From the NCBI RefSeq assembly GCF_000739555.1, contig NZ_BBJN01000021.1, positions 1 through 64,000 on the forward strand: a stretch of 64,000 nt of DNA, in the 5' to 3' direction. The DNA is from Halolamina rubra (GTDB lineage: Archaea; Halobacteriota; Halobacteria; Halobacteriales; Haloferacaceae). The position numbers were made by a program, and so were the translations under genes. The notes below the pieces were generated by a model that saw nothing but the letters and a program-made list of their open reading frames with translations, ran no database searches and was not told the DNA's origin. Positions 1 to 64,000 of this stretch are shown one piece after another. Positions within the stretch are counted from its first letter, which is position 1. Each line of letters begins with the position of its first letter.

Positions 1-113
1 GCTGTACATCGATCGATGCTCGACGTACGTAGCTGTACTCGATCGATGCTCAGACGTCGTAGCTGTACATCGATCGATGCTCAGACGTACGTAGCTGTAC
101 ATCGATCGATGCT
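1..113. repeat. Degenerate 32-bp tandem repeat, about 3.6 copies, probably synthetic
   Basis: Units begin at 1, 32, 62 and 94 with the shared start gctgtacatcgatcgatgct; the full unit is 32 bp (62-93). The first two copies are 31 and 30 bp and differ from the third only by single-base losses, and the fourth is cut at about 113 where ordinary GC-rich sequence resumes. The unit is built from self-complementary blocks (atcgatcgat, acgtacgt), unlike anything else in the window. There are no spacers, so it is not a CRISPR array. It looks like a concatenated designed linker at the edge of an assembled sequence rather than genomic DNA, but I cannot identify the linker. Confidence 0.75.
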
Positions 114-180
114 GCGAGCCGGCGGGAGATTGCCCAGTTAAAAGTGAGAAGGGTAAACCACCCGCAAGCGACACACTCAC

Positions 181-200
181 ACCCCTTCGTTTCGACTGGA
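181..200 (-). repeat. Solitary ORB-like motif
   Basis: The 20 bases accccttcgtttcgactgga are the reverse complement of the archaeal origin recognition box core (TCCAGT-CGAAAC-GAAGGGGT type). It lies immediately after the stop of the 41-aa gene at 203-328, about 28 kb from the origin. I infer a dispersed Orc1/Cdc6 binding site or a relic; function is unknown. Confidence 0.5.
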
Positions 201-202
201 GA

Positions 203-328
203 TCAGTCGACCAGCTCCAGCAGCAGTTCGAGCGACTCGCCCTCGCTCTGGAACAGGACGTAGAGCACACCCAGCACCACGAGCAGTACGATCGCGGCGA
301 TCAGGATCTCGACCAGTCCGATCTCCAT
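203..328 (-). CDS. Small single-pass membrane protein (41 aa)
   Basis: An ATG at 328 opens a 41-residue frame ending at TGA (203-205). Residues about 3-26 form one hydrophobic segment (EILIAAIVLLVVLGVLYVLF), followed by an acidic, leucine-rich tail (GESLELLLELVD). It follows the dolichol-kinase-like gene on the same strand by 48 bp, so it is probably the last gene of the CBS-glyS operon. I recognise no family. The hydrophobic helix next to an acidic tail is typical of haloarchaeal micro-membrane proteins; the antisense readings here are arginine-rich and implausible. Confidence 0.6.
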   Translation of the reverse strand: MEIGLVEILIAAIVLLVVLGVLYVLFQSEGESLELLLELVD

Positions 329-376
329 CGGTGTGGGATCGGTCCGCCGGCGACGCCAAAGAGCGTGGTGGCCGAC

Positions 377-991
377 TCAGCCCCCGAGAGCCACGGGGAG
401 CCCCGTTCCCGTGACGACGAGGGTGAGCGCGATCCCCAGCGCCGCCGCCGGCGGGATGGAGGCGTTGTCGTCGACGACGTAGCCCGCGACCACCGGCGTC
501 ACGCCGTCGGCCAGCGTCGCGCCCGCGGCGCCGACGGCGGCGGCCGCGAGCCCCACCGGGAGCGAGGCGATCGCGGTCGTGAACGGCGCCGCGAGCGCGA
601 AGCAGACGAGGAACATCACCGCGAGGACGCCCGCCTGCTTCGCGGTGCCGGCGTCGTTCGAGCCGAGGTAGCCCGAGACCGGGTCGCCGACGATGAGCAT
701 CAGCATCGCCGGGAGCGCGACCGCGGGGCCGAACACGAACGCCACCGCGGTCTGGGAGTAGGCGTACAGCGCGTAGCCCGCGACGTTCTCGCGCTCGTAC
801 TCGCGGGCCAGCGTGTCGAACAGCGGCCACTCGTACCCCAGCACCAGCCGGACGAACTCGAGCGCCGAGACGGCCACGGAGAGACCGACCAGCAGCAGGC
901 GGACCTGCGGCCAGTCGACCATCCCGAGCAGGTACAGCGCCGGGATGCCGATCCCCGAGGCGTGCACGCCGCGGCGCCCGAGTTCGCTCAT
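377..991 (-). CDS. Dolichol kinase-like polytopic membrane protein
   Basis: A 204-residue protein with about six hydrophobic segments and a conserved-looking loop IVGDPVSGYLGSNDAGTAKQ near residues 100-119, which resembles the CTP-binding region of the SEC59/dolichol kinase and phosphatidate cytidylyltransferase-like superfamily. In archaea such proteins are thought to phosphorylate polyprenols for lipid-linked glycan assembly; that is family knowledge and the substrate here is inference. Its ATG overlaps the stop of glyS (ATGA at 988-991), indicating translational coupling in the operon. It could also belong to a related CTP-dependent membrane kinase family. Confidence 0.65.
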   Translation of the reverse strand: MSELGRRGVHASGIGIPALYLLGMVDWPQVRLLLVGLSVAVSALEFVRLVLGYEWPLFDTLAREYERENVAGYALYAYSQTAVAFVFGPAVALPAMLMLIVGDPVSGYLGSNDAGTAKQAGVLAVMFLVCFALAAPFTTAIASLPVGLAAAAVGAAGATLADGVTPVVAGYVVDDNASIPPAAALGIALTLVVTGTGLPVALGG

Positions 992-2787
992 CCGTCGACG
1001 GGTTCGACGGTCTCGTACTGGGCCAGTACGCTCTCGAAGTCGGTCTCGCCCGCGTGGAGCGCCTCGAGCTGGCCCACGAGTTCGTCAGTCGGGATGCGGG
1101 CCTGTGCGCCCGTGTCGCGGTCCCGGAGCGTCACGGTCTCGGGGTCGTCCTCGAGGCCGTCGCGGTCGACGGTGACACAGAACGGCGTGCCGACCTCGTC
1201 CTGCCGACGGTAGCGCCGGCCGATCGAGCCGGAGTCGTCCCGGGTGGCGTCGAACCCCGCCGCCCGGAGCGTCGAGACGACCTCGCTGGCGGTGTCCAGC
1301 AGCGGCTCGTGGTTGCTCACGAGCGGGAACACCGCCACGTCCGTCGGCGCCATCTCGGGGGCGAACGAGAGGTAGTCCCGCGGTTCGCCGCCGAGATCGT
1401 CGCGCTGGAGCCCGTGGTCGATCAGCGTGTACACCGTCCGGTCGACGCCGAAGGAGGGCTCGATCACGTGCGGGACGATGTGCTCGCCCGCCTCGGTCTC
1501 CTCGGCGATCTCGAAGTTGGCGACCTCGGTGTCGACGGTGTACGTCTCGCCGTCGACCTCGACGGTCACCTCCGCGGCCTCGAACGCGTCGGGATCGCGT
1601 TCGGCGAGCTCCTCGAGCGCCGCGGCGACCGCGCCGGCGTCGCCGCCGAACTCGGGGCCGAGCGTCGCCATGTCGGGGTCGACGCTCGGGCGCTCGACCG
1701 TCTTGGGCTCGTCGTACTGCTTGAACACGGTGAAGTTCTCGCCGCTGCCCTCGGCGTGTTTCGAGAGGTCGTAGTCGCTCCGGGTCGAGAAGCCGGCGAT
1801 CTCGATCCAGTCGCCGCCGGCGCTCTCGATCTTGGCCTCGGCGTCCCAGCAGTCGGCGGCGTAGTGGGCGCGCTCGCCCGGGAGGTGCTGGCGGAAGCGG
1901 AGCTGCTCGGTGTCGACGCCGATGCGCTCGTACCACTCCTGGGCGACGCCGAGGTAGTACGCGATCCAGTCCGAGGCGACGACGCCCTCGTCGACGGCCT
2001 CGCGGACGGTCAGCTCCTGGTACCCCTCCTCGGCGGGCGCGTCGGCCTGCTGCTCGGGCGCGGCGTAGAGCCGGAGCTCCACGTCCGCGACTTTCTCGAG
2101 GTCGGGCTCGTCGGTCTCGGGGTCGATGAACGTCTCCAGTTCGGCCTGGGTGAGTTCGCGCACCCGGATCAGGCCCCGGCGTGGCGAGATCTCGTTGCGG
2201 TACGCCGGGCCGATCTGGGTGACGCCGAACGGGAGCTTCCCGCGGGCGTACTCCTTCAGCCGCGGGAACTCGACGAAGATGCCCTGAGCGGTCTCGGGCC
2301 GGAGGTAGCCGGGCTGGCCCGAGCCGGGGCCGATGCTCGTCTCGAACATGAGGTTGAACTCCTCGACGTCCTGGCCGCCGAGGGCGGCGCCGCAGGACGG
2401 GCAGACGAGGTCGTGTTCGGCGATGAGGTCGGCGACGGCCTCGGGCTCCAGCGCCTCGGCGTCCTCGAGGTCGGTCGCGCCCTCGACGAGGTGGTCCGCG
2501 CGGTGGGACTCGCCGCACTCGGGGCACTCGACCAGCATGTCGTCGAACGTGTCGAGGTGGCCCGACGCCTCGAAGACGGGCTCGGGCATGATCGTCGGCG
2601 CCGCGATCTCCTCGTTGTCCTCCTTGAGCGCGAACCGGTCGCGCCAGGCGGCCTCGACGTTGCGCTTCAGCGCCGCGCCCTCCGGGCCGAACGTGTAGAA
2701 GCCTGCGGCGCCGCCGTACGCCTCGGCGGCCGCGAAGAAGAAGCCGCGGCGCTTCGCGAGCTCGGTGACGTCGGCGTCCTCGCTCAT
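988..2787 (-). CDS. glyS: Glycyl-tRNA synthetase, archaeal/eukaryotic alpha2 type
   Basis: A 599-residue class II aminoacyl-tRNA synthetase that charges tRNA-Gly with glycine. Visible features are the N-terminal KRRGFFF...YTFGPEG segment, a zinc-binding pair CPEC (88-91) and CPSC (129-132), the glycine-enzyme signature YLRPETAQGIF (about 161-171), class II motif 2 in the RNEISPRRGLIRVRE segment, motif 3 FGVDRT, and a C-terminal anticodon-binding domain. Start ATG 2787 is chosen because it begins the conserved N-terminus and overlaps the stop of the upstream CBS gene by one base. The longer in-frame extension runs antisense-free through CBS coding sequence and is not real. Length fits the family. 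Confidence 0.95.
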   Translation of the reverse strand: MSEDADVTELAKRRGFFFAAAEAYGGAAGFYTFGPEGAALKRNVEAAWRDRFALKEDNEEIAAPTIMPEPVFEASGHLDTFDDMLVECPECGESHRADHLVEGATDLEDAEALEPEAVADLIAEHDLVCPSCGAALGGQDVEEFNLMFETSIGPGSGQPGYLRPETAQGIFVEFPRLKEYARGKLPFGVTQIGPAYRNEISPRRGLIRVRELTQAELETFIDPETDEPDLEKVADVELRLYAAPEQQADAPAEEGYQELTVREAVDEGVVASDWIAYYLGVAQEWYERIGVDTEQLRFRQHLPGERAHYAADCWDAEAKIESAGGDWIEIAGFSTRSDYDLSKHAEGSGENFTVFKQYDEPKTVERPSVDPDMATLGPEFGGDAGAVAAALEELAERDPDAFEAAEVTVEVDGETYTVDTEVANFEIAEETEAGEHIVPHVIEPSFGVDRTVYTLIDHGLQRDDLGGEPRDYLSFAPEMAPTDVAVFPLVSNHEPLLDTASEVVSTLRAAGFDATRDDSGSIGRRYRRQDEVGTPFCVTVDRDGLEDDPETVTLRDRDTGAQARIPTDELVGQLEALHAGETDFESVLAQYETVEPVDG

Positions 2788-3644
2788 CAGACGGCCTCCA
2801 GCAGGTGGACGTCCCGGAGCACGCCCGCGAGCTCGCCGCCGCTGACGACCGGGATCTGCTCGATGTCGTTGGTGATCATCAGCTGTGCGGCCTCGACGGC
2901 GGACTTGCGCTTCGAGACGGTCACCACGTCCGCGGTCATGAACTCGGAGACGGGCTCGGCCGGGATCTCGACGTTCCGCGTCGGCACGTAGCGGTTGCCG
3001 ACCGACTTGATGCTCTCCCACTTCCAGTGCTCGTCGTCGCCGGCCATGGAGGCGCCGGCGTCCTCCTCGCCCTCGACGACCTCGGCGACGGCGACGATGT
3101 CGGGCTCGGTGAGCACGCCGGCCATCTCGGCGTCGTCGTCCAGCGCGACCGTGTAGGGCACGTCCGCGAGGCCGATCTCCCGCTCGGCGACCGGGAGCGG
3201 CGTCCCGGTGTAGGTGGTGTTGACGCTGCCGTTACAGAGCTCGCCCACCTCGGCGTCGGTGGCGACCTCCTCGCGGGCCAGCGCGCGGATCACGTCGGTG
3301 ATGGTGACGATCCCGACGAGCGTGCCGCCGTCGTCGGCCTCGACGACCGGCACGCGGCGCGTGCCCGCCTCGAGCATCAGTGCCGCGAGCTCGTGGAGCG
3401 TGGCGTCGGCGGTCGTCGTCGGCACCTCCCGCATCAGGAGCGCGAGGTCGTCCTCGTCGGGGTGTTCGATCAGGTCGTCGCGGGAGACTAGCCCGCGGTA
3501 GCGCTCGCCCGCCTCGGTCGATCGCACGACGGGGACCGAGGAGAACTCCCGCTCCTGCAGGTACTCGAGGGCGTCGTCGCGCGAGCCCGGCAGCGAGACT
3601 GTCACGAGGTCGGACTCGGGCGTCATGGCGTCGGCTACCTTCAT
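2787..3644 (-). CDS. CBS-domain protein (four CBS motifs)
   Basis: A 285-residue soluble protein made of tandem CBS motifs, seen at KVADAMT (1-60), EVPTTTADATLHEL...GIVTITDVI (about 75-140), a divergent third copy with AGVLTEPD, and SEFMTADVVTV...AGVLRDVHLL at the end. CBS pairs bind adenine nucleotides or SAM and usually act as energy or metabolite sensors on a partner. ATG 3644 is preferred over upstream in-frame codons because MKVADAMTP is the usual start of a CBS repeat. It is the first gene of a tightly overlapping operon with glyS, so a regulatory link to translation or glycine supply is plausible but unproved. Confidence 0.85.
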   Translation of the reverse strand: MKVADAMTPESDLVTVSLPGSRDDALEYLQEREFSSVPVVRSTEAGERYRGLVSRDDLIEHPDEDDLALLMREVPTTTADATLHELAALMLEAGTRRVPVVEADDGGTLVGIVTITDVIRALAREEVATDAEVGELCNGSVNTTYTGTPLPVAEREIGLADVPYTVALDDDAEMAGVLTEPDIVAVAEVVEGEEDAGASMAGDDEHWKWESIKSVGNRYVPTRNVEIPAEPVSEFMTADVVTVSKRKSAVEAAQLMITNDIEQIPVVSGGELAGVLRDVHLLEAV

Positions 3645-3676
3645 GGGGTCGTGTTCTCTTGGGCCCCTCTTGTACT

Positions 3677-3724
3677 CTGCGAAGGTGTGCGCGGGACTGG
3701 CAACCGCAAACTGCGAAGGTGTGC
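3677..3724 (-). promoter_or_regulatory. 14-bp direct repeat upstream of the CBS-glyS operon
   Basis: The sequence ctgcgaaggtgtgc occurs at 3677-3690 and again at 3711-3724, a centre spacing of 34 bp (about three helical turns). The proximal copy sits roughly 33 bp before the operon start codon, just upstream of the A/T-containing stretch that could be its TATA region. The arrangement resembles a tandem operator for a transcription factor; the regulator is unknown. Confidence 0.4.
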
Positions 3725-3843
3725 ACGGGCCCAGCACTCGGGGCGCGGACGAACACTGGTGACGAGATTCCGTATGCCCGTACCCGAAGGCGTAGGGGGA
3801 GCCGTCGACGGACCATGAGAACCATAGTCAATGTTTCGACGGG

Positions 3844-3849
3844 TTTATG
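3844..3849 (+). promoter_or_regulatory. TATA-like box for the 47-aa gene
   Basis: The hexamer tttatg lies exactly 30 nt before the A of the ATG at 3874. The identical hexamer at the identical distance precedes upp (21463) and hisI (50446), which supports leaderless transcription and fixes these three start codons. Confidence 0.6.
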
Positions 3850-3873
3850 CCTCTGTGCGTGGGACGGTGTAGC

Positions 3874-4017
3874 ATGGCACCGGGCACGGTTCACGGCGGT
3901 GACGACGTGATGGGCTCGCTGGACGACGCCGAGTTCGTTATCGCGGATCTCGGCCGGGAGGAGGCCTGGATCTCGGTAGCGGAGGCCGACGCCCCAGTCG
4001 TCGCCGAGTGGGCGTAG
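3874..4017 (+). CDS. Small acidic haloarchaeal protein (47 aa)
   Basis: A 47-residue acidic protein ending at TAG 4015-4017, containing LDDAEFVIADLGREEAWISV and finishing with EW. The pattern AD-x3-EEAWISV resembles a small uncharacterised haloarchaeal family; I believe it is of the DUF7556 kind but cannot confirm it. ATG 3874 is chosen because a TATA-like box lies 30 nt upstream; an internal ATG at 3910 is the alternative start. No catalytic or metal-binding residues are apparent. Confidence 0.6.
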   Translation: MAPGTVHGGDDVMGSLDDAEFVIADLGREEAWISVAEADAPVVAEWA

Positions 4018-4132
4018 CGCCCGCTCACGCACCGCTTTTTCTGCCCGACACGGTTCGCCGACGCCAGCGACGCCGCCGAGCGACCGCGGCGGGAGTGAAG
4101 GTTTTTGTCCTCGTCGCCGCTTGTACTCGCGT

Positions 4133-4552
4133 ATGGACTACCGCGAACTCTCGCCCGACCGCGAGTTCCTCGCCCGGCTCGAGACCGGCGCCGACTGGCG
4201 CGAGGAGATCGAGTCGCTGGCGGTCGAGGAGGACGTCGACGCCGCCTGGTTCAACGCGATGGGCGCGGTGCAGGACGCCGTGGTCTGGTTCTACGACCAG
4301 CAGGAGGGGGAGTACGAGTCCGTGGAGTTCGAGGAGCCCCTGGAGGTCGCGGCCTGCATGGGCAACGTCTCGATCCTCGACGGGGAGCGGTTCGCACACA
4401 CCCACGCCGTGCTCTCGCGGCCGAGCGGGCAGGCCCTCGCCGGCCACCTCGACGCCGCCACGGTGTTCGCCGGCGAGGTGTACATGCGGACGTTCGAGGA
4501 GCCGCTGGAGCGGGAGCACGACGAGGAGACCGACCTGGACCTCTGGCTGTGA
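4133..4552 (+). CDS. PPC/DUF296 domain protein
   Basis: A 139-residue single-domain protein of the PPC (plant and prokaryote conserved, DUF296) family, as seen in the sequence MDYRELSPDREFLARLETGADW, the WFNAMGAVQDAVVWFYD core, the GNVSILDGERFAHTHAVLS strand-turn with paired histidines, and the GEVYMRTFEEPL end. Family members form trimers; some bind DNA, others are of unknown role. The start is set at ATG 4133 because a T-rich box (4102-4107) lies about 31 nt upstream. It is followed after 25 bp by the PolD large subunit on the same strand. Confidence 0.85.
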   Translation: MDYRELSPDREFLARLETGADWREEIESLAVEEDVDAAWFNAMGAVQDAVVWFYDQQEGEYESVEFEEPLEVAACMGNVSILDGERFAHTHAVLSRPSGQALAGHLDAATVFAGEVYMRTFEEPLEREHDEETDLDLWL

Positions 4553-4577
4553 GCCGGAACGGGCGGGGTGAACGGCG

Positions 4578-7500
4578 GTGAGAGACGACGACGAGCGCTA
4601 CTTCGAGCGTATCGAGGACCAGCTCGACGACGCGTTCGACCGCGCCGAGGCCGCCCGCGAGCAGGGGCGGGACCCCCAGCCAGAGATCGAGATCCCGGTC
4701 GCGAAGGACATGGCCGACCGCGTCGAGAACATCCTCGGCATCCCGGGCGTCGCCGAGCGCGTCCGGGAGCTCGAGGGAGAGATGAGCCGCGAGGAGGCCG
4801 CCCTCGAGCTCGTGGAGGACTTCGTCGACGGCAACGTCGGCGACTACGACTCCCGCGAGGGGAAGATCGAGGGCGCCGTCCGGACCGCGGTCGCGCTGCT
4901 CACGGAGGGTGTCGTCGCCGCGCCGATCGAGGGGATCGACCGCGCGGAGCTGCTCCAGAACGACGACGGGACGGAGTTCGTCAACGTCTACTACGCCGGC
5001 CCGATCCGTTCGGCGGGCGGGACCGCACAGGCCCTGTCGGTGCTCGTCGCCGACTACGCCCGCTCGCTGCTGGGGATCGAGGAGTTCCACGCCCGCGACG
5101 ACGAGGTCGAGCGCTACGCCGAGGAGATCGCGCTGTACGAGAAGGAGACCGGGCTCCAGTACACGCCGAAGGACAAGGAGACGAAGTTCATCGCCGAGCA
5201 CATGCCGATCATGCTGGACGGCGAGGCCACCGGCGACGAGGAGGTCTCGGGGTTCCGTGACCTCGAGCGCGTCGACACCAACTCCGCCCGCGGGGGGATG
5301 TGTCTCGTCATGGCCGAGGGGATCGCGCTGAAGGCGCCGAAGATCCAGCGCTACACGCGCCAGCTCGACGAGGTCGACTGGCCGTGGCTGCAGGACCTCA
5401 TCGACGGCACCTACTACGACGGCGCCGCCGCCGACGGGAGCGACGAGGGCGACGAGGCGGCGGCCACCGACGACGGCGACGCGGAGGCGGACGCCGACGA
5501 ACCGGCCGAGCCCGAGGGGCCGGTCCGGGCCGAGCCCGCGACCAAGTACCTCCGGGACCTGATCGCCGGCCGGCCGGTGTTCGGCCACCCCTCCGAATCA
5601 GGCGGCTTCCGCCTGCGCTACGGCCGCTCGCGCAACCACGGGTTCGCGACCGCGGGCGTCCACCCGGCGACGATGCATCTCGTCGACGACTTCCTCGCGA
5701 CGGGGACCCAGATCAAGACCGAGCGCCCCGGGAAGGCCGCCGGCGTCGTCCCGGTCGACTCGATCGAGGGGCCGACGGTGAAGCTCGCCAACGGCGACGT
5801 ACGTCGAATCGACGACCCGCAGGAGGCGCTCGAGGTCAGGAACGGCGTCGACGAGATCCTCGACCTCGGCGAGTACCTCGTCAACTACGGCGAGTTCGTC
5901 GAGAACAACCACCCGCTCGTGCCGGCGTCGTACAGCGTCGAGTGGTGGGAACAGGAGTTCGACGACGCCGGCGCCGACGTGCAGGCGCTCCGGGACGACC
6001 CCCACGTCGACCTCGACGACCCCGACCCCCGGACCGCGCTCGACTGGGCCGACCGGTACGACTGCCCGATCCACCCGGAGTACACCTACCTCTGGCACGA
6101 CGTGACCGTCGCCGAGTACGACGCGCTGGCGGCGGCCGCCGCCGCCGGGGAGATCGACGACGACGGCCTGCTGATCGACCGGAGCGACGACGCCCAGCGC
6201 GCGCTCGAACGCCTGCTCGTCGAGCACACCGCGACCGAGGAGACGCTCCGGGTGCCCGAGTACCGCCCGCTGCTGCGCTCGCTGGGCGTGACGACGGAAC
6301 TCGAGCGCGAGTGGGAGCCCGCGGACCTGAGCGAGCGGGCGCGAACGTGGGGCGCCGACGACGCCGACGCGGCCGACGATTCCGCCGTCCCCGACGGCGG
6401 GATGGCGGTACGGGACGACGGCGACGGGACTGCCGTCGACGACCCGCCGGACGCCGACGCGGTCCCGCTCCCCGGAGCGAACGCGATCGAGGCGGTGAAC
6501 GAGGTCGCGTCGTTCGCGGTCCGGGAGCGTGCGCCCACGCGGATCGGCAACCGGATGGGCCGGCCCGAGAAGTCCGAGAGCCGCGACCTCTCGCCGGCGG
6601 TCCACACGATGTTCCCCATCGGCGAGGCCGGCGGCAGCCAGCGCGACGTGGCCAAGGCCGCGAAGGACCGCACCGACCGCGGCCGCGGGAAGATCGAGGT
6701 CAGCCTCGGCGAGCGCGAGTGCCCGGACTGCGGCGAGCACACCTACGAGAACCGCTGTCCGGCGTGTGGGAGCCACACCGAACCGTACTACGAGTGCGAC
6801 GACTGCGGGATCGAGGTCGAGCCCGACGAGTCCGGGCGTGTCGTCTGCCCGCGCTGCGACTGGGAGGTCGAGAGCCCCGAGGAGCGCGTGATCGACCTCA
6901 ACGCGGTGTACCACGACGCGCTCGACGCCGTCGGCGAGCGCGAGGGGAGCTTCTCGATCCTGAAGGGCGTCCAGGGGCTGATGTCCGCCAACGAGACCCC
7001 CGAGCCGATGGAGAAGGGGGTCCTCCGGGCGAAACACGACGTGTCGTCGTTCAAGGACGGCACCGTGCGCTACGACATGACCGACCTGCCGGTCACCTCG
7101 GTCCGGCCCGAGGAGCTGGACACCACCGCCGCGGAGTTCCGTCGGCTCGGCTACGAGACCGACGTCGACGGCGAGCCGCTGCGACACGACGACCAGCTGG
7201 TCGAGCTGAAGGTGCAGGACATCGTGCTCCCCGACGGCGCCGCCGAGCACATGATGCGGACGGCGGACTTCGTCGACGACCTGCTGGAGGAGTTCTACGG
7301 GCTGGAACCGTTCTACGAGGTCGAGGAGCGCGAGGACCTCGTCGGCGAACTCGTGTTCGGGATGGCGCCGCACACCTCCGCCGCGGTGGTCGGTCGGGTG
7401 GTGGGGTTCACGAGCGCTGCCGTCGGGTACGCGCACCCGTACTTCCACGCAGCGAAGCGTCGGAACTGCTTCCACCCCGAGACGAAGGTGTGGTTCCGCG

Positions 7501-9743
7501 ACGAGAGCGAGTCGTGGCACCACGACGAGATTCGGACGCTCGTCGAGGATCGGCTCGACCCCGAAACCGCCGACGAGGACGACTTCGGGACGCTGGTGCA
7601 GGAACTCGACGGCGACGTGTTTGTTCCGTCAATCGACGCCGACGGCGACGAGGTCGTCAAGCCCGTCGAGGCGGTGAGCAAGCATCCCGCACCGGAGCAC
7701 ATGGTCCGCGTCGAGACCCGGAGCGGTCGGGAGATCACGGTGACGCCGGATCACGAGATGCACGTCTACGACGGCGAACTACGCTCGAAGCAAGCATCCG
7801 AACTGACCGAGGACGACAGTATTGTGAAGCCGGATGGTCTGGGTAAAGTTTCCACGGACCAGACGACAACGTTCGACCTCTTGGATGAGTTCCTGCAGGT
7901 AGACGAGATCGACAACAGTCGACTGACTGTCAAAGGACTCGAAAAAGACTGGCTGTACGATCTGTTTACGGAGCAGCTAGCAGCAGATTTCGACGGAACG
8001 TTCTACCCTCTCAAGAGCACGGCCGAGATCCTCGGACTCAGTAAGAAGGGGCTGAGCAACTACATCTATCGAGAGAGCATCCCCGCAGAGCTACTCCTCG
8101 AACTGTTCGACTCCACGGAAGAACTTCTCGAGCAGCTTCCGGACGACGTTCGGCTGGGAATGAAGCGTGACGGGCCGGATATGGCCCGGTTCGTCGAACT
8201 GAACGAGCGTGTGGCGACGTTGCTCGGGTACTATGCAGCAGAAGGCTTCGCACGGGCACAGGAGACGCCGAAAGGCACGATTCACCAGACGACGATCTGT
8301 GGGACGGAGGATGAGGCACGAGAGTTCTTCATGGAGACCCTCCGTGAGGAGTTTGGCGTCGATCCATACCGTGAAAACGATGCGAAGGTGACTGCATCCG
8401 GCCGCCTGCTTCGGACGTTCTTCGATACGATCCTCGACGCCGGTACGAGAGCAGACTCGAAATCCATCCCCCAACCGATCTTCGATACTCCGGACGCTAC
8501 CGCAGCAGCGTTCCTCCGCGGATACTTCAGCGGCGACGGGGCGGCGTCGACGAACGCTGCCGTCGTCTCCGCGACTACTGTCAGTCGAGAACTGAAAGAA
8601 GACTTGCTTGCCCTGTTGACTCGGCTTGGGATCGTCGCGAGCGTGAAAACGACCGAGCCATCACCACTGTGCGAGTACTTCCCGGACTACTACGACGTCG
8701 ACGACCCACGGGAATCTGCACGGAGATTCGTTCTCTCGGTCAGTTCGGAGGACGTTGTCGCGTTCTCGGAAACGGTCGGGTTCCACCTCACACGAAAAAC
8801 CGAGACACTCGAAGAGCAGTTGTCGGCACGAAACACGCGAAAGCGACGTGCGTTCGACGGCGGCGACGGTGACTATCTCGTAGAGTCCGTCGCGTCGGTA
8901 GAGTACGTCGAGAGCGACACCGACAACACGTACTGTCTCACTGTCGAGGAGACACACTCTCTGATCGCAAACGACACCTCACAAAAGCAGTGCGACGGCG
9001 ACGAGGACTGCGTCATGCTCCTACTGGACGGCCTGCTCAACTTCTCGAAGGAGTTCCTCCCCGACCAGCGCGGGGGGCGGATGGACGCGCCGCTGGTGAT
9101 GTCCTCCCGGATCGACCCCTCGGAGATCGACGACGAGGCGCACAACATGGACATCGTCCGGCAGTACCCCACGGAGTTCTACGAGGCCACCCTCGAGATG
9201 GCCGACCCCGGCGACGTCGAGGAGCTGATCCAGCTCGGCGAGGACACGCTGGGCACCGACGACGAGTACCGCGGCTTCGACCACACCCACGACACCAGCG
9301 ACATCGCGCTCGGGCCGGACCTCTCGGCGTACAAGACGCTGGGCGACATGGAGACGAAGATGGACGCCCAGCTCGAGCTCTCCCGGAAGCTCCGCGCGGT
9401 CGACCAGACCGACGTGGCCGAGCGGGTGATCGAGAACCACTTCCTGCCGGACCTGATCGGCAACCTCCGGGCGTTCTCCCGGCAGGAGACGCGCTGTCTG
9501 GACTGCGGCGAGAAGTACCGCCGGATGCCGCTCACCGGCGACTGCCGGGAGTGTGGCGGCCGGATGACGCTGACGGTCCACCGCGGCTCCGTGAACAAGT
9601 ACATGGACGTGGCCATCGAGGTCGCCGAGGAGTACGGCTGCCGCGACTACACGAAACAGCGCCTGGAGGTGCTCGAACGGTCGCTGGAGTCGATCTTCGA
9701 GAACGACAAGAACAAACAGAGCGGCATCGCGGACTTCATGTGA
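4578..9743 (+). CDS. polC: DNA polymerase D large subunit DP2, intein-containing
   Basis: A 1721-codon frame encoding the catalytic subunit of the euryarchaeal replicative polymerase PolD; removing the 508-aa intein (codons 964-1471) leaves 1213 residues. Seen are the YFERIEDQLDDAFD N-terminus, YYAGPIRSAGGTAQ, an acidic low-complexity insert at about 280-315, zinc cysteines in CPDCGEHTYENRCPACG and CDDC...CPRC (about 715-770), the catalytic NCDGDED motif rebuilt by splicing, and a C-terminal zinc module CLDC...CREC (about 1640-1660). The tail QSGIADFM matches a PCNA-interacting PIP box. GTG 4578 is the only sensible start before the conserved N-terminus. Its partner DP1 is at 19705. Confidence 0.96.
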   Translation: MRDDDERYFERIEDQLDDAFDRAEAAREQGRDPQPEIEIPVAKDMADRVENILGIPGVAERVRELEGEMSREEAALELVEDFVDGNVGDYDSREGKIEGAVRTAVALLTEGVVAAPIEGIDRAELLQNDDGTEFVNVYYAGPIRSAGGTAQALSVLVADYARSLLGIEEFHARDDEVERYAEEIALYEKETGLQYTPKDKETKFIAEHMPIMLDGEATGDEEVSGFRDLERVDTNSARGGMCLVMAEGIALKAPKIQRYTRQLDEVDWPWLQDLIDGTYYDGAAADGSDEGDEAAATDDGDAEADADEPAEPEGPVRAEPATKYLRDLIAGRPVFGHPSESGGFRLRYGRSRNHGFATAGVHPATMHLVDDFLATGTQIKTERPGKAAGVVPVDSIEGPTVKLANGDVRRIDDPQEALEVRNGVDEILDLGEYLVNYGEFVENNHPLVPASYSVEWWEQEFDDAGADVQALRDDPHVDLDDPDPRTALDWADRYDCPIHPEYTYLWHDVTVAEYDALAAAAAAGEIDDDGLLIDRSDDAQRALERLLVEHTATEETLRVPEYRPLLRSLGVTTELEREWEPADLSERARTWGADDADAADDSAVPDGGMAVRDDGDGTAVDDPPDADAVPLPGANAIEAVNEVASFAVRERAPTRIGNRMGRPEKSESRDLSPAVHTMFPIGEAGGSQRDVAKAAKDRTDRGRGKIEVSLGERECPDCGEHTYENRCPACGSHTEPYYECDDCGIEVEPDESGRVVCPRCDWEVESPEERVIDLNAVYHDALDAVGEREGSFSILKGVQGLMSANETPEPMEKGVLRAKHDVSSFKDGTVRYDMTDLPVTSVRPEELDTTAAEFRRLGYETDVDGEPLRHDDQLVELKVQDIVLPDGAAEHMMRTADFVDDLLEEFYGLEPFYEVEEREDLVGELVFGMAPHTSAAVVGRVVGFTSAAVGYAHPYFHAAKRRNCFHPETKVWFRDESESWHHDEIRTLVEDRLDPETADEDDFGTLVQELDGDVFVPSIDADGDEVVKPVEAVSKHPAPEHMVRVETRSGREITVTPDHEMHVYDGELRSKQASELTEDDSIVKPDGLGKVSTDQTTTFDLLDEFLQVDEIDNSRLTVKGLEKDWLYDLFTEQLAADFDGTFYPLKSTAEILGLSKKGLSNYIYRESIPAELLLELFDSTEELLEQLPDDVRLGMKRDGPDMARFVELNERVATLLGYYAAEGFARAQETPKGTIHQTTICGTEDEAREFFMETLREEFGVDPYRENDAKVTASGRLLRTFFDTILDAGTRADSKSIPQPIFDTPDATAAAFLRGYFSGDGAASTNAAVVSATTVSRELKEDLLALLTRLGIVASVKTTEPSPLCEYFPDYYDVDDPRESARRFVLSVSSEDVVAFSETVGFHLTRKTETLEEQLSARNTRKRRAFDGGDGDYLVESVASVEYVESDTDNTYCLTVEETHSLIANDTSQKQCDGDEDCVMLLLDGLLNFSKEFLPDQRGGRMDAPLVMSSRIDPSEIDDEAHNMDIVRQYPTEFYEATLEMADPGDVEELIQLGEDTLGTDDEYRGFDHTHDTSDIALGPDLSAYKTLGDMETKMDAQLELSRKLRAVDQTDVAERVIENHFLPDLIGNLRAFSRQETRCLDCGEKYRRMPLTGDCRECGGRMTLTVHRGSVNKYMDVAIEVAEEYGCRDYTKQRLEVLERSLESIFENDKNKQSGIADFM
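7467..8990 (+). mobile_element. PolD-DP2 intein with LAGLIDADG homing endonuclease
   Basis: The 508-residue intein starts at Cys (codon 964, CFHPETKVWF) and ends with Gln (codon 1471) before Cys of CDGDED. Splicing block B is ITVTPDHEMHVY (Thr-x-x-His) and block F is NTYCLTVEETHSLIAND. Two LAGLIDADG motifs, LLGYYAAEGF (about 1215-1224) and FLRGYFSGDGAA (about 1312-1323), and a helix-turn-helix segment AEILGLSKKGLSNYIY (about 1149-1164) indicate an intact homing endonuclease. The C-terminus QKQ replaces the usual His-Asn. A terminal Gln is known from the Pyrococcus abyssi PolII intein, which still splices. Base composition is visibly more A/T-rich than the exteins, a sign of separate ancestry. 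Confidence 0.93.
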
Positions 9744-10049
9744 CCGCCGGGGCGCGCGAGCGCCGTTCCGAACCGCGACTCGTGGGTGGGGTCGAGATCA
9801 CGCCGCTCGTCGGCGCCGCCGCCGAGGCGCAGGGGTCGTTCGGGGTTACTCCCGGAGACGCGTACGGGGCTCTCGTTTCCGGCCTACTGCGGTGCATCGT
9901 CGGCCGTTCGGAGCCCACCGCAGTAAGACGGTATTTCTGTTGGCCCGGCCGTCGACGCCTTCAGTAAGGGTAGCCCCGTTCAGGCGGCACCGACCCTACT
10001 CTGCGGTCGTGTTGCTATAACAAACTGTGTTGCTCCTGTTGCAGAGGGT
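9744..10049. other. Intergenic region with promoter of the FG-GAP gene
   Basis: This 306-bp stretch separates the PolD large subunit from the FG-GAP gene. I see no convincing gene in it. The A/T-rich stretch ctataacaaac near 10013-10023 lies about 35 nt before ATG 10050 and is a plausible TATA region for the downstream gene. Confidence 0.5.
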
Positions 10050-13000
10050 ATGGCCTCAGTACCCGACGAGCAGCGACTATCCCGGGCGAGGGAGAACTGG
10101 CACACGGTCGCCGTCGTCGCCTTTCTCGTCACGAGCGCGATGGGGATCGGTTTCGTCGGCGCGGTCGGCGGAGAGTTCCCGCGCCTGACTGGCGGCGAGG
10201 ACAGCGGAGCGGGCCCGGCCGACCTGGACGAACCGACGAGCGGCTTGGTCGGGAATCAGTCCCTCACCGACGCGGACACGAAGTTGACCGGCGCGGGCCC
10301 GGACGACAACTTCGGCAGGGCGCTCACACACGGCGACGTGAACGGCGACGGCGTCGAGGACGTCATCGTCGGCGCACCGCGCAACAACTCGCCGAACGGG
10401 AACGGTTCGGGCGCCGTCTACGTGTTCTACGGCCCAGTCGACGGACGGGAGCTCGACGCGGAATCGGCGAACGTCACGCTCTACGGCGCCGAAGGGGGCG
10501 ACGGGGCGGGCTACTCGCTCGCTACCGGTGACGTCGACGACGACGGGGTCGACGACATCGTCGTCGGTGCCCCGTTCGAGGAGACGGGCGCCGACGATGC
10601 GGGCGCCGTCTACGTCGTCTACGGCGGCGACCTGGGGAACCGCTCGCTCGCGGACGCGAACCGCACCTTCGTCGGCGGGAGCTACGAGGACCAGGCTGGC
10701 CGTGCGGTCGCCACGGTGAACCGGTCCGGCGGCGACGACGTGCTCGTCGGCGCACCGGGCGCCGACACCGCGGCAGAGGACGCCGGCGCCGTCTACGTCC
10801 TCTCCGGCGCCGACCCCGGAACGCTCGACCCCTCGAACGCGACGGCCACGCTCACTGGCGAGGGCGTCGGCGACCGCGCCGGCTGGTCGCTCGACGGCGT
10901 CGGCGACTTCGACGGCGACGGGAGCAACGACTTCGTCGTCGGCGCGCCCAACAACAGCTCCACCGCGGCCGACGCGGGGGCAGCGTACGTCGTGACGGCG
11001 AACGTCTCCGGAACGGTGTCGCTCGCCGACGCGGAGCTGAAGCTGGCCGGCGAGGCGGCTGGGGACAGGGCCGGCTGGTCCGTCGCGGAGGCGGGCGACG
11101 TGGACGACGACGGCGACGCCGACGTGGTGATCGGCGCGCCGTTCGCGGACCCGGCGGTCAACGAAACGACCAACGACACGAACGCCGGCATCGCCTACGT
11201 CGTCTACGGCGACGACGACACCCCCAACAGGGCGAACCTCTCGGACACCGGGACGCGGATCGTCGGGGAGGCAGCAGGCGACTACGCCGGCTACAGCGTC
11301 TCCTCGGCCGGATCTGGTGACGTGACCTGCGACCGCTACGACGACGTGCTCGTCGGCGCACCCGGGTACAACACCACGGCCGAGGACGCCGGTGCCGTCT
11401 ACCTCGTCGCCGGCAGCGAACACCGCGCGGACCAGCGACAGCTCTCTGAGGCGGCCGGGAAGTACGTCGGCGAGGGCGAGGACGACCGCGCCGGCTACGC
11501 CGTCTCGGACGCGATGGACGCCACCGGCGACGGCGACGAGGACGTGCTGGTCGGCGCGCCGGACAACGACAGCGGCGGCGCCGACGCTGGTGCGGCGTAC
11601 CTCCTCGCCGGCGACTGTCCGGACCCGACGCCCACGGAGACCGAGACGCCAGAGCCGGCGCTCGAAGGGCTGGACATCTCGAAGGACTGCGTCGACGCCG
11701 ACGGCGAGGTCACCGTCACAAACCCGAACGAGGTCGCGATCACCCTCACCTTCGACGGCACCGAGTACCACCTCGCCGCGAACGGCGAATCGGGCGACAG
11801 CGTCACCATCGACGGTCTCGACGACGGGCGGTACGACTGGAGTGCCGAGACGAAGAACGGCCGCGACGTCGACGAGGGGACACTCCGCGTCGACTGCGAC
11901 CGCGAGGAGCCAGACGACCTCGTCATCACCAAGGAGTGCGTCGGCGAGGACGGCGAACTCATTGTCAGCAACCCCAACGAGTTCGCGGTCGTGTTCACGT
12001 TCGACGGCACCGAGTACACCCTCGCACCGGACGGCGAATCGGGCGACAGCGTCACCATCGACGAGTTGGACGACGGCACGTACCGCTGGCGCGCCGAGAC
12101 CGAGGACGGCCGCGACATCGACGACGGGAAACTCCGCGTCGACTGCGATCGCGAGGAGCTCGAGGAGCTGATCGTCAGCAAGGAGTGCGTCGACGCCGAC
12201 GGCGAGGTCACCGTCACCAACCCCAACGACGTCGCGATCACCCTCACCTTCGGCGGGACGGACTACCACCTCGCGCCGAAGGGTAAATCCGGCGACAGCC
12301 TCACTCTCGACGACCTGCCCGACGGGACGTACCACTGGCGCGCCGAGACGAAGGACGGCCGCCACGTCGACGACGGGAAACTCCACGTCGACTGTGACCT
12401 CGAAGCGCCCGAGGATCTGGTCGTCAGCAAGGAGTGCGTGGACGAGGACGGCGAAGTCACCGTCAGCAACCCCAACGACGTCGGGATCAGACTCACCTTC
12501 GAAGGGACGCAGTACCACCTCGAGCCGAGCGGCGAATCCGGTGACAGCGTTACCCTCGATGCGCTTCCCGACGGCACGTACCGCTGGAGCGCCGTGACGA
12601 AGGACGGCCGCCACGTCGACGACGGGACGGTTCGCATCGACTGTGACCCCGAGGGGACCGCGACGGAGAGTTCGACGGCAACCGCGACGTCGACGCCTTC
12701 TCCCACATCGACGCCGACTGCGACCGAAACCCCCACGCCGACGGAGACGCCGACGCCCACTCCCACCGCGACTCCGACGTCGACGCCGACGGTGACAGCC
12801 ACGCCGACGCTTACCCCGACGCCGACCCCGACAGAAACCCCAACGCCAACAGCGACGCAGACGCCGACTGCCACATCAACGCCGACTGCGACAGAAACCC
12901 CGACCCCCTCGCCTACGCCAACCGCGACGCCCACCGCGACTGAAACGCCCACGCCAACCGAGAGGCCGACGGAGACGCCCGTCGTCTGCGAGGGGCAGGC

Positions 13001-13457
13001 GAAGTTCGAGTGGCGGGGGAACTCCTACTTCGAGGAGTTCAGCACCCTCGAGGTCACCGTCACGGGTGACGCGTCGACGGCGACGATCACGAACGACGAA
13101 CCGTTCGCGGTCGACGTCTACGTGAAAGCGGGAAGCGAGGCCAGCGGCGCCGGAATCTCCGGTCCGATCACTGTCGGCCCCGGCGAGTCGGAGTCGGTGA
13201 CTGGCACCGAGGGCAAGGAGATCAGCGCCATCGGGATCGTCTGTGAAGGGTTCGGAACGCCGGAGTTCCCGCCGTTCACCCTCCCGAACGAGGACGCCTC
13301 GGGTGACGCTGGCCCCAGCGGCGGGAACGGACCCGCCGGCCCGGCACCGTTCGGGATCGGGCTGTCGGATACCGGCGTCGGGAACTGGCTGACGGCGTTC
13401 GCGATCCTGCCGGCGCTCGCCGCGCTGGGGGTCGTCGTGTTCGGCCGCAGACCCTGA
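10050..13457 (+). CDS. Large secreted FG-GAP propeller protein, membrane-anchored
   Basis: An 1135-residue surface protein. An N-terminal hydrophobic segment (about 16-45) is the export signal. Residues about 85-530 contain seven FG-GAP units, each with a D-x-D-x-DG-x-x-D calcium-type loop followed by (V/I)GAP and GAVYV, enough for a seven-bladed integrin-alpha-like propeller. Four related domains of about 82 residues follow (about 537-867), each opening with (S/T)KECV or SKDCV and closing with VDCD. A Thr-Pro-rich stalk (about 870-975), a further beta-rich domain, and a C-terminal transmembrane helix (about 1112-1130) ending in RRP complete it. LSDTG just before the helix resembles a sortase-type signal, which is speculative. 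Probable role: adhesion or cell-surface recognition. Confidence 0.85.
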
Positions 13458-13466
13458 AACTCTCCC

Positions 13467-13476
13467 CCCTTTTTCC
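13467..13476 (+). terminator. T-rich terminator-like run
   Basis: A run of C then five T residues lies about 10 bp after the stop of the FG-GAP gene. Archaeal intrinsic termination depends mainly on T runs in the non-template strand; no strong hairpin precedes it. Confidence 0.35.
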
Positions 13477-13639
13477 CGAAGACAGACGGACGACCGTTCG
13501 TCGACGACCGCGGCGGCGCTCCGGTATCGCGGGGCGGAGCCGTCGACAGCTCACCAGCCGCGGTCGGTTTTACACAGTCACGGCATGGGCTCCGGGCGAT
13601 CGGACGACGCCGATCGCCGGTCGCGCGCCGTGACTGGTG

Positions 13640-15199
13640 TCACTCCATGTACCCGAGATCCTGCAGCCGATCCTGGATCTCCTCGTCCATCTCCTCGACG
13701 GCGTCGTCGGTCACCTCGCCCGCGGCGGCGCTGGTCCAGGCGCCGCCGATCTCGGTCTCGAACACCGCGAGCTCGGCCTCGATCTCGTCGACTGTCTCGT
13801 CGCCCGTGCCGGCCACGTTCTCCGCCTCGCCCGGATCATCGTCCAGCCGGTACGCCTCGTCCTCGATACGGTCGATGCGGACGTACTTCGCGTCGGCGCG
13901 GCGCGCGGCGCGCATCCGCGCGTAGAACCGCGAGTCCTCGTCGAGTTCGATCCCCGCGTCGGCGGCCTTCTCCTCCAGCTGCTTGAGCTCGACCACCGGC
14001 CGGGAGTACTCGACGAACCCGGTTTCGCCGTCGGGCGCGGCCCGCTGCGCCGGGTCGGGGTCGTCAACGCCGTCGAACTCGCGGTACTCGTCCGCGAGCA
14101 GCGAGCGCGTGGGGTCGAACGCGACGGCCTCCTCGTCGGCCGCCGTCGGCGTCGCGTCGGCGTCGAACGTGTCCAGCACGGTGTGGTAGAGGTCGAGCAG
14201 CTCCACGGTGTCACCGCGGCGCTCGGCGTCGAGGTCGGGGTGTTTCACCATGAGCGGAACGTTGACGAGCGGGTCGTACAGCCCGAACTCGTGGCCGTAG
14301 AGCCCGTGCTCGCCGTGGAGTTCGCCGTGGTCCGCACAGACGACGACCGCGGTGTCGTCCCAGCGGTCGGTCGCCTTCAGCCAGTCGAACAGGCGTGTGA
14401 GCTGGCTGTCGATGTGGGCGATCTCGGCGTCGTACAGCCCGCGGATGTCGTCCCACTCGTCGTCGTCGATCTCCTCCGCCCCGGAGTTGTACAGCTTCGA
14501 GTTCTGACAGACTTTGGTGGAGTCGACGCCGGGCGCGAACTCCTCGCGGAACTCCTCCGGCGGGTGGTACGGCAGGTGGGCGTCCATCAGGTTGATGAAG
14601 GAGAACCAGCCGTCGTCGCCCTCGGCCTCGGCGTCCTCGACGAACTCCTTCGTGCGGTCGATGACTCGCGGGGTCTTGGAGTCGGCGCCCTCGCCGGAAC
14701 TCAGGTACTCGTGGGCGGTGTTGCCCGCGCTGACGATCATGTCCGCCAGCTTCCGGAGCCGCGGGTTGTCGTTGAGCACCTGCCACATGCGCGCGAGCGG
14801 GCCCGAGAGCAGGTCGCCCGGCATCACCTCGAAGAAGTTGTCCTGGTCGTCGAACCCGTCGGTGAGGTGGGTGTAGGGGGTGATCCAGGCGTTCGAGGAG
14901 TAGCACGCCGTCCGGTGGCCCGCCGCCGAGAGCGACTGGGCGAGCGTCGTCGCCCCCTCGAGGTACGGGTTCTCCTGGTCGGCGCCGTGGCGCGAGGGGT
15001 ACATCCCAGTGAAGACGGAGGCGTGGACCGGGAGCGTCCACGGTGCGGGCGCGACCGCGTTGTCGAACACGGTCGCCTCCTCGGCGAAGGCGTCGAGGCC
15101 CGGGGTCGTGTCGCGGTCGTACCCGTACGGGCCGAGGTGGTCCTTTCGGACCGTGTCCATCACCACGAAGAGGACGTTCTCGGGCGAGCCGCTGGTCAT
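13640..15199 (-). CDS. Sulfatase/alkaline-phosphatase superfamily hydrolase
   Basis: A 519-residue enzyme of the sulfatase branch of the alkaline phosphatase superfamily. Metal-site residues are visible in NVLFVVMDTVRKDHLGPYGY at the N-terminus and VVVCADHGELHGEHG (about 295-310). The nucleophile segment reads PWTLPVHASVFTG, where the sulfatase Cys/Ser-x-Pro-x-Arg formylglycine motif has Thr and His instead. It may therefore be a phosphohydrolase or phosphoglycerol/phosphoethanolamine transferase-like enzyme rather than a true sulfatase. No signal peptide is seen, so it is probably cytoplasmic. Start ATG 15199 begins the conserved MTSGSPENVLFV sequence. Confidence 0.85.
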   Translation of the reverse strand: MTSGSPENVLFVVMDTVRKDHLGPYGYDRDTTPGLDAFAEEATVFDNAVAPAPWTLPVHASVFTGMYPSRHGADQENPYLEGATTLAQSLSAAGHRTACYSSNAWITPYTHLTDGFDDQDNFFEVMPGDLLSGPLARMWQVLNDNPRLRKLADMIVSAGNTAHEYLSSGEGADSKTPRVIDRTKEFVEDAEAEGDDGWFSFINLMDAHLPYHPPEEFREEFAPGVDSTKVCQNSKLYNSGAEEIDDDEWDDIRGLYDAEIAHIDSQLTRLFDWLKATDRWDDTAVVVCADHGELHGEHGLYGHEFGLYDPLVNVPLMVKHPDLDAERRGDTVELLDLYHTVLDTFDADATPTAADEEAVAFDPTRSLLADEYREFDGVDDPDPAQRAAPDGETGFVEYSRPVVELKQLEEKAADAGIELDEDSRFYARMRAARRADAKYVRIDRIEDEAYRLDDDPGEAENVAGTGDETVDEIEAELAVFETEIGGAWTSAAAGEVTDDAVEEMDEEIQDRLQDLGYME

Positions 15200-15273
15200 A
15201 CCCCGAGTAGTGGCTGTAGGGCGGATAAGTTTCCTGTTCCGTGTCGACCGCCCACACGGCCGGGGCGGCCGTG

Positions 15274-16398
15274 CTAGAACCGCGCCGGGTCGAACGCCGA
15301 GAGGTCGGCCGCCGGCTCCTCGCCCGCGATCAACTGCGCGACCACCGCCCCGGAGTAGGGGCCGAGCGTGAGCCCCGTCGGCCCGTGGCCGGTCGCGACG
15401 TAGGCGCCGTCGACGCCCGGCACGGGGCCGAGGATCGGCAGGCTGTCCGGGCTCCCCGGCCGCAGCCCCACGCGGACCTCCTCGAACGTGGCGTCGGCGA
15501 GCCCGGGCGCGAGCCGGAGCCCCGAGTCGAGCACCGCCTGCACGCCCGCAGCGGTGACCCGCGGGTCGAAGCCCGCGTCGTCCTCCCGGGTGGCGCCGAC
15601 GACGATCCGGCCGTCCGCCCAGGGGACGATGTAGTTGTCGGCGACGCTCCCGACGATCGGGAGCGCCGCCGGGTCGTCGAAGATGTCGCTCGCGTCGAAG
15701 TGGAGTATCTGCCCCCGGATCGGGCTCACGGGCAGCGAGCAGCCCAGATCGTCGCCGAACCCGCCGGACCACGCGCCCCCGGCGACCACGACCCGCTCGG
15801 CGTCGATGCGGTCGCCGCCGTCGACGACGACGCCCGAGACGGCGCCGCTCTCGGTCAAGATCTCCTCGACCCGACCGTCGACGGTGGTGAGACCCGAATC
15901 GCGGGCCGCCCGCCCGAGCGCGTCGGTGAGCATCGCGCCGTCGACGCGGCCGGCGCCGGGGAACCGCAGCGCGCGCTCGACGCCCGAGAGCGCGGGGAAC
16001 GCCGCCTCGGCCTCGGCGGGGGTGATCTCCTCGACCGACGCGTCACGGCGCCGGGCGCGCTCGCGGTCGGTCTCGATCGTCTCGGCCTCCGCAGGCGTGA
16101 GCGCGACCGAGAGCATCTCGCCCCGCTTGTAGCCGTGGTCGTCGATGCCCGCGGCCTCGAGCTCGCTGATCAGCTCCGGGTAGTGGGCCGCGGCCAGCTC
16201 GGCGAACGCGAACCAGTCGTCGTTCTCGCGTCGGCTGCTGGTCGGCGGGGAGACGATCCCCGCGCCCGCGGCGGTCGCGCTCCCCTCCCGACCGTCGTCG
16301 ACGAGCACCGTCTCGATCCCCCGCTCGACGAGCTGGTACGCGGCCGCCGTGCCGACGACGCCGCCGCCGACGACCACCACGTCCGTTTGTTCGGTCAT
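15274..16398 (-). CDS. FAD-dependent oxidoreductase (DAO family)
   Basis: A 374-residue flavoprotein of the D-amino-acid/glycine oxidase (DAO) family. The N-terminal dinucleotide-binding motif VVVVGGGVVGTAAAY, the conserved GAGIVSPP segment, PIRGQILHFD, IVGATREDDAGFDPRVTA and the C-terminal GLRPGSPDSLPILG...YVATGHGPTGLTLGPYSG match the family architecture. It probably oxidises an amine or amino acid (glycine, sarcosine, proline or a D-amino acid); the sequence does not show which. It is 63 bp from the IMPACT-family gene on the same strand. Confidence 0.88.
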   Translation of the reverse strand: MTEQTDVVVVGGGVVGTAAAYQLVERGIETVLVDDGREGSATAAGAGIVSPPTSSRRENDDWFAFAELAAAHYPELISELEAAGIDDHGYKRGEMLSVALTPAEAETIETDRERARRRDASVEEITPAEAEAAFPALSGVERALRFPGAGRVDGAMLTDALGRAARDSGLTTVDGRVEEILTESGAVSGVVVDGGDRIDAERVVVAGGAWSGGFGDDLGCSLPVSPIRGQILHFDASDIFDDPAALPIVGSVADNYIVPWADGRIVVGATREDDAGFDPRVTAAGVQAVLDSGLRLAPGLADATFEEVRVGLRPGSPDSLPILGPVPGVDGAYVATGHGPTGLTLGPYSGAVVAQLIAGEEPAADLSAFDPARF

Positions 16399-16461
16399 GG
16401 CCGTCGGTTCGGCGGTGGGGGCAAAACGGTTGCGCCCGGGAAACAGACGAGCCGAGCGGTA

Positions 16462-17094
16462 CTACTCGATCCGCGCACGGCCGCTGGTCGCCGACTGGAT
16501 CCGGTCGCGCAGCTCGTCGCTCTCGGTGACCGGGACCGACACGTCGAAGCTGACCTCGGCCTCGTAGGCGGCGTCGAACTCGCAGTCGGCGCCGTCGAGG
16601 ATCCCCCGGACGGTGCCGGAGTCGTCGTACTCGACGGTGACGGTGAAGCGGTGGCGCGGCCGGACCTCGGTGACGCCGGCGTCGTCGACGGCCTCCTTCA
16701 CCGCCCGTGAGTAGGCGCGGGCGAGCCCGCCGACGCCGAGGTTCGTGCCGCCGTAGTAGCGCGTCACGACCGCGACGACGTTCCGGAGGTCGCGCTGCTG
16801 GAGCACGTTCAGTGCGGGCTTGCCGGAGGAGCCCGTCGGCTCGCCGTCGTCGCTCTGGTACTCGCGGATCAGCACCTCGTTCACGCGGTCCGGCGACGCC
16901 TCGCCCGCGGGAACGCGGTACGCCGGCACGTTGTGGGTCGCGTCGTCGTACCGCTCGCGGACGGCGTCGACGAACGACTCCGCGGCGTCGACGCTGTCGG
17001 CGCGGTCGACGTGACCGACGAACTCCGAGCCGCGAACCTCGAAGCGCGCCTCGCCGCGGCCGTCGACGGTGCGGAACGGCTCGGGGTCGGCCAT
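16462..17094 (-). CDS. IMPACT/YigZ (UPF0029) family protein
   Basis: A 210-residue protein of the YigZ/IMPACT family. The signature is clear: GSEFVGHVDRADS, DATHNVPAYRV, DDGEPTGSSGKPALNVL, and VAVVTRYYGGTNLGVGGLARAYS. A ferredoxin-like C-terminal domain follows. Family members are linked to translation control and proteolysis, but no single function is established. Its start directly abuts the stop of the ACT-domain gene (17094/17095), so the two are cotranscribed. Confidence 0.93.
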   Translation of the reverse strand: MADPEPFRTVDGRGEARFEVRGSEFVGHVDRADSVDAAESFVDAVRERYDDATHNVPAYRVPAGEASPDRVNEVLIREYQSDDGEPTGSSGKPALNVLQQRDLRNVVAVVTRYYGGTNLGVGGLARAYSRAVKEAVDDAGVTEVRPRHRFTVTVEYDDSGTVRGILDGADCEFDAAYEAEVSFDVSVPVTESDELRDRIQSATSGRARIE

Positions 17095-17595
17095 TCAGAA
17101 GCTCACTTCCCGGACGTGGGGGAGGTCGTGGATCGCCTTCAGCAGATCGCCCGAGGGCTCGCTGTCGAGGATGAGGTACAGCATCGGTTCGTCGGCGAAC
17201 TCGGGGTCGTCCGAGAGCACCTGCCGGATCGAGAGCCCCTCCTCTGCGACGATCTCGGTGACCCGGGCGACGATGCCCGCGGCGTCGGCGTCGGTGGGTT
17301 TCACCCGGACGACCGTGAAGTCGAGCACGGGCGCGAGATCCATCAGGCTCGGCACCGCGGAGATGTTGCGGAAGATGTCCCGGAGCTCGTCGTCCTCGAG
17401 CAGCGCGCCCGTGGTCGAGTCGACGACGCGGCGGTCGACGCCGATCTCGCGGGCGATCTGGGTGTTGGGGATCTCGATGCCGCCGGAGACGACCCGCCCC
17501 TCGTCGTTGATCGAGAAGCCGCGTTCGAGCAGCAGGCGCACCACCGCCTGCTGGGAGGGCGACCCCTCGAACTTCTCCATGATCTCGTCGAACAC
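17095..17595 (-). CDS. Winged-helix plus ACT-domain regulator
   Basis: A 166-residue protein with an N-terminal helix-turn-helix domain (PSQQAVVRLLLERGFSI...NTQIAREIGVDRRVVDSTTG, about 1-62) and a C-terminal ACT domain (LDFTVVRVKPTDADAAGIVA...EPMLYLILDSEPSG, about 88-166). ACT domains usually bind amino acids, so this is probably a transcriptional regulator responding to one; the ligand is not evident. It heads the two-gene unit with the YigZ-like protein. Confidence 0.8.
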   Translation of the reverse strand: MFDEIMEKFEGSPSQQAVVRLLLERGFSINDEGRVVSGGIEIPNTQIAREIGVDRRVVDSTTGALLEDDELRDIFRNISAVPSLMDLAPVLDFTVVRVKPTDADAAGIVARVTEIVAEEGLSIRQVLSDDPEFADEPMLYLILDSEPSGDLLKAIHDLPHVREVSF

Positions 17596-17693
17596 GTTTG
17601 GCGGGAGAAGGCGCGGTGGGGGGTTAAACCCACTCTTCCGGCGGTGGTCGCGGTGGACACGGCTTTTTTCACCGCCGGGGGCGACGCCCGACT

Positions 17694-18233
17694 ATGGCCG
17701 ACCTCCAGTCGTGTTACTTCTGTGGCGCACCCGACGACGTGGGCGAGTACGCCGTGGTCCCCCCGCGCCTCGGCGGCGGCGACCGCTCGGTCGCGCTCTG
17801 TCCGGACTGCAAGACGAAGCTGCTGCGCGTGATGGACCCGCTGATCGAGCGCGCGGAGGCGGGCGCCGACGCCGGCGCCGCCGACGAACTCGAAGCTAGT
17901 CCGGTCGACGACGCCGAATCGAACGACGACGCGGACGGGATCACGATGGACGCGTCGACGACCGACGCGGGGGCAGGCGGAGGCGGGGAGCCCGGCGCCA
18001 CGGACGACTCGCCGGCGACGGCCGCGGCGCCCGCCGACGACGACACGCCGCCGCAGTACGACCGCGCGATGCGGATGCTGTCGAACCGGCCGTTCCCGGT
18101 CGACCGCAGCGAGGTGGAGTCGATGCTGGCGAACGCGTACGACCTCGAGCGCGAGGAGATCGACGCGGTGCTGAGCCACGCCGTCGAGGAAGGGCGGCTG
18201 GTCGCGGAGAACGGCCAGCTCCGGGAGCCTTAG
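17694..18233 (+). CDS. Haloarchaeal zinc-finger protein with C-terminal helical domain
   Basis: A 179-residue protein. Cysteines CYFC (about 7-10) and CPDC (about 37-40) form a rubredoxin-like zinc knuckle. A poorly conserved acidic linker (about 62-120) follows, then a C-terminal domain [20 protein letters not shown]...[12 protein letters not shown] that looks like a small winged helix. A T-rich box (17663-17669) 31 nt before ATG 17694 supports a leaderless start. Function unknown; a nucleic-acid-binding role is inference. It overlaps the convergent hisB end by 4 bp. Confidence 0.7.
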
Positions 18234-18816
18234 AGCGTCTCCTTCGTGCTCGGCGTGTCGCTCCGGCGCTCGTCGAGCCGCGTGGCGTCGTCGAGCGCGC
18301 GGGCGAGCCCCTTGAACAGCGCCTCGACCTCGTGGTGGGCGTTCTCGCCCTCGACCTCGCAGTGGAGCGTCAGGCCGGCGTGTTGGCCCAGCGAGCGCGC
18401 GAAGTGTCGCGCGAGCGGCTGGTGAACCCGCCGATCCGTTCCTGGGAGAACTCGCCGTCGAAGCGGAAGTACGGGCGGCCGGAGACGTCGACGACGACGC
18501 TCGCCTGCGCCTCGTCCATCGGGACGCGGCGGTCGGCGAACCGGCGGATCCCCGCGCGGTCGCCCAGCGCCTCGTCGAACGCCTGCCCGAGCACGATCCC
18601 CACGTCCTCGACGGTGTGGTGGTCGTCGATCTCGAGGTCGCCGTCGCAGGCCAGTTCGAGGTCGAACAGCCCGTGCCGGGCGAAGGAGTCGAGCATGTGG
18701 TCGAGGAAGCCGATCCCGGTGTCGACCTCGCTCTCCCCGTCGCCGTCGATCACCAGCCGGCAGTCGATCTCGGTCTCGGCGGTCTCGCGGGTGACGCTCG
18801 CGTGCCGATCGGTCAT
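18230..18816 (-). pseudogene. hisB: Imidazoleglycerol-phosphate dehydratase, with one-base frameshift
   Basis: HisB dehydrates imidazole glycerol phosphate in histidine synthesis. The first frame gives residues 1-131 with HxxE-type metal motifs ([24 protein letters not shown]) up to ERIGGFTSR. The downstream frame continues as [41 protein letters not shown] to the stop. Restoring one G beside 18415 (gcgag-cggct on the plus strand) rejoins the frames into 195 residues, the normal length. Everything else is intact, so I think a consensus error is more likely than inactivation. hisA lies 48 bp upstream on the same strand. Confidence 0.9.
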
Positions 18817-18864
18817 GGGCGGACACGCGGGCGCGGGGAGGAAAGCGGTTGTGCTTGGCCGAAC

Positions 18865-19593
18865 TCAGCGGTCCATCGCTTCGCGCAGCGAGAAGCGGCC
18901 CTCGTACAGCGCCGTGCCGACGACGACCGCCGCCGCGCCCGCCTCGCGCAACGCGGCCACGTCGTCCAGATCCGTCACGCCGCCGCTGGCGACGACCGGG
19001 ATCTCGACCGCGTCGACGACGCGCTCGACGGCCTCGCGGTCGATCCCCGAGAGCTGCCCCTCCACGTCGACGTTGGTGAACAGGATCGAGCCGGCGCCCA
19101 GCTCCTCGTAGCGCGCCGCGGCCTCGGCGGGGTCGAGCCCCGTCCCCTCGGTCCAGCCCGAGACGACGACCTCCCCCTCCTTCGCGTCGAGGCTGACCAT
19201 CACGCTGCCCGGGTGGGTCTCCGAGATCTCCTTGACGATCTCCGGGTTCTCGACCGCCGCGGTGCCGAGGATCACGCGGTCGACGCCGGCGTCGAGCAGG
19301 CCCGTCGCGTCCGCGACGGTCCGGATGCCGCCGCCGACCTGGACCGCCACGTCGTCGCCGGTGGCGTCGACGATGGCTTCGATCGCGGCGGCGTTCCCGC
19401 GCTCGCCCTCGAAGGCGCCGTCGAGGTCGACGAGGTGGAGCGTCTCGGCGCCCTCGTCCAGCCAGCGCTCCGCGGCGGCGACGGGGTCGCCGTAGCGCTT
19501 CCCGGAGCCGCGCTCGCCCGCCACCAGCTGGACCGCCTCGCCGTCCTGTACGTCGACCGCGGGGATGACCTCGAACGTCGGGAACTGGCTCAC
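18865..19593 (-). CDS. hisA: ProFAR isomerase
   Basis: A 242-residue (beta-alpha)8 barrel that converts ProFAR to PRFAR in histidine biosynthesis. Seen are [17 protein letters not shown] with the catalytic first-strand Asp, [46 protein letters not shown] and [12 protein letters not shown] with the second-half phosphate-binding loop. The start is GTG 19593 (residues MSQFPTFEV), because upstream sequence in frame loses any similarity and this gives the expected length. It is divergent from the PolD small-subunit gene, with 111 bp between start codons, and probably cotranscribed with hisB. Confidence 0.93.
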
Positions 19594-19674
19594 GCGGGAG
19601 GCTGGGGGCGCCGCTCGCTTAGCCGTGCCGGACCCGGAACGGCGACGACCACCGAACCGGGGCGCGTCGTCACG

Positions 19675-19680
19675 CTTTTG
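19675..19680 (+). promoter_or_regulatory. TATA-like box of the PolD small-subunit gene
   Basis: The hexamer cttttg lies 30 nt before GTG 19705. This supports a leaderless transcript and the GTG start rather than an upstream start. Confidence 0.5.
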
Positions 19681-19704
19681 CCCGGCCCTCGCCGAGAGGG
19701 GGTC

Positions 19705-21414
19705 GTGCCACAGGAGTCCCATCGACGGCTCGTGCAGGAGCTCACGAGCCGGGGGTACAACGCCGAGCGCGAGGCGGTGACGCTGCTCGCCGACGCCGGC
19801 GACCCCGAACTCGCGGCCGCGGCGGCCGCCGACGCCGCCGGCGACGCGTTCGTCGTCACCGTCGAGCACGCCCGCGCCGCGCTCGAGGACGACCTGCTCG
19901 GCGGCGACCCCGGCGGCGAGGCGACTCCGGACGATCTCTCCCACCCCGAATCGACCGAGGGCGCCCCCGACCTCGCTGAGAAGGCGCCGACGGACGTGGG
20001 CGGCGAGAACGACCCCACCCCCGCCGACGAACTGCTCGACGGCAACGACGGGTCGTCGACGACCGATGACGACGACACCGGCGTTTCGACTGGAGCGAAA
20101 AATTCTGGAAATCGGTCGACAGAACCGGGTGATACAGTCGAAACAGAGGGGTCTGCGAACCCGTCACAATCGGCGTCGGCAGTCGCGGACGCGGTGGGGG
20201 GCCGCTCCCCGCCAGCCCCCGAGATCGCCAACGACGTGACGGGGCGCTCGACGGGTACCGGGCAGTACGAGGAGTTCGCGGGCACCTTTCAGGACCGCTA
20301 CGAGCGCCTCTCGGGGCTGCTCCGCGGCCGCGTGAACCACCGGCCCGCCGAGGCGATCCAGTCGATGCCCGGCGGGAGCGACGCCGAGATGATCGGCCTC
20401 GTCGACGACATCCGGTCGACGGCGTCGGGCCACTGGATCGTCGAACTGGAGGACACCACGGGGACGTTCCCCTGCCTGATCATGAAGGACCGGGCGTTCG
20501 CGCCGCTGGTCGACGACCTGCTGCTCGACGAGTGTCTCGCCGTCCAGGGGACGCTGGCCGACGACGGCGGGATCATGTTCGTCGACTCGCTCCACTTCCC
20601 CGACGTGCCCCGGACCCACAAACCGAACACGGCCGACCGCCACGTCCAGGCGGCACTGATCTCGGACGTACACGTCGGCAGCCAGGAGTTCGCGCAGGGC
20701 GCCTGGGACCGCTTCGCCGAGTGGCTCCACACGCCCGAGGCCGAGTCGGTGGAGTACCTCCTGATCGGCGGCGACATGGTCGAGGGCGTCGGCGTCTACC
20801 CGGATCAGGACGAGGAGCTCGACATCGTCGACATCTACGAGCAGTACGAGGCGTTCGCGGAGGAGCTCAAGAAGGTGCCCGGCGACATGGAGATCGTGAT
20901 GATCCCCGGGAACCACGACGCCGTCCGGCTCGCCGAGCCCCAGCCCGCCTTCACCGAGGAGCTCCGGGACATCATGAGCGCCCACGACGCCCGGTTCACC
21001 GGGAACCCGTCGACGGTCACCGTCGAGGGCGTCTCGGTGCTGATGTACCACGGCGTCTCGCTGGACGAGGTGATCGCCGAGCTCCCGGAGGAGAAAGCCA
21101 GCTACGACGAGCCCCACAAGGCGATGTACCAGCTGCTGAAGAAGCGCCACGTCGCCCCGCAGTACGGCGGTCACACGCGGGTCGCGCCCGAGGAGAAGGA
21201 CTACCTCGTGATCGACGAGGTGCCGGACGTGTTCCACACCGGCCACGTCCACAAGCTCGGCTGGGGGAAGTACCACAACGTGCTCGCGGTGAACTCGGGC
21301 TGCTGGCAGGAGCAGACCGACTTCCAGAAATCCGTCAACATCGACCCCGACTACGGCTACGCGCCGATCCTCGACCTGGACACGCTGGACATGACGGTCC
21401 GGAAGTTCGTGTAG
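19705..21414 (+). CDS. polB: DNA polymerase D small subunit DP1 (3'-5' exonuclease)
   Basis: A 569-residue proofreading subunit of PolD. The N-terminus (LVQELTSRGYNAEREAVTLL) matches haloarchaeal DP1. A disordered acidic/Ser-Thr linker spans about 75-185, an OB-fold about 225-305, and a Mre11-like calcineurin phosphoesterase domain follows with metal motifs LISDVHVGS (about 319), GGDMVEG, PGNHDAV (about 401), MYHGVS and HTGHVH (about 511). GTG 19705 is chosen from the N-terminal match and the box 30 nt upstream. The catalytic partner DP2 is 10 kb away on the same strand. Confidence 0.95.
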   Translation: MPQESHRRLVQELTSRGYNAEREAVTLLADAGDPELAAAAAADAAGDAFVVTVEHARAALEDDLLGGDPGGEATPDDLSHPESTEGAPDLAEKAPTDVGGENDPTPADELLDGNDGSSTTDDDDTGVSTGAKNSGNRSTEPGDTVETEGSANPSQSASAVADAVGGRSPPAPEIANDVTGRSTGTGQYEEFAGTFQDRYERLSGLLRGRVNHRPAEAIQSMPGGSDAEMIGLVDDIRSTASGHWIVELEDTTGTFPCLIMKDRAFAPLVDDLLLDECLAVQGTLADDGGIMFVDSLHFPDVPRTHKPNTADRHVQAALISDVHVGSQEFAQGAWDRFAEWLHTPEAESVEYLLIGGDMVEGVGVYPDQDEELDIVDIYEQYEAFAEELKKVPGDMEIVMIPGNHDAVRLAEPQPAFTEELRDIMSAHDARFTGNPSTVTVEGVSVLMYHGVSLDEVIAELPEEKASYDEPHKAMYQLLKKRHVAPQYGGHTRVAPEEKDYLVIDEVPDVFHTGHVHKLGWGKYHNVLAVNSGCWQEQTDFQKSVNIDPDYGYAPILDLDTLDMTVRKFV

Positions 21415-21462
21415 GCGCGGCCGTTCGTGCCACCTCCACACGGAGGAACTGAACCGCCCGAG

Positions 21463-21468
21463 TTTATG
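21463..21468 (+). promoter_or_regulatory. TATA-like box of upp
   Basis: The hexamer tttatg starts 30 nt before ATG 21493, identical in sequence and distance to the boxes at 3844 and 50446. It decides the start of upp in favour of 21493 over in-frame codons further upstream. Confidence 0.65.
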
Positions 21469-21492
21469 CCGTTCGCAGTTCCACAACCGATA

Positions 21493-22173
21493 ATGCCCAT
21501 CGAGGACCGCGACCAGGCGAAACTGGTCACGCACGCGCTGGCGAAAGATACCCTCTCCAAGATCCGGGACGTGGAGACCGAACAGGTCGGCTTCCGCAAG
21601 GGACTCGTCAAACTCGGCCGGATCTGCGGCTACGAGATCATCGACGGCGCGATGGAGACGGAGTACGTCCCCGTCCAGACCCCCCTGACCGAGACCACCG
21701 GCGAGCGCGTCAAGGGGCTCGACGACGTGGTGATCATCAACGTCCTGCGGGCCGCGACGCCGTTCGTCGAGGGGCTGCTGAAGGCGTTCCCCCGCGCGAA
21801 GCAGGGGGTCATCTCCGCCGGCCGCGACGAGGAGGCCGGGATGGACGACGACGGCACGTTCCCCATCAGCGTCGACTACGAGAAGCTCCCCCAGATCACC
21901 GAGGACGACACCGTGATCGTCGCCGACCCGATGCTCGCGACGGGGTCGACGATCTGTACCGTGCTCGAGAACGTGCTCGACGCCGCCGACGACGAGCCCG
22001 AGGACCTGTTCGTGCTCTCGGCGGTGTCGGCGCCGGAGGGGCTGATCCGGGTGAACGAGGCGTACCCCGAGGCCGACCTGCTGACGGTCGCCATCGACGA
22101 CGAGCTCAACGAGGAGGGGTTCATCGTCCCCGGCCTCGGCGACGCCGGCGACCGCTCGTTCCGGACGACGTAA
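21493..22173 (+). CDS. upp: Uracil phosphoribosyltransferase
   Basis: A 226-residue pyrimidine-salvage enzyme that makes UMP from uracil and PRPP. The family pattern is clear: [16 protein letters not shown] at the N-terminus, [36 protein letters not shown] (the PRPP-binding loop at about 135-150), and [23 protein letters not shown] for uracil recognition at the C-terminus. Length is normal. It is a monocistronic gene between polB and a small zinc protein. Confidence 0.95.
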
Positions 22174-22236
22174 GCGAGGCAGCGAGCCCCCCACCGCCGA
22201 CCGAACACCTTTGAGCGCCCCCGGCGTTCGACCGCT

Positions 22237-22617
22237 ATGCCGACCGACTCCTGTGACCGCTGTCGCGACTCGGTCTCGACCGCTCTGCTCCGGGATATCG
22301 AACTCCGCGTCGACGGCGCCGAAGTCGACGCACAGGCCGTCTGCCCCGACTGTTTCGCGGACTGGATCGCACAGTACCAGGAGCGGCTGGCCGACGACGG
22401 GCCCGGCGCGGCCGACGAGCCGAGCGTCGGCGCCGGCCGCACCGATCCGCCGACGGAGTCGGTGTCGACCGCCCGCGACCGGGGTCGTGGCGACAACGAG
22501 ATCCGGGAGGTCGGCAGGCTGGCGGGGTCAGACGACGGTGATCCGGCCGCGGACGGCGACGACCCCGAGGACGACGGCGCCCGCAGCTACGCTGAACTGC
22601 CGCGCCAGCGGTCGTAG
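22237..22617 (+). CDS. Small zinc-knuckle protein
   Basis: A 126-residue protein whose N-terminal part carries CDRC (6-9) and CPDC (about 36-39), a treble-clef/zinc-ribbon-like arrangement. The remaining two thirds is acidic, low complexity and probably disordered, ending ARSYAELPRQRS. A T-rich box (22209-22214) about 28 nt upstream supports ATG 22237. The last 31 bp overlap the convergent gene at 22587. Function unknown; many haloarchaea carry several short proteins of this kind. Confidence 0.65.
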   Translation: MPTDSCDRCRDSVSTALLRDIELRVDGAEVDAQAVCPDCFADWIAQYQERLADDGPGAADEPSVGAGRTDPPTESVSTARDRGRGDNEIREVGRLAGSDDGDPAADGDDPEDDGARSYAELPRQRS

Positions 22618-23375
22618 GCGTACAGCCCGCCGCCGGCCAGCAGCAAGACGACGCCGAGCGACGCGACGCCGAGGCCGACGACGAACCCGCCGAACCCGGG
22701 CCCGAAGTCGTCGACGTGCCCGTGGACGTAGACGCTGTACAGCGTGTCGCCCTTCCGGATCGCGGTGGGGAGCTGGTCGACGTACGGGTCGTTCACTCGC
22801 GGGCGGTAGCCCAGATCGTCGCCGGTGGAGTTCTCGATGACGGCGTCGACGGTCCGCCGCTCGCCCGCCGAGAGGTTCTCGTAGCGGGGCGCCTGCTCGG
22901 CGATCGCGTTCGCGACTGCGCGGTCGGCGACGTTCTCGGCGCGGACGGTCGCCCCGTCGTCCGTGACCGTGACGCGGTAGTAGCCGTCCGGCTCGGTGGT
23001 CTCGTCGGTGTCGCGGACGAACTCGTACGCGGCGTCGATCTCGCGCAGGTCCGCGCGGGCGTCGGCGTCGTCGACGCTCGCGGAGCCCTCGCGCATCGCG
23101 GTCACCAGCGCGTCGAGCGTGGCGTTCGGCGCGCGGTACGCGTCGCTGTAGCGTGCGGTGATCCGGTAGTCCGCGAGCGCGACCGCGTGGCCGTGGCGGT
23201 CGACGAAGCGCTCGCGATCCGACTCGTTCGCCAGATCGATCGGCTCGGCGGCGTAGATCTGGGAGCTCTGTGCGGGCGGGGCCGTGGCCTCCGCTGCCCA
23301 GCCGAGGTAGTACGGCGCCGGGAGACAGAGTAGCCCGACCACGACGAGCAGGAGGGCGACGCGGCGGCGATCCAT
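22587..23375 (-). CDS. Membrane-anchored extracellular protein of unknown function
   Basis: A 262-residue protein with an N-terminal hydrophobic segment (about 6-30, signal anchor) and a C-terminal transmembrane helix (about 228-252) before YDRWRGSSA. The acidic domain between them (SDRERFVDRHGHAVALADYRI... and YYRVTVTDDGATVRAENVA) carries no motif I recognise. This two-helix layout suggests the middle domain faces outside. It overlaps the convergent zinc-knuckle gene by 31 bp at its 3' end. Confidence 0.65.
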   Translation of the reverse strand: MDRRRVALLLVVVGLLCLPAPYYLGWAAEATAPPAQSSQIYAAEPIDLANESDRERFVDRHGHAVALADYRITARYSDAYRAPNATLDALVTAMREGSASVDDADARADLREIDAAYEFVRDTDETTEPDGYYRVTVTDDGATVRAENVADRAVANAIAEQAPRYENLSAGERRTVDAVIENSTGDDLGYRPRVNDPYVDQLPTAIRKGDTLYSVYVHGHVDDFGPGFGGFVVGLGVASLGVVLLLAGGGLYAYDRWRGSSA

Positions 23376-23435
23376 CGCGCGAAACTGGGTGTGCTCGCTG
23401 TAAGTGCTTTCTGTGGCGGCTGCCGCGTTCGACGG

Positions 23436-23621
23436 TCAGTCGAGGCCCTCGCCGTCGGGCGACCAGTGACAGCAGGCGTCGTCGGTCGGCCCCCGCTCCT
23501 CGACGTAGGTGGTGAGACAGGCGTAGTTGCAGAACGCTTTCGGGTCGGCGTCGATCGCGCCCTCCGCGACGTACACGGGGTCGTGGTCCTCGACGGCCGA
23601 GTCGCAGTAGACGCAGTCCAC
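23436..23621 (-). CDS. Small TRASH-like zinc-binding protein (61 aa)
   Basis: A 61-residue protein with cysteines at CVYC (3-6), FCNYACLTTY (about 31-40) and DACCHW (about 48-53), a spacing like small TRASH or MYM-type metal-binding domains. It lacks further domains, so it may be a metal-sensing or metal-delivery micro-protein. It is separate from the S9 peptidase by about 130 bp downstream on the same strand. Family identity is inference. Confidence 0.6.
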   Translation of the reverse strand: MDCVYCDSAVEDHDPVYVAEGAIDADPKAFCNYACLTTYVEERGPTDDACCHWSPDGEGLD

Positions 23622-23661
23622 GTTCGGCGTTCGGCGTCGGCGCTCGTGAGCGTTACGACGA

Positions 23662-23684
23662 ACCCCCTCGCTTCAGTTCGAGAC
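23662..23684 (-). repeat. Degenerate ORB-like motif
   Basis: The segment beginning accccctcgcttcagttcg matches the reverse complement of an ORB (GAACTGAAGCGAGGGGGT) with two or three departures from the core. It lies in the gap between the 61-aa gene and the S9 peptidase, about 3.2 kb from orc1. Binding is unproved. Confidence 0.35.
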
Positions 23685-23753
23685 CGCGGTCCGGGAGTAC
23701 GTCTGACGACCACGTGAAAGGTTCCCTTGGATCCCTCCGGAGGCTCGGGAGCG

Positions 23754-25888
23754 CTACGCCTCGGTTTCGTCGGAATCCCCGTCCGCGTCGTCGCCGTTCT
23801 CGTCGTCCTCGCCCGCGGTGAGGCCGTCGTCGTCGTCGCGGTCGAGCGCGCGGGGGGCGTCGTGGTGGTCGCTGTAGCCGTCGAACCAGCGGGCGATGCG
23901 TTCGATGCGGTCGACGATGTGGCCGGGCTCGCCCGAGCGGGAGAGCTCGTGGCCCTCGCGCGGGTACAGCACGAACCGCGTGTCGGTGCCCTGCTTGCGG
24001 ACCATGCGGTACCAGAGCTCGGCCGTGCAGGCCGGGGTGCGGTAGTCGTCCTCGGAGTGGATCACCAGCGTCGGCGTCTCGACGTTGTGGGCGTGGCCCG
24101 TCGGCGACTGCTCCCAGAGGAACGCCGGCTCCTCCCAGGGGTCGGCGTCGAAGTCGCCCTCGACGAGCGCGTAGGCGCCGTCGGTCGAGCCGTAGAACCC
24201 CGTGAGGTCGTACACGCCGCGCTGGGACACCGCGGAGGTGAAGAAGTCTGTCTGCCCGACCGTCCAGGAGGTCATGAACCCGCCGAAGGAGCCGCCCGTG
24301 AGGTGCACGTCGTCGGCGTCGACGTAGTCGCGCTCGGTCAGCAGGTCGACGCCGGCCATCACGTCCGTCAGCGTCACGTCGCCCCAGTCGCGCTCGATCG
24401 CCTGCATGTACTCCTCGCCGTAGCCCGTCGAGCCGCGGGGGTTCGACCAGAACACGACGTAGCCGCGGGCGGCGAGCGTCTGGAACTCGTGCCACATCGT
24501 GCCCGCGGTGGTCCACATCGCGTGGGGGCCGCCGTGGACCTCGACCGCGAGGGGGTACTCCTCGTCGGGGTCGAACTCCGGCGGCGTGATCGTCCAGCCG
24601 TGGACCTCGCCCTGCTCGGAGTCGAAGTGGAGCTCCTCGGGCTCCTGCACCGACACGTCGTCAAGGTAGTCGGCGTTGAGTTCGGAGAGCCGCACGCAGT
24701 CGTCGCGGTCGACGCCGACGCCGCCGTCGAGGCCGGGATCGTCGGCGTGCTGGCGCTCACAGACGAACACGTCGCCGGGGTGATCCCACTCGCTCATCGC
24801 GAACGCGAACCGCGCCTCGCCGACGTGGCCCGTGCTGACGGCGCCGGGTCGAACCACGCGCCGCGGCGCCTCGCTCGCGTCGCCGGGGGCCGCCCAGACG
24901 CTGGTCTTCCCCTCGTCGGGCGTCGAGAAGTAGACGCGCTCGCCGTCGGGACCCCACTCCGGGGCGGACTCGTACCCCAGCCCGCGGTCGAGCTGCTCGG
25001 TGAGCCACGCCACCTCGCCGGAGTCGGCTTCGAGCACCTTCAGCTCTGTCGGCTGGATGCTCACCTGCTCCTCCTCGCTGTAGAGGAACGCGACCTCGCC
25101 GTCGCCGTTGGCGGCGATGCCCGCCCCCCAGCCGCTGGACTCGTGGAGCTTCTCGGCCGACTCGTCGTCGGTGTCGTAGGCGTAGATCGAGTAGCGGTGG
25201 GAGTCGTCGGGGTCCTCGCCCACGTCCTGGGCGGTGTAGTACAGCGTCGTCTCGTCGCCCCACTCCGGGGAGTTGTGGTCCACGTCGCCGTCGGTGACGC
25301 GTTCGACGTCGACCTCGTCGGCGTCGGCGATCCCCTCGCCACGTGGGCGACGTAGACGTGCGAGCGCGTGCCGTCGAAGTACTGCTGGGCGGAGCGGTAC
25401 ACCGTGCGGTCGATGACCCGCGGGTCGGGCGTCTCCCGCTCGTACTCCTCCTCGTCGGCGATGTCCACGTCGAGCCCCTCCTCGCGCTCGTCCTCGGTGG
25501 TGGACTGCGTGAACGCGATGCGGGTGCCGTCGGGCGACCAGGTGATGCCCTGCACCCCCGCGGGCACCTCGGTGACCTGTCGGGCCTCGCCGCCGCCGAC
25601 GGGGATGATCCAGAGCTGCGGGCGATCGTCGTCCTTGCCCCGGTTCGAGACGAAGGCGAGGCGGTCCCCCGAAGGCGACCAGCGCGGCTGGCTGTCTCCG
25701 CCCTCGCTGACGGTGAACTGGCGGGGCTCGTCGCTCCCGTCGCTGGGGACGAGGTGGATCGTCGACTCGTAGCTCTCGTCGTCGTCGGGCACCGTCCGGA
25801 CGAAGGCGACCTGCTCGCCGTCCGGGGAGAGCCGGACGTCGCCGGGTTTGGCGATCTCGTCGAAATCCGCGGCCTCGATGCGTGCCAT
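23754..25888 (-). pseudogene. S9 family prolyl oligopeptidase, with one-base frameshift
   Basis: A S9 serine peptidase of about 711 residues once rejoined. The N-terminal beta-propeller (MARIEAADFDEIAKPGDVRL... WSPSGDRLAFVSNRG, WSPDGTRIAFTQS) runs in one frame to about 25340. The rest of the propeller and the alpha/beta-hydrolase domain run in another, with the nucleophile loop GGSFGGFMTSW, TPTLVIHSEDDYRTP and the C-terminal YPREGHELSRSG histidine. One base is missing near 25337 (ctc-gccac), where restoring it gives VARGEGIADADEV-type continuity. All catalytic residues are intact. It is divergent from sec11. Confidence 0.88.
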
Positions 25889-26037
25889 GGCGTGACGGGC
25901 GGGCTTTCGGACCGAAAGGGTGTCGGTTGCGGCCGGTCCAACCGAGGGGTCGACGCCGCCGAAACGCGAGGCGCGGTCGTCGCCGGAACGGGGGCAGTCA
26001 GAAGGCCTATGGCGGCCCCCCGACAATCCGGAGCCAG

Positions 26038-26865
26038 ATGAGCGCTGGCGAGGGTCCGCCGCCGGAGCCGTCCGCCGAGGAGGACGAGCCGGACGGCCTG
26101 CTCCGACGGTTTCTGACCGCCGAGAGCGGTCCGCTGATGTTCGCCCGCGAGATGCTGACCAGCATGGCGACCGTCGCCGCCGTCGGCCTGCTGCTGTTCG
26201 CCGTCAGCGGCGTCTGGCCGCCGATGGTCGCCGTCGAGAGCGGGAGCATGGACCCCAACATGCAGAAGGGCGACCTGATCTTCGTCACCGAGCCCGGCCG
26301 GTTCGCGCCCGACGCCGCCCACGGGGACACCGGCGTCGTCACCCACCAGGTCGGCGAGGAGGTGGGGTACGAGAAGTTCAACGACTACGGGAGCGTGATC
26401 GTCTACGACAGCGCGGGCAACGTCGGCCCGCCGATCATCCACCGCGCCCGCTTCTGGGTCGCCGAGGGGGAGAACTGGTACGACGAGGCGAACAAGGCGT
26501 GGGTGCAGGGCGCCGACAACTGCGAGGAGATGGACAACTGTCCCGCCCCCCACGCGGGGTTCATCACGAAGGGTGACAACAACGCGTACTACGACCAGAC
26601 GAAAAACATCAGCCCGCCGGTGAAAGCCGAGTGGGTCGTCGGCACCGCCCGGATCCGCATCCCGTACCTCGGCTGGGTCCGCCTGGGCTTCTCCGGGGCG
26701 GCGACGGCCGGGCCGGGCGGCGTCGTCGACGGCGCCACCGCGGGCGCGACGACTGCCGGATCGGTGACCGCCGAAAATGCCACAATTTCCGGTCCAGACG
26801 AAACGGTGGAGTCAGGCGGGTTCGGCCCGTCTGAGTCGCCGACGGCGCTCGCCGTGCCGAGCTGA
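26038..26865 (+). CDS. sec11: Signal peptidase I, Sec11 type
   Basis: A 275-residue membrane peptidase that removes signal peptides from secreted proteins. A transmembrane segment (about 42-62) precedes the catalytic serine in AVESGSMDPNM (Ser70). The second catalytic position is His in PPIIHRARF, followed by FITKGDNNAYYDQ, the Sec11 GDNN box. It is therefore the archaeal/eukaryotic Ser-His type, not the bacterial Ser-Lys type. The C-terminal 50 residues are low complexity (GATAGATTAGSVTAEN). ATG 26038 is chosen because the upstream codons have no family similarity. It converges on orc1. Confidence 0.92.
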   Translation: MSAGEGPPPEPSAEEDEPDGLLRRFLTAESGPLMFAREMLTSMATVAAVGLLLFAVSGVWPPMVAVESGSMDPNMQKGDLIFVTEPGRFAPDAAHGDTGVVTHQVGEEVGYEKFNDYGSVIVYDSAGNVGPPIIHRARFWVAEGENWYDEANKAWVQGADNCEEMDNCPAPHAGFITKGDNNAYYDQTKNISPPVKAEWVVGTARIRIPYLGWVRLGFSGAATAGPGGVVDGATAGATTAGSVTAENATISGPDETVESGGFGPSESPTALAVPS

Positions 26866-26879
26866 TTCTGCTGAACCAA

Positions 26880-26902
26880 ACCCCCATTGTTTCAGGTGGA
26901 AC
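26880..26902 (-). repeat. ORB downstream of orc1
   Basis: The reverse complement of this segment starts GTTCCACCTGAAACAATGGG and continues GGT, a near-consensus ORB with the G-run. It lies between the convergent 3' ends of sec11 and orc1, outside the main intergenic origin. Confidence 0.75.
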
Positions 26903-26935
26903 GTCGGAGCGCGACGCGGCGGGAACGGCCGCGTT

Positions 26936-28741
26936 TCAGTTGTCGAAGCGTGCCTGCACGAACGGCTGGGCGTTCTCGATGTCGCCGAGCCGGGAGTCCG
27001 AGAGCAGCACGTGTTCGGTCTCCTCGATCGGCACCGACAGCGAGATCTCCTTCGTGCGGCCGTAACGCCCCTTCGAGACGACGACGGCGTTGACGATCCC
27101 CAGCATGTCGAGCTCGCTGATGAGGTCGGTGACGCGCCGTTGGGTGAGCACGTCGGCGTCGATCTCCTCGCAGAGTCGCTTGTAGATGTTGAACACCTCG
27201 CCGGTGTTGATGTTGTGGACGCCGTTCTTCTCGAGCAGGATCGTCGCGAACAGGACGATCTTGCTCTGGGTCGGGAGCGTGCGGACGACCTCGACGACCC
27301 GGTCGAGTTCGATCTTGTCCTGGGCCTGCCGGACGTGCTGTTCCTCGACGGTCTCGGCCTGGCTGCGTTCCGCGAGCTCGCCCGCCGTTCTGAGGAGGTC
27401 GAGCGCGCGTCGCGCGTCGCCGTGTTCCTGCGCGGCGAACGCCGCACACAGCGGGATCACGTCGTCGGTGAGCGCGTCGTCCTTGAACGCCACGTCCGAA
27501 CGGTGCTGGAGGATGTCCCGGAGCTGGTTGGCGTCGTACGGCGGGAACACGATCTCCTCCTCGCCGAGGCTCGACTTGACCCGCGGGTCGAGGAAGTCGG
27601 TGAACTTCAGGTCGTTGGAGATCCCCATGATCGAGATGCGGGAGGTCTCGAGCTCTGAGTTCATCCGGGAGAGGTTGTACAGCGTGTCGTCGCCGGACTT
27701 CTCGACGAGCTTGTCGATCTCGTCGAGCATGATCACGACCACGCGCTCGTGGTAGTCGATGGCGTCGAAGAACTTGGTGTAGACGCGGTCGGTGGGCCAC
27801 CCGGTCATCGGTACCTCCTCCATCTCGTCGCGGTCGGCTTCGAGCTCGGCGATCTCCTCGTCGACGGCCTCGACGTCGTCGAACTCGGTGTCCGCGAGCG
27901 CGGCGTCGTCGCCGTCGGTCGCGGCCGAGCGGAGCTCGCGGAGCTCCTCGAGGCGGTCGGTGACGATCTCGCGGTTCTTCTCGATGAACTTGTTCGCGAG
28001 CTGGGCGAGCACGCGGTACTGCGTGTCGGTGATCTCGCAGTTGATGTACTCCACCTCGCAGGGCACGTCGTACTTCTGGGAGGTGGACTCGAGCTCCTGG
28101 CTCACGAACTTCGCGCTCGCGGTCTTCCCGGTCCCCGTCTTCCCGTAGATGAGGATGTTCGACGGCGTGTCCCCGCGCAGCGCGGAGACCAGGATCGTCG
28201 CCATCTGGTTGATCTGGTCCGTCCGGTGAGGGAGCTCGTGGGGCGTGTAGGAGGGCCGGAGCACCTCCTTGTTGCTGAAGATCGGCTCGCCCGCCATCAG
28301 GTCGTCGAACAGCCCCTGGCTGTCGCCGTCGTCCTCGAGCATCCGGTCGATGTCGACGCCGCCGGTGTCGAGGTCGACCGAGCTGTCGACGCTGTCGATC
28401 GAGCCGTCGGTCACGGCGTCGCTCCCGGTGTCGAGAACCGAGGCGGGATCCGTCCCGTCGCCAGTTCCCTCCTCCACGTTCTCGCCGCTGTCGGTCGTTT
28501 CCGTCGCCGACGGATCCGCGGTTGGGTCCGTGCCGTCGTCGAGGTTAGTCCCGCTGTCCCCGTCCGTCTCGCTGTCGGCGTCGATCTCGTCGGTCGGTTC
28601 GCTGTCCGCGCCGTCCCCGGGCGTGGCGTCCGCGTCCTCGGCCCCGGTGTCGTCGCCGCCGTCACTGCCGTCGACAGTCCGCGGGCTATCGTTCGGATCG
28701 TCCGCTTCCTCCGCCGCACCTGTGTCGTCGGTGTCGTTCAT
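26936..28741 (-). CDS. orc1: Origin-recognition initiator Orc1/Cdc6
   Basis: A 601-residue initiator that binds ORB sites and loads the MCM helicase. An acidic, Ser/Thr-rich disordered N-terminus occupies about 1-150. The AAA+ core follows, with Walker A IYGKTGTGKTASAKF (about 200), an acidic helical insert, Walker B VVIMLDEIDKLVE (about 334), sensor 1 ISIMGISNDLKF and sensor 2 HGDARRALDLL. A C-terminal winged-helix domain ends QRRVTDLISELDMLG...GRTKEISLS. ATG 28741 begins MNDTDDTGAAEE; upstream codons run into an ORB. It is divergent from the oap cluster across oriC, the usual haloarchaeal oriC1 arrangement. Confidence 0.95.
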   Translation of the reverse strand: MNDTDDTGAAEEADDPNDSPRTVDGSDGGDDTGAEDADATPGDGADSEPTDEIDADSETDGDSGTNLDDGTDPTADPSATETTDSGENVEEGTGDGTDPASVLDTGSDAVTDGSIDSVDSSVDLDTGGVDIDRMLEDDGDSQGLFDDLMAGEPIFSNKEVLRPSYTPHELPHRTDQINQMATILVSALRGDTPSNILIYGKTGTGKTASAKFVSQELESTSQKYDVPCEVEYINCEITDTQYRVLAQLANKFIEKNREIVTDRLEELRELRSAATDGDDAALADTEFDDVEAVDEEIAELEADRDEMEEVPMTGWPTDRVYTKFFDAIDYHERVVVIMLDEIDKLVEKSGDDTLYNLSRMNSELETSRISIMGISNDLKFTDFLDPRVKSSLGEEEIVFPPYDANQLRDILQHRSDVAFKDDALTDDVIPLCAAFAAQEHGDARRALDLLRTAGELAERSQAETVEEQHVRQAQDKIELDRVVEVVRTLPTQSKIVLFATILLEKNGVHNINTGEVFNIYKRLCEEIDADVLTQRRVTDLISELDMLGIVNAVVVSKGRYGRTKEISLSVPIEETEHVLLSDSRLGDIENAQPFVQARFDN

Positions 28742-28747
28742 TTGGTT

Positions 28748-28769
28748 ACCCCTGCGTTTCGAGTGGAAA
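28748..28769 (-). repeat. ORB 1 of oriC
   Basis: The segment starting acccctgcgtttcgagtgga is a reverse-complement ORB with the TCCACTCGAAAC core and GGGGT tail. It ends 7 bp from the orc1 start codon, suggesting Orc1 autoregulation as well as origin recognition. Confidence 0.85.
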
Positions 28770-28968
28770 ACGGCGCCCGGAACCGGTATATCCGCCGTGA
28801 ACACGCCTGCAGGACGCGATTCGTCGCGGCGGTCTCCGAACTGCCGTCCAGTTGATGCACTCGAACCAAATGAATAGGGGTACCAAAAACCTGTCCCTGT
28901 TGACGCGGCGAGTCGCAAGTGAACGGGAAATCGGCACAGTCACGGAACCTGTTCGGTAGGACCCTCCT

Positions 28969-28988
28969 ACCCCACCGTTTCGGGTGGA
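28969..28988 (-). repeat. ORB 2 of oriC
   Basis: The 20-mer accccaccgtttcgggtgga is a reverse-complement ORB (TCCACCCGAAACGGTGGGGT). It is in the same orientation as ORB 1 and 221 bp from it. Confidence 0.75.
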
Positions 28989-29191
28989 TCGCGTCGTCGA
29001 AGCCGTCACCGAAGGGCTGGCTGGAGCTCGTCGACGGAGCCCAGAGATTCCCTCGGTGTCCCCCAGTTCGCACAGAGCTGAAACGGGGGTCGCGACCGAA
29101 CTTCGCGGCGCCGACGATGCGTCGACGCCAACTCGCGGCGATCGCGTTCGAGGCCGTCGACGACCCGGCTCTCGTTCGAGCAGTGTGGACG

Positions 29192-29212
29192 GTCGACCTG
29201 AAACGACGGGGA
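29192..29212 (+). repeat. ORB 3 of oriC
   Basis: The core gacctgaaacgacgggga matches the ORB in plus orientation with CCTGAAAC and a short G run. It forms an inverted pair with the next ORB at 29227. Confidence 0.6.
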
Positions 29213-29226
29213 GGTCGAACCCCCCC

Positions 29227-29248
29227 ACCCCTTCGTTTCCAGTGGAAC
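29227..29248 (-). repeat. ORB 4 of oriC, best match
   Basis: The sequence starting accccttcgtttccagtgga is an exact reverse complement of the archaeal ORB core TCCACTGGAAACGAAGGGGT. This is the strongest ORB in the window and lies about 50 bp from the AT-rich element. Confidence 0.9.
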
Positions 29249-29266
29249 ACGGAAACGGACGGGGGT
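29245..29266 (+). repeat. ORB 5 of oriC, degenerate
   Basis: The core cggaaacggacgggggt has GGAAAC and a six-G tail in plus orientation but a weak left half. It overlaps ORB 4 by 4 bp, back to back. Confidence 0.5.
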
Positions 29267-29295
29267 GGGGTCGAGAAGCGGCAGGAACCGCCCTC

Positions 29296-29392
29296 TATAG
29301 AGGGGTAGTTTTACAACACACGACGATAGATTAGTCCGTACTGCAATCTCCATCTTTTCTTTATTGACGGAGTTGTTTGGTTAGTTATGGCT
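29296..29392. other. AT-rich duplex-unwinding element of oriC
   Basis: A stretch of roughly 97 bp is strikingly A/T-rich against a background near 68 percent GC, with runs such as gttttac and cttttctttattg. It is bracketed by ORB 4/5 on the left and ORB 6 on the right. This placement is characteristic of the site where Orc1 binding melts the duplex. Confidence 0.8.
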
Positions 29393-29433
29393 ACTCCCGC
29401 GAGCCGGCCTCCCCACCCCACCCTTCCGCCCGC

Positions 29434-29455
29434 TCTCCACGGGAAACGAGGGGGA
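29434..29455 (+). repeat. ORB 6 of oriC
   Basis: The core tccacgggaaacgaggggga is a plus-orientation ORB with a long G tail (the G-string). It lies about 40 bp to the right of the AT-rich element, facing ORB 4. Confidence 0.75.
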
Positions 29456-29562
29456 GGGGGTGTTCGGAGTCGGTTCCAGGAACCGACAACCGGTTCGATC
29501 GGGAGCCTCCCGGCGTGATTCGACCGGACTCGGCTTCGCGATCCCGGATCGAGCGAGCGAAC

Positions 29563-29583
29563 ACCTCTGTTTCGACTGGAAAC
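29563..29583 (-). repeat. ORB 7 of oriC
   Basis: The segment starting acctctgtttcgactggaaa has a full TTTCCAGTCGAAAC core in minus orientation but only a short C run in place of the G-string complement. It is the rightmost ORB before the oap genes. Confidence 0.65.
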
Positions 29584-29765
29584 GGTGACCCTCCCGCTCT
29601 CGGGGACCTTCGATATATCCGTTATTTGATAACTCGTCGGCCCGAACGTCGCCACGTCCGTCGACGCCGATCGCGGGCGACGACCCTGTCTGACGCCATT
29701 CTTAAGTGTATTGCCGGCCGTACTCCGAGTAACAGCCCCTTACTGCGGTGGGGCAGGAGATAAGG

Positions 29766-30407
29766 ATGGGTCTGCTCACGAGTCTGAAAGACAGCATTAC
29801 GCGGGTCACCGACGGCCTGTTCGCCTCAGAGGAGCCGAAACGGATCGGGATATACGGCCCGCCGAACGCCGGGAAGACCACGCTGGCGAACCGGATCGCC
29901 CGTGACTGGACCGGCGACGCGGTGGGCCCGGAGAGCCACATCCCCCACGAGACACGCCGTGCGCGCCGGAAGGAGGGGGTGACTATCGAGCGCGACGGGA
30001 AGGAGGTCACCATCGACATCGTCGACACCCCCGGCGTGGCGACGAAGGTCGACTACGAGGAGTTCCTCGAGCACGACATGGAGAAGGAGGACGCCGTCCG
30101 GCGCTCCCGCGAGGCGACGGAGGGCGTCGCCGAGGCGATGCACTGGCTCCGTGAGGACGTCGACGGCGTGATCTACGTGCTCGACAGCACCGACGACCCG
30201 TTCACGCAGGTGAACACGATGCTGATCGGCATCATCGAGAGCCAGGAGCTGCCGGTGCTGATCCTCGCGAACAAGATCGACAAGGAGGAGTCGGACATCC
30301 AGCGGATCGCGAACGCGTTCCCGCAGCACGAGACGATCCCACTCTCGGCGCTCGAGGGACAGAACATGGACGAAGTGTACGAGAAAATCGCGGAGTACTT
30401 CTCCTAA
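29766..30407 (+). CDS. oapA: Era-like GTPase, origin-associated protein OapA
   Basis: A 213-residue small GTPase. G1 is GPPNAGKTTLANR (about 31-43), G3 is VDTPG (about 85-89) and G4 is NKID (about 163-166), with an Era-like core and no KH domain. Haloarchaea conserve this gene directly beside oriC1 as the first of three origin-associated genes; published work on Haloarcula hispanica uses the name OapA, cited here from memory. Start ATG 29766 begins MGLLTSLKDSITRVTDGLF; an ATG 18 bp upstream is possible but less likely. oapB starts 3 bp after its stop. Confidence 0.9.
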   Translation: MGLLTSLKDSITRVTDGLFASEEPKRIGIYGPPNAGKTTLANRIARDWTGDAVGPESHIPHETRRARRKEGVTIERDGKEVTIDIVDTPGVATKVDYEEFLEHDMEKEDAVRRSREATEGVAEAMHWLREDVDGVIYVLDSTDDPFTQVNTMLIGIIESQELPVLILANKIDKEESDIQRIANAFPQHETIPLSALEGQNMDEVYEKIAEYFS

Positions 30408-30409
30408 CA

Positions 30410-30832
30410 ATGCCCGAAGTAACCAGCGGCGACGGCGACGGAGGACCCAACGAGGGCGAGGACGGCCCCGACGACGGCGTCAGGGTCGACATGATCAGCG
30501 GCGCCCGGATGGAGGGGCTCACCAGCATGGAGAAGATCCGGCTGATCCTCGACGGGGTTCGCGAGGGGAACATCGTGATCCTCGAGGAGGGGCTCACCCC
30601 CGACGAGGAGTCGAAGCTGATCGAGGTCACGATGACCGAGATCAGCCCGGACGAGTTCAACGGGATCGAGATCGAGACCTACCCCAAGTCGAGTTCGAGC
30701 AACCCCGGGCTGTTCGACCGGCTGATGGGGAAGGAGGACACCCAGAAGCTGACGGTGATCGGGCCGGCGAACCAGATCGAGACGCTGCACAAGGACGAGA
30801 ACCTCATCAGCACCCTCGTCTCGCGCAAGTAG
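30410..30832 (+). CDS. oapB: DUF2073 family protein, OapB
   Basis: A 140-residue protein of the euryarchaeal DUF2073 family. After an acidic N-terminus (about 1-25) the conserved core reads VDMISGARMEGLTSMEKIRL, NIVILEEGLTPDEESKLIE and KLTVIGPANQIETLHKDENLI. It always lies between the Era-like GTPase and the zinc-ribbon gene in haloarchaea. I recall that an archaeal homologue was later characterised as an RNA-binding protein partnering a K-turn RNA, so the link to replication may be indirect; treat that as recollection. Confidence 0.9.
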   Translation: MPEVTSGDGDGGPNEGEDGPDDGVRVDMISGARMEGLTSMEKIRLILDGVREGNIVILEEGLTPDEESKLIEVTMTEISPDEFNGIEIETYPKSSSSNPGLFDRLMGKEDTQKLTVIGPANQIETLHKDENLISTLVSRK

Positions 30833-30836
30833 GCCC

Positions 30837-31841
30837 GTGCCCCACGAGTGTACCACCTGCGGCCGGCAGTTCGACGACGGCTCCAAGGAGATGCTCTCGG
30901 GCTGTCCGAACTGCGGCGGGAACAAGTTCCAGTTCCAGCCGCCCGGCCGGAGCGCCGAACCCGAGGAGCCGGCCGGAGCGACTGACCCCGACGACTCGGT
31001 CACGAGCTCCCAGCCCTCGACCGACAGCGCGCCGTCGACCGATACCGGGCCGTCGACGCCGGATCCGACCGACACCGCGCCGTCGACGCCGGATCCGACC
31101 GACTCCGGGCCGTCGACGCCGGATCCGACCGACACGGCGTCGACGACCGAGTCAGCTGACCCCCTGTCGGATCCCGGCACGCAGGGCGATCTCGACCTCC
31201 CGGACGACACCGCACACGCGGCCGAGACCGCAGGTGACGACACCGGGGGCGCCGTCGACGCCGACACCCCGAGCGCCGCCGACGCCGACACGGCTCGTAC
31301 GGAGTCGGCCGAGGAACGGTACCGAGACGCCGAGATCGACGAGTTCCGGGACGCCGAGGTCGCCGACGACACCGACGCGGAGAACAGCGCCCAGCGGGAC
31401 GCGCGCTCGGCGGCGGTCAGCCCCGAGGAGATCGAGGACGCCCGCAAGCAGGTGGCCGACACCGAGACCGAGGCGGCGCCGGACGACGGCAGCCGCGGCC
31501 GCGGGACGCCACAGGGCCCCCCGGCGGAGACGCCCGCCGGTGCGGACCCCGAGGAGTTCGACCTCTCGGACACGGTCGGGGACGACGACCCGGTCGAGAA
31601 ACAGCCCGTCGCGGGCTCGGCGCCGGAGCGCGAGGAGCCGGTCGCCGACGACGACGCCGACCTGTCGGCGCTCCGGGAGGAGCTGAACCAGCAGTTCGAG
31701 AGCATCAAGATCACCGCGCCCGGCCAGTACGAACTCAACCTCATGGAGCTGTACGACCGGAAGGAGTACATCATCTCGCTCCAGGAGGACGGCCGGTACG
31801 TGATCGAGATGGCCGACGACTACGGGATCGACGAGGACTGA
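30837..31841 (+). CDS. oapC: Zinc-ribbon protein OapC
   Basis: A 334-residue protein. The N-terminal zinc ribbon has CTTC (about 4-7) and CPNC (about 23-26). A long acidic linker contains three perfect-frame ten-residue repeats of PSTPDPTD type (31051-31140) and further Asp/Glu/Ala-rich sequence. The conserved C-terminal block FESIKITAPGQYELNLMEL...EYIISLQEDGRYVIEM (about 285-330) is typical of OapC. The start is GTG 30837, 4 bp after the oapB stop. Role unknown beyond the conserved linkage to oriC1. Confidence 0.88.
   Translation: MPHECTTCGRQFDDGSKEMLSGCPNCGGNKFQFQPPGRSAEPEEPAGATDPDDSVTSSQPSTDSAPSTDTGPSTPDPTDTAPSTPDPTDSGPSTPDPTDTASTTESADPLSDPGTQGDLDLPDDTAHAAETAGDDTGGAVDADTPSAADADTARTESAEERYRDAEIDEFRDAEVADDTDAENSAQRDARSAAVSPEEIEDARKQVADTETEAAPDDGSRGRGTPQGPPAETPAGADPEEFDLSDTVGDDDPVEKQPVAGSAPEREEPVADDDADLSALREELNQQFESIKITAPGQYELNLMELYDRKEYIISLQEDGRYVIEMADDYGIDED
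31051..31140 (+). repeat. Three 30-bp in-frame repeats inside oapC
   Basis: Units begin at 31051, 31081 and 31111 with cgtcgacgccggatccgacc and encode a ten-residue PSTPDPTD repeat. Only two positions per unit vary. This is a length-variable linker, probably expanded by slippage or recombination. Confidence 0.85.
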
Positions 31842-31897
31842 GCCCGCAGTCGCCCGCTTTCAGCAACTGTTAACAGCGACGCGGCCGGAGCGGGAGT

Positions 31898-31996
31898 ATG
31901 AGCACGGCGACGAAGATCGTCACCAGCACAGTCGGCCTGTCGGCGCTTCTGGCGCTCGCTCTGGTCTTCCAGATCGTCCTCTCGAGCGGCGCCTGA
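31898..31996 (+). CDS. Small single-pass membrane protein (32 aa)
   Basis: A 32-residue frame with one hydrophobic helix (about 12-28, LSALLALALVFQIVL) after a short polar start MSTATKIVTS. Its TGA overlaps the ATG of the next gene (TGATG at 31994-31998), which strongly suggests translational coupling and that it is a real gene. No family recognised. Confidence 0.6.
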   Translation: MSTATKIVTSTVGLSALLALALVFQIVLSSGA

Positions 31997-32777
31997 TGTT
32001 CGCCGAGCGAACGCTCGCCCCGCCGGTCCAGCGACTGCACCGCGAGCTCACGCCCGAGGTCCTCGTGCTCGACGTGGAGCAGGACTTCGAGACGCTCCAG
32101 CCGGCGGTCGCCGAGGAGCTGGGCCTGCTCGTCGACGCGTTCGACCCCGCCGGCTACCCCGAGTCGTGGCTGCCGGCGGACGCCCCCGCGCAGTTGACGG
32201 CGTACGCCGGCGCGCAGTTCACCATCGGCCTCCCCGGCGACGGCACGGTCGTCTGGACCCGACAGACCGAGCCGCCGACGGTGCTCGTGAAGGCCCGCGC
32301 CGAGGGAACCCCCGAAGGGTTCCGCTCGTTCCTGCTCGCGGAGGCACTGGTCGAGATCGACGAGGGCGTGCCGGAGAGCTTCCTCCCCTTCTTCGGCGAT
32401 CGCTACGCTGACCTCGACGACGCGCTAGGTCTCGGCGGCGCCGCCACCTACCAGGTCGCGATGGCGCTGTTCGAGGCCTGGGTCGGGCTCCACACCCGCG
32501 AGCGGTTCCGCGCGTGGGCGGGCGAGCACGACGAGCTCCACGCGGCGTGGGAGGACGCCGGCGACCGCCTCGTCGGCCGGATCGAGGGGCTGCCGGGCGA
32601 GGTCGCCCGCGGCGAGACGACGTTCCCCGCCGCGACCGAACTGGCGTGTTCGGCGGTCAAACACGGCCTCGACCTGCCGGCGCCGTTCGCGGCGCTGGAC
32701 ACGCTGGCGTACCGCGACCACGGGGCGGAGTACGCGGTGCAGTGGGCCGAGAAGACGGTGACGCGCTGGCGGAGTAG
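31996..32777 (+). pseudogene. Conserved haloarchaeal protein, with one-base frameshift near its end
   Basis: About 260 residues, mostly acidic and helical, beginning MFAERTLAPPVQRLHRELTP and containing FTIGLPGDGTVVWTRQTEPP. I recognise it only as a conserved haloarchaeal family near oriC1 (possibly DUF7089). The frame as read runs on into arginine-rich nonsense after AEKTV. If one C is restored between 32759 and 32760 (gacggt-gacgcg), the protein ends naturally as EKTVDALAE and TAG at 32775-32777. I therefore place the true end there. It is coupled to the 32-aa gene upstream. Confidence 0.7.
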
Positions 32778-33063
32778 CCCGGGCGTCGACCCCGGCTACA
32801 CACCGTCCAGCAGCTGCTCGACGACGGCGTCGACGCAGGCTACACACCGTCCAGCGCCCGTTCGACGGCGGCGTCGACGCCTCAGCGGGGTTCCACCCTT
32901 TTCGACTGGTTCGTCCCTTTCGACTGGAGGCAGCGTTTCGACTGCACGAACCGTTTCGCCTGGAGATCGCTCTTCGTCTGGAACGAGCGCTTCACGTCCA
33001 CAAACGACCCCGGACGCTTCAGGTGGAACAGGGGGCAGCGGGACAGCCGGTGCGTCGCGGCCC
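32778..33063. repeat. Tandem-repeat-rich gap: two 44-bp units, then an 18-bp periodic array
   Basis: Two 44-bp units start at 32795 and 32839 (shared start ggctacacaccgtccagc). A second array follows with ttcgactgg-like motifs at 32901, 32919, 32937, 32955, 32973 and 32991, each exactly 18 bp apart, and a last one at 33018. The 18-bp unit core tttcgactgg is also the core of the ORBs, and 33015-33036 reads like a degraded ORB with a five-G tail. No protein frame across the patch looks real. It separates the convergent ends of the genes at 31996 and 33064. Confidence 0.8.
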
Positions 33064-33648
33064 CTACTCGGTGGCTTCGTAGCTCACGTTGCCGTCGTCG
33101 TCGAGGGTGACGGTGCCGTCGAACAGCTCGGCGAACGCGGCGACGGTGTCGTCGTCGTGGACCTCGCTGGAGAGGTGGAACAGGCAGACGGCGTCGTGTT
33201 CGCGCACGAGTTCGATCAGTCGCTCGGCGGCCTCGAGCGCGGCGGCCTCGTCGCCGTAGTAGGCGAGTTCGGAGAGCGAGTCGAGCGTGATCCGGCGGCG
33301 GCCCTCGGTTGTTTCGAGGAACGAGGCCACGTCCTCGACGATCCCCTCCACGTCGTCCGGACCGGCGGCGTAGTGGATGTTCGGCGCCGAGCGCCGGGAG
33401 TAGCCGCGTTCGATCGAGAGCGTGTCGAGGATCACCGCGCGGGACTCGTCGACCTCGTAGTAGTCGAGCTTCTGCTCGACCTCCCGGGCGGTGGTGCGGG
33501 TGGAGATCACCAGGAAGCGGTCGGTGTCGGCGCTGAGGAAGTCCGTGTCGACGCGGTCGGTCTCCCCGATACTCGGGTGGAGAAGCAGCAGGGCGGTGCC
33601 GGCCGGGACGGTTTCGGGTGCGCCGTCGATGGCGAGGTCGTACTCCAT
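33064..33648 (-). CDS. RecA/KaiC-fold protein without Walker A
   Basis: A 194-residue protein beginning MEYDLAIDGAPETVPAGTAL. The order of strands (LLLLHPSIG, DRFLVISTRTTAREV, AVILDTLSIERGY, RRRITLDSLSELAYYGDEAAA, AVCLFHLSSEVHDDD) resembles the haloarchaeal KaiC/RecA-like family that has lost the P-loop (often seen in HTR-like or DUF7090-type proteins). The SAPNIHYAAGPDDVEGIVEDV segment is probably a conserved loop. No nucleotide-binding motif is visible, so catalytic activity is doubtful. Function unknown. Confidence 0.65.
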   Translation of the reverse strand: MEYDLAIDGAPETVPAGTALLLLHPSIGETDRVDTDFLSADTDRFLVISTRTTAREVEQKLDYYEVDESRAVILDTLSIERGYSRRSAPNIHYAAGPDDVEGIVEDVASFLETTEGRRRITLDSLSELAYYGDEAAALEAAERLIELVREHDAVCLFHLSSEVHDDDTVAAFAELFDGTVTLDDDGNVSYEATE

Positions 33649-33769
33649 AGGCGGTGGTACACCGGCGTCGACTTGAAACTCGCGGCGGGGGCACGGGTCG
33701 GCGTCGATGCTCGGGCGCCCACCGATCTGGAGCCGAACCCGTTTTGCCGGGGACGGTCCAACCCCGCCC

Positions 33770-34447
33770 ATGAGCGTTCGCGAGGAGTTCGACGCCTGGG
33801 CCGCCGAGGGCCGCGAGCAGGGGATGGAGGAGCGCCACTGGCACACAGTGCGGCCGATACTGGCCCGCATGCCCGTCGAGGCGGGGGATACGGTGCTCGA
33901 CCTCGGGACCGGCAGCGGCTACGCGCTGCGGGCGCTGCGCGAGCGCGGCATCGGCGCCGCTTACGGGCTCGACGGCTCGCCGGGGATGGCCCGGAAAGCG
34001 GACGGCTACACCGACGACGGCGCCGTGGGGTTCCTCGTCGGCGACTTCGACCACCTCCCCTTCGCCGACGACTCGATCGACCACGCCTTCTCGATGGAGG
34101 CGTTCTACTACGCGAACGACCCCCACCACACGCTCGAGGAGATCCGGCGCGTGCTGAAACCCGGCGGGACGTTCTACTGCGCGGTGAACTACTACGAGGA
34201 GAACGCCGCCTCCCACGACTGGCAGGCGAACATCGAGGTCGAGATGACCCGCTGGGACCGCGGCGAGTACCGCGAGGCGTTCCGCGACGCCGGCCTCCAC
34301 GTCGCCGAGCAGGACAACGTCCCGGACCGCGAGATCGAGATCCCCGACGAGAGCGCGTTCCCCCACGAGGGGTTCGAGAGCCGCGAGGCGATGGTCGAAC
34401 GCTACCGGACGTGGGGGACGCTGCTGACCGTCGGCGTCGCTCCCTGA
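33770..34447 (+). CDS. SAM-dependent methyltransferase, class I
   Basis: A 225-residue Rossmann-fold methyltransferase. Motif I is VLDLGTGSGYALRALRE (about 42-58), motif II contains YGLDGSPGMARKA, followed by VGDFDHLPFADDSIDHAFSM and IRRVLKPGGTFYCAV. The substrate cannot be read from the sequence; the UbiE/methyltransf_11-like core is generic. A gttttg box at 33741-33746 lies 29 nt before ATG 33770 and supports this start. Confidence 0.9.
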   Translation: MSVREEFDAWAAEGREQGMEERHWHTVRPILARMPVEAGDTVLDLGTGSGYALRALRERGIGAAYGLDGSPGMARKADGYTDDGAVGFLVGDFDHLPFADDSIDHAFSMEAFYYANDPHHTLEEIRRVLKPGGTFYCAVNYYEENAASHDWQANIEVEMTRWDRGEYREAFRDAGLHVAEQDNVPDREIEIPDESAFPHEGFESREAMVERYRTWGTLLTVGVAP

Positions 34448-34493
34448 TCGCCGCGCCGACCCTGCTTCCTCGCCGCGGCTCGATTTCGACTTC

Positions 34494-35522
34494 TCACCGC
34501 GGTTCGATCCCGAGAGCTTCCGCGATCAGTTCGTGCGAGCGCAGCGCCCGCTCGTGGTCCGGCACGACGTGCTGGAGCATCAGCTCGTCGACGCCGACGC
34601 GGTCGGCGAGCTGTTCCAGCAGCCCCGCGATCGTCTCGGGGCTCCCCGAGATGGCGCGCGGCCACTCGTCCTCGTCCAGTGTCTCCGGCGTCGGTTCCGG
34701 CACGCCGCCGAGCTCGTCGATCGCCTCCTCGACCGACGGCGTCGACCCCAACTCGCCGCGCTGCATGCGCTGGAACGACGCCTCCGCGACCGCCCGCAGG
34801 CGCGCGGCTTTCGCGTCCGTCTCGGCGGCGACGGCGTTGAGCGCGACCATCCCCCGCGGCTCGTCGACCCCGCCGGCCAGCGACGAGGGTTCGAACGTCT
34901 CGCGGTACGCCTCGAACGCCGGCACCGCGAAGTGGGGGCGGATGAACGCCGCGAAGCAGAACGGCAGCCCCAGCTGCCCCGCGATCTTCGCGCTCGAGGC
35001 GCTGGAGCCCAGCACCCACGGCTCGGGCGCCTCGGCGTCCGACCGCGGGATGTCGATATCCGCGTACTGGTGTCCGTCCGGAAAGTCGTCGTAGAGGTGG
35101 TTCACGACGGACTCGATCTTCTCCCGGTGGTCCTCGTCGGGGTTCTGCACGCGCCGACTGGTGCCGAGCGCGCGGTCGACGGCGGGCGAGCCGTTCGCGC
35201 GACCCAGTCCGGCGTCGATCCGACCCGGGGCGAGCCCGTCGAGGGCGCCGAACTGCTCGGCGACCTTGAACGGGCTGTAGTGGTTCAGCAGCACGGCGCC
35301 CGAGCCGAGCCGGATCGCCTCCGTCTCGGCGGCGAGGTGGCCCAGCAGCACCTCGGGCGTCGTGCCGGCGAGGCGGCTCGCCATCCCGTGGTGTTCGGCG
35401 ACCCAGAAGCGTTCGAAGCCGAGCCGTTCGGCTTGCTTGGCGGCGTCGACGGTCTGTGCGTACGCCTCGGCCGCGGTGCCGTTTTCGGGAACCGGCGAGA
35501 GGTCGACGGCGGAGAGCTTCAT
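34494..35522 (-). CDS. LLM-class flavin-dependent oxidoreductase
   Basis: A 342-residue luciferase-like monooxygenase TIM barrel. Typical segments are MKLSAVDLSPVPENGTAAEA, RFWVAEHHGMASRLAGTTPEVL, IRLGSGAVLLNHYSPFKVAEQFGALDGLAPGRIDAGLGRA and the C-terminal SGSPETIAGLLEQLADRVGVDELML. It belongs to the MsnO8-like branch that uses FMN or F420 to oxidise small substrates; the cofactor is not decided by sequence. Gene flanks are convergent with the methyltransferase. Confidence 0.9.
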   Translation of the reverse strand: MKLSAVDLSPVPENGTAAEAYAQTVDAAKQAERLGFERFWVAEHHGMASRLAGTTPEVLLGHLAAETEAIRLGSGAVLLNHYSPFKVAEQFGALDGLAPGRIDAGLGRANGSPAVDRALGTSRRVQNPDEDHREKIESVVNHLYDDFPDGHQYADIDIPRSDAEAPEPWVLGSSASSAKIAGQLGLPFCFAAFIRPHFAVPAFEAYRETFEPSSLAGGVDEPRGMVALNAVAAETDAKAARLRAVAEASFQRMQRGELGSTPSVEEAIDELGGVPEPTPETLDEDEWPRAISGSPETIAGLLEQLADRVGVDELMLQHVVPDHERALRSHELIAEALGIEPR

Positions 35523-35581
35523 ACCGAACGGCGGGGACTGCGGGAGAAAACGGTTCGGCTAGCGGAGTCGCCGCGGCCGGC

Positions 35582-36738
35582 TCAGTTGCCGGCGATCTGT
35601 CGGCTCCACTCCTCGATCCAGCCCTGGAGGTTCCCCCGGAGCTCGTCGTAGGAGAAGCTGACCGCCTCCGGCGGCACCTGGGCGTACTGCTCGTACTCGG
35701 CGTGTTCGTCGCCGAACTCGGCGTCGGTGATCGCGGGGAACGCGACGTTCCGGACCGCGATCTCGGCCTGCACCTCGGGCCGGAGCATGAACTCCATGAA
35801 CGACTTCGCCAGCCCGGGGCTGTCGGTATCCGCAAACTGGGCCATCCCCTCGGGGTTGGCGTACGCCTGATCGTTGAGGAACCGAATCTGGTGGCGGTCC
35901 ATGTCCTGATCGGCGCGGTTCGCGTACACCTGGTCCGTCGAGTAGGACACGACCATCGGCGCCTCGTCGTTGCCGTAGGCGCTGTAGGCGTCGCCCCAGC
36001 TCCCGAGGATCCGCACGTCGTTCTCCTGCAGGTCGCTCCAGTAGTCGAGGTAGTTCTCCTCGCCTTTGGCCTGGATCGTGTGGAGGAGGAACGCCCGCCC
36101 GGTCGCCGACGAGGAGGGGTTCTGAGCGAGCAGGTCGCCGGCGTACTCCGACTCGAGCAGGCCGTCGAACGTCTCCGGCGCGACGAACTCGCCGCCGTCG
36201 GCGGTGGCGTTCCAGACGAGGCTGATGTACCCCGTGTCGTACGTGACCGACCGGCCTGCGGGTCGAAGTTCAGCCCGTCTTTGATCGCGTCGGCGCCGTC
36301 GAGCGTCGGCGCCTCGGCGAACAGCGAGCCGCCCTCGAGGTTCTCGTCGAGGCGGATCAGGCCGTCGACGTTGAGGCCGACGTACACGTCGGCGTCGATC
36401 TCCACGTCGGCGTTGGCCCGCTGGATGTACTGATCCAGCTCGTTCGGCGGCGTCTGCCAGACGAGGTCGGCGTCGAACTCCGACTCGAACCGCTGTTTGA
36501 TCCACGCGCCGGGGCTGGTGCTGACCGCGTCGATGAACGAACTGTACGTCGCGACGACCAGCGTGTCGCTCTCCCGCTCGGTCGCGCCGACGGTCGTCGA
36601 CGTGGTGTCGGTGGGTTCGGTCGTGGTCGTGTCGGTCGGCGACTCGACCTCGTCGGCCGAACAGCCCGCGAGCAGCGCCGCGCCCGCCGCGCCGGCGGTC
36701 GTGATGAACCGACGCCTGTCGATACGGTCCTTGCTCAT
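35582..36738 (-). pseudogene. Thiamine-type ABC substrate-binding lipoprotein, with one-base frameshift
   Basis: About 385 residues after rejoining. The N-terminus RRRFITTAGAAGAALLAGCS is a twin-arginine signal with lipobox cysteine. The body (VVATYSSFIDAVSTSPGAWI, FESEFDADLVWQTPPNELDQYI) and the second frame (VTYDTGYISLVWN, SYSTDQVYANRADQ, AFPAIT) match the ThiB/TbpA thiamine-binding family. One G is missing in a GGG run near 36255; restored, it reads DPQGRSVTYDTGYIS. The two halves are otherwise intact. No permease or ATPase gene is adjacent, so it is an orphan or the operon is elsewhere. Confidence 0.88.
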
Positions 36739-36844
36739 TACGCGGTTGTTTCTCCGGGTGGTAGTTAAGCCGTGCGGTACGCTGCCGGCGCCGAGCCGCC
36801 CTCCGCGGGACAACGGTTTTGCCCGCTCGGGTTCCGGGGGCGGT

Positions 36845-37891
36845 ATGAACAGCGACTGGGGGGAGACCCGACTGCTGGTGCTCGTGCTCCTCGGCCTGAT
36901 CGCCCTGTCGGCGGTCGTGCTGGCGGAGGTGCTGTACACGGTGGTGTTCGCCATCACGGTGGCGTACACGCTGTTCCCGTTCCGGCAGGGGCTGGTCGAG
37001 CGGGGCTACTCCCGCCGGGTCGCGACGGCCGCGGTCACGGGGGTCGCGGGGACGGTGATGGTGGGCGCGGTGGTGCCGGTGGCGTACGTGCTCTACCGCC
37101 GGCGGTCGACGCTGCTGGACCTGGTTCGCACGCTGCCGGAGACGATCCCCATCGTCGTCGGGGAGTTCTCCTACGTGATCCGGACCACGCCGCTGATCGC
37201 CGCCGCGGGCGACCTGCTGCGGGGGGCCGCGATCTCGGTCGCCGGCGCCGCCACGGTGCTCTCGCTGAAGGCGCTGCTGTTCGCGATCGTGGTGTACGGC
37301 CTGCTCGCCCGGCCGGGGTCGGTGCGGACGGTCGCCGTCGGGCTCGCCCCGCCCACCGTCCACGGCGCGCTCGAGCGCTACCACGAGCGGATCCGCGCCA
37401 CGCTCGTCGGCATCTACGTCGTCCAGGCGGCGACGGCGGCCGCCACGTCGGTCGCCGCCTACGCCGTGTTCGCGCTGCTGGGGTACGACGCCGCGATCAC
37501 GCTCGCGATCGTCGCGGGCGTGCTCCAGTTCGTCCCGGTGATCGGGCCGAGCGTCGTCATCGCCACGCTCGCGGCCGTCGATCTCGTCGCCGGCAACGCC
37601 CCCCGGGCGACGACTTTGCTGATCGTCGGCCTCGTCGTCGTCGGCTTCCTCCCGGACGCGGTGATCCGCCCGAAGCTCGCGGCCGCGGCGGGCGAACTGC
37701 CGATCACGCTGTACTTCGTCGGCTTCGTCGGCGGCGTGCTCACGATCGGCCCGTTGGGGTTCGTGCTCGGCCCGCTCGCGGTCGGCCTGCTGGTCGAGAC
37801 GGTCCAACTGCTGTCGACGGCGCCGGGCGTCGAGGAGGCGCCCGACCCCGACGAGGTGATCGAGTCCGACCGCGACGCCGGGATCGAGTAG
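36845..37891 (+). CDS. AI-2E/PerM family membrane transporter
   Basis: A 348-residue polytopic protein with about seven or eight hydrophobic segments. The pattern VGIYVVQAATAAATSVAAYAV and LQFVPVIGPSVVIATLAAV is that of the AI-2E exporter-like (UPF0118) family; the C-terminus PLGFVLGPLAVGLLVETVQLL fits too. The transported compound in archaea is unknown. A gttttg box at 36816-36821 precedes ATG 36845 by 29 nt, fixing the start. It is divergent from the ThiB-like gene. Confidence 0.85.
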   Translation: MNSDWGETRLLVLVLLGLIALSAVVLAEVLYTVVFAITVAYTLFPFRQGLVERGYSRRVATAAVTGVAGTVMVGAVVPVAYVLYRRRSTLLDLVRTLPETIPIVVGEFSYVIRTTPLIAAAGDLLRGAAISVAGAATVLSLKALLFAIVVYGLLARPGSVRTVAVGLAPPTVHGALERYHERIRATLVGIYVVQAATAAATSVAAYAVFALLGYDAAITLAIVAGVLQFVPVIGPSVVIATLAAVDLVAGNAPRATTLLIVGLVVVGFLPDAVIRPKLAAAAGELPITLYFVGFVGGVLTIGPLGFVLGPLAVGLLVETVQLLSTAPGVEEAPDPDEVIESDRDAGIE

Positions 37892-37901
37892 CGGCCGCGG
37901 C

Positions 37902-38681
37902 CTACTCCGTCACCAGTTCCCCGCCGCGCGCCTCCCACTCCGTCAGGCTCCCCTCGTACAGCTCGACGGCCTCGTACCCCAACTGCCGGAGCACGAGGTA
38001 CGTGTGGCTCACGCGGCGGGCGGTGTTGCAGTACAGCAGCGTCCGTTTCCCGGGGACGATCCCCCGAGCTTCCAGTAGCTCACGCAGCTCCGCTGCGGGA
38101 CGCACCCCCCTGGTCTCCTCGTGGACGAGCTCGCGCCAGTCGAGCTGGACCGCACCCGGGAGGTGGCCCTCCGCGAACTCCCACTCCTCGCGGGTGTCGA
38201 CGAGCGTCACCTCGCCGGCCTCGACCGCCGGCAGCAGCTCCCGAACCGTCTCGAAGCCGACCAGCGGCGTCTCGGCGTCGGGGTCGCTCTCGTAGCTCGC
38301 GGGGTCGGGGTCGACCGCGTCGGTCGTCGTCCCGTGCTCGCGCTGCCAGGAGCTGAAGTCGCCGTCGAGGACGTGGAGCTTCTCGTGATCGTGACCCAGC
38401 AGTAGCGCGGTCACGACGAACCGCGCCGCGAAGACGCCCTGGGTGTCGTCGTAGGCGACGATCTCGGCGTCGGCGTCGATCCCGGCCTCGGAGAGCAGCG
38501 CCTCCCAGTCCGCACGCGGCGGGAGCTTCCCGGCCTCGCCCTCGTCGGAGCGGAACGCGTCGAAGGGGACGTTCACCGCCCCGGGCAGGTGGCCGATGCT
38601 GTCGTACTCCCAGCGCTCCCGGACGTCGACGACGGCGGCGTCGCGATCACGGATCCACGACGCGGGGACGAACGGCTGCAT
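37902..38681 (-). CDS. Two-domain rhodanese (thiosulfate sulfurtransferase)
   Basis: A 259-residue tandem rhodanese. The N-terminal domain (IRDRDAAVVDVRERWEYDSIGHLPGAVN) has lost its cysteine: the loop reads VAYDDTQGVFAAR with Asp in its place. The C-terminal domain holds the active-site Cys in LLYCNTARRVSHTY. This is the normal arrangement for thiosulfate or mercaptopyruvate sulfurtransferases. ATG 38681 begins MQPFVPASWI; upstream codons lack similarity. It is divergent from a second rhodanese at 38831. Confidence 0.9.
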   Translation of the reverse strand: MQPFVPASWIRDRDAAVVDVRERWEYDSIGHLPGAVNVPFDAFRSDEGEAGKLPPRADWEALLSEAGIDADAEIVAYDDTQGVFAARFVVTALLLGHDHEKLHVLDGDFSSWQREHGTTTDAVDPDPASYESDPDAETPLVGFETVRELLPAVEAGEVTLVDTREEWEFAEGHLPGAVQLDWRELVHEETRGVRPAAELRELLEARGIVPGKRTLLYCNTARRVSHTYLVLRQLGYEAVELYEGSLTEWEARGGELVTE

Positions 38682-38830
38682 GGCCGGAGCGAGGGGCCGC
38701 TCGGACTTAGCCCTCGGGTTCGCGTCACTCGGGGCCGGCATCTCGGTGTCGCCCGAGCGTCCGAGAGGACGGCGAGAGCGACCGGTGGCTCCCCGCTTAA
38801 GTTGATAGCGCACCAACAGACGAGCGAATC

Positions 38831-39700
38831 ATGGTTTCAGACCCCGAGTACGCGACTGACGCGCTCGTCTCCGCCGACTGGGTGGCCGAGCGGCTCGACG
38901 AGTTCCAGCGCGACGACCCCGACCTGCGGCTGGTCGAGGTCAGCGTCGACACCGAGTCGTACGACGACGAGCACGCGCCCGGCGCCGTCGGCTTCAACTG
39001 GGAGACGCAGCTCCAGGATCAGACCACGCGGGACATCCTGAGCAAGGGCGACTTCGAGGAGCTGCTCGGCGCCCACGGGATCGCCAACGACTCGACGGTC
39101 GTGCTGTACGGCGACAACTCGAACTGGTTCGCGGCCTACGCCTACTGGCAGTTCCAGTACTACGGCCACGAGGACGTGCGCCTGCTCGACGGCGGCCGGG
39201 ACTACTGGCTCGAGAACGACTACCCCACGACGACCGAGGTGCCCGACTTCCCCGAGCAGGAGTACACCGCCCGCGGGCCGTTCGAAGACATCCGCGCGTA
39301 CCGCGAGGACGTGGAGAACGCTATCGAGCGCGGTGTCCCGCTCGTCGACGTGCGCTCGCCCGAGGAGTTCTCCGGCGAGGTGCTGGCGCCGCCGGGACTC
39401 AACGAGACCGCCCAGCGCGGCGGCCACATCCCCGGCGCCCAGAACATCTCCTGGGCGGCGACGGTGAACGACGACGGGACGTTCAAGTCCGCGGAGGAGC
39501 TGCGCGAACTGTACGCCGAGAAGGGGATCGACGGCGACGAGTCCGTCGTCGCCTACTGCCGCATCGGCGAGCGCTCCTCGATCGCGTGGTTCGCGCTGCA
39601 CGAACTGCTCGGCTACGAGTCGACCGTGAACTACGACGGCTCCTGGACCGAGTGGGGGAACCTCGTCGGCGCGCCCGTGGAGACCGGCGACGCCGAGTAA
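38831..39700 (+). CDS. Thiosulfate sulfurtransferase, tandem rhodanese
   Basis: A 289-residue tandem rhodanese distinct from its neighbour. It has VSADWVAERLDEFQ, HAPGAVGFNWETQLQD, an inactive N-terminal loop VLYGDNSNWFAAYAYW, then a catalytic C-terminal domain with VVAYCRIGERSS carrying the active-site Cys. It matches the haloarchaeal TssA type. A cttaag box near 38796 precedes ATG 38831 by about 35 nt. Two divergent paralogues back to back may be coordinately regulated from the 149-bp gap. Confidence 0.9.
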   Translation: MVSDPEYATDALVSADWVAERLDEFQRDDPDLRLVEVSVDTESYDDEHAPGAVGFNWETQLQDQTTRDILSKGDFEELLGAHGIANDSTVVLYGDNSNWFAAYAYWQFQYYGHEDVRLLDGGRDYWLENDYPTTTEVPDFPEQEYTARGPFEDIRAYREDVENAIERGVPLVDVRSPEEFSGEVLAPPGLNETAQRGGHIPGAQNISWAATVNDDGTFKSAEELRELYAEKGIDGDESVVAYCRIGERSSIAWFALHELLGYESTVNYDGSWTEWGNLVGAPVETGDAE

Positions 39701-39714
39701 TCCAGCTACGGCGC

Positions 39715-39853
39715 GCGACCGCCGACGGCCTCCGTGCCGTCGGTCCGGAGCGCCATGCCGTGGCTGTGTACGGCCCCCTTTCGACACGCCCCGCGACCGT
39801 CGACGGCCTCCGTGCCGTCGGTCCGGAGCGCCATGCCGTGGCTGTGTACGGCC
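39715..39853. repeat. Tandem duplication, 61-bp copies with 78-bp period
   Basis: Copies at 39715-39775 and 39793-39853 differ by one base. Each contains the palindrome-like gacggcctccgtgccgtc and a second ctccg...cggag stem, so RNA or single-stranded DNA could form a hairpin. It follows the rhodanese stop by 14 bp and precedes the next gene by 69 bp. No protein frame through it is credible. It could be a recent slippage duplication or a REP-like element. Confidence 0.8.
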
Positions 39854-39922
39854 ACCTCCTGATGCGGGACTGCGGCCGCCGCTTCCGTGGGCTACAAGCC
39901 GCTGCTGGCCGACGTCCCGACT

Positions 39923-40543
39923 ATGGACGCCGACACGTTCCGCGACGACCTCCGGGCCGCCCGCGACACCGAACTCTCGCGGCTGAGCTCCTCGAAAGCC
40001 GTCTACGCGCTCACCGGCGGCGAGATGGACGGCGACGCCGTCCGGGCCGGGACCGCCCGCGAACTCGCCGCGCTCGAACCGATCTTCGCCGACTGGGCCG
40101 ACGGTGGCGACGGCGACGCGGCGGCCCTGTTCGCCGACGTGACCGAGTTCGCGGCAGATTCTGCCGGTAGCTTCGACGGCGCGGCCGCCGCCGACGGGGC
40201 CGACCGACACGTCGTCGCCGACGCGCTCGCCGGCCGCGAGGGCGAACTGGCGCGACTCGCCGCCGCGGCCGCCGCGTTCCTCGTTCTCGACGAGCTCGCC
40301 GGCCAGCTCGTCGGCTTCTTCGTCGGCGACGCCGACCGGACGAGCGCCGACGAGTTCCGGACGTTCCGCACGGCGCTGGGCGAGCACGGCGACGCGGCCG
40401 CCGAACTGCTCGCCGCACGCTGTGAGACCGAGGCCGACGAGGAGGCCGCCCGCGACGCCGGCGCCGCCGTCGTCGACGGCGCCTACGACTGGTACGTCGA
40501 GACGCTGGAGTCGATGGGCGTCGAACCGAAGAACGTCTGCTGA
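39923..40543 (+). CDS. Conserved helical haloarchaeal protein
   Basis: A 206-residue acidic, alanine-rich helical protein beginning MDADTFRDDLRAARDTELSRLSSSKAVYALTGGEMDGDAV. I recall a haloarchaeal family with this N-terminus, sometimes labelled rubrerythrin-like, but no iron-binding ExxH pattern is clear. Start ATG 39923 is preferred to an in-frame ATG-less upstream extension from the 78-bp repeat region. Function unknown. Confidence 0.65.
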   Translation: MDADTFRDDLRAARDTELSRLSSSKAVYALTGGEMDGDAVRAGTARELAALEPIFADWADGGDGDAAALFADVTEFAADSAGSFDGAAAADGADRHVVADALAGREGELARLAAAAAAFLVLDELAGQLVGFFVGDADRTSADEFRTFRTALGEHGDAAAELLAARCETEADEEAARDAGAAVVDGAYDWYVETLESMGVEPKNVC

Positions 40544-40562
40544 CGCCGAAACGTTTCAACTT

Positions 40563-40584
40563 CTCCACTCGAAACACAGGGGTG
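40563..40584 (+). repeat. Solitary ORB-like motif
   Basis: The core tccactcgaaacacaggggt is a full plus-orientation ORB sequence, 11 kb from oriC1. It lies in the short gap between the convergent genes ending at 40543 and 40601. Confidence 0.6.
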
Positions 40585-40600
40585 TCCGGGGGTCGGACGG

Positions 40601-40873
40601 CTACACACCGTCGACCGTCTCGCGGTACTCGGTGATCGCCGCCTCGGCGGCGTCGACGTGTTCGGTCACGTCCCCCCCGGCGCCGTCGCGGAGTTCGTTC
40701 AGCGCGTTCAGGTGGCGGGCGAGCCGGCCGTGGTCGGGGCCGCTGTCGGCGGCAGCGAGCGTCGCGAACTGGTCGGAGAGGTCGTACAGTCGGCGCTGTC
40801 GCTCCGCGTCGGTCGCGGCGGTGCTGGCCCGGCGCAGCTCCTCGCTCGCAGTCTGGAGTTCCTCTCGAGTCAT
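40601..40873 (-). CDS. Small helical protein (90 aa)
   Basis: A 90-residue protein, MTREELQTASEELRRASTAA..., predicted almost wholly helical, with YDLSDQFATLA and GRLARHLNALNELRDG and ending TEYRETVDGV. I think it is a small haloarchaeal family (DUF7553-like) but cannot confirm. ATG 40873 is preferred because the upstream codons read into basic, low-similarity sequence. Confidence 0.6.
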   Translation of the reverse strand: MTREELQTASEELRRASTAATDAERQRRLYDLSDQFATLAAADSGPDHGRLARHLNALNELRDGAGGDVTEHVDAAEAAITEYRETVDGV

Positions 40874-41058
40874 GTGCGGCCGTTCGACTCGGAGGGTGAA
40901 AGCCGTTCGGCCGGCCGTTTCCGATGGCACCCCGACGACACCGCTGTTTCACTGAACCCTCAGTCCGCCAGTTTTCGCTCGTAGTCGGGAGTCGGCCGTC
41001 TGGTAGGTGGATCTCGGCTCGCAACCGCAGCCGTTCGTCATCCACTCGTGGGCGCCGT

Positions 41059-42027
41059 TCAGCTATCGACCCAGCAGAGCGGGGTGTAGCTCCCCGAGGG
41101 TCCCTCGACCGGCGGGAGCTCGCCGATAACGCGCCAGCCGTCGGCCCCGCGCAGCAGCACTGTTCCGTGGTACGTCGCGGCCGCCAGCCGCCCGTCCACC
41201 GCGGTCAGCCCGGTGACCGTCTCGTCGGGCCGGGCGTGATCAACCGGCTCCAGCGACTCCCCGCCACGGCAGACGAACAGCGCGGGGTCGGCGTCGTCCT
41301 CGCTCCACGTTGCCGTGTGGGCGATGTTGGCGCCGGCGTAGAGGTCGCCGTCGACGGCCGCCGCCGCACGGAAGTAGCGCTGGTCGTACCCGTCGTCCAG
41401 TCGCGTCCACGAGCGGCCGGCGTCGGTCGTGTGGAACAGCCCGAACCCGGTGGCGGCGAGGAACTCCCGCCGGTCGACGACGTGGAACTCGTGGATGTCG
41501 TCGTCCACCCCCTCGCGCCGTTCGCTCCACGTCTCCCCGCCGTCGTCGCTCAGGTGGACGCCGCCGACTTCGACGCCGGCGATCACCCGTCCCGGCTCGT
41601 CGGCGGGGACGTACAGGTCCCGGACCTGCGCGAGGTCGTCGTGCCGGGGGAGCTGCCACTCGGAACGCGACGGGAGGTCCTGAAAGCCGTCGAGTTCGCG
41701 CCACGCCGGACCGTCCCGTAGCGTGGCGTCGTCGACGCTCTCGGCGACGTAGACGTGTGCCGGGCGGGTCCCAGCGTACAGTCGGCCGTCCGGCCCGGCC
41801 GCGACCGAGTAGACGGACTCTTCGGGGACCGACAGATCGGTCCACGACTCGCCGTCCGGGGAGTGGAACAGCCCCTCGTCTGTCGCCGCGAAGATGCCGT
41901 CGAACGCGTCGAACGTCCGGAGCCGCATCACTCCCGTCGCGTCGAGGACTTCCCGAACCGTCGCGCCGCCCTCCTCGTCGATCCCGTCCAGTCGGTAGAC
42001 ACCGTCGTCGGTGCCGGCGATGAGCAT
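41059..42027 (-). CDS. BNR/YCF48-type beta-propeller protein
   Basis: A 322-residue protein built of short propeller repeats with Asp-box type turns: FHSPDGESWTDL, HLSDDGGETWSERREG and FHTTDAGRSWTRLDDG. This fold is shared by sialidases, Vps10 and photosystem assembly factors; no sialidase FRIP motif or catalytic Arg triad is seen, so binding or structural function is more likely. No signal peptide is apparent (MLIAGTDDGVYRLDGI), which suggests a cytoplasmic protein. It is divergent from uvrB. Confidence 0.8.
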   Translation of the reverse strand: MLIAGTDDGVYRLDGIDEEGGATVREVLDATGVMRLRTFDAFDGIFAATDEGLFHSPDGESWTDLSVPEESVYSVAAGPDGRLYAGTRPAHVYVAESVDDATLRDGPAWRELDGFQDLPSRSEWQLPRHDDLAQVRDLYVPADEPGRVIAGVEVGGVHLSDDGGETWSERREGVDDDIHEFHVVDRREFLAATGFGLFHTTDAGRSWTRLDDGYDQRYFRAAAAVDGDLYAGANIAHTATWSEDDADPALFVCRGGESLEPVDHARPDETVTGLTAVDGRLAAATYHGTVLLRGADGWRVIGELPPVEGPSGSYTPLCWVDS

Positions 42028-42166
42028 ACCCGATATTCGGGCCGCGCGGATCATAACTTCTCGCTGAAACGAATATTTGCAGTGAGTCTGTCACGACGCC
42101 CTCCACTGCTCGTGGCCGACCCCCGCGACCGGGTTCCTCAAGTTCTGCGAGCCCCTGCGTCCGGTA

Positions 42167-44227
42167 ATGAGCGACTCCGAGAGCGGTCCCCTCTCCCCGG
42201 ACCGGCCCGACGCCGAGCGCCCGTTCCGCGTCGACGCCCCGTTCGAGCCCGCGGGCGACCAGCCCGAGGCGATCGAGCAGTTGGCCGAGGGGTTCCGCGA
42301 GGGGATGGACCGGCAGACGCTGCTGGGCGTCACCGGCTCGGGGAAGACCAACACCGTCTCGTGGCTGATCGAGGAGATCCAGCAGCCTACCCTCGTCATC
42401 GCCCACAACAAGACGCTCGCGGCCCAGCTGTACGAGGAGTTCCGGGAGCTGTTCCCGGACAACGCCGTCGAGTACTTCGTCTCCTACTACGACTACTACC
42501 AGCCCGAGGCGTACGTCGAGCAGTCGGACACGTTCATCGAGAAGGACGCGTCGATCAACGACGAGATCGACCGACTGCGCCACTCCGCGACGCGATCGCT
42601 CCTCACCCGCGAGGACGTGATCGTCGTCGCCTCCGTCTCCGCGATCTACGGGCTCGGCGATCCGCGGAACTACGTCGACATGTCGCTGAAACTCGAGCAG
42701 GGCGAGCGGATCGACCGCGACGAGCTGCTCGGGCAGCTGGTCGACCTGAACTACGAGCGCAACGACGTGGACTTCACGCAGGGCACGTTCCGCGTCCGCG
42801 GCGACACCGTCGAGATCTTCCCGATGTACGGCCGCTACGCCGTGCGTGTCGAGTTCTGGGGCGACGAGGTGGACCGCATTCGGAAGGTGAACACGCTCGA
42901 GGGCGAGGTCGTCAGCGAGGAGCCCGCGGTCCTCCTCCACCCCGCGGAGCACTACTCGATCCCGGAGGAGCGCCTGCAGGAGGCGATGGCGGAGATCGAG
43001 GACCTGATGGAGGACCGCGTGCGCCACTTCGAGACTCAGGGCGACCTCGTCGCCGCCCAGCGCATCGAGGAGCGAACGACGTTCGACCTCGAGATGCTGC
43101 AGGAGACGGGCTACTGCTCGGGGATCGAGAACTACTCCGTCCACCTTTCCGACCGCGAGCAGGGGGAGGCCCCCTACACGCTACTCGACTACTTCCCGGA
43201 CGACTTTCTCACCGTCGTCGACGAGTCCCACCAGACGCTCCCGCAGATCCGCGGCCAGTTCGAGGGCGACAAGTCCCGCAAGGACTCGCTGGTCGAGAAC
43301 GGGTTCCGGCTGCCGACGGCGTACGACAACCGCCCGCTCACGTTCGAGGAGTTCGAGGCGAAGACCGACGAGACGCTGTACGTGTCGGCGACGCCGGGCG
43401 ACTACGAGCGCGAGGAGTCCGACCAGATCGTCGAACAGATCGTCCGCCCCACCCACCTCGTCGACCCCGCCGTCGAGGTGACGAGCGCCGAGGGGCAGAT
43501 CGAGGACCTGATGGACCGCATCGACGACCGCATCGAGCGCGACGAGCGCACGCTCGTCACGACGCTGACCAAGCGGATGGCCGAGGATCTCACCGAGTAC
43601 CTCGAGGAGGCCGGCGTGAACGTCGCGTACATGCACGACGAGACGGACACCCTGGAACGCCACGAGATCATCCGGTCGCTCCGGCTCGGCGAGATCGACG
43701 TGCTCGTCGGCATCAACCTGCTCCGGGAGGGGCTGGACATCCCCGAGGTCAGCCTCGTCGCCATCCTCGACGCCGACCAGGAGGGGTTCCTGCGCTCGGA
43801 GACGATGCTCGTCCAGACGATGGGCCGCGCGGCGCGCAACGTCAACGGCGAGGTGGTGCTGTACGCCGACGAGCGCACCGACGCGATGCGGGGCGCGATC
43901 GAGGAGACCCGGCGCCGTCGGGCGATCCAGCAGCGCTACAACGAGGAACACGGGTTCGAACCGACGACGATCGAGAAGGCGATCGGGGAGACGAACCTGC
44001 CGGGGAGCAAAACCGACGCCTCCGGCGCCGCGGACGCCGAAGTCGGCGACGCCGACGCCGCTGCTCGCCAGGTCGAGCAGTTGGAAGAGCGCATGGAGGC
44101 CGCCGCCGACAACCTCGAGTTCGAACTCGCGGCGGACATCCGCGACCGGATCAGGGAACTGCGAAACGAGTTCGATCTCGACGGCGGCGAGGAGGGCGTC
44201 GCGCCCGAGCCGGACGCGGAGTTCTAA
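42167..44227 (+). CDS. uvrB: Excinuclease ABC subunit B
   Basis: A 686-residue bacterial-type nucleotide-excision-repair helicase. Walker A is [10 protein letters not shown] (about 45-54), the UvrB beta-hairpin appears in [20 protein letters not shown], the DEAD-like box is VVDESH, motif VI is QTMGRAARN, and the C-terminal UVR domain is [20 protein letters not shown]. UvrABC reached haloarchaea by transfer from bacteria and is functional there. The 5' partner genes uvrA and uvrC are not in this window. It overlaps the next convergent gene by 4 bp. Confidence 0.97.
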
Positions 44228-45219
44228 GGCGTCGTCGTCGCCGTCACCGTCGTCTCCCCGTCGCGGGGGGCGTCGTCGTCGGCGCCGGCGTCGCGCTCCG
44301 TCACGGAGTCGCCGCTGGGGGTCGGCGTCCCCGTCGTGCTGCCGCTCGGCGATCCGTTCGTCCCGTTCGGAGCCGCGTCGCTGCCGTTCTGCGCCTCGCT
44401 GCCGCTGTTCTGTGCGCCACTGCTGTCGTTGCGGACCGTCTCGTTGCTCCCGCCGATCGCGTTCGCCGGGCTGTCGCCGGTCACGGGTCTGTCGACGCCG
44501 CCGGGCGAGGAGCGGTTCTCGGTCCGGTTCTGGCCGTCAACACCCGCCGGCGGCCCGGTCGTGGATTCGTTCGGTCTTGATCTCTCGGACGGGTCGACGC
44601 TCTCGGGCGGGCCGCGGGCGGAGGCGTTGGGCGGGCCCAGCCCGTTCCCCACGTCCTCGCCGGCGATCTTCCGGGCCGCCTCGGCGACCTCACCGCCGCC
44701 GGCGCGGTTGGCCTGCTGGGCCACCGAGCGGACCTCGCTCACGTCGGCGCCCTGGGCCCGGAGCGCCTGCTCGGGCAGGGCGTCGGCGACGGTCGCCGTC
44801 TGGTTGGCCCGTCGCTCGACCGCCCGGAGCTGGGCGGCCAGCGCGGCGAGTCGGGCCTCGTACTGCGCCTGTCCGATGCTGCCGTTCTCGTGGGCGCGCT
44901 CGAGGCGATCCTTCTCGGCCTCGAGCTCGGTCAGCCGTTCCTGGAGGCGGCCCTGCTGCTCGGCGACGATCCGGGCCTTCGAGCGGTTGGACTCGGCGGC
45001 CGCGAACTGTCGGTCGAGCGATCGCCGGGCGACCTCGCTGTCGACCTCGGCCTGCTGGACGTCGACGACGCCCGCGAACGCGGCGCCGGGTGCCGGCCGG
45101 TCGGCCTCCGTGGCCTGGGCCCCGGAGAGCGTCGCGGCCGCGGGGACGCTGCCGGCGATCACGGCGAGCGTGACGACGACGATAGCGACTCGTTTCACAG
45201 CCGTGAGGTAGCGACCCAT
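44224..45219 (-). CDS. Secreted coiled-coil protein
   Basis: A 331-residue protein. Residues about 6-30 form a signal peptide ([20 protein letters not shown]). Residues about 45-170 form a coiled coil ([26 protein letters not shown] and [10 protein letters not shown]), and the rest is Ser/Thr/Asn-rich, probably glycosylated, with many N-x-S/T sites. It ends TTVTATTTP and has no C-terminal anchor. ATG 45219 begins [10 protein letters not shown]; the longer frame adds a GC-rich extension. Function unknown. It is 51 bp from the gene at 45271 on the same strand. Confidence 0.65.
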
Positions 45220-45270
45220 CGGTAAAAACCGTCCACTCGCTCCACCCGGCTTCACCCCGATTAACCCAGC

Positions 45271-46431
45271 TTAACGCGGGGAGGGCGGGGATTCGTCCTC
45301 GTCGTCCGGGAACTTGAGCACGTTCTCCCGGCCGAGCCGGAACGACTCCACCTTCCCCTCGTCGCGCAGGTCGCCGACGACCTGGCTCGTGCGGGCGGCG
45401 CTCCAGTCGAGCTCCTCGGTGACGGCCTTCTGCTTCATCCGGCCGCCGTTGCGCTCCAGGAGGCGCATCACGCGCTCCTCCGGGCTGAGCAGCTCCTCCG
45501 GGGTGTCGTCGGCCGGCGCGCCCGCCTCGTCGGCGGCGGCCGCGGCGCCCCCGGCGGCCGCGCCGGTCGACGCGTCGCTCGCCGTCTCGGCGGCGGCGTC
45601 ACTGGCGGGGGCGTCGTCGACGGGGGCGCCCCCTTCGGACGCCTCGCGGGCGCGGGCGGCCTGCTGTCGGCGGTAGTACCAGACGACGCCGGCGGCCGCG
45701 AACAGCAGGACGCCGACGATCGCGCCCAGCGGCGGCGACCCGCCCTCCGGGCTGAGGACGACCTGGGGCTGCCCCGCGTCGAACTCGTGGGGGCCGGTCC
45801 ATGTCACGGAGTTGTCGCCCTCGCGGTCGGGCTCCGGGTCGGCCACGTCGACGACGTACCCCTCGGGCCAACTGATCGTGAGCTCGGTGTCGGCGTCGAG
45901 GAACAGCCCCGCCAGCGCGTCGCCGGCGGCGATCTGCCCCTCGGACACCTGCGCGAACCCGACCCACTCGAAGCTGTAGCGGACGATCCCGTACTCGCCG
46001 CTGAGCGGGCTGGTCCGGGCCTCGACGGTGACGTTTTCGACGGCCATCTCCCGGCCGGTGGCGTTCTCGGCGGTCGACACCGTCCGCTCCATGCGCGAGG
46101 CGAACTGCCCCCGGTAGTCGCTGGTGTTCTGCTCGATGTCCCGCTGGAGGCTCTCGAACGCCTCCGTGGTGTTCTGGTCGTCGAGGGCGACGCGGTACTC
46201 GATGCTCCACCGGGCGTCGCCGTCCTCGTCGACCGCGGCCTCCAGCACGACGGTGTCCGTCTCCACGTCCCCGGTCTGGAGCGCGGGGAGCTCCGCGGCG
46301 GCACCGACGCCCGAGCTGACGAGCAGGATCGTCAACGCCACTGCGAGCACACGGGGCCCCCAGCACGAGGCGCCGGAGGCGTCGGCGTCCCCGCGACAGG
46401 ACGTGCCGGGGAGGACGGTCCGTGGATCCAT
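45271..46431 (-). CDS. Membrane-anchored winged-helix regulator
   Basis: A 386-residue protein with an N-terminal hydrophobic segment (about 28-45), an extracytoplasmic domain (about 50-240, VVLEAAVDEDGDARWSIEYRV..., EGYVVDVADPEP), a second transmembrane helix (about 255-275, AIVGVLLFAAAGVVWYY), an acidic linker, and a C-terminal winged helix (VMRLLERNGGRMKQKAVTEELDWSA...DEGKVESF). This outside-sensor, inside-DNA-binding layout is widespread in haloarchaea (DUF7343-like). It probably senses an envelope signal directly. Start ATG 46431 begins MDPRTVLPGT. Confidence 0.75.
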   Translation of the reverse strand: MDPRTVLPGTSCRGDADASGASCWGPRVLAVALTILLVSSGVGAAAELPALQTGDVETDTVVLEAAVDEDGDARWSIEYRVALDDQNTTEAFESLQRDIEQNTSDYRGQFASRMERTVSTAENATGREMAVENVTVEARTSPLSGEYGIVRYSFEWVGFAQVSEGQIAAGDALAGLFLDADTELTISWPEGYVVDVADPEPDREGDNSVTWTGPHEFDAGQPQVVLSPEGGSPPLGAIVGVLLFAAAGVVWYYRRQQAARAREASEGGAPVDDAPASDAAAETASDASTGAAAGGAAAAADEAGAPADDTPEELLSPEERVMRLLERNGGRMKQKAVTEELDWSAARTSQVVGDLRDEGKVESFRLGRENVLKFPDDEDESPPSPR

Positions 46432-46579
46432 TCGCTCGAACGTGGGTCGCCCCGGAGTAAAGGCGTTGCCGTCCCAGCTTCCGGGCCGCCCCGGCGTGTT
46501 CGAAACCCGCCACTTTCTCCCCCGAACCCCGCGGAAACGGCCACAGCGCTTTTGCGTACCCGCCGCGGACGCAACTCGC

Positions 46580-46771
46580 ATGAACACGCGAGGTAGCCTC
46601 GAAGCCGAGGACCTGCTGAAGCTGATACTGCTGCTCGTGGTGGTGTGGCTCGTCATCGAACTGCTGGGCGAGGTGCTCCAGCTGTTCACCGGACTGCTCG
46701 GCCTGATCCCGGACCTGCTGGGGATCGTGATCATCGTGCTGGTGATCCTCTGGCTGCTGGACCGGATCTAA
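46580..46771 (+). CDS. Small two-helix membrane protein (63 aa)
   Basis: A 63-residue protein with two hydrophobic helices (about 13-30 and 38-60) separated by a short turn and ending WLLDRI. A cttttg box at 46549-46554 lies 31 nt before ATG 46580. It is divergent from the membrane-anchored regulator. No family recognised. Confidence 0.6.
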   Translation: MNTRGSLEAEDLLKLILLLVVVWLVIELLGEVLQLFTGLLGLIPDLLGIVIIVLVILWLLDRI

Positions 46772-46884
46772 CGCGACGCGGTACCGGGCCGCCACACCGA
46801 CGCTGACGACGCGCTTTTCACTCCCGACCGCCAGTTTTCCGCCGTGAACCGTCGCGCCGACAGCACCGCCGTCACCCCCCCGCA

Positions 46885-47385
46885 GTGAACCTCCGCGTCC
46901 CGCCGGCGGTCGAACGCCTCGCCGACAGCCTCCACCCGAAACTCACCCCGTTCGAGCGGGTGCGCGAGCGCCACACCCTCGTCGTCAAGCGCATCGAGGC
47001 CGACACGTGGCAGCGCGGCGGCGGCGGCGTCCGCGAACGCCTCCGCCGGGTGCTCGACGAGACCAGACCGTTCCCCGTCCGGATCGACGGCGTCGACTAC
47101 TTCGCCGACCCGCCCGACGGGCGCGGCCCCGTCGTCTACCTCAGCGTCGAGAGCGAGGGGATCCGCCAGCTCCACCGGCGGCTCTGCCGGGAGTTCCCGG
47201 TCGTCGACGCGCTGGAGGGGGAGAACTACGTCCCCCACGTGACGCTCGCCCGCGGCGGGAGCGTCGCCGACGCCGAGCGCGTCGCCGACACCGAGATCGA
47301 CCCGGTCGAGTGGACCGCCGAGCGGGCGCTGACGTGGGACCGCGAACACCGCGAAGCGGTCGACCGGTTCCAGCTACGCGGCTGA
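46885..47385 (+). CDS. 2H phosphoesterase (LigT/2'-5' RNA ligase family)
   Basis: A 166-residue protein of the 2H superfamily. The two catalytic motifs are HTLVVKR (first H-x-T/S-x) and HVTLARGG. These cut cyclic phosphodiesters or join 2'-5' RNA; which applies is not shown. The start is GTG 46885, because an upstream in-frame GTG is closed by TGA, and the first residues MNLRVPPAVERLADSL fit the family. It lies upstream of ferredoxin by 128 bp. Confidence 0.85.
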   Translation: MNLRVPPAVERLADSLHPKLTPFERVRERHTLVVKRIEADTWQRGGGGVRERLRRVLDETRPFPVRIDGVDYFADPPDGRGPVVYLSVESEGIRQLHRRLCREFPVVDALEGENYVPHVTLARGGSVADAERVADTEIDPVEWTAERALTWDREHREAVDRFQLRG

Positions 47386-47484
47386 ACTCGAGAATTTCGT
47401 CCGCGAACGGGAAAAGCGATGTGGCGGGTTTTGGCTCCCCTAAAGCTCTGAGACGCCCGATTTTCGGGGAGAACCACAAAACCC

Positions 47485-47490
47485 TATACG
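47485..47490 (+). promoter_or_regulatory. TATA box of ferredoxin gene
   Basis: The sequence ctatacg is centred about 25 nt before the ATG at 47513, as expected for a leaderless haloarchaeal promoter. It decides the ATG 47513 start over the in-frame GTG 15 bp upstream. Confidence 0.65.
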
Positions 47491-47512
47491 GTGGCAGGTG
47501 AACGTTGGGCTG

Positions 47513-47902
47513 ATGCCAACCGTCGAATACCTCAACTACGAAGTGCTGGACGACCACGGCTGGTCGATGGACGACGACGACCTGTTCGAGCAGGCCGCCG
47601 ACGCGGGCCTCGACGCCGAGGACTACGGCACGCTCGAAGTGAACCAGGGCGAGTACATCCTCGAGGCCGCCGAGGCCCAGGGGTACGACTGGCCGTTCTC
47701 CTGCCGCGCCGGCGCGTGTGCGAACTGCGCCGCCATCGTGAAGCAGGGCGAGATCGACATGGACATGCAGCAGATCCTCAGCGACGAGGAGGTCGAGGAC
47801 AAGAACGTCCGCCTGACCTGTATCGGCTCGCCGGCCGCCGACGAGGTCAAGATCGTCTACAACGCGAAGCACCTCGACTACCTCCAGAACCGCGTCATCT
47901 AA
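47513..47902 (+). CDS. fer: Halophilic plant-type 2Fe-2S ferredoxin
   Basis: A 129-residue ferredoxin with the haloarchaeal acidic N-terminal insertion (about 5-35) and the cluster cysteines in [10 protein letters not shown] (Cys64, 69 and 72) and LTCIGS (Cys103). It serves as electron acceptor or donor for 2-oxoacid oxidoreductases and other redox enzymes; its structure is known from Halobacterium and Haloarcula. Sequence and spacing match exactly. It is monocistronic, with its own TATA box. Confidence 0.97.
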
Positions 47903-47986
47903 CGCGGGCCCGCGTCCGTCGACCGCGTCTTTTTGCCGGGCGACGAGGGCCAGCGCGTCGCTCGCCCCCGCCCGCTCTCCGTCTCC

Positions 47987-48736
47987 TCACACCCACCTGA
48001 GCGACACCATCAGCCCGATCAGCACCAGCTGCATCACGCCCTGCACGCCGCCGAGCTTCGCGTTCCGCGCGCCGATCCGGGAGATGACGCTCGCGTCGGG
48101 GTCGGCCGACGTGATCTCCTGGTACATCCGGATCTCGCCGGGCAGCAGGAAGCCGAACCCCTGCACCGACAGCAGCGTCACGATCCCCAGCGAGAGCGTG
48201 ATCAGCAGCGGGACCGACTGCAGGTCGCCGATCGTCGTCGCGACCCACGCCAGCGAGCCGACCGCCGACACCGCGAACAGCCCCTGCCAGCGCCGGTCGT
48301 CGAAGACGTCCAGCCGCCAGCCCGCGAGCAGCAGCGCCGGCAGCAGGTTCGCCGCGGTGAACAGCGCCAGCCACGGCTCGCTGTTGGGGAAGTGACCGAG
48401 CCGCTGGGCCAGTGTGATGCCGCCGACGATGGTGACGAACGCCATCGACGGCAGGAAGAACGTGGTCTTCGGCGTCAGCCGCGTGAACACCGCCGCGCTC
48501 TGCTCCTCGTCCAGCCCGCCGATGGCGGGGCCGAGCACCGCGCCGATGAACAGGTCCGTCCCCGTCCAGAGCAGCCCCGTCATCACGTGGACGTACGTGT
48601 GCGCCGTCACGGAGGCCGCCCCGGAGGCGATGTACCCCACCGCCAGCAGCGAGACGGCGACGACGCCGCCCGCGAACGCGGGGTTGGCTCTGGTTCCTAA
48701 CCCACCGACAGTACCACGAATGGAACGTGTCGACAT
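47987..48736 (-). CDS. Polytopic membrane protein, CopD/DUF2269-like
   Basis: A 249-residue protein with about six transmembrane segments. TAHTYVHVMTGLLWTGTDLFIG carries a His-x3-His pair typical of heme-binding or metal-binding membrane proteins of the CopD/DUF2269 superfamily. SIRGTV... is the N-terminus. Function in haloarchaea is not established. It is divergent from the prepilin peptidase gene. Confidence 0.7.
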   Translation of the reverse strand: MSTRSIRGTVGGLGTRANPAFAGGVVAVSLLAVGYIASGAASVTAHTYVHVMTGLLWTGTDLFIGAVLGPAIGGLDEEQSAAVFTRLTPKTTFFLPSMAFVTIVGGITLAQRLGHFPNSEPWLALFTAANLLPALLLAGWRLDVFDDRRWQGLFAVSAVGSLAWVATTIGDLQSVPLLITLSLGIVTLLSVQGFGFLLPGEIRMYQEITSADPDASVISRIGARNAKLGGVQGVMQLVLIGLMVSLRWV

Positions 48737-48850
48737 GTGGGGAAGTTCGAACGGTTGGTAATAAGGCTACCTCATGCGGTAATCACGTGCGGGCTCCCGG
48801 ACGGTCGCGCTCGCCCGGTTTCCCCAAACGCTTTGGCAGTTGCCGCAGGC

Positions 48851-49894
48851 GTGCGGGACGTGCTCGATTCGCTGGGGACCGTCGCCTCGCCGGGCGACAT
48901 CGCGCGCCTGCTCGCGGTGCCGCTGTTGGGGTGGGCCGCGCTCCGGGACGTCCGCACGCGGCGGGTGCCCAACTGGGTGTGGTACGTCCTCGGCGGCCTC
49001 GGCGCCGTCCTGCTGGCGGCGGATCTGGCCCGGCTGGCGCCGTTCGGCACCCCCTTCGCGCGCCTGGAACTGATCCGGATCACGCTGAGCCTGGGGCTGA
49101 TCGTCCCGCTGGCGTACGGGTTCTGGCGGCTGGGCGGGTTCGGCGGCGCCGACGCGAAGGCGCTGATGGCGCTGGCGGTGCTGTTCCCGACGTACCCGGC
49201 GTACTACCCGCCGCGGGCGCTGCTCGGCGTCGAACTCCCGCCGGTGCTGCCGGCCGAACCGACGCTCGTGGGCGTGTTCTCGCTGACGGTGCTGACCGAC
49301 ACCGTGCTCGTCGGCGCGCTGTTCCCGGTGGCGCTGACGGTCCGGAACGCGCTCGCGGGGGAGTTCTCCCCGGTGATGTTCCTCGCCCGCGTGGTTCCGG
49401 TCGGGAGCCTCACGCGACACCACGGCCGGCTGTTCGAGGACCCCTCGGGGTTCACCCGCTCGGGGCTGGATCTCGACGCCCTGCGCATGTACCTGCGCTG
49501 GCGCGGGCTCCCGCTCGCGGAGCTCCGCGCCCACCCCGAACGATACCGCGACCCCGACAGCGTCGGCGAGACGTTCGACGCGACCGACGGCGCCGTCGAC
49601 GCCGCGGCCGTCGAACACGACGCCGCCTCGGCCGCCGGCGACGCGCCCGACGCAACCGACGGCGACTACGACGACCCCTGGGCCGCCGAGCGCTTCCTCG
49701 AGGAGATCGACGGCTCGGCGTACGGCACCGACCCCGAGACGCTCCGTGCGGGGCTGGAGACCGTCACCGGGACCGACGAGGTGTGGCTCTCGCCCGGCCT
49801 CCCGTTCATCGTCCCGATGTTCGTCGGCCTGCTCGTCGCGCTCACCTACGGCGACGTGCTGTACGGGCTGCTGACCGCGCTGGGGCTGGCCTGA
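48851..49894 (+). CDS. A24 family prepilin/preflagellin peptidase
   Basis: A 347-residue membrane aspartyl protease of the prepilin peptidase family (PibD-like). The two catalytic aspartates lie in LRDVRTRRVPNWVWY (about 30) and GGFGGADAKALMAL (about 95). Multiple transmembrane helices flank them. A long cytoplasmic insert (about 180-310, LRMYLRWRGLPLAELRAHPER) before the last helix is typical of haloarchaeal enzymes. GTG 48851 (MRDVLDSLG) is the likely start; the DNA upstream encodes no similar residues. It processes archaellin or pilin signal peptides. Confidence 0.82.
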   Translation: MRDVLDSLGTVASPGDIARLLAVPLLGWAALRDVRTRRVPNWVWYVLGGLGAVLLAADLARLAPFGTPFARLELIRITLSLGLIVPLAYGFWRLGGFGGADAKALMALAVLFPTYPAYYPPRALLGVELPPVLPAEPTLVGVFSLTVLTDTVLVGALFPVALTVRNALAGEFSPVMFLARVVPVGSLTRHHGRLFEDPSGFTRSGLDLDALRMYLRWRGLPLAELRAHPERYRDPDSVGETFDATDGAVDAAAVEHDAASAAGDAPDATDGDYDDPWAAERFLEEIDGSAYGTDPETLRAGLETVTGTDEVWLSPGLPFIVPMFVGLLVALTYGDVLYGLLTALGLA

Positions 49895-50395
49895 TCACTC
49901 CCGGCGCTCGACCACCAGCAGCACCGCGAGCCCGAGGAGCAGCAGCGTGTACGCCCCCGCGGCGAACAGCGCGGCGCGCTCGTCGGCGTACTCGCCGGTC
50001 CGGAAGATGATCGCCTTCCGCACCATCGCGATCACGCCGGTGTAGATCACGAGCCGGACGATCCGGCGGGTGTCCGACTCCTGGGTGTACGCCACGACGG
50101 TCTGGTACACCTCGACGATGATGAACAGCAGCAGCGCCGTGTCGATGAAGCCGACGACGACCAGGGGGTCGGTGATGGAGCCGGTGACGGCGGTCTGGAC
50201 GATCTGGAGGCTCAGGTCGAACACGCCGATGGCGAACAGGATCCCCAGCACGACCGCCGCGACCACCTCCGTGTAGCGGATGAGCGTCTCGCTGAACGCC
50301 AGGATGCGGTCGTCGATCGAGTCGCCGGTCGTCAGCTCCCCGCCGACGGGGTCCGATCCGTCCTCTGTCACGTGTTCACGTTCGGTTCGACCCAC
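49895..50395 (-). CDS. PsiE-like membrane protein
   Basis: A 166-residue protein with four hydrophobic segments, matching the phosphate-starvation-inducible PsiE family: [14 protein letters not shown] and [21 protein letters not shown] are characteristic. Role unknown even in bacteria. It could start at ATG 50395 or at ATG 50371 (MTEDGSDPV); the former is used here. Its 3' end directly abuts the prepilin peptidase gene (49894/49895), and it is divergent from hisI. Confidence 0.8.
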
Positions 50396-50445
50396 ATGAC
50401 TCTGTGGCCGCTCGGGGGCCGGTCGCCGTCCCTCGGCCTCGGGTG

Positions 50446-50451
50446 TTTATG
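50446..50451 (+). promoter_or_regulatory. TATA-like box of hisI
   Basis: The hexamer tttatg lies exactly 30 nt before ATG 50476, the same spacing as at 3844 and 21463. It supports a leaderless hisI-50877 transcript. Confidence 0.65.
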
Positions 50452-50475
50452 AGTCCGAACGCCCACACTCCGGGT

Positions 50476-50880
50476 ATGTCCGAGCTCTCGGCGGTCGACA
50501 TCGACTTCGGCGACGACGGGCTGGTCCCCGCGGTCGCGCAGGACGCCGACGACGGCGAGGTGCTGATGCTCGCGTACGTCTCGCCGGAGGCGCTCCGGCG
50601 CACCGTCGACACCGGCCGCGCCCACTACTACTCCCGCTCGCGCGACGAGCTCTGGGAGAAAGGCGCCACCAGCGGCAACGGCCAGTCGGTCGTCGACGTG
50701 CGCGTCGACTGCGACGCCGACACGCTGCTGTACGTCGTCGAGCAGTCGGGCGGCGCCTGCCACACGGGGTATCGCTCCTGCTTCCACCGCTCCGTCGAGT
50801 CGGTCGACGACGACGGCACGACCGTCGACGTGGAGACCACCGGCGAGCAGGTGTTCGACCCCGACGAAGCGTACGAATGA
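50476..50880 (+). CDS. hisI: Phosphoribosyl-AMP cyclohydrolase
   Basis: A 134-residue enzyme of histidine biosynthesis that opens the purine ring of PR-AMP. The signature [28 protein letters not shown], the [23 protein letters not shown] metal loop and CHTGYRSCF are all present. Length fits the monofunctional archaeal form. hisA and hisB are 31 kb away, so the pathway is dispersed. Its stop overlaps the start of the next gene by ATGA. Confidence 0.95.
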
Positions 50881-52010
50881 GCGTCGCCGACGAGCCCGTC
50901 CCGGACGCGCCCGCGACCGACGACCTGCTCGCGGAGCTCCGCGACGCCCGCGACGAGCGGGAGTCGATCGCCGCCGAGATCGAGCGCCACGGCGAGGACT
51001 CGGTGCAGGCCGTCGCCGACGCCGTGGGCGAGGCGACCCGGCTGCTCGACCGCTACGCCGACTCCGCGACCGGCACCGGCGACTTCGAGGCGTACCTGGA
51101 GTTCCAGAGCCAGTTCGCCGAACTGGTCGAGGAGCTCCCCGAGGGGATCCCCGAGCGCGAGGGGTTCGAGACCGCCAACGAGGCGGTCGACCAGCGCACC
51201 ATCTCCGAGAGCGACTTCCAGCGCGCCCGCGAGGCGATCGCCGACGCCCGGGAGATCGCGGACCTGCTCGACCGCCGCGAGGCCGCCGAGCAGCGCGTCG
51301 ACGACGCCGAGCGCGCGGTGTCCGAGCGGCTCTCCGCCATCGAGCGCCGGCTGGACGAGCTCGCCGAACTCCGCCGGCTCGGCGACGCCGACCTCTCGGC
51401 GCCGACCGAGGCGCTCACGGAGCCGATCGACCGCTACGACGCGGCGGTCCGCGAGGAGTTCGCGGCGTTCGTCGACGACGCGCCGGTCCGGGAGCTGCTG
51501 GGGTTCGTCGAGACGATGCGGCTCTACCCGCTGATCGACTACCAGCGCCCGCCGGACGACCTCCTCGAGTACGTGCGAAACCATCCAGCCGGCGAAGAGC
51601 CCCTCCCGACACTGCTCTCCTACGCCGACTACTCCGGCTCGAAGCTGTCGCACTACGTCGAGGACCCCACCGCTTTCGAGACGACGGTGCCGGTCCACCG
51701 GACGTACCTCGACCGCATCGACGCCGAGCCGCTGACGATCGGCTCGCCGCCGCCCGCGGCCGAACTGCGCTACCTCGCGAGCGAGCTGGTGTCGGTCGTC
51801 GCCCGGTTCGCCGACGCGGCGACGGTCGCGCTCGCCCGCGACCTCCGCGAGCTCGCGCGGCGGGACGACTACGACCGGCTGCGCGACGCCGTCGTCGCCG
51901 AGGAACAGCTCACCGAGAGCCAGCGCGAGGCGCTCCGGAACGGCGAGATCGAGGCCGAGGCCGAGCGACTCCGCGAGGCGCGGGAGCGACTGGCCGGGGC
52001 GCTGGACTGA
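50877..52010 (+). CDS. Coiled-coil protein downstream of hisI
   Basis: A 377-residue protein, almost wholly helical and very acidic. Long heptad regions occur at about 15-60 and 110-175 ([20 protein letters not shown]) and near the C-terminus. A conserved middle segment, [30 protein letters not shown], looks like a globular core. Overlap with hisI suggests cotranscription. I recognise it only as a conserved haloarchaeal family (possibly DUF7118). Function unknown. Confidence 0.7.
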
Positions 52011-52027
52011 GAGAAGGGTCCGGGCGC

Positions 52028-53397
52028 TCAGGCGTCGTCGAGCGCCGCCGCGAGTTCGTTCTCGACGGCGTCGGCGAGTTCGACCGCGCGCTCGCGCTCG
52101 CGAGCCTCGGCGTAGATCCGCACCTTCGGCTCGGTGCCGCTGGGCCGGACCAGCACCCAGGCGTCGCCGTAGTCGAGGCGGTAGCCGTCGACGGTTTCGG
52201 CCTCCACGTCGCGTCGGCGGCGTACTGCTCGGCCGCGCCGAGCATCGCGCTGAGCTCTCCCTCCCCGTCGTAGCCGATGTTCCGCCGGACGTTCTCGTAG
52301 GCGGTGTACGGCCCGACGACCTCGCTGGGCGCCTCCCCCGTCGCCGCCAGCAGTTCGAGGAACTTCGCGGCGATGAACGCGCCGTCGCGCACGAGCCGGT
52401 AGTTCGGGAAGAAGATCCCCCCGTTCCCCTCGCCGGCGATCGGGACCCGCCGCCCGCCGGCTTGGAGCTCCTGGATCCGGGTGATGATGTTGGTCGCGCC
52501 GATGGGGGTGAGTTCGAGGTCGGCGCCCACGTCGTCGCAGACGTCGACGAGCCGCTGGGAGACGTTCACCGCGGCGACGGTGGCGTCGCCGGGCTCGAGC
52601 GCCTCGGCCGCCAGCGCCGCGAGCGAGGCGTCGCCCTCGACGTACTCGCCGGCCTCGTCGAAGAAGATCGCGCGGTCGGCGTCGCCGTCGTGGGCGACCC
52701 CGAGGTCGGCGTCGGCCGCGCGCACGAGCCGGCCCAGATCGTCGAGGTTCTCCGGCACCGGTTCGGGGTCCCGGCCGGGGAAGTGACCGTCCGGCTGGCC
52801 GTTGACGGTCACCACGTCACAGCCAAGCCGGCGGAAGAACTCGGGGCTGGTGAGCGCGCCCGCGCCGTGGCCGGGGTCGAGCGCGACCGTGAGGTCGGCG
52901 TCGGCGATCGCGGCGCGGTCGACGTTCGCCAGCAGGTCGTCGACGTAGTCGACGGCGACGCCGTCGATGCGCCGGGAGGCGCCGGTCGCGTCCCAGCCGG
53001 CCTCCTCGAACGTCTCGCCCAGCAGGCAGTCCTCGACGCGTTCGAGCTCGGCGACCGGGAGCTCGACGCCGTCGGCGCCGACGAGTTTGATCCCGTTGTA
53101 CTCCGGCGGGTTGTGGGAGGCGGTGACGACGACGGCCGGCACGCCCTCGACCTCCGCGTAGCGCACGGCCGCGGGGGTGGGGACGACGCCGAGGCGGTCG
53201 GCGTCGACGCCCACGGCGGTGAGGCCGGCGTCGGCGGCGTTCGCGAACAGCTCGCCGGTGGTTCGGGTGTCCCGGGCGACGGCGGCGCGGTCGGCGTCCC
53301 AGACGGTGCCGGCGGCCTTGGCGACCCGGAGGACGAACTCGGCGGTGAGCTGTTCGCCGGCGACCCCCCGGGTGCCGCTGGAGCCGAAGACCTTCAT
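52028..53397 (-). pseudogene. glmM: Phosphoglucosamine/phosphomannomutase, with one-base frameshift
   Basis: About 456 residues after rejoining. It contains MKVFGSSGTRGVAGE at the N-terminus, the phosphoserine loop VTASHNPPEYNGIKL, the metal loop GVAHDGDADRAIFFDE and GEGNGGIFFP. The frame breaks near 52210 (cgtc-gcgtc), and the rest continues in the next frame as a phosphate-binding RPSGTEPKVRIYAEA to TGA at 52028. Restoring one base gives the full four-domain alpha-phosphohexomutase. Substrate choice (glucosamine, mannose or glucose) is not decided by sequence. Confidence 0.9.
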
Positions 53398-53614
53398 TCA
53401 GGTGGTGGTGGAGTGTCCGGGTTCAAAGCGGTTCCGAAGGGGGTACACACGCGCACGAGGTTCTCGCAGTGGCAACGTGATATGTTCGTCGCCGGGGCTG
53501 TCACTGCGGCGGCTAAACTCGGTGTTTATTCGGGTTAAAACGGACTTAGAACCGGTAAAACCGCCGAATATCGCCTTCGCCGTCGTCACACCTTATCCTC
53601 CTCCCCGGCCAAGC

Positions 53615-53620
53615 GGAGGA
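53615..53620 (+). promoter_or_regulatory. Shine-Dalgarno site
   Basis: The sequence ggagga lies 4 nt before ATG 53625, a rare clear ribosome-binding site in a window where most starts are leaderless. A ccttatcc stretch about 30 nt upstream may also serve as a TATA box. Confidence 0.45.
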
Positions 53621-53624
53621 TGCG

Positions 53625-53984
53625 ATGAGAGCAACCAAGGCAGTCGCGTTCACGATGGCAGCGATGCTCCTGTTGGCCGGCACGGTCGCAGTCGGTGCGG
53701 CCGCGCCCGCCGACCAGGCGAACAGTACGGCCGGCAACGCGCCGGCCGACGACGCTGACGCGGACGACCCCGCTGCCGACGACGACCGCCCCGACGAGGT
53801 CGGCCCGAGCGGCGGCCTGCCCGACGCGGTGCCTGACCACGTCGACGGCATCCACCAGCGCATCGGGTCGTTCCTGGACGGCTCCATCGACGACCTCGGG
53901 AGCTCGCTCAGCGACTACCTCGGCGACGGCGAGCAGGCCGAGAACGAGCAGTCCGACGCGGCCGACGGCGAGTCCGACGCGTAA
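53625..53984 (+). CDS. Secreted acidic protein (119 aa)
   Basis: A 119-residue protein with a signal peptide (about 5-26, AVAFTMAAMLLLAGTVAVGA) cleaved before APADQ, then an Asp/Pro-rich disordered stretch (about 32-62) and a short helical region around VPDHVDGIHQRIGSFLDGSI that is the only structured-looking part. No anchor is present. Family unknown; related short secreted haloarchaeal proteins are common. Confidence 0.6.
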   Translation: MRATKAVAFTMAAMLLLAGTVAVGAAAPADQANSTAGNAPADDADADDPAADDDRPDEVGPSGGLPDAVPDHVDGIHQRIGSFLDGSIDDLGSSLSDYLGDGEQAENEQSDAADGESDA

Positions 53985-54046
53985 TCGACGCTCGGTTTTC
54001 GGCTGATCCCCTGTTTTCGACACCCAGTAGCGACCGGTGGCGCGCG

Positions 54047-55942
54047 TCAGTCGTCGGCCGACGCGACCGACACGGCGCCGCCGGCCTGCATCTCCCAGAG
54101 GCTCGCGTAGTCGCCGTCCTCGCGGAGGAGCTCGTCGTGGCTGCCGGTCTCGGCGACGCGGCCCGCCTCCATCACCACGATGCGGTCGGCGTCCTTGATC
54201 GTCGAGAGTCGGTGGGCGATGACGAACGCGGTGCGGTCCGCGGTCAGTCGGTCGAGGCTCTGCTGGATCTGCTCCTCGGTCTCGGTGTCGACGTCCGAGG
54301 TCGCCTCGTCGAGGATGACGATCTCGGGGTCGTTCAGCAGCGCGCGGGCGATCGCCAACCGCTGGCGCTGGCCGCCGGAGAGCTTCACCCCCCGCTCGCC
54401 GATCTCGGTGTCGTACCCCTCGGGGAGGTCGGTGATGAACTCGTGGGCCTCGGCGGCCTTCGCGGCGTCGACGACCGCGTCGCTCACGGACTCGCCGTCG
54501 TCGGAGAGCACCGAGAGGTCGCCGTAGGCGATGTTCTCCTCGGCGGTGCCCGAGAACATGTACGGGTTCTGCTCGACGATGCCGACGTGTTCACGGAGCG
54601 CGGGGAGGTCCCACTCGCGCACGTCGACGCCGTCGACGCGCACCGCGCCCGAGTCCACGTCGTAGAACCGCGGCAGCAGTTTCAGCAGCGTCGACTTCCC
54701 CGCGCCCGTCGTCCCGGCGAGCCCCACGGTTTCGCCAGCCTCGACGTCGAGGTCGACGCCGTTCAGGATCGTCTCGTTCTCGTCGTAGCTGAACGTCACG
54801 TCGTCGAACTCCACGTGGCCGTTGACCGACTCGGGGACGTAGGCGTCCTCTGGCGTCGTCACCTCGGGCTCGTGGCCCAGGATCCCGAACACGCGCTCGG
54901 AGGAGGATTTCGCGAGCTGGTACTTGTTCGCCGTCTTCCCCACGCGGCGCATCGGCGCGTAGAGCCGGCGCAGGAGCATGAAGAACGTCGCGACGACGCC
55001 GGCTTCGAGCGCGCTGGAGGAGCCGGTGATGATGTCGCTGCCGACGACCCACAGCATCGCGACGAACACGAGTCCCGTGATCACGCGGAGCGCGGAGAAG
55101 AACGCGCGCCGGATCTTGATCGCGCCGACCTTCTCGTCGTGGTACGTCTCGCTCTGGTCGGAGACACGGTCAAGCTCGAACTCGTAGCGGTTGAACGTCT
55201 TGATCACGCGGGCGCCGCCGAGGTTGTTCTCCAGCCGCGAGTTCAGCCGGGAGACGGTCTCGCGGATGCCGCGGTACTTCGGTTCGATCCAGGTGAGGAA
55301 CCGCCCGGAGGCGAGCCCGATCAGCGGCACCGGCGCCAGCGCGATCACCGCGACTTTCGGCGAGTACCAGAACATGATCGCCGCGATGCCGCCGACGGTG
55401 GCGACGACGCGGATCGCCTGCCGGATCTCGGTGTTGAGGAACTGCTCCAGCCGGTTCACGTCCTGGTTCAGCACCGACATCATCGCGCCGGTCTGGTGGG
55501 AGGCGAAGAAGCCCAGCGAGAGCCGCTGGATGTGGTCGTACGTGTCGTTCCGCAGGTCCCGCTGCACCTTCTGGGCGGTGGACATGAACAGGTACCGCGA
55601 GGCGAAGCGGGCCAGCGACCGCACGACGTAGGCGGCGCCGGCGATGATCACCAGCTGTTCGAGGAACTGGAGCCGGGCGGCCTGCCCGGTGATCTCCCCG
55701 GTGGGAAGCAGGCCGGCGCTCACGAGCAGGCCGCCCTCGCCGGTCCCGCTCCGAATGACGCGGTCGATCGCCACGCCGACCAGCAACGGCGGGACCAGTC
55801 GGGACAACCGGACCACGAACGCGGCGACGGTGCCCACGGTCAGGCGCCGCCAGTACGGGATGCAGTAGCGCAGGAGCCCCTTCATCGAGTGGCCGTCGAC
55901 CGACTGACGGATCTCGGAGAAGCTCCCGTGTTCGTCACTCAT
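54047..55942 (-). CDS. ABC exporter, fused permease and ATPase
   Basis: A 631-residue half-transporter of the MsbA/Sav1866 type. About six transmembrane helices span about 25-340; the C-terminal nucleotide-binding domain has Walker A TTGAGKSTLL (about 415), signature LSGGQRQRLAIARALL, Walker B IVILDEATSDVD and the H-loop IAHRLSTIKD. Exporters of this type move lipids, peptides or drugs; the substrate is unknown. Start ATG 55942 begins MSDEHGSFSEIRQS; two further codons upstream are possible. Confidence 0.93.
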   Translation of the reverse strand: MSDEHGSFSEIRQSVDGHSMKGLLRYCIPYWRRLTVGTVAAFVVRLSRLVPPLLVGVAIDRVIRSGTGEGGLLVSAGLLPTGEITGQAARLQFLEQLVIIAGAAYVVRSLARFASRYLFMSTAQKVQRDLRNDTYDHIQRLSLGFFASHQTGAMMSVLNQDVNRLEQFLNTEIRQAIRVVATVGGIAAIMFWYSPKVAVIALAPVPLIGLASGRFLTWIEPKYRGIRETVSRLNSRLENNLGGARVIKTFNRYEFELDRVSDQSETYHDEKVGAIKIRRAFFSALRVITGLVFVAMLWVVGSDIITGSSSALEAGVVATFFMLLRRLYAPMRRVGKTANKYQLAKSSSERVFGILGHEPEVTTPEDAYVPESVNGHVEFDDVTFSYDENETILNGVDLDVEAGETVGLAGTTGAGKSTLLKLLPRFYDVDSGAVRVDGVDVREWDLPALREHVGIVEQNPYMFSGTAEENIAYGDLSVLSDDGESVSDAVVDAAKAAEAHEFITDLPEGYDTEIGERGVKLSGGQRQRLAIARALLNDPEIVILDEATSDVDTETEEQIQQSLDRLTADRTAFVIAHRLSTIKDADRIVVMEAGRVAETGSHDELLREDGDYASLWEMQAGGAVSVASADD

Positions 55943-56056
55943 TACGTTCCGAAACACGTTCCAGCCGGAAAGATGTGGGGCTGGCGGAGAGCAACCCCGC
56001 TTCGGTTCGCACCGACCGACGGCGGAAACTGCCGGAGAAGAGGCGCTGTCGGCTCG

Positions 56057-57481
56057 CTACCGGTTCAGCGTGTGGATCGCCTCGTCGTTGGCGTTCTCGG
56101 CGGCCTCCATTACCGCTTCCGCGAGCGTCGGGTGGGTGTGGACCGTCGACGCCACGTCCTCGAGCGTCGCGCCCATCTCGATGGCGAGCGCGCACTCGGC
56201 GATCAGTTCGCTGGCCTCGGGGCCGACGATCTGCGCGCCGAGCACGAAGTCGGCCTCCTGCTCGGCGACGATGCGGACGAACCCCTCGCTCTCGCCGGTC
56301 GAGAGCGCGCGCCCGGAGGCGCGGAACGGGAACTCGCCGACTTTGGGTTCGAAGCCGGCCTCCTCGGCCTCGGCCTCGGTCATCCCCACGGTCGCGATCT
56401 CGGGGTCGGTGAAGACGGCTGCCGGGATCGCCTGCTGGTCGAGCGCCGCGGGCTCGCCGGCGATCACTTCCGCGGCGACGATCCCCTCCTTGCTCGCCTT
56501 GTGCGCGAGCATCGGCTCGCCGGCCACGTCGCCGACAGCGAATACGTTCTCGACGTTCGTGCGGGCCTGATCGTCCGTCTGGACGAACCCGTTCTCGTCG
56601 ACCTCGACGCCCGCGGCCTCGGGGTCGAGGCTCTCGGAGACCGGCTGGCGGCCGACCGCGACGAGCACCTTGTCGGCGTCGTACGTGTACTCGGCGCCGT
56701 CCTCGTCCTCGGTGGTGACGACGACGCCGCCCTCGGTCTCCTCCCACTCGCTCGCGGCCTCGCCGAAGTTGAACTCGATGCCGAGCTCGTCGGCGCGCTT
56801 CTTCACCGGCCGGCTCACGTCGTCCTCGTACCCCGGGAGGATCCCGTCGAGCATCTCCACGACGGTCACGTCGACGCCCATCTTGGCGAAGACGGTCGAG
56901 AGCTCCATCCCGATGTAGCCGGCGCCGACCACGACCAGCTTCTCGGGCGGTTCCTCCACGTCGAGCGCGTCCCGGGAGGACCAGATCGGCTCGTGCTCGA
57001 ACTCGAAGCCGGGCACCTGGATCGGTCGCGAGCCCGTGGCGACGATGGCGTGCTCGAACTCGATCGACTCCGAGCCCTGCCCCTCGCCGCCGTGGGCGAT
57101 CCGGGCGGTCGAGTCGTCGACGAACGTCGCCTCGCCCTGCATCAAGTTGACGCCGTTGGCCTTACAGAGCTTCTCGACGCCGCCGGTGAGCTGGTCGACG
57201 ACGCCCTCCTTCCACTCCTGCATCTCGTCGGTGTGGATGACGGGGTCGGCGTGGACGCCCATCTCCGTCGCGTTGCGGGCGTCGTGGGCCACGTCCGTCG
57301 CGCTGATCAGCGCCTTCGAGGGGATGCAGCCGTAGTTCAGGCAGGCCCCACCGTACGCGTCCCGGTCCACGAGCGTCGTGTCCAGCCCGTTCTGTGCGGC
57401 GCGGATGGCGGCGACGTAGCCGCCCGGCCCCGCGCCGATCACCAGTACCTCCGTTCCCGTCGTCACGTCTCCTACGACCAT
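56057..57481 (-). CDS. lpdA: Dihydrolipoyl dehydrogenase (E3)
   Basis: A 474-residue flavoprotein disulfide reductase that re-oxidises the E2-bound lipoamide. It has VLVIGAGPGGYVAAIRA (FAD site), the redox pair in GGACLNYGCIPSKA (Cys47 and Cys52), the NAD motif LVVVGAGYIGMELSTV, FAVGDVAGEPMLAHKA, and the C-terminal active-site HTHPTLAEAVMEAA. It is the last gene of the 2-oxoacid dehydrogenase operon, 2 bp from the E2 stop. The Halobacterium enzyme was among the first archaeal E3s described. Confidence 0.96.
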   Translation of the reverse strand: MVVGDVTTGTEVLVIGAGPGGYVAAIRAAQNGLDTTLVDRDAYGGACLNYGCIPSKALISATDVAHDARNATEMGVHADPVIHTDEMQEWKEGVVDQLTGGVEKLCKANGVNLMQGEATFVDDSTARIAHGGEGQGSESIEFEHAIVATGSRPIQVPGFEFEHEPIWSSRDALDVEEPPEKLVVVGAGYIGMELSTVFAKMGVDVTVVEMLDGILPGYEDDVSRPVKKRADELGIEFNFGEAASEWEETEGGVVVTTEDEDGAEYTYDADKVLVAVGRQPVSESLDPEAAGVEVDENGFVQTDDQARTNVENVFAVGDVAGEPMLAHKASKEGIVAAEVIAGEPAALDQQAIPAAVFTDPEIATVGMTEAEAEEAGFEPKVGEFPFRASGRALSTGESEGFVRIVAEQEADFVLGAQIVGPEASELIAECALAIEMGATLEDVASTVHTHPTLAEAVMEAAENANDEAIHTLNR

Positions 57482-57483
57482 TG

Positions 57484-59013
57484 TTAGAGCAGTAGTTTCG
57501 TCGGCTCGGCCAGATATTCCTTCACGGTGTTCGTGAACTTCGCGGCCTCGGCGCCGTCGATGACCCGGTGGTCGATCGCCAGCGAGAGCGGCAGCGTGTG
57601 GGCTGCGACGACCTCGCCGTCGTCGACGACCGGGCGCTGTTCGATGGCGCCGAGCCCCATGATCGCGGTCTCGGGGTAGTTGATGATCGGCGTCGCGTAC
57701 TCGCCGCCGAACGCGCCGAAGTTCGTGATGGTGAACGTCCCGCCCTGCATCTCCTGGGGGGAGATCGAGCGCTCGCGGGCCTTCGTCGCCAGCTCCTGCA
57801 CCTCGTCGGCGAGTTCGAGCAGCCCCTTCTCGTCGACGTTCTTCACGACCGGCACCATCAGCCCCGCGTCGGTCGCGACGGCGATCCCGATGTTGTAGTA
57901 GTTCTTCAGCCGGATGACCCCCTCCTCCTCGTCCAGTTCGGAGTTGAGGATGGGGTACTCCTTCAGCCCCGCAACGACCGCCTTCAGGACGAACGCCATG
58001 TACGTCAGGCGGATCCCCTTCTCCTCGGCGGTCGCCTTCAGCTCCTCGCGGGTCTCGACCAGCGTGTCGATCTCCGCGGTGTCGTGGTGGGTGACGTGCG
58101 GGGCGGTGTACTTCGAGGTCGCCATCTGCTCGCCGATGGTCCGGCGAACGCCGCGGTAGGGGACCGTCTCCTCGCGGGCCGGCTCGGCCGTGGCGGACTC
58201 GGCCCCCGCCTCGGCCTCAGCGCCGGCTTCCGCCGCCGGCTCCTCCTCGCGCTCCGCGAACGCGCGGACGTCCTCCGCCTCGACGAACGCCTCGCCGTCG
58301 CGGGTCTTCTCGGTCGGCACCGCGTGGATGTCGACGCCGAGCTCCTCGGCGAGCGCCCGGGTCGCCGGGACTGCGAGCGTCGTCTCGCGCTCGGCCCGGG
58401 GGCCGGCGTCCGCGCTGACGGTCTCGCTCGCGCCGGCGCCCGTCGGCGCCTCGGGCGCGCCGCCCTCGCCGGGCGTGACGGCCGTCTCGTCGGCGGTGTC
58501 GTCGTGTGCCTCGGCGGACTCGTGGTGGGCACGCACGTCGGACTCGCTGATACGGCCGCCGGGGCCGCTCCCCTCGACCTCGGCGATGTCGACGCCGAGC
58601 TCGCGGGCCAGCTTCCGGGCCGCCGGCGGCGCGAACACGCGGCCCTCTGGGGTGTCGGCGGCCTCGGCTGCGGCGGCCTCCTCCGTGTCCGTCTTCGCGT
58701 CGTCGACGCTGTCGCCGGGCTCACCTTCAGTGTCGGGCGCTTCGGCCTCGGCGTCGCCGGACTCGGCCCCCTCGTCGACGTTGAACGAGATGATCACGTC
58801 GCCGACGGGGACGATGTCGCCCGGTTCGGCGAACAGCTCCTGCACGGTGCCGTCGTAGCGGGAGGGCACCTCGACCAGCGCCTTGTCCGTCTCCACCTCG
58901 GCGACGATGTCGCCCTCGCTGACGGCGTCGCCGGGCGACACCTGCCAGGAGACCAACTCGCCCTCGGCGACGCCCTCGCCGACGTCGGGTAGCTTGAACT
59001 CTTTGACCGTCAT
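57484..59013 (-). CDS. 2-oxoacid dehydrogenase E2 (lipoyl acyltransferase)
   Basis: A 509-residue core subunit. The lipoyl domain occupies about 1-80 with the lipoylated Lys44 in ETDKALVEVPS. Two peripheral-subunit-binding-type segments follow, PAARKLARELGVDIAEVEGSG (about 130-165) and PATRALAEELGVDIHAVP (about 215-255), joined by acidic Ala/Glu-rich linkers. The C-terminal catalytic domain includes VTHHDTAEIDTLV and ends with the active-site HRVIDGAEAAKF. The second binding segment is uncommon and may tether both E1 and E3. It lies between E1 beta and E3 with gaps of 2-3 bp. Confidence 0.93.
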   Translation of the reverse strand: MTVKEFKLPDVGEGVAEGELVSWQVSPGDAVSEGDIVAEVETDKALVEVPSRYDGTVQELFAEPGDIVPVGDVIISFNVDEGAESGDAEAEAPDTEGEPGDSVDDAKTDTEEAAAAEAADTPEGRVFAPPAARKLARELGVDIAEVEGSGPGGRISESDVRAHHESAEAHDDTADETAVTPGEGGAPEAPTGAGASETVSADAGPRAERETTLAVPATRALAEELGVDIHAVPTEKTRDGEAFVEAEDVRAFAEREEEPAAEAGAEAEAGAESATAEPAREETVPYRGVRRTIGEQMATSKYTAPHVTHHDTAEIDTLVETREELKATAEEKGIRLTYMAFVLKAVVAGLKEYPILNSELDEEEGVIRLKNYYNIGIAVATDAGLMVPVVKNVDEKGLLELADEVQELATKARERSISPQEMQGGTFTITNFGAFGGEYATPIINYPETAIMGLGAIEQRPVVDDGEVVAAHTLPLSLAIDHRVIDGAEAAKFTNTVKEYLAEPTKLLL

Positions 59014-59016
59014 GGC

Positions 59017-60003
59017 TCAGAACTCCACCGCCTCACGGATACCGTCTTCCACTCTGGAAGCGTTGGGCAGGTAGTAGTCCTCCATCGCGTACAGCGGCAC
59101 GGGCACGTCGAAGCCCGTGACGCGCTTGACGGGTGCCTCCTGGTACACCAGCGCCTCCTCCTGCAGGAGCGCGGTGATCTCGCCGGCGAGACCGCCCGAC
59201 TTGGGCGCCTCGTGGACGACGACCGCGCGACCGGTCTTCTTGAACGACTCGACGATCGCCTCGCGGTCCAGCGGCGACACCGTCCGGAGGTCGACGACCT
59301 CGGCGTCGACGCCCTCCTCGGCGAGGTTCTCCGCGGCCTCGAGCGTCGGCCGGGTCATCGCGCCGTAGGTAAACACCGACACGTCCGCGCCCTCGCGCCG
59401 GACGGCGGCCTCGCCGATCGGCACCTCGTACGCCTCCTCGGGCACCTCCTCGCGGAACGCGCGGTAGATGAGTTTGGGTTCGAGGAACACGACGGGGTCG
59501 GGGTCGCGGATCGCGGAGATCAGCAGCCCCTTCGTGTCGTGCGGCGTCGACGGCACGACCACCTTCAGGCCCGCCTCGTGGGCGTAGAACGCCTCCTTCG
59601 ACTCGGAGTGGTGCTCGGGCGCGCGGATGCCGCCGCCGTACGGCGCCCGCAGCACCATCGGCAGCGAGAACCGCCCGCGGCTCCGGGTTCGGTACCGGGC
59701 CATGTGGGAGACGATCTGGTCGAACCCGGGGTACATGAACCCGGAGAACTGGATCTCCGGCACCGGCTTCATCCCGCCGACCCCGAGGCCGACGGCGCTG
59801 CCGATGATCCCCGACTCCGCCAGCGGCGTGTCGATCACGCGCTCCTCGCCGAACTCGTCCTGCAGCCCCTGCGTGGCGCGGAACACGCCGCCGTTGGCGC
59901 CGATGTCCTGCCCCAGCGCGACGACGTCGTCGTCGAGCTCCATCTCGGTCGCGAGACCGTCCCGTACCGCCTGCACCAGCGTGAGGTTCTGTGTCTCGCT
60001 CAT
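59017..60003 (-). CDS. 2-oxoacid dehydrogenase E1 beta subunit
   Basis: A 328-residue transketolase-type subunit of the alpha2beta2 E1 component. The N-terminus MSETQNLTLVQAVRDGLATEM, the ALGQDIGANGGVFRAT segment, FSGFMYPGFDQIVSH, LRAPYGGGIRAPEHHSES and VVDLRTVSPLDREAIV are family standards. ATG 60003 overlaps the E1 alpha stop (ATGA). Substrate could be pyruvate or a branched-chain oxoacid; in haloarchaea, pyruvate oxidation normally goes through a ferredoxin-dependent enzyme, so this complex may act on another oxoacid. Confidence 0.93.
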   Translation of the reverse strand: MSETQNLTLVQAVRDGLATEMELDDDVVALGQDIGANGGVFRATQGLQDEFGEERVIDTPLAESGIIGSAVGLGVGGMKPVPEIQFSGFMYPGFDQIVSHMARYRTRSRGRFSLPMVLRAPYGGGIRAPEHHSESKEAFYAHEAGLKVVVPSTPHDTKGLLISAIRDPDPVVFLEPKLIYRAFREEVPEEAYEVPIGEAAVRREGADVSVFTYGAMTRPTLEAAENLAEEGVDAEVVDLRTVSPLDREAIVESFKKTGRAVVVHEAPKSGGLAGEITALLQEEALVYQEAPVKRVTGFDVPVPLYAMEDYYLPNASRVEDGIREAVEF

Positions 60004-61109
60004 TCTTCCTCCAGGAACGCGTCCTTCCCGTGTCGGTCGACGGTCGCGACGAACTCGTCGCGCTGCTCCCGCAGCTCCGGCGGGAGGTCGGCGTACACGT
60101 GTTCGAACATCTCCTCCGGCTCGGGGCGGGGCTCGGACTCGGCGGCGTCGATCGCCTCGGAGACCTGCTCCTCGACCGTCGCCTCGATCTCGGCGACGGC
60201 GTCGTCGTCGAGGATCCCCTCCGAGCGGAGGTAGCTCTCCAGCCGCGGGATCGGGTCCTTGGCCTTCCAGCGCTCGACCTCCTCCTCGTCGCGGTAGACG
60301 GTGGGGTCGTCGGCGGTCGTGTGCGCGCCGAAGCGGTACTGCACCGCCTCGATCATCGTCGGCCGGAGCTGGTCCTCGTCGGGGTTCCGGGCCTTCTCCA
60401 GGGCGTCCTGGGTGACTTTGTACACCGCCAGGGGGTCCATCCCGTCGACCTGCACGCCCTCGAACCCGTAGGCGTCGGCCTTCTGGGCCAGCGTCTCGGA
60501 CGCGGTCTGTCGCTCCCGGGGCACCGAGATCGCCCACTGGTTGTTGTTGCAGAAGAACACCATCGGCACGTCGTACACGCCCGCGAAGTTCATCCCCTCG
60601 TGGAAGTCACCCTCGCTGGTGGCGCCGTCGCCGAAGTAGCAGATACCCGCGGTGTCGTCGTGCCCCTGCAGGTTCCAGGACCACGCCAGCCCCGCGGCGT
60701 GGGGGATCTGGCTCGCGATGGGCACCGCGACGGGGAGGATGTTCGAGTCCTCCGGCACCTCGTTGCCCGCCTCGTACCCCATCCAGTACAGCAGCGTCTG
60801 CTTCAGCGGTAGGCCCCGCACGACGGCGGCGCCGTGTTCGCGGTAGGACGGCACCATCCAGTCGTCGTCGGCCAGCGCGTGGGCCGAGCCGATCTGGGCG
60901 CCCTCCTGCCCGGAGAGCGGCGGGTACGTCCCCATCCGCCCCTGGCGCTGGAGGCTGACCGCCCGTTCGTCGAAGTGCCGGGCGAGCTTCATGTCCCGGT
61001 AGATCTCTGTCAGCGTTTCCTCGTCCAGATCCGGCGGCTCGCCGACGAGGTTGCCGTCCTCGTCGAGCACCTGTACCCGATCCTCGGGGTCGCGCTGTAT
61101 CGTACTCAC
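60000..61109 (-). CDS. 2-oxoacid dehydrogenase E1 alpha subunit
   Basis: A 369-residue thiamine-diphosphate-dependent decarboxylase subunit. The TPP motif is GDGATSEGDFHEGMNFAG with downstream FFCNNNQWAIS, and the phosphorylation-loop-type region YRFGAHTTADDPT is present. It starts at GTG 61109 (MSTIQRDPEDRV), the only suitable start before the conserved N-terminus. It is the first gene of the E1a-E1b-E2-E3 operon and lies 277 bp downstream of lipA on the same strand. Confidence 0.93.
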   Translation of the reverse strand: MSTIQRDPEDRVQVLDEDGNLVGEPPDLDEETLTEIYRDMKLARHFDERAVSLQRQGRMGTYPPLSGQEGAQIGSAHALADDDWMVPSYREHGAAVVRGLPLKQTLLYWMGYEAGNEVPEDSNILPVAVPIASQIPHAAGLAWSWNLQGHDDTAGICYFGDGATSEGDFHEGMNFAGVYDVPMVFFCNNNQWAISVPRERQTASETLAQKADAYGFEGVQVDGMDPLAVYKVTQDALEKARNPDEDQLRPTMIEAVQYRFGAHTTADDPTVYRDEEEVERWKAKDPIPRLESYLRSEGILDDDAVAEIEATVEEQVSEAIDAAESEPRPEPEEMFEHVYADLPPELREQRDEFVATVDRHGKDAFLEEE

Positions 61110-61386
61110 GGCTTCACCCTCCTCTCCATGACGGAAAATTTCCGCGGCTTCGGTTATAGTGGTTTCGTAAAAGGTTTATTATGGGCAGAAATCTTCCCTG
61201 TCCGGTTGTGTTCGTTCGAGAAGGACGGTGAGAAGTTCAGAACTTCGAATTTACGCCCGGTTTTCCCATGTTTTCGTGCTGACACCGCCGCCAACGGTGC
61301 CGAAACTGGACGAACGTTCGGGAAGGATTCATGTCGCGGACCCAACCAGTAACGGCGGGGGCGGCGTCGCCAGTGAGACGAAAAAC
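61110..61386 (-). promoter_or_regulatory. Promoter region of the 2-oxoacid dehydrogenase operon
   Basis: This 277-bp gap between lipA and the E1 alpha gene is A/T-richer than its surroundings, most clearly at 61155-61190 where a TATAA-type element occurs on the minus strand (ccactataac). It probably holds the operon promoter. I see no gene in it. Confidence 0.5.
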
Positions 61387-62337
61387 TCAGCTCTCCGCGG
61401 CCGCTCGCGCCTCCTCGCGGGCCTGTTCGGGCCGTTTCCCGTCCCGGACGAGCGCGTCGACGAACAGCTCGCCGGCCTTGTAGGAGGAGCGGACCATCGG
61501 GCCCGAGGCGCAGTAGAGGAACCCCAGCTCCTCCTCGGCGACGCGGCGCCACGTCTCGAACGCGTCGGGGTGGACGTACTCGAACACGTCGAGGTGGGAG
61601 CGCGAGGGCTGGAGGTACTGGCCGAACGTCACCACGTCGACGCCGACGTTCCGCAGGTCCGAGAGCGTCCGGTAGATCTCGTGGTCGTACTCGCCCAGCC
61701 CGAGCATCAGGCTCGTCTTCGTGTAGATGTCGGACTCGCGGTCGACCTGTTCGAGCACGTCCAGCGTCTGCTCGTAGTTCGCGCGGCGGTCCCGCACGGG
61801 CCACTGGAGGCGCTCGACGGTCTCGACGTTGTGGGCGATCACGTCGGGATCGGCGTCGATGATCTTTCGAACGTCTTCCTCGTCGCCGCCGAAGTCCGGG
61901 ATGAGCACCTCGACGAGCGTGCCGGGGTTGCGCTGCTTGCACGCCCGGATCGTCTCGGCGAAGTGGGCGGCGCCGCCGTCGTCTAAGTCGTCACGGTCGA
62001 CGGAGGTGAGCACGACGTAGTCCAGCCCGATCTCGCCGACGGCCTCGGCGACGTTTTCGGGCTCGTCGGGGTCCAGCGGCTCCATCCCGCCGGTCGCTAC
62101 GTCACAGAAGTTACAGCCCCGGGAACAGCGCTCGCCCATCAGCATGAACGTCGCCGTGCCGGGGCCCGTGCCCGGCCCGTCGCGGCCGCTCCAGCACTCG
62201 CCCATGTTCGGGCAGTTGGCCTCCTCGCAGACGGTGTGGAGATCGCGGTCCCGCAGGCTCTGCTTGATGTCGGTGAACCGTTGTCCCGTCGGCGGCTGGC
62301 TCTTCAGCCAGTCGGGCTTCCGCCTGCGGCTGCTCAT
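61387..62337 (-). CDS. lipA: Lipoyl synthase
   Basis: A 316-residue radical-SAM enzyme that inserts sulfur into octanoyl-E2. The auxiliary cluster cysteines are Cys37, Cys42 and Cys48 (CEEANCPNMGEC) and the SAM cluster cysteines are Cys71, Cys75 and Cys78 (CSRGCNFC). The C-terminal RSSYKAGE carries the conserved serine ligand region. Its location directly upstream of the lipoyl-dependent complex is functionally fitting, since it makes the cofactor of the E2 subunit. ATG 62337 begins MSSRRRKPDW. Confidence 0.96.
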   Translation of the reverse strand: MSSRRRKPDWLKSQPPTGQRFTDIKQSLRDRDLHTVCEEANCPNMGECWSGRDGPGTGPGTATFMLMGERCSRGCNFCDVATGGMEPLDPDEPENVAEAVGEIGLDYVVLTSVDRDDLDDGGAAHFAETIRACKQRNPGTLVEVLIPDFGGDEEDVRKIIDADPDVIAHNVETVERLQWPVRDRRANYEQTLDVLEQVDRESDIYTKTSLMLGLGEYDHEIYRTLSDLRNVGVDVVTFGQYLQPSRSHLDVFEYVHPDAFETWRRVAEEELGFLYCASGPMVRSSYKAGELFVDALVRDGKRPEQAREEARAAAES

Positions 62338-62434
62338 AGCCGTCAGTGGGGCGGCGCTCGTGAAAAGCGTGCGGTTCGTTCGACGGTGCCGGACATTTGT
62401 TTCCCGACCAATAGGTATTTGTTCCCGGTGCGTA

Positions 62435-63886
62435 ATGAGCGTACGATACCGGATGTTCGACCTCGACTCGGGCGAGATCACCGAGGGACGGCTCTCGCGG
62501 GCGCTGCTCGTGCTGGCGGCGCCGCTGGTGGCCCAGAACCTCGTGCAGGTGGCCAACTCCGCGGCCGACGTGTTCTGGCTGGGGCGGTTGGGCGACGGCG
62601 CCGTCGGCGCCGTGGGGCTGAACCAGCCGATCATGGCGCTGTTGTTCGTCCCGCTGACGGCGGCGATGGTCGGGACCCAGGTGCTCGTCTCCCAGCGGAT
62701 CGGCGGCGAGAACCAGTCCGGCGCGCGGAAGGCGGTGTTCCACGGGATCGCGCTCGCGTTCGTCGCGGGGCTGATCCTCGCGCTGCTGGTCGCGCCCACC
62801 GCCGGCCCGATCGTCCGCCTGCTCGGCGCGGGGCCGGACGTGGCGCCCCAGGCCGCGGCGTACCTCTCGACGTACATGCTGCTGTTCCCGCTCACCTCCG
62901 TCAGCGACACCGTCGAGATGGGGTTCGTCGGGGCGGGCGACTCGAAGACGGCGATGTACCTCAACTTCCTCGCGATCGGCGGCAACCTCGTGCTGGACCC
63001 GCTGCTGATCTTCGGCGTCTGGATCTTCCCGGAGTACGGCGTCGCCGGCGCCGCGCTGGCGACCGTGCTCGGCTACACGATGTCGATGCTGCTCGGCCTC
63101 TACTGGCTGGCCGGCGACCACGGCTCGATCTCGCTGTCGCTCGCCGACGCCGGCCTCGACCTCGACGAGCTCCGCGAGATGGTCGACATCGGGCTCCCGG
63201 CGGGCGGCCAGCGGCTCGCCTCCCAGTCGGTCCGGCTGGTCGTCGTCGCGATCGTCACGGTCGTCGGCGGCGCCGCGGGGCTCGCCGCCTACACCGTCGG
63301 CGCCCGCATCGCGACCATCGCGTTCGTCCCCGCGCAGGGGCTCCAGCAGGCGGGCCAGAGCGTCGTCGGGCAGAACCTCGGCGCCGACCGCCCCGACCGC
63401 GCCCGGCGGGCGACGTGGCTCGGCGTCGGCATCGCCGCCGGCGCGCTGGCGGTGATCGGCGCGATCCAGCTCCTGATCCCGGAGCTGCTCACTGGGGCGT
63501 TCGTCCCCGACCTCTCGGAACGGGGTCGGGCGCTCTCGATCCGCTACCTCGAGATCCTCGCCTACGGCTACTGGGCGATCGGCGCGACGTACATGCTGCT
63601 CGCGGGGCTCAACGGCGCCCGGCGTACGAAGACCAGCCTGATCGTCGACCTCGTGAAGTACTGGGGGATCCGGCTCCCGATCGCGGTGCTCGCGCTGCCG
63701 GTCGGGCTCGGCGTCGGCGCGCTCGGGCTCTCGATCGCCCCCGGCCTCGGCTGGGGGATGGACGCCATCTTCTGGGCGGTGACGGGGTCGAACGTCGCCG
63801 CCGCGCTCGGGCTGGCGATCTACTTCTACTACGCGACGAGCGAGGGGATGATGCGCCAGGCGGCGGACGTGGCGGCCGCCGATTAG
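62435..63886 (+). CDS. MATE family multidrug exporter
   Basis: A 483-residue transporter with twelve predicted helices in two homologous halves; AAPLVAQNLVQVANSAADVFWLG and VGAVGLNQPIMALLFVPLT are typical first-half segments, and GLPAGGQRLASQSVRLVVV opens the second half. Such proteins export cationic drugs or metabolites with sodium or protons; in halophiles sodium is likely. An ataggtatttg box near 62411 lies about 24 nt before ATG 62435. It is divergent from lipA. Confidence 0.92.
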   Translation: MSVRYRMFDLDSGEITEGRLSRALLVLAAPLVAQNLVQVANSAADVFWLGRLGDGAVGAVGLNQPIMALLFVPLTAAMVGTQVLVSQRIGGENQSGARKAVFHGIALAFVAGLILALLVAPTAGPIVRLLGAGPDVAPQAAAYLSTYMLLFPLTSVSDTVEMGFVGAGDSKTAMYLNFLAIGGNLVLDPLLIFGVWIFPEYGVAGAALATVLGYTMSMLLGLYWLAGDHGSISLSLADAGLDLDELREMVDIGLPAGGQRLASQSVRLVVVAIVTVVGGAAGLAAYTVGARIATIAFVPAQGLQQAGQSVVGQNLGADRPDRARRATWLGVGIAAGALAVIGAIQLLIPELLTGAFVPDLSERGRALSIRYLEILAYGYWAIGATYMLLAGLNGARRTKTSLIVDLVKYWGIRLPIAVLALPVGLGVGALGLSIAPGLGWGMDAIFWAVTGSNVAAALGLAIYFYYATSEGMMRQAADVAAAD

Positions 63887-64000
63887 GCCGGCGGCGGGGC
63901 GTCGCGGCGTGGTCGTTTCGCCGGCGCCCCGGCGACGGGCGCGCCCACGCGAGCGAAGGAAACCTCTTTCTCCGTGGCCGTCCCGACTCCGGGTAGTGTC
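63887..64000. other. Intergenic end of window
   Basis: I see no gene here. The A/T-containing gaaacctctttctccg near 63959-63974 may be the promoter of a gene beyond the window. Confidence 0.3.

Follow-up and report, generated by a model that had tools for sequence, protein, structure and literature searches.

What is a short, strictly periodic repeat doing between two convergent genes about 3.5 kb from the replication origin oriC1 of Halolamina rubra? The window, i.e. the whole stretch of 64,000 nucleotides analyzed here, holds seven copies of a motif in this gap, for which the first-pass annotation had offered three readings, an accessory Orc1 array, a remnant of an old origin or an unrelated six-codon repeat; the first of these is the best supported by the comparisons of sequence presented below.

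Layout and genomic setting of the array

The gap is non-coding, and the gene order is orc1 (minus strand), oriC1, oapA-oapB-oapC, DUF7089 (plus), array, DUF7090 (minus); beyond orc1, at the start of this order, lies a gene that we take to be signal-peptidase-like. The features are as follows.

26939..28742, minus strand: orc1/cdc6 of oriC1 (domains Cdc6_C and Cdc6_lid), probably the cognate initiator gene
28743..29747, no strand: oriC1 intergenic region with five oriC1-type ORBs (28749-, 28970-, 29228-, 29435+, 29562-)
29290-29380: AT-rich stretch within the oriC1 region
29748..31841, plus strand: oapA (GTPase), oapB (PF09846) and oapC (PF09845)
31996..32779, plus strand: DUF7089 gene, left neighbor of the array, frameshifted at its 3' end in this genome
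32895..33036, minus strand (polarity as an ORB read 5' to 3'): tandem half-ORB array, seven copies
33064..33642, minus strand: DUF7090 gene, right neighbor of the array, convergent

The probable start codon of orc1 is at MNDTDDTG, and the ORB at 28749-28768, a few bases upstream of it, is a possible candidate for an autoregulation site of the gene. The 3' end of DUF7089 (32755-32780) is frameshifted relative to six congeners, which reflects either a genuine mutation or an error in sequencing; with the stop codon lost, the frame runs on and is open through the array. A 44-bp tandem repeat with GGCTACACACCGTCCAGC occupies 32782-32880 in the array's own gap, and similar text is found near 40600. 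Two further repeats in the window are a 31-bp tandem repeat (GCTGTACATCGATCGATGCTC...; 1-113) that opens the contig and has the look of an artifact or of an assembly end, and a near-identical 78-bp tandem duplication (39714-39857).

Read with ORB polarity, the array units lie on the minus strand as CAGTCGAAACG(G); units 1 to 6 below were delimited from the sequence.

32896..32909, minus strand: unit 1, CCAGTCGAAAAGGG
32914..32929, minus strand: unit 2, CTCCAGTCGAAAGGGA
32933..32947, minus strand: unit 3, GTGCAGTCGAAACGC
32951..32965, minus strand: unit 4, CTCCAGGCGAAACGG
32969..32983, minus strand: unit 5, TTCCAGACGAAGAGC, with the TTCCA half retained
32987..33001, minus strand: unit 6, degenerate, plus-strand core CTTCACGT
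33008..33028, minus strand: distal ORB-like element, TTCCACCTGAAGCGTCCGGGG, with dyad core and GGGG

Six TTTCGACT-like cores start at an exact pitch of 18 bp (32900, 32918, 32936, 32954, 32972 and 32990), and a seventh starts at 33017, 27 bp past the sixth. The pattern TTTCGACTN10TTTCGACT (up to 3 mismatches) was matched six times in the 64-kb window against 0.27 matches expected, and none of the shuffles of the window attained six. An 18-bp period was also called by TRF at 32918-32965, and autocorrelation of the gap, which uses no motif input, has its maximum at lag 18 in this genome. The core positions, the shuffles, TRF and the autocorrelation thus confirm the periodic array, with its seventh copy 27 bp on, as it was first described.

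Conservation in and outside Halolamina

Conservation in close relatives, which the first-pass annotation had put forward as one test of its proposal, was found throughout the genus: the array is kept in all seven Halolamina genomes, in the same DUF7089/DUF7090 gap and in the same orientation, with about 6-16 copies. The top autocorrelation lag is 18, 19, 27 or 36 in each genome, and core pairs at 18/19 bp exceed those in dinucleotide shuffles in every one (p<=0.0005). The distal architecture, 18 bp and then 27 bp, and the orientation are common to most of the seven species; unit 3, the TTTCGACTGCACGAACCG unit, is recognizable with its spacer in all seven, and 19-bp core spacings occur in two genomes (G003 and G004).

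Among the 55 internal units of the seven genomes, aligned by eye and in register, the TC of two core columns never varies (55/55), and the core is strongly conserved while the spacers are near background. Cores kept over diverged spacers are unlike the outcome of recent slippage alone. Genome G004 carries block duplications within the array (TTTCCACTGCACTCTCC and TTTCGACTCTA.CATCCG), so the copy number turns over. No second array was found in any of the seven genomes by a TTTCGACT-N10-TTTCGACT pattern search, and this restriction to one array per genome rules out a dispersed repeat family.

In other genera for which both neighboring genes were found, the gap measures 2-198 bp and holds no comparable repeat. 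A loose three-unit pattern (TTTCNNNT) matched 64 of 392 haloarchaeal genomes, mostly in simple coding repeats with near-identical spacers; in eight cases outside Halolamina no orc1-like gene was found nearby with one Orc1 query, in a search that was not exhaustive. No counterpart of the array was found among the TTTCNNNT matches outside Halolamina in this non-exhaustive search of the 392 genomes. Since it is absent outside the genus, the array is dispensable for oriC1 in general.

Relation to the ORBs of oriC1

The oriC1 regions of the seven Halolamina genomes contain 32 ORB matches (consensus TTTCCACTCGAAACGGAGGGGTGG), and the array unit reads GTGCAGTCGAAACGG on the minus strand. The array-unit profile matches these 32 ORBs above all column permutations (0/5,000), relative to a null of permuted array columns only, in which general GC-rich motif space is not modeled. 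The two profiles agree best at GAAA and the A of TCCA, positions conserved in unit and ORB alike, and the core positions of the haloarchaeal oriC1 ORB, the Orc1/Cdc6 site (GTTTCNNNTGGA / TCCANNNGAAAC), are common to the array. The oriC1 site at 29569 reads GTTTCGACTGGAA, identical to the array core; the exact GTTTCGACTGGAA occurs 10 times in the seven genomes, never more than about 13 kb from the array. The core identity, the profile match and the conservation at a single locus bear out the resemblance to the oriC1 ORB core that had been noticed at first reading.

An ORB+GGGG pattern, built from the oriC1 sites, matches the array in five of the seven genomes (at the distal element in four of them and, in G004, at an internal unit); its remaining matches lie mostly within about 35 kb of oriC1, and a reversed control pattern gave two matches in about 21 Mb. 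The distal element has the layout of a dyad core and a minus-strand GGGG in 6/7 genomes, and scores as an ORB in G001, G002, G003, G005 and G006; that of H. rubra is weak, falling below the 4-bit report line on the ORB profile. Of the earlier description of the last copy as a weakened ORB with a G tail, the ORB likeness is essentially right, but the G-string that is conserved belongs to the other strand: it reads CCCC at 33008-33011 on the plus strand and is kept in congeners, and no conservation of the plus-strand AGGGGG after the last copy was seen in them.

The dyad core TCCANNNGAAAC is carried by the distal element and a few units, and most internal units retain just its A...GAAAC half. 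In contrast to oriC1 ORBs, the internal units often have no TCC half, and they stand in tandem and not inverted around an AT-rich region. The halophile G-string is absent from the internal units, with the short GGGG present at the distal element alone (6/7 congeners). The internal units receive low scores against the full ORB profile and, being without the G-string, are not classed as ORBs. No oriC1-type ORBs were seen beside four other cdc6-family genes of H. rubra, where a single nearby match lies within coding sequence, and these paralogues were ruled out as partners of the array. The best reading of the array is that of ORB-derived tandem half-sites with one ORB-like end element, tied to oriC1; such an array would be a variant on known clusters of initiator sites.

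Possible roles, and putative Orc1 sites outside oriC1

With the repeat, its conservation, its restriction to a single locus, the constraint on cores against spacers and the match to the oriC1 ORBs established, the array probably binds Orc1, and it may soak up the initiator. The explanation we put first, tentatively and at somewhat less than an even chance, is that this genus-specific half-ORB array binds the Orc1/Cdc6 of oriC1 and acts as a titration or negative-control element, similar to oriC2D. The initiator would bind the tandem half-sites head-to-tail, and Orc1 held on the array would be titrated away from oriC1 or restrain it. The 18-bp pitch is tight for Orc1, given its footprint size. 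The main argument against this explanation is that the internal units lack the G-string, which is essential for oriC1 function in Haloarcula hispanica (PMC3936714).

In oriC2D of H. hispanica, 11 ORBs in 722 bp, downstream of and next to cdc6E at oriC2, lower the activity of oriC2 in line with the number of ORBs, as shown genetically (PMC3936714). The likeness lies in elements of the initiator-binding type that cluster between genes, close to an origin and its cdc6 gene, without origin features of their own. The Halolamina array, known from sequence alone, differs in that it has seven mostly half-sites at an 18-bp pitch, is linked to oriC1 and confined to one genus, and lies beyond the oap genes, not directly downstream of cdc6. 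The mini-ORB, a shorter ORB at Sulfolobus oriC2 (named in PMC4010727 and PMC3984812), resembles the array, by description only, as a reduced version of the ORB; however, mini-ORBs sit within an origin. The uniformly oriented units at a pitch of about 18 bp also recall plasmid iterons. Iterons are clustered initiator sites and bacterial datA is a titration site for DnaA; the initiators and sequences are unrelated, and the likeness is a functional analogy only.

The suggestion of an origin or its remnant was discarded: the array reaches at most 45% AT in 60 bp and thus has no AT-rich unwinding element, all units have one orientation, and there is no inverted ORB pair.

Orc1 bound at the array might instead aid initiation, with an extended-origin accessory cluster concentrating Orc1 near oriC1. 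This draws on the same ORB-core evidence (the ORB+GGGG and profile matches), on the fixed synteny with orc1-oriC1-oap close to oriC1, and on the outlying oriC1-type ORBs around oriC1 in several genera; we regard it as unlikely in view of the missing G-strings, the lack of an AT-rich stretch (at most 45% AT in 60 bp, where oriC1 reaches 65%) and the absence of the array from other genera that share the oriC1 synteny. A selfish or neutral expansion, in which slippage in the Halolamina ancestor multiplied an ORB-like seed that now drifts without function, would account for the varying copy number, the block duplications in G004 and the degenerate units in H. rubra, but is quite unlikely where cores are conserved while spacers diverge, where all seven species retain the array, and where most share its orientation and distal architecture. 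The uniform orientation, the iteron-like pitch of 18-19 bp and the single locus near the origin would also suit another sequence-specific protein, e.g. a segregation or nucleoid-organizing factor using the array as centromere-like iterons, with the ORB likeness due to descent or convergence; we consider this decidedly unlikely, as the conserved columns of the unit are those of the ORB (A of TCCA, GAAA), the distal element has the ORB+GGGG layout, and no candidate partner protein was found. Finally, a coding repeat (18 bp being six codons, in a frame open in H. rubra since DUF7089 lost its stop), as also proposed at first, is excluded by the 19-bp spacings of G003 and G004, which break any frame, and a structured RNA by folding that does not surpass that of shuffled sequence (z -1.4 and +0.6); with the U-tract of a terminator of the convergent genes absent as well, this group of explanations is very improbable.

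Outlying oriC1-type ORBs surround oriC1. Solitary sites lie at 182-201, 26882-26901 and 40563-40582, and several congeners likewise have sites about 9-12 and 24-34 kb away from oriC1. An inverted pair, 20076(-)/20133(+), spans 20076-20151 with its G-strings outward (57 bp start to start), within a gene that, named from its sequence, we take to encode the PolD small subunit (DP1). Of 392 haloarchaeal genomes, 243 match an exact-spacing pattern of this pair (<=3/26 mismatches); they represent 62 of 95 genera, and none of the 392 matches a reversed control. Being palindromic, the pattern registers every pair once per strand.

Thirty DP1 genes were chosen by protein only, from the genomes whose DP1 matches ranked highest and not at random. 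In every one of them a TCCANNNGAAAC-type core (<=1 mismatch) lies in the region that precedes the catalytic part, and 20 of the 30 have a core pair, with a core spacing of 47 or 50 bp. The protein motif around the cores (VSTG...PVETEG) is also conserved; when synonymous codons were redrawn from the same gene, 2.5 linker cores were expected in the 30 genes against 52 seen, and since this redrawing keeps the amino acids fixed, the excess lies in the DNA sequence itself. No published report of the DP1 pair was found in a literature search, and it may still be known. The DP1-internal ORBs could connect initiator occupancy with the gene of the replicative polymerase.

Returning to the array as an element that holds the initiator, a broader and rather doubtful proposal is that Halolamina evolved a dedicated array of tandem half-ORBs, with Orc1 head-to-tail, as part of a wider layer of putative Orc1 sites outside oriC1 that includes the DP1 pair across haloarchaea. 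The restraint of oriC1, the ancestral archaeal origin, is poorly understood, and the demonstrated titration-type region of haloarchaea serves oriC2; a half-ORB array kept at a single locus across the genus is a small, deletable candidate for the restraint of oriC1.
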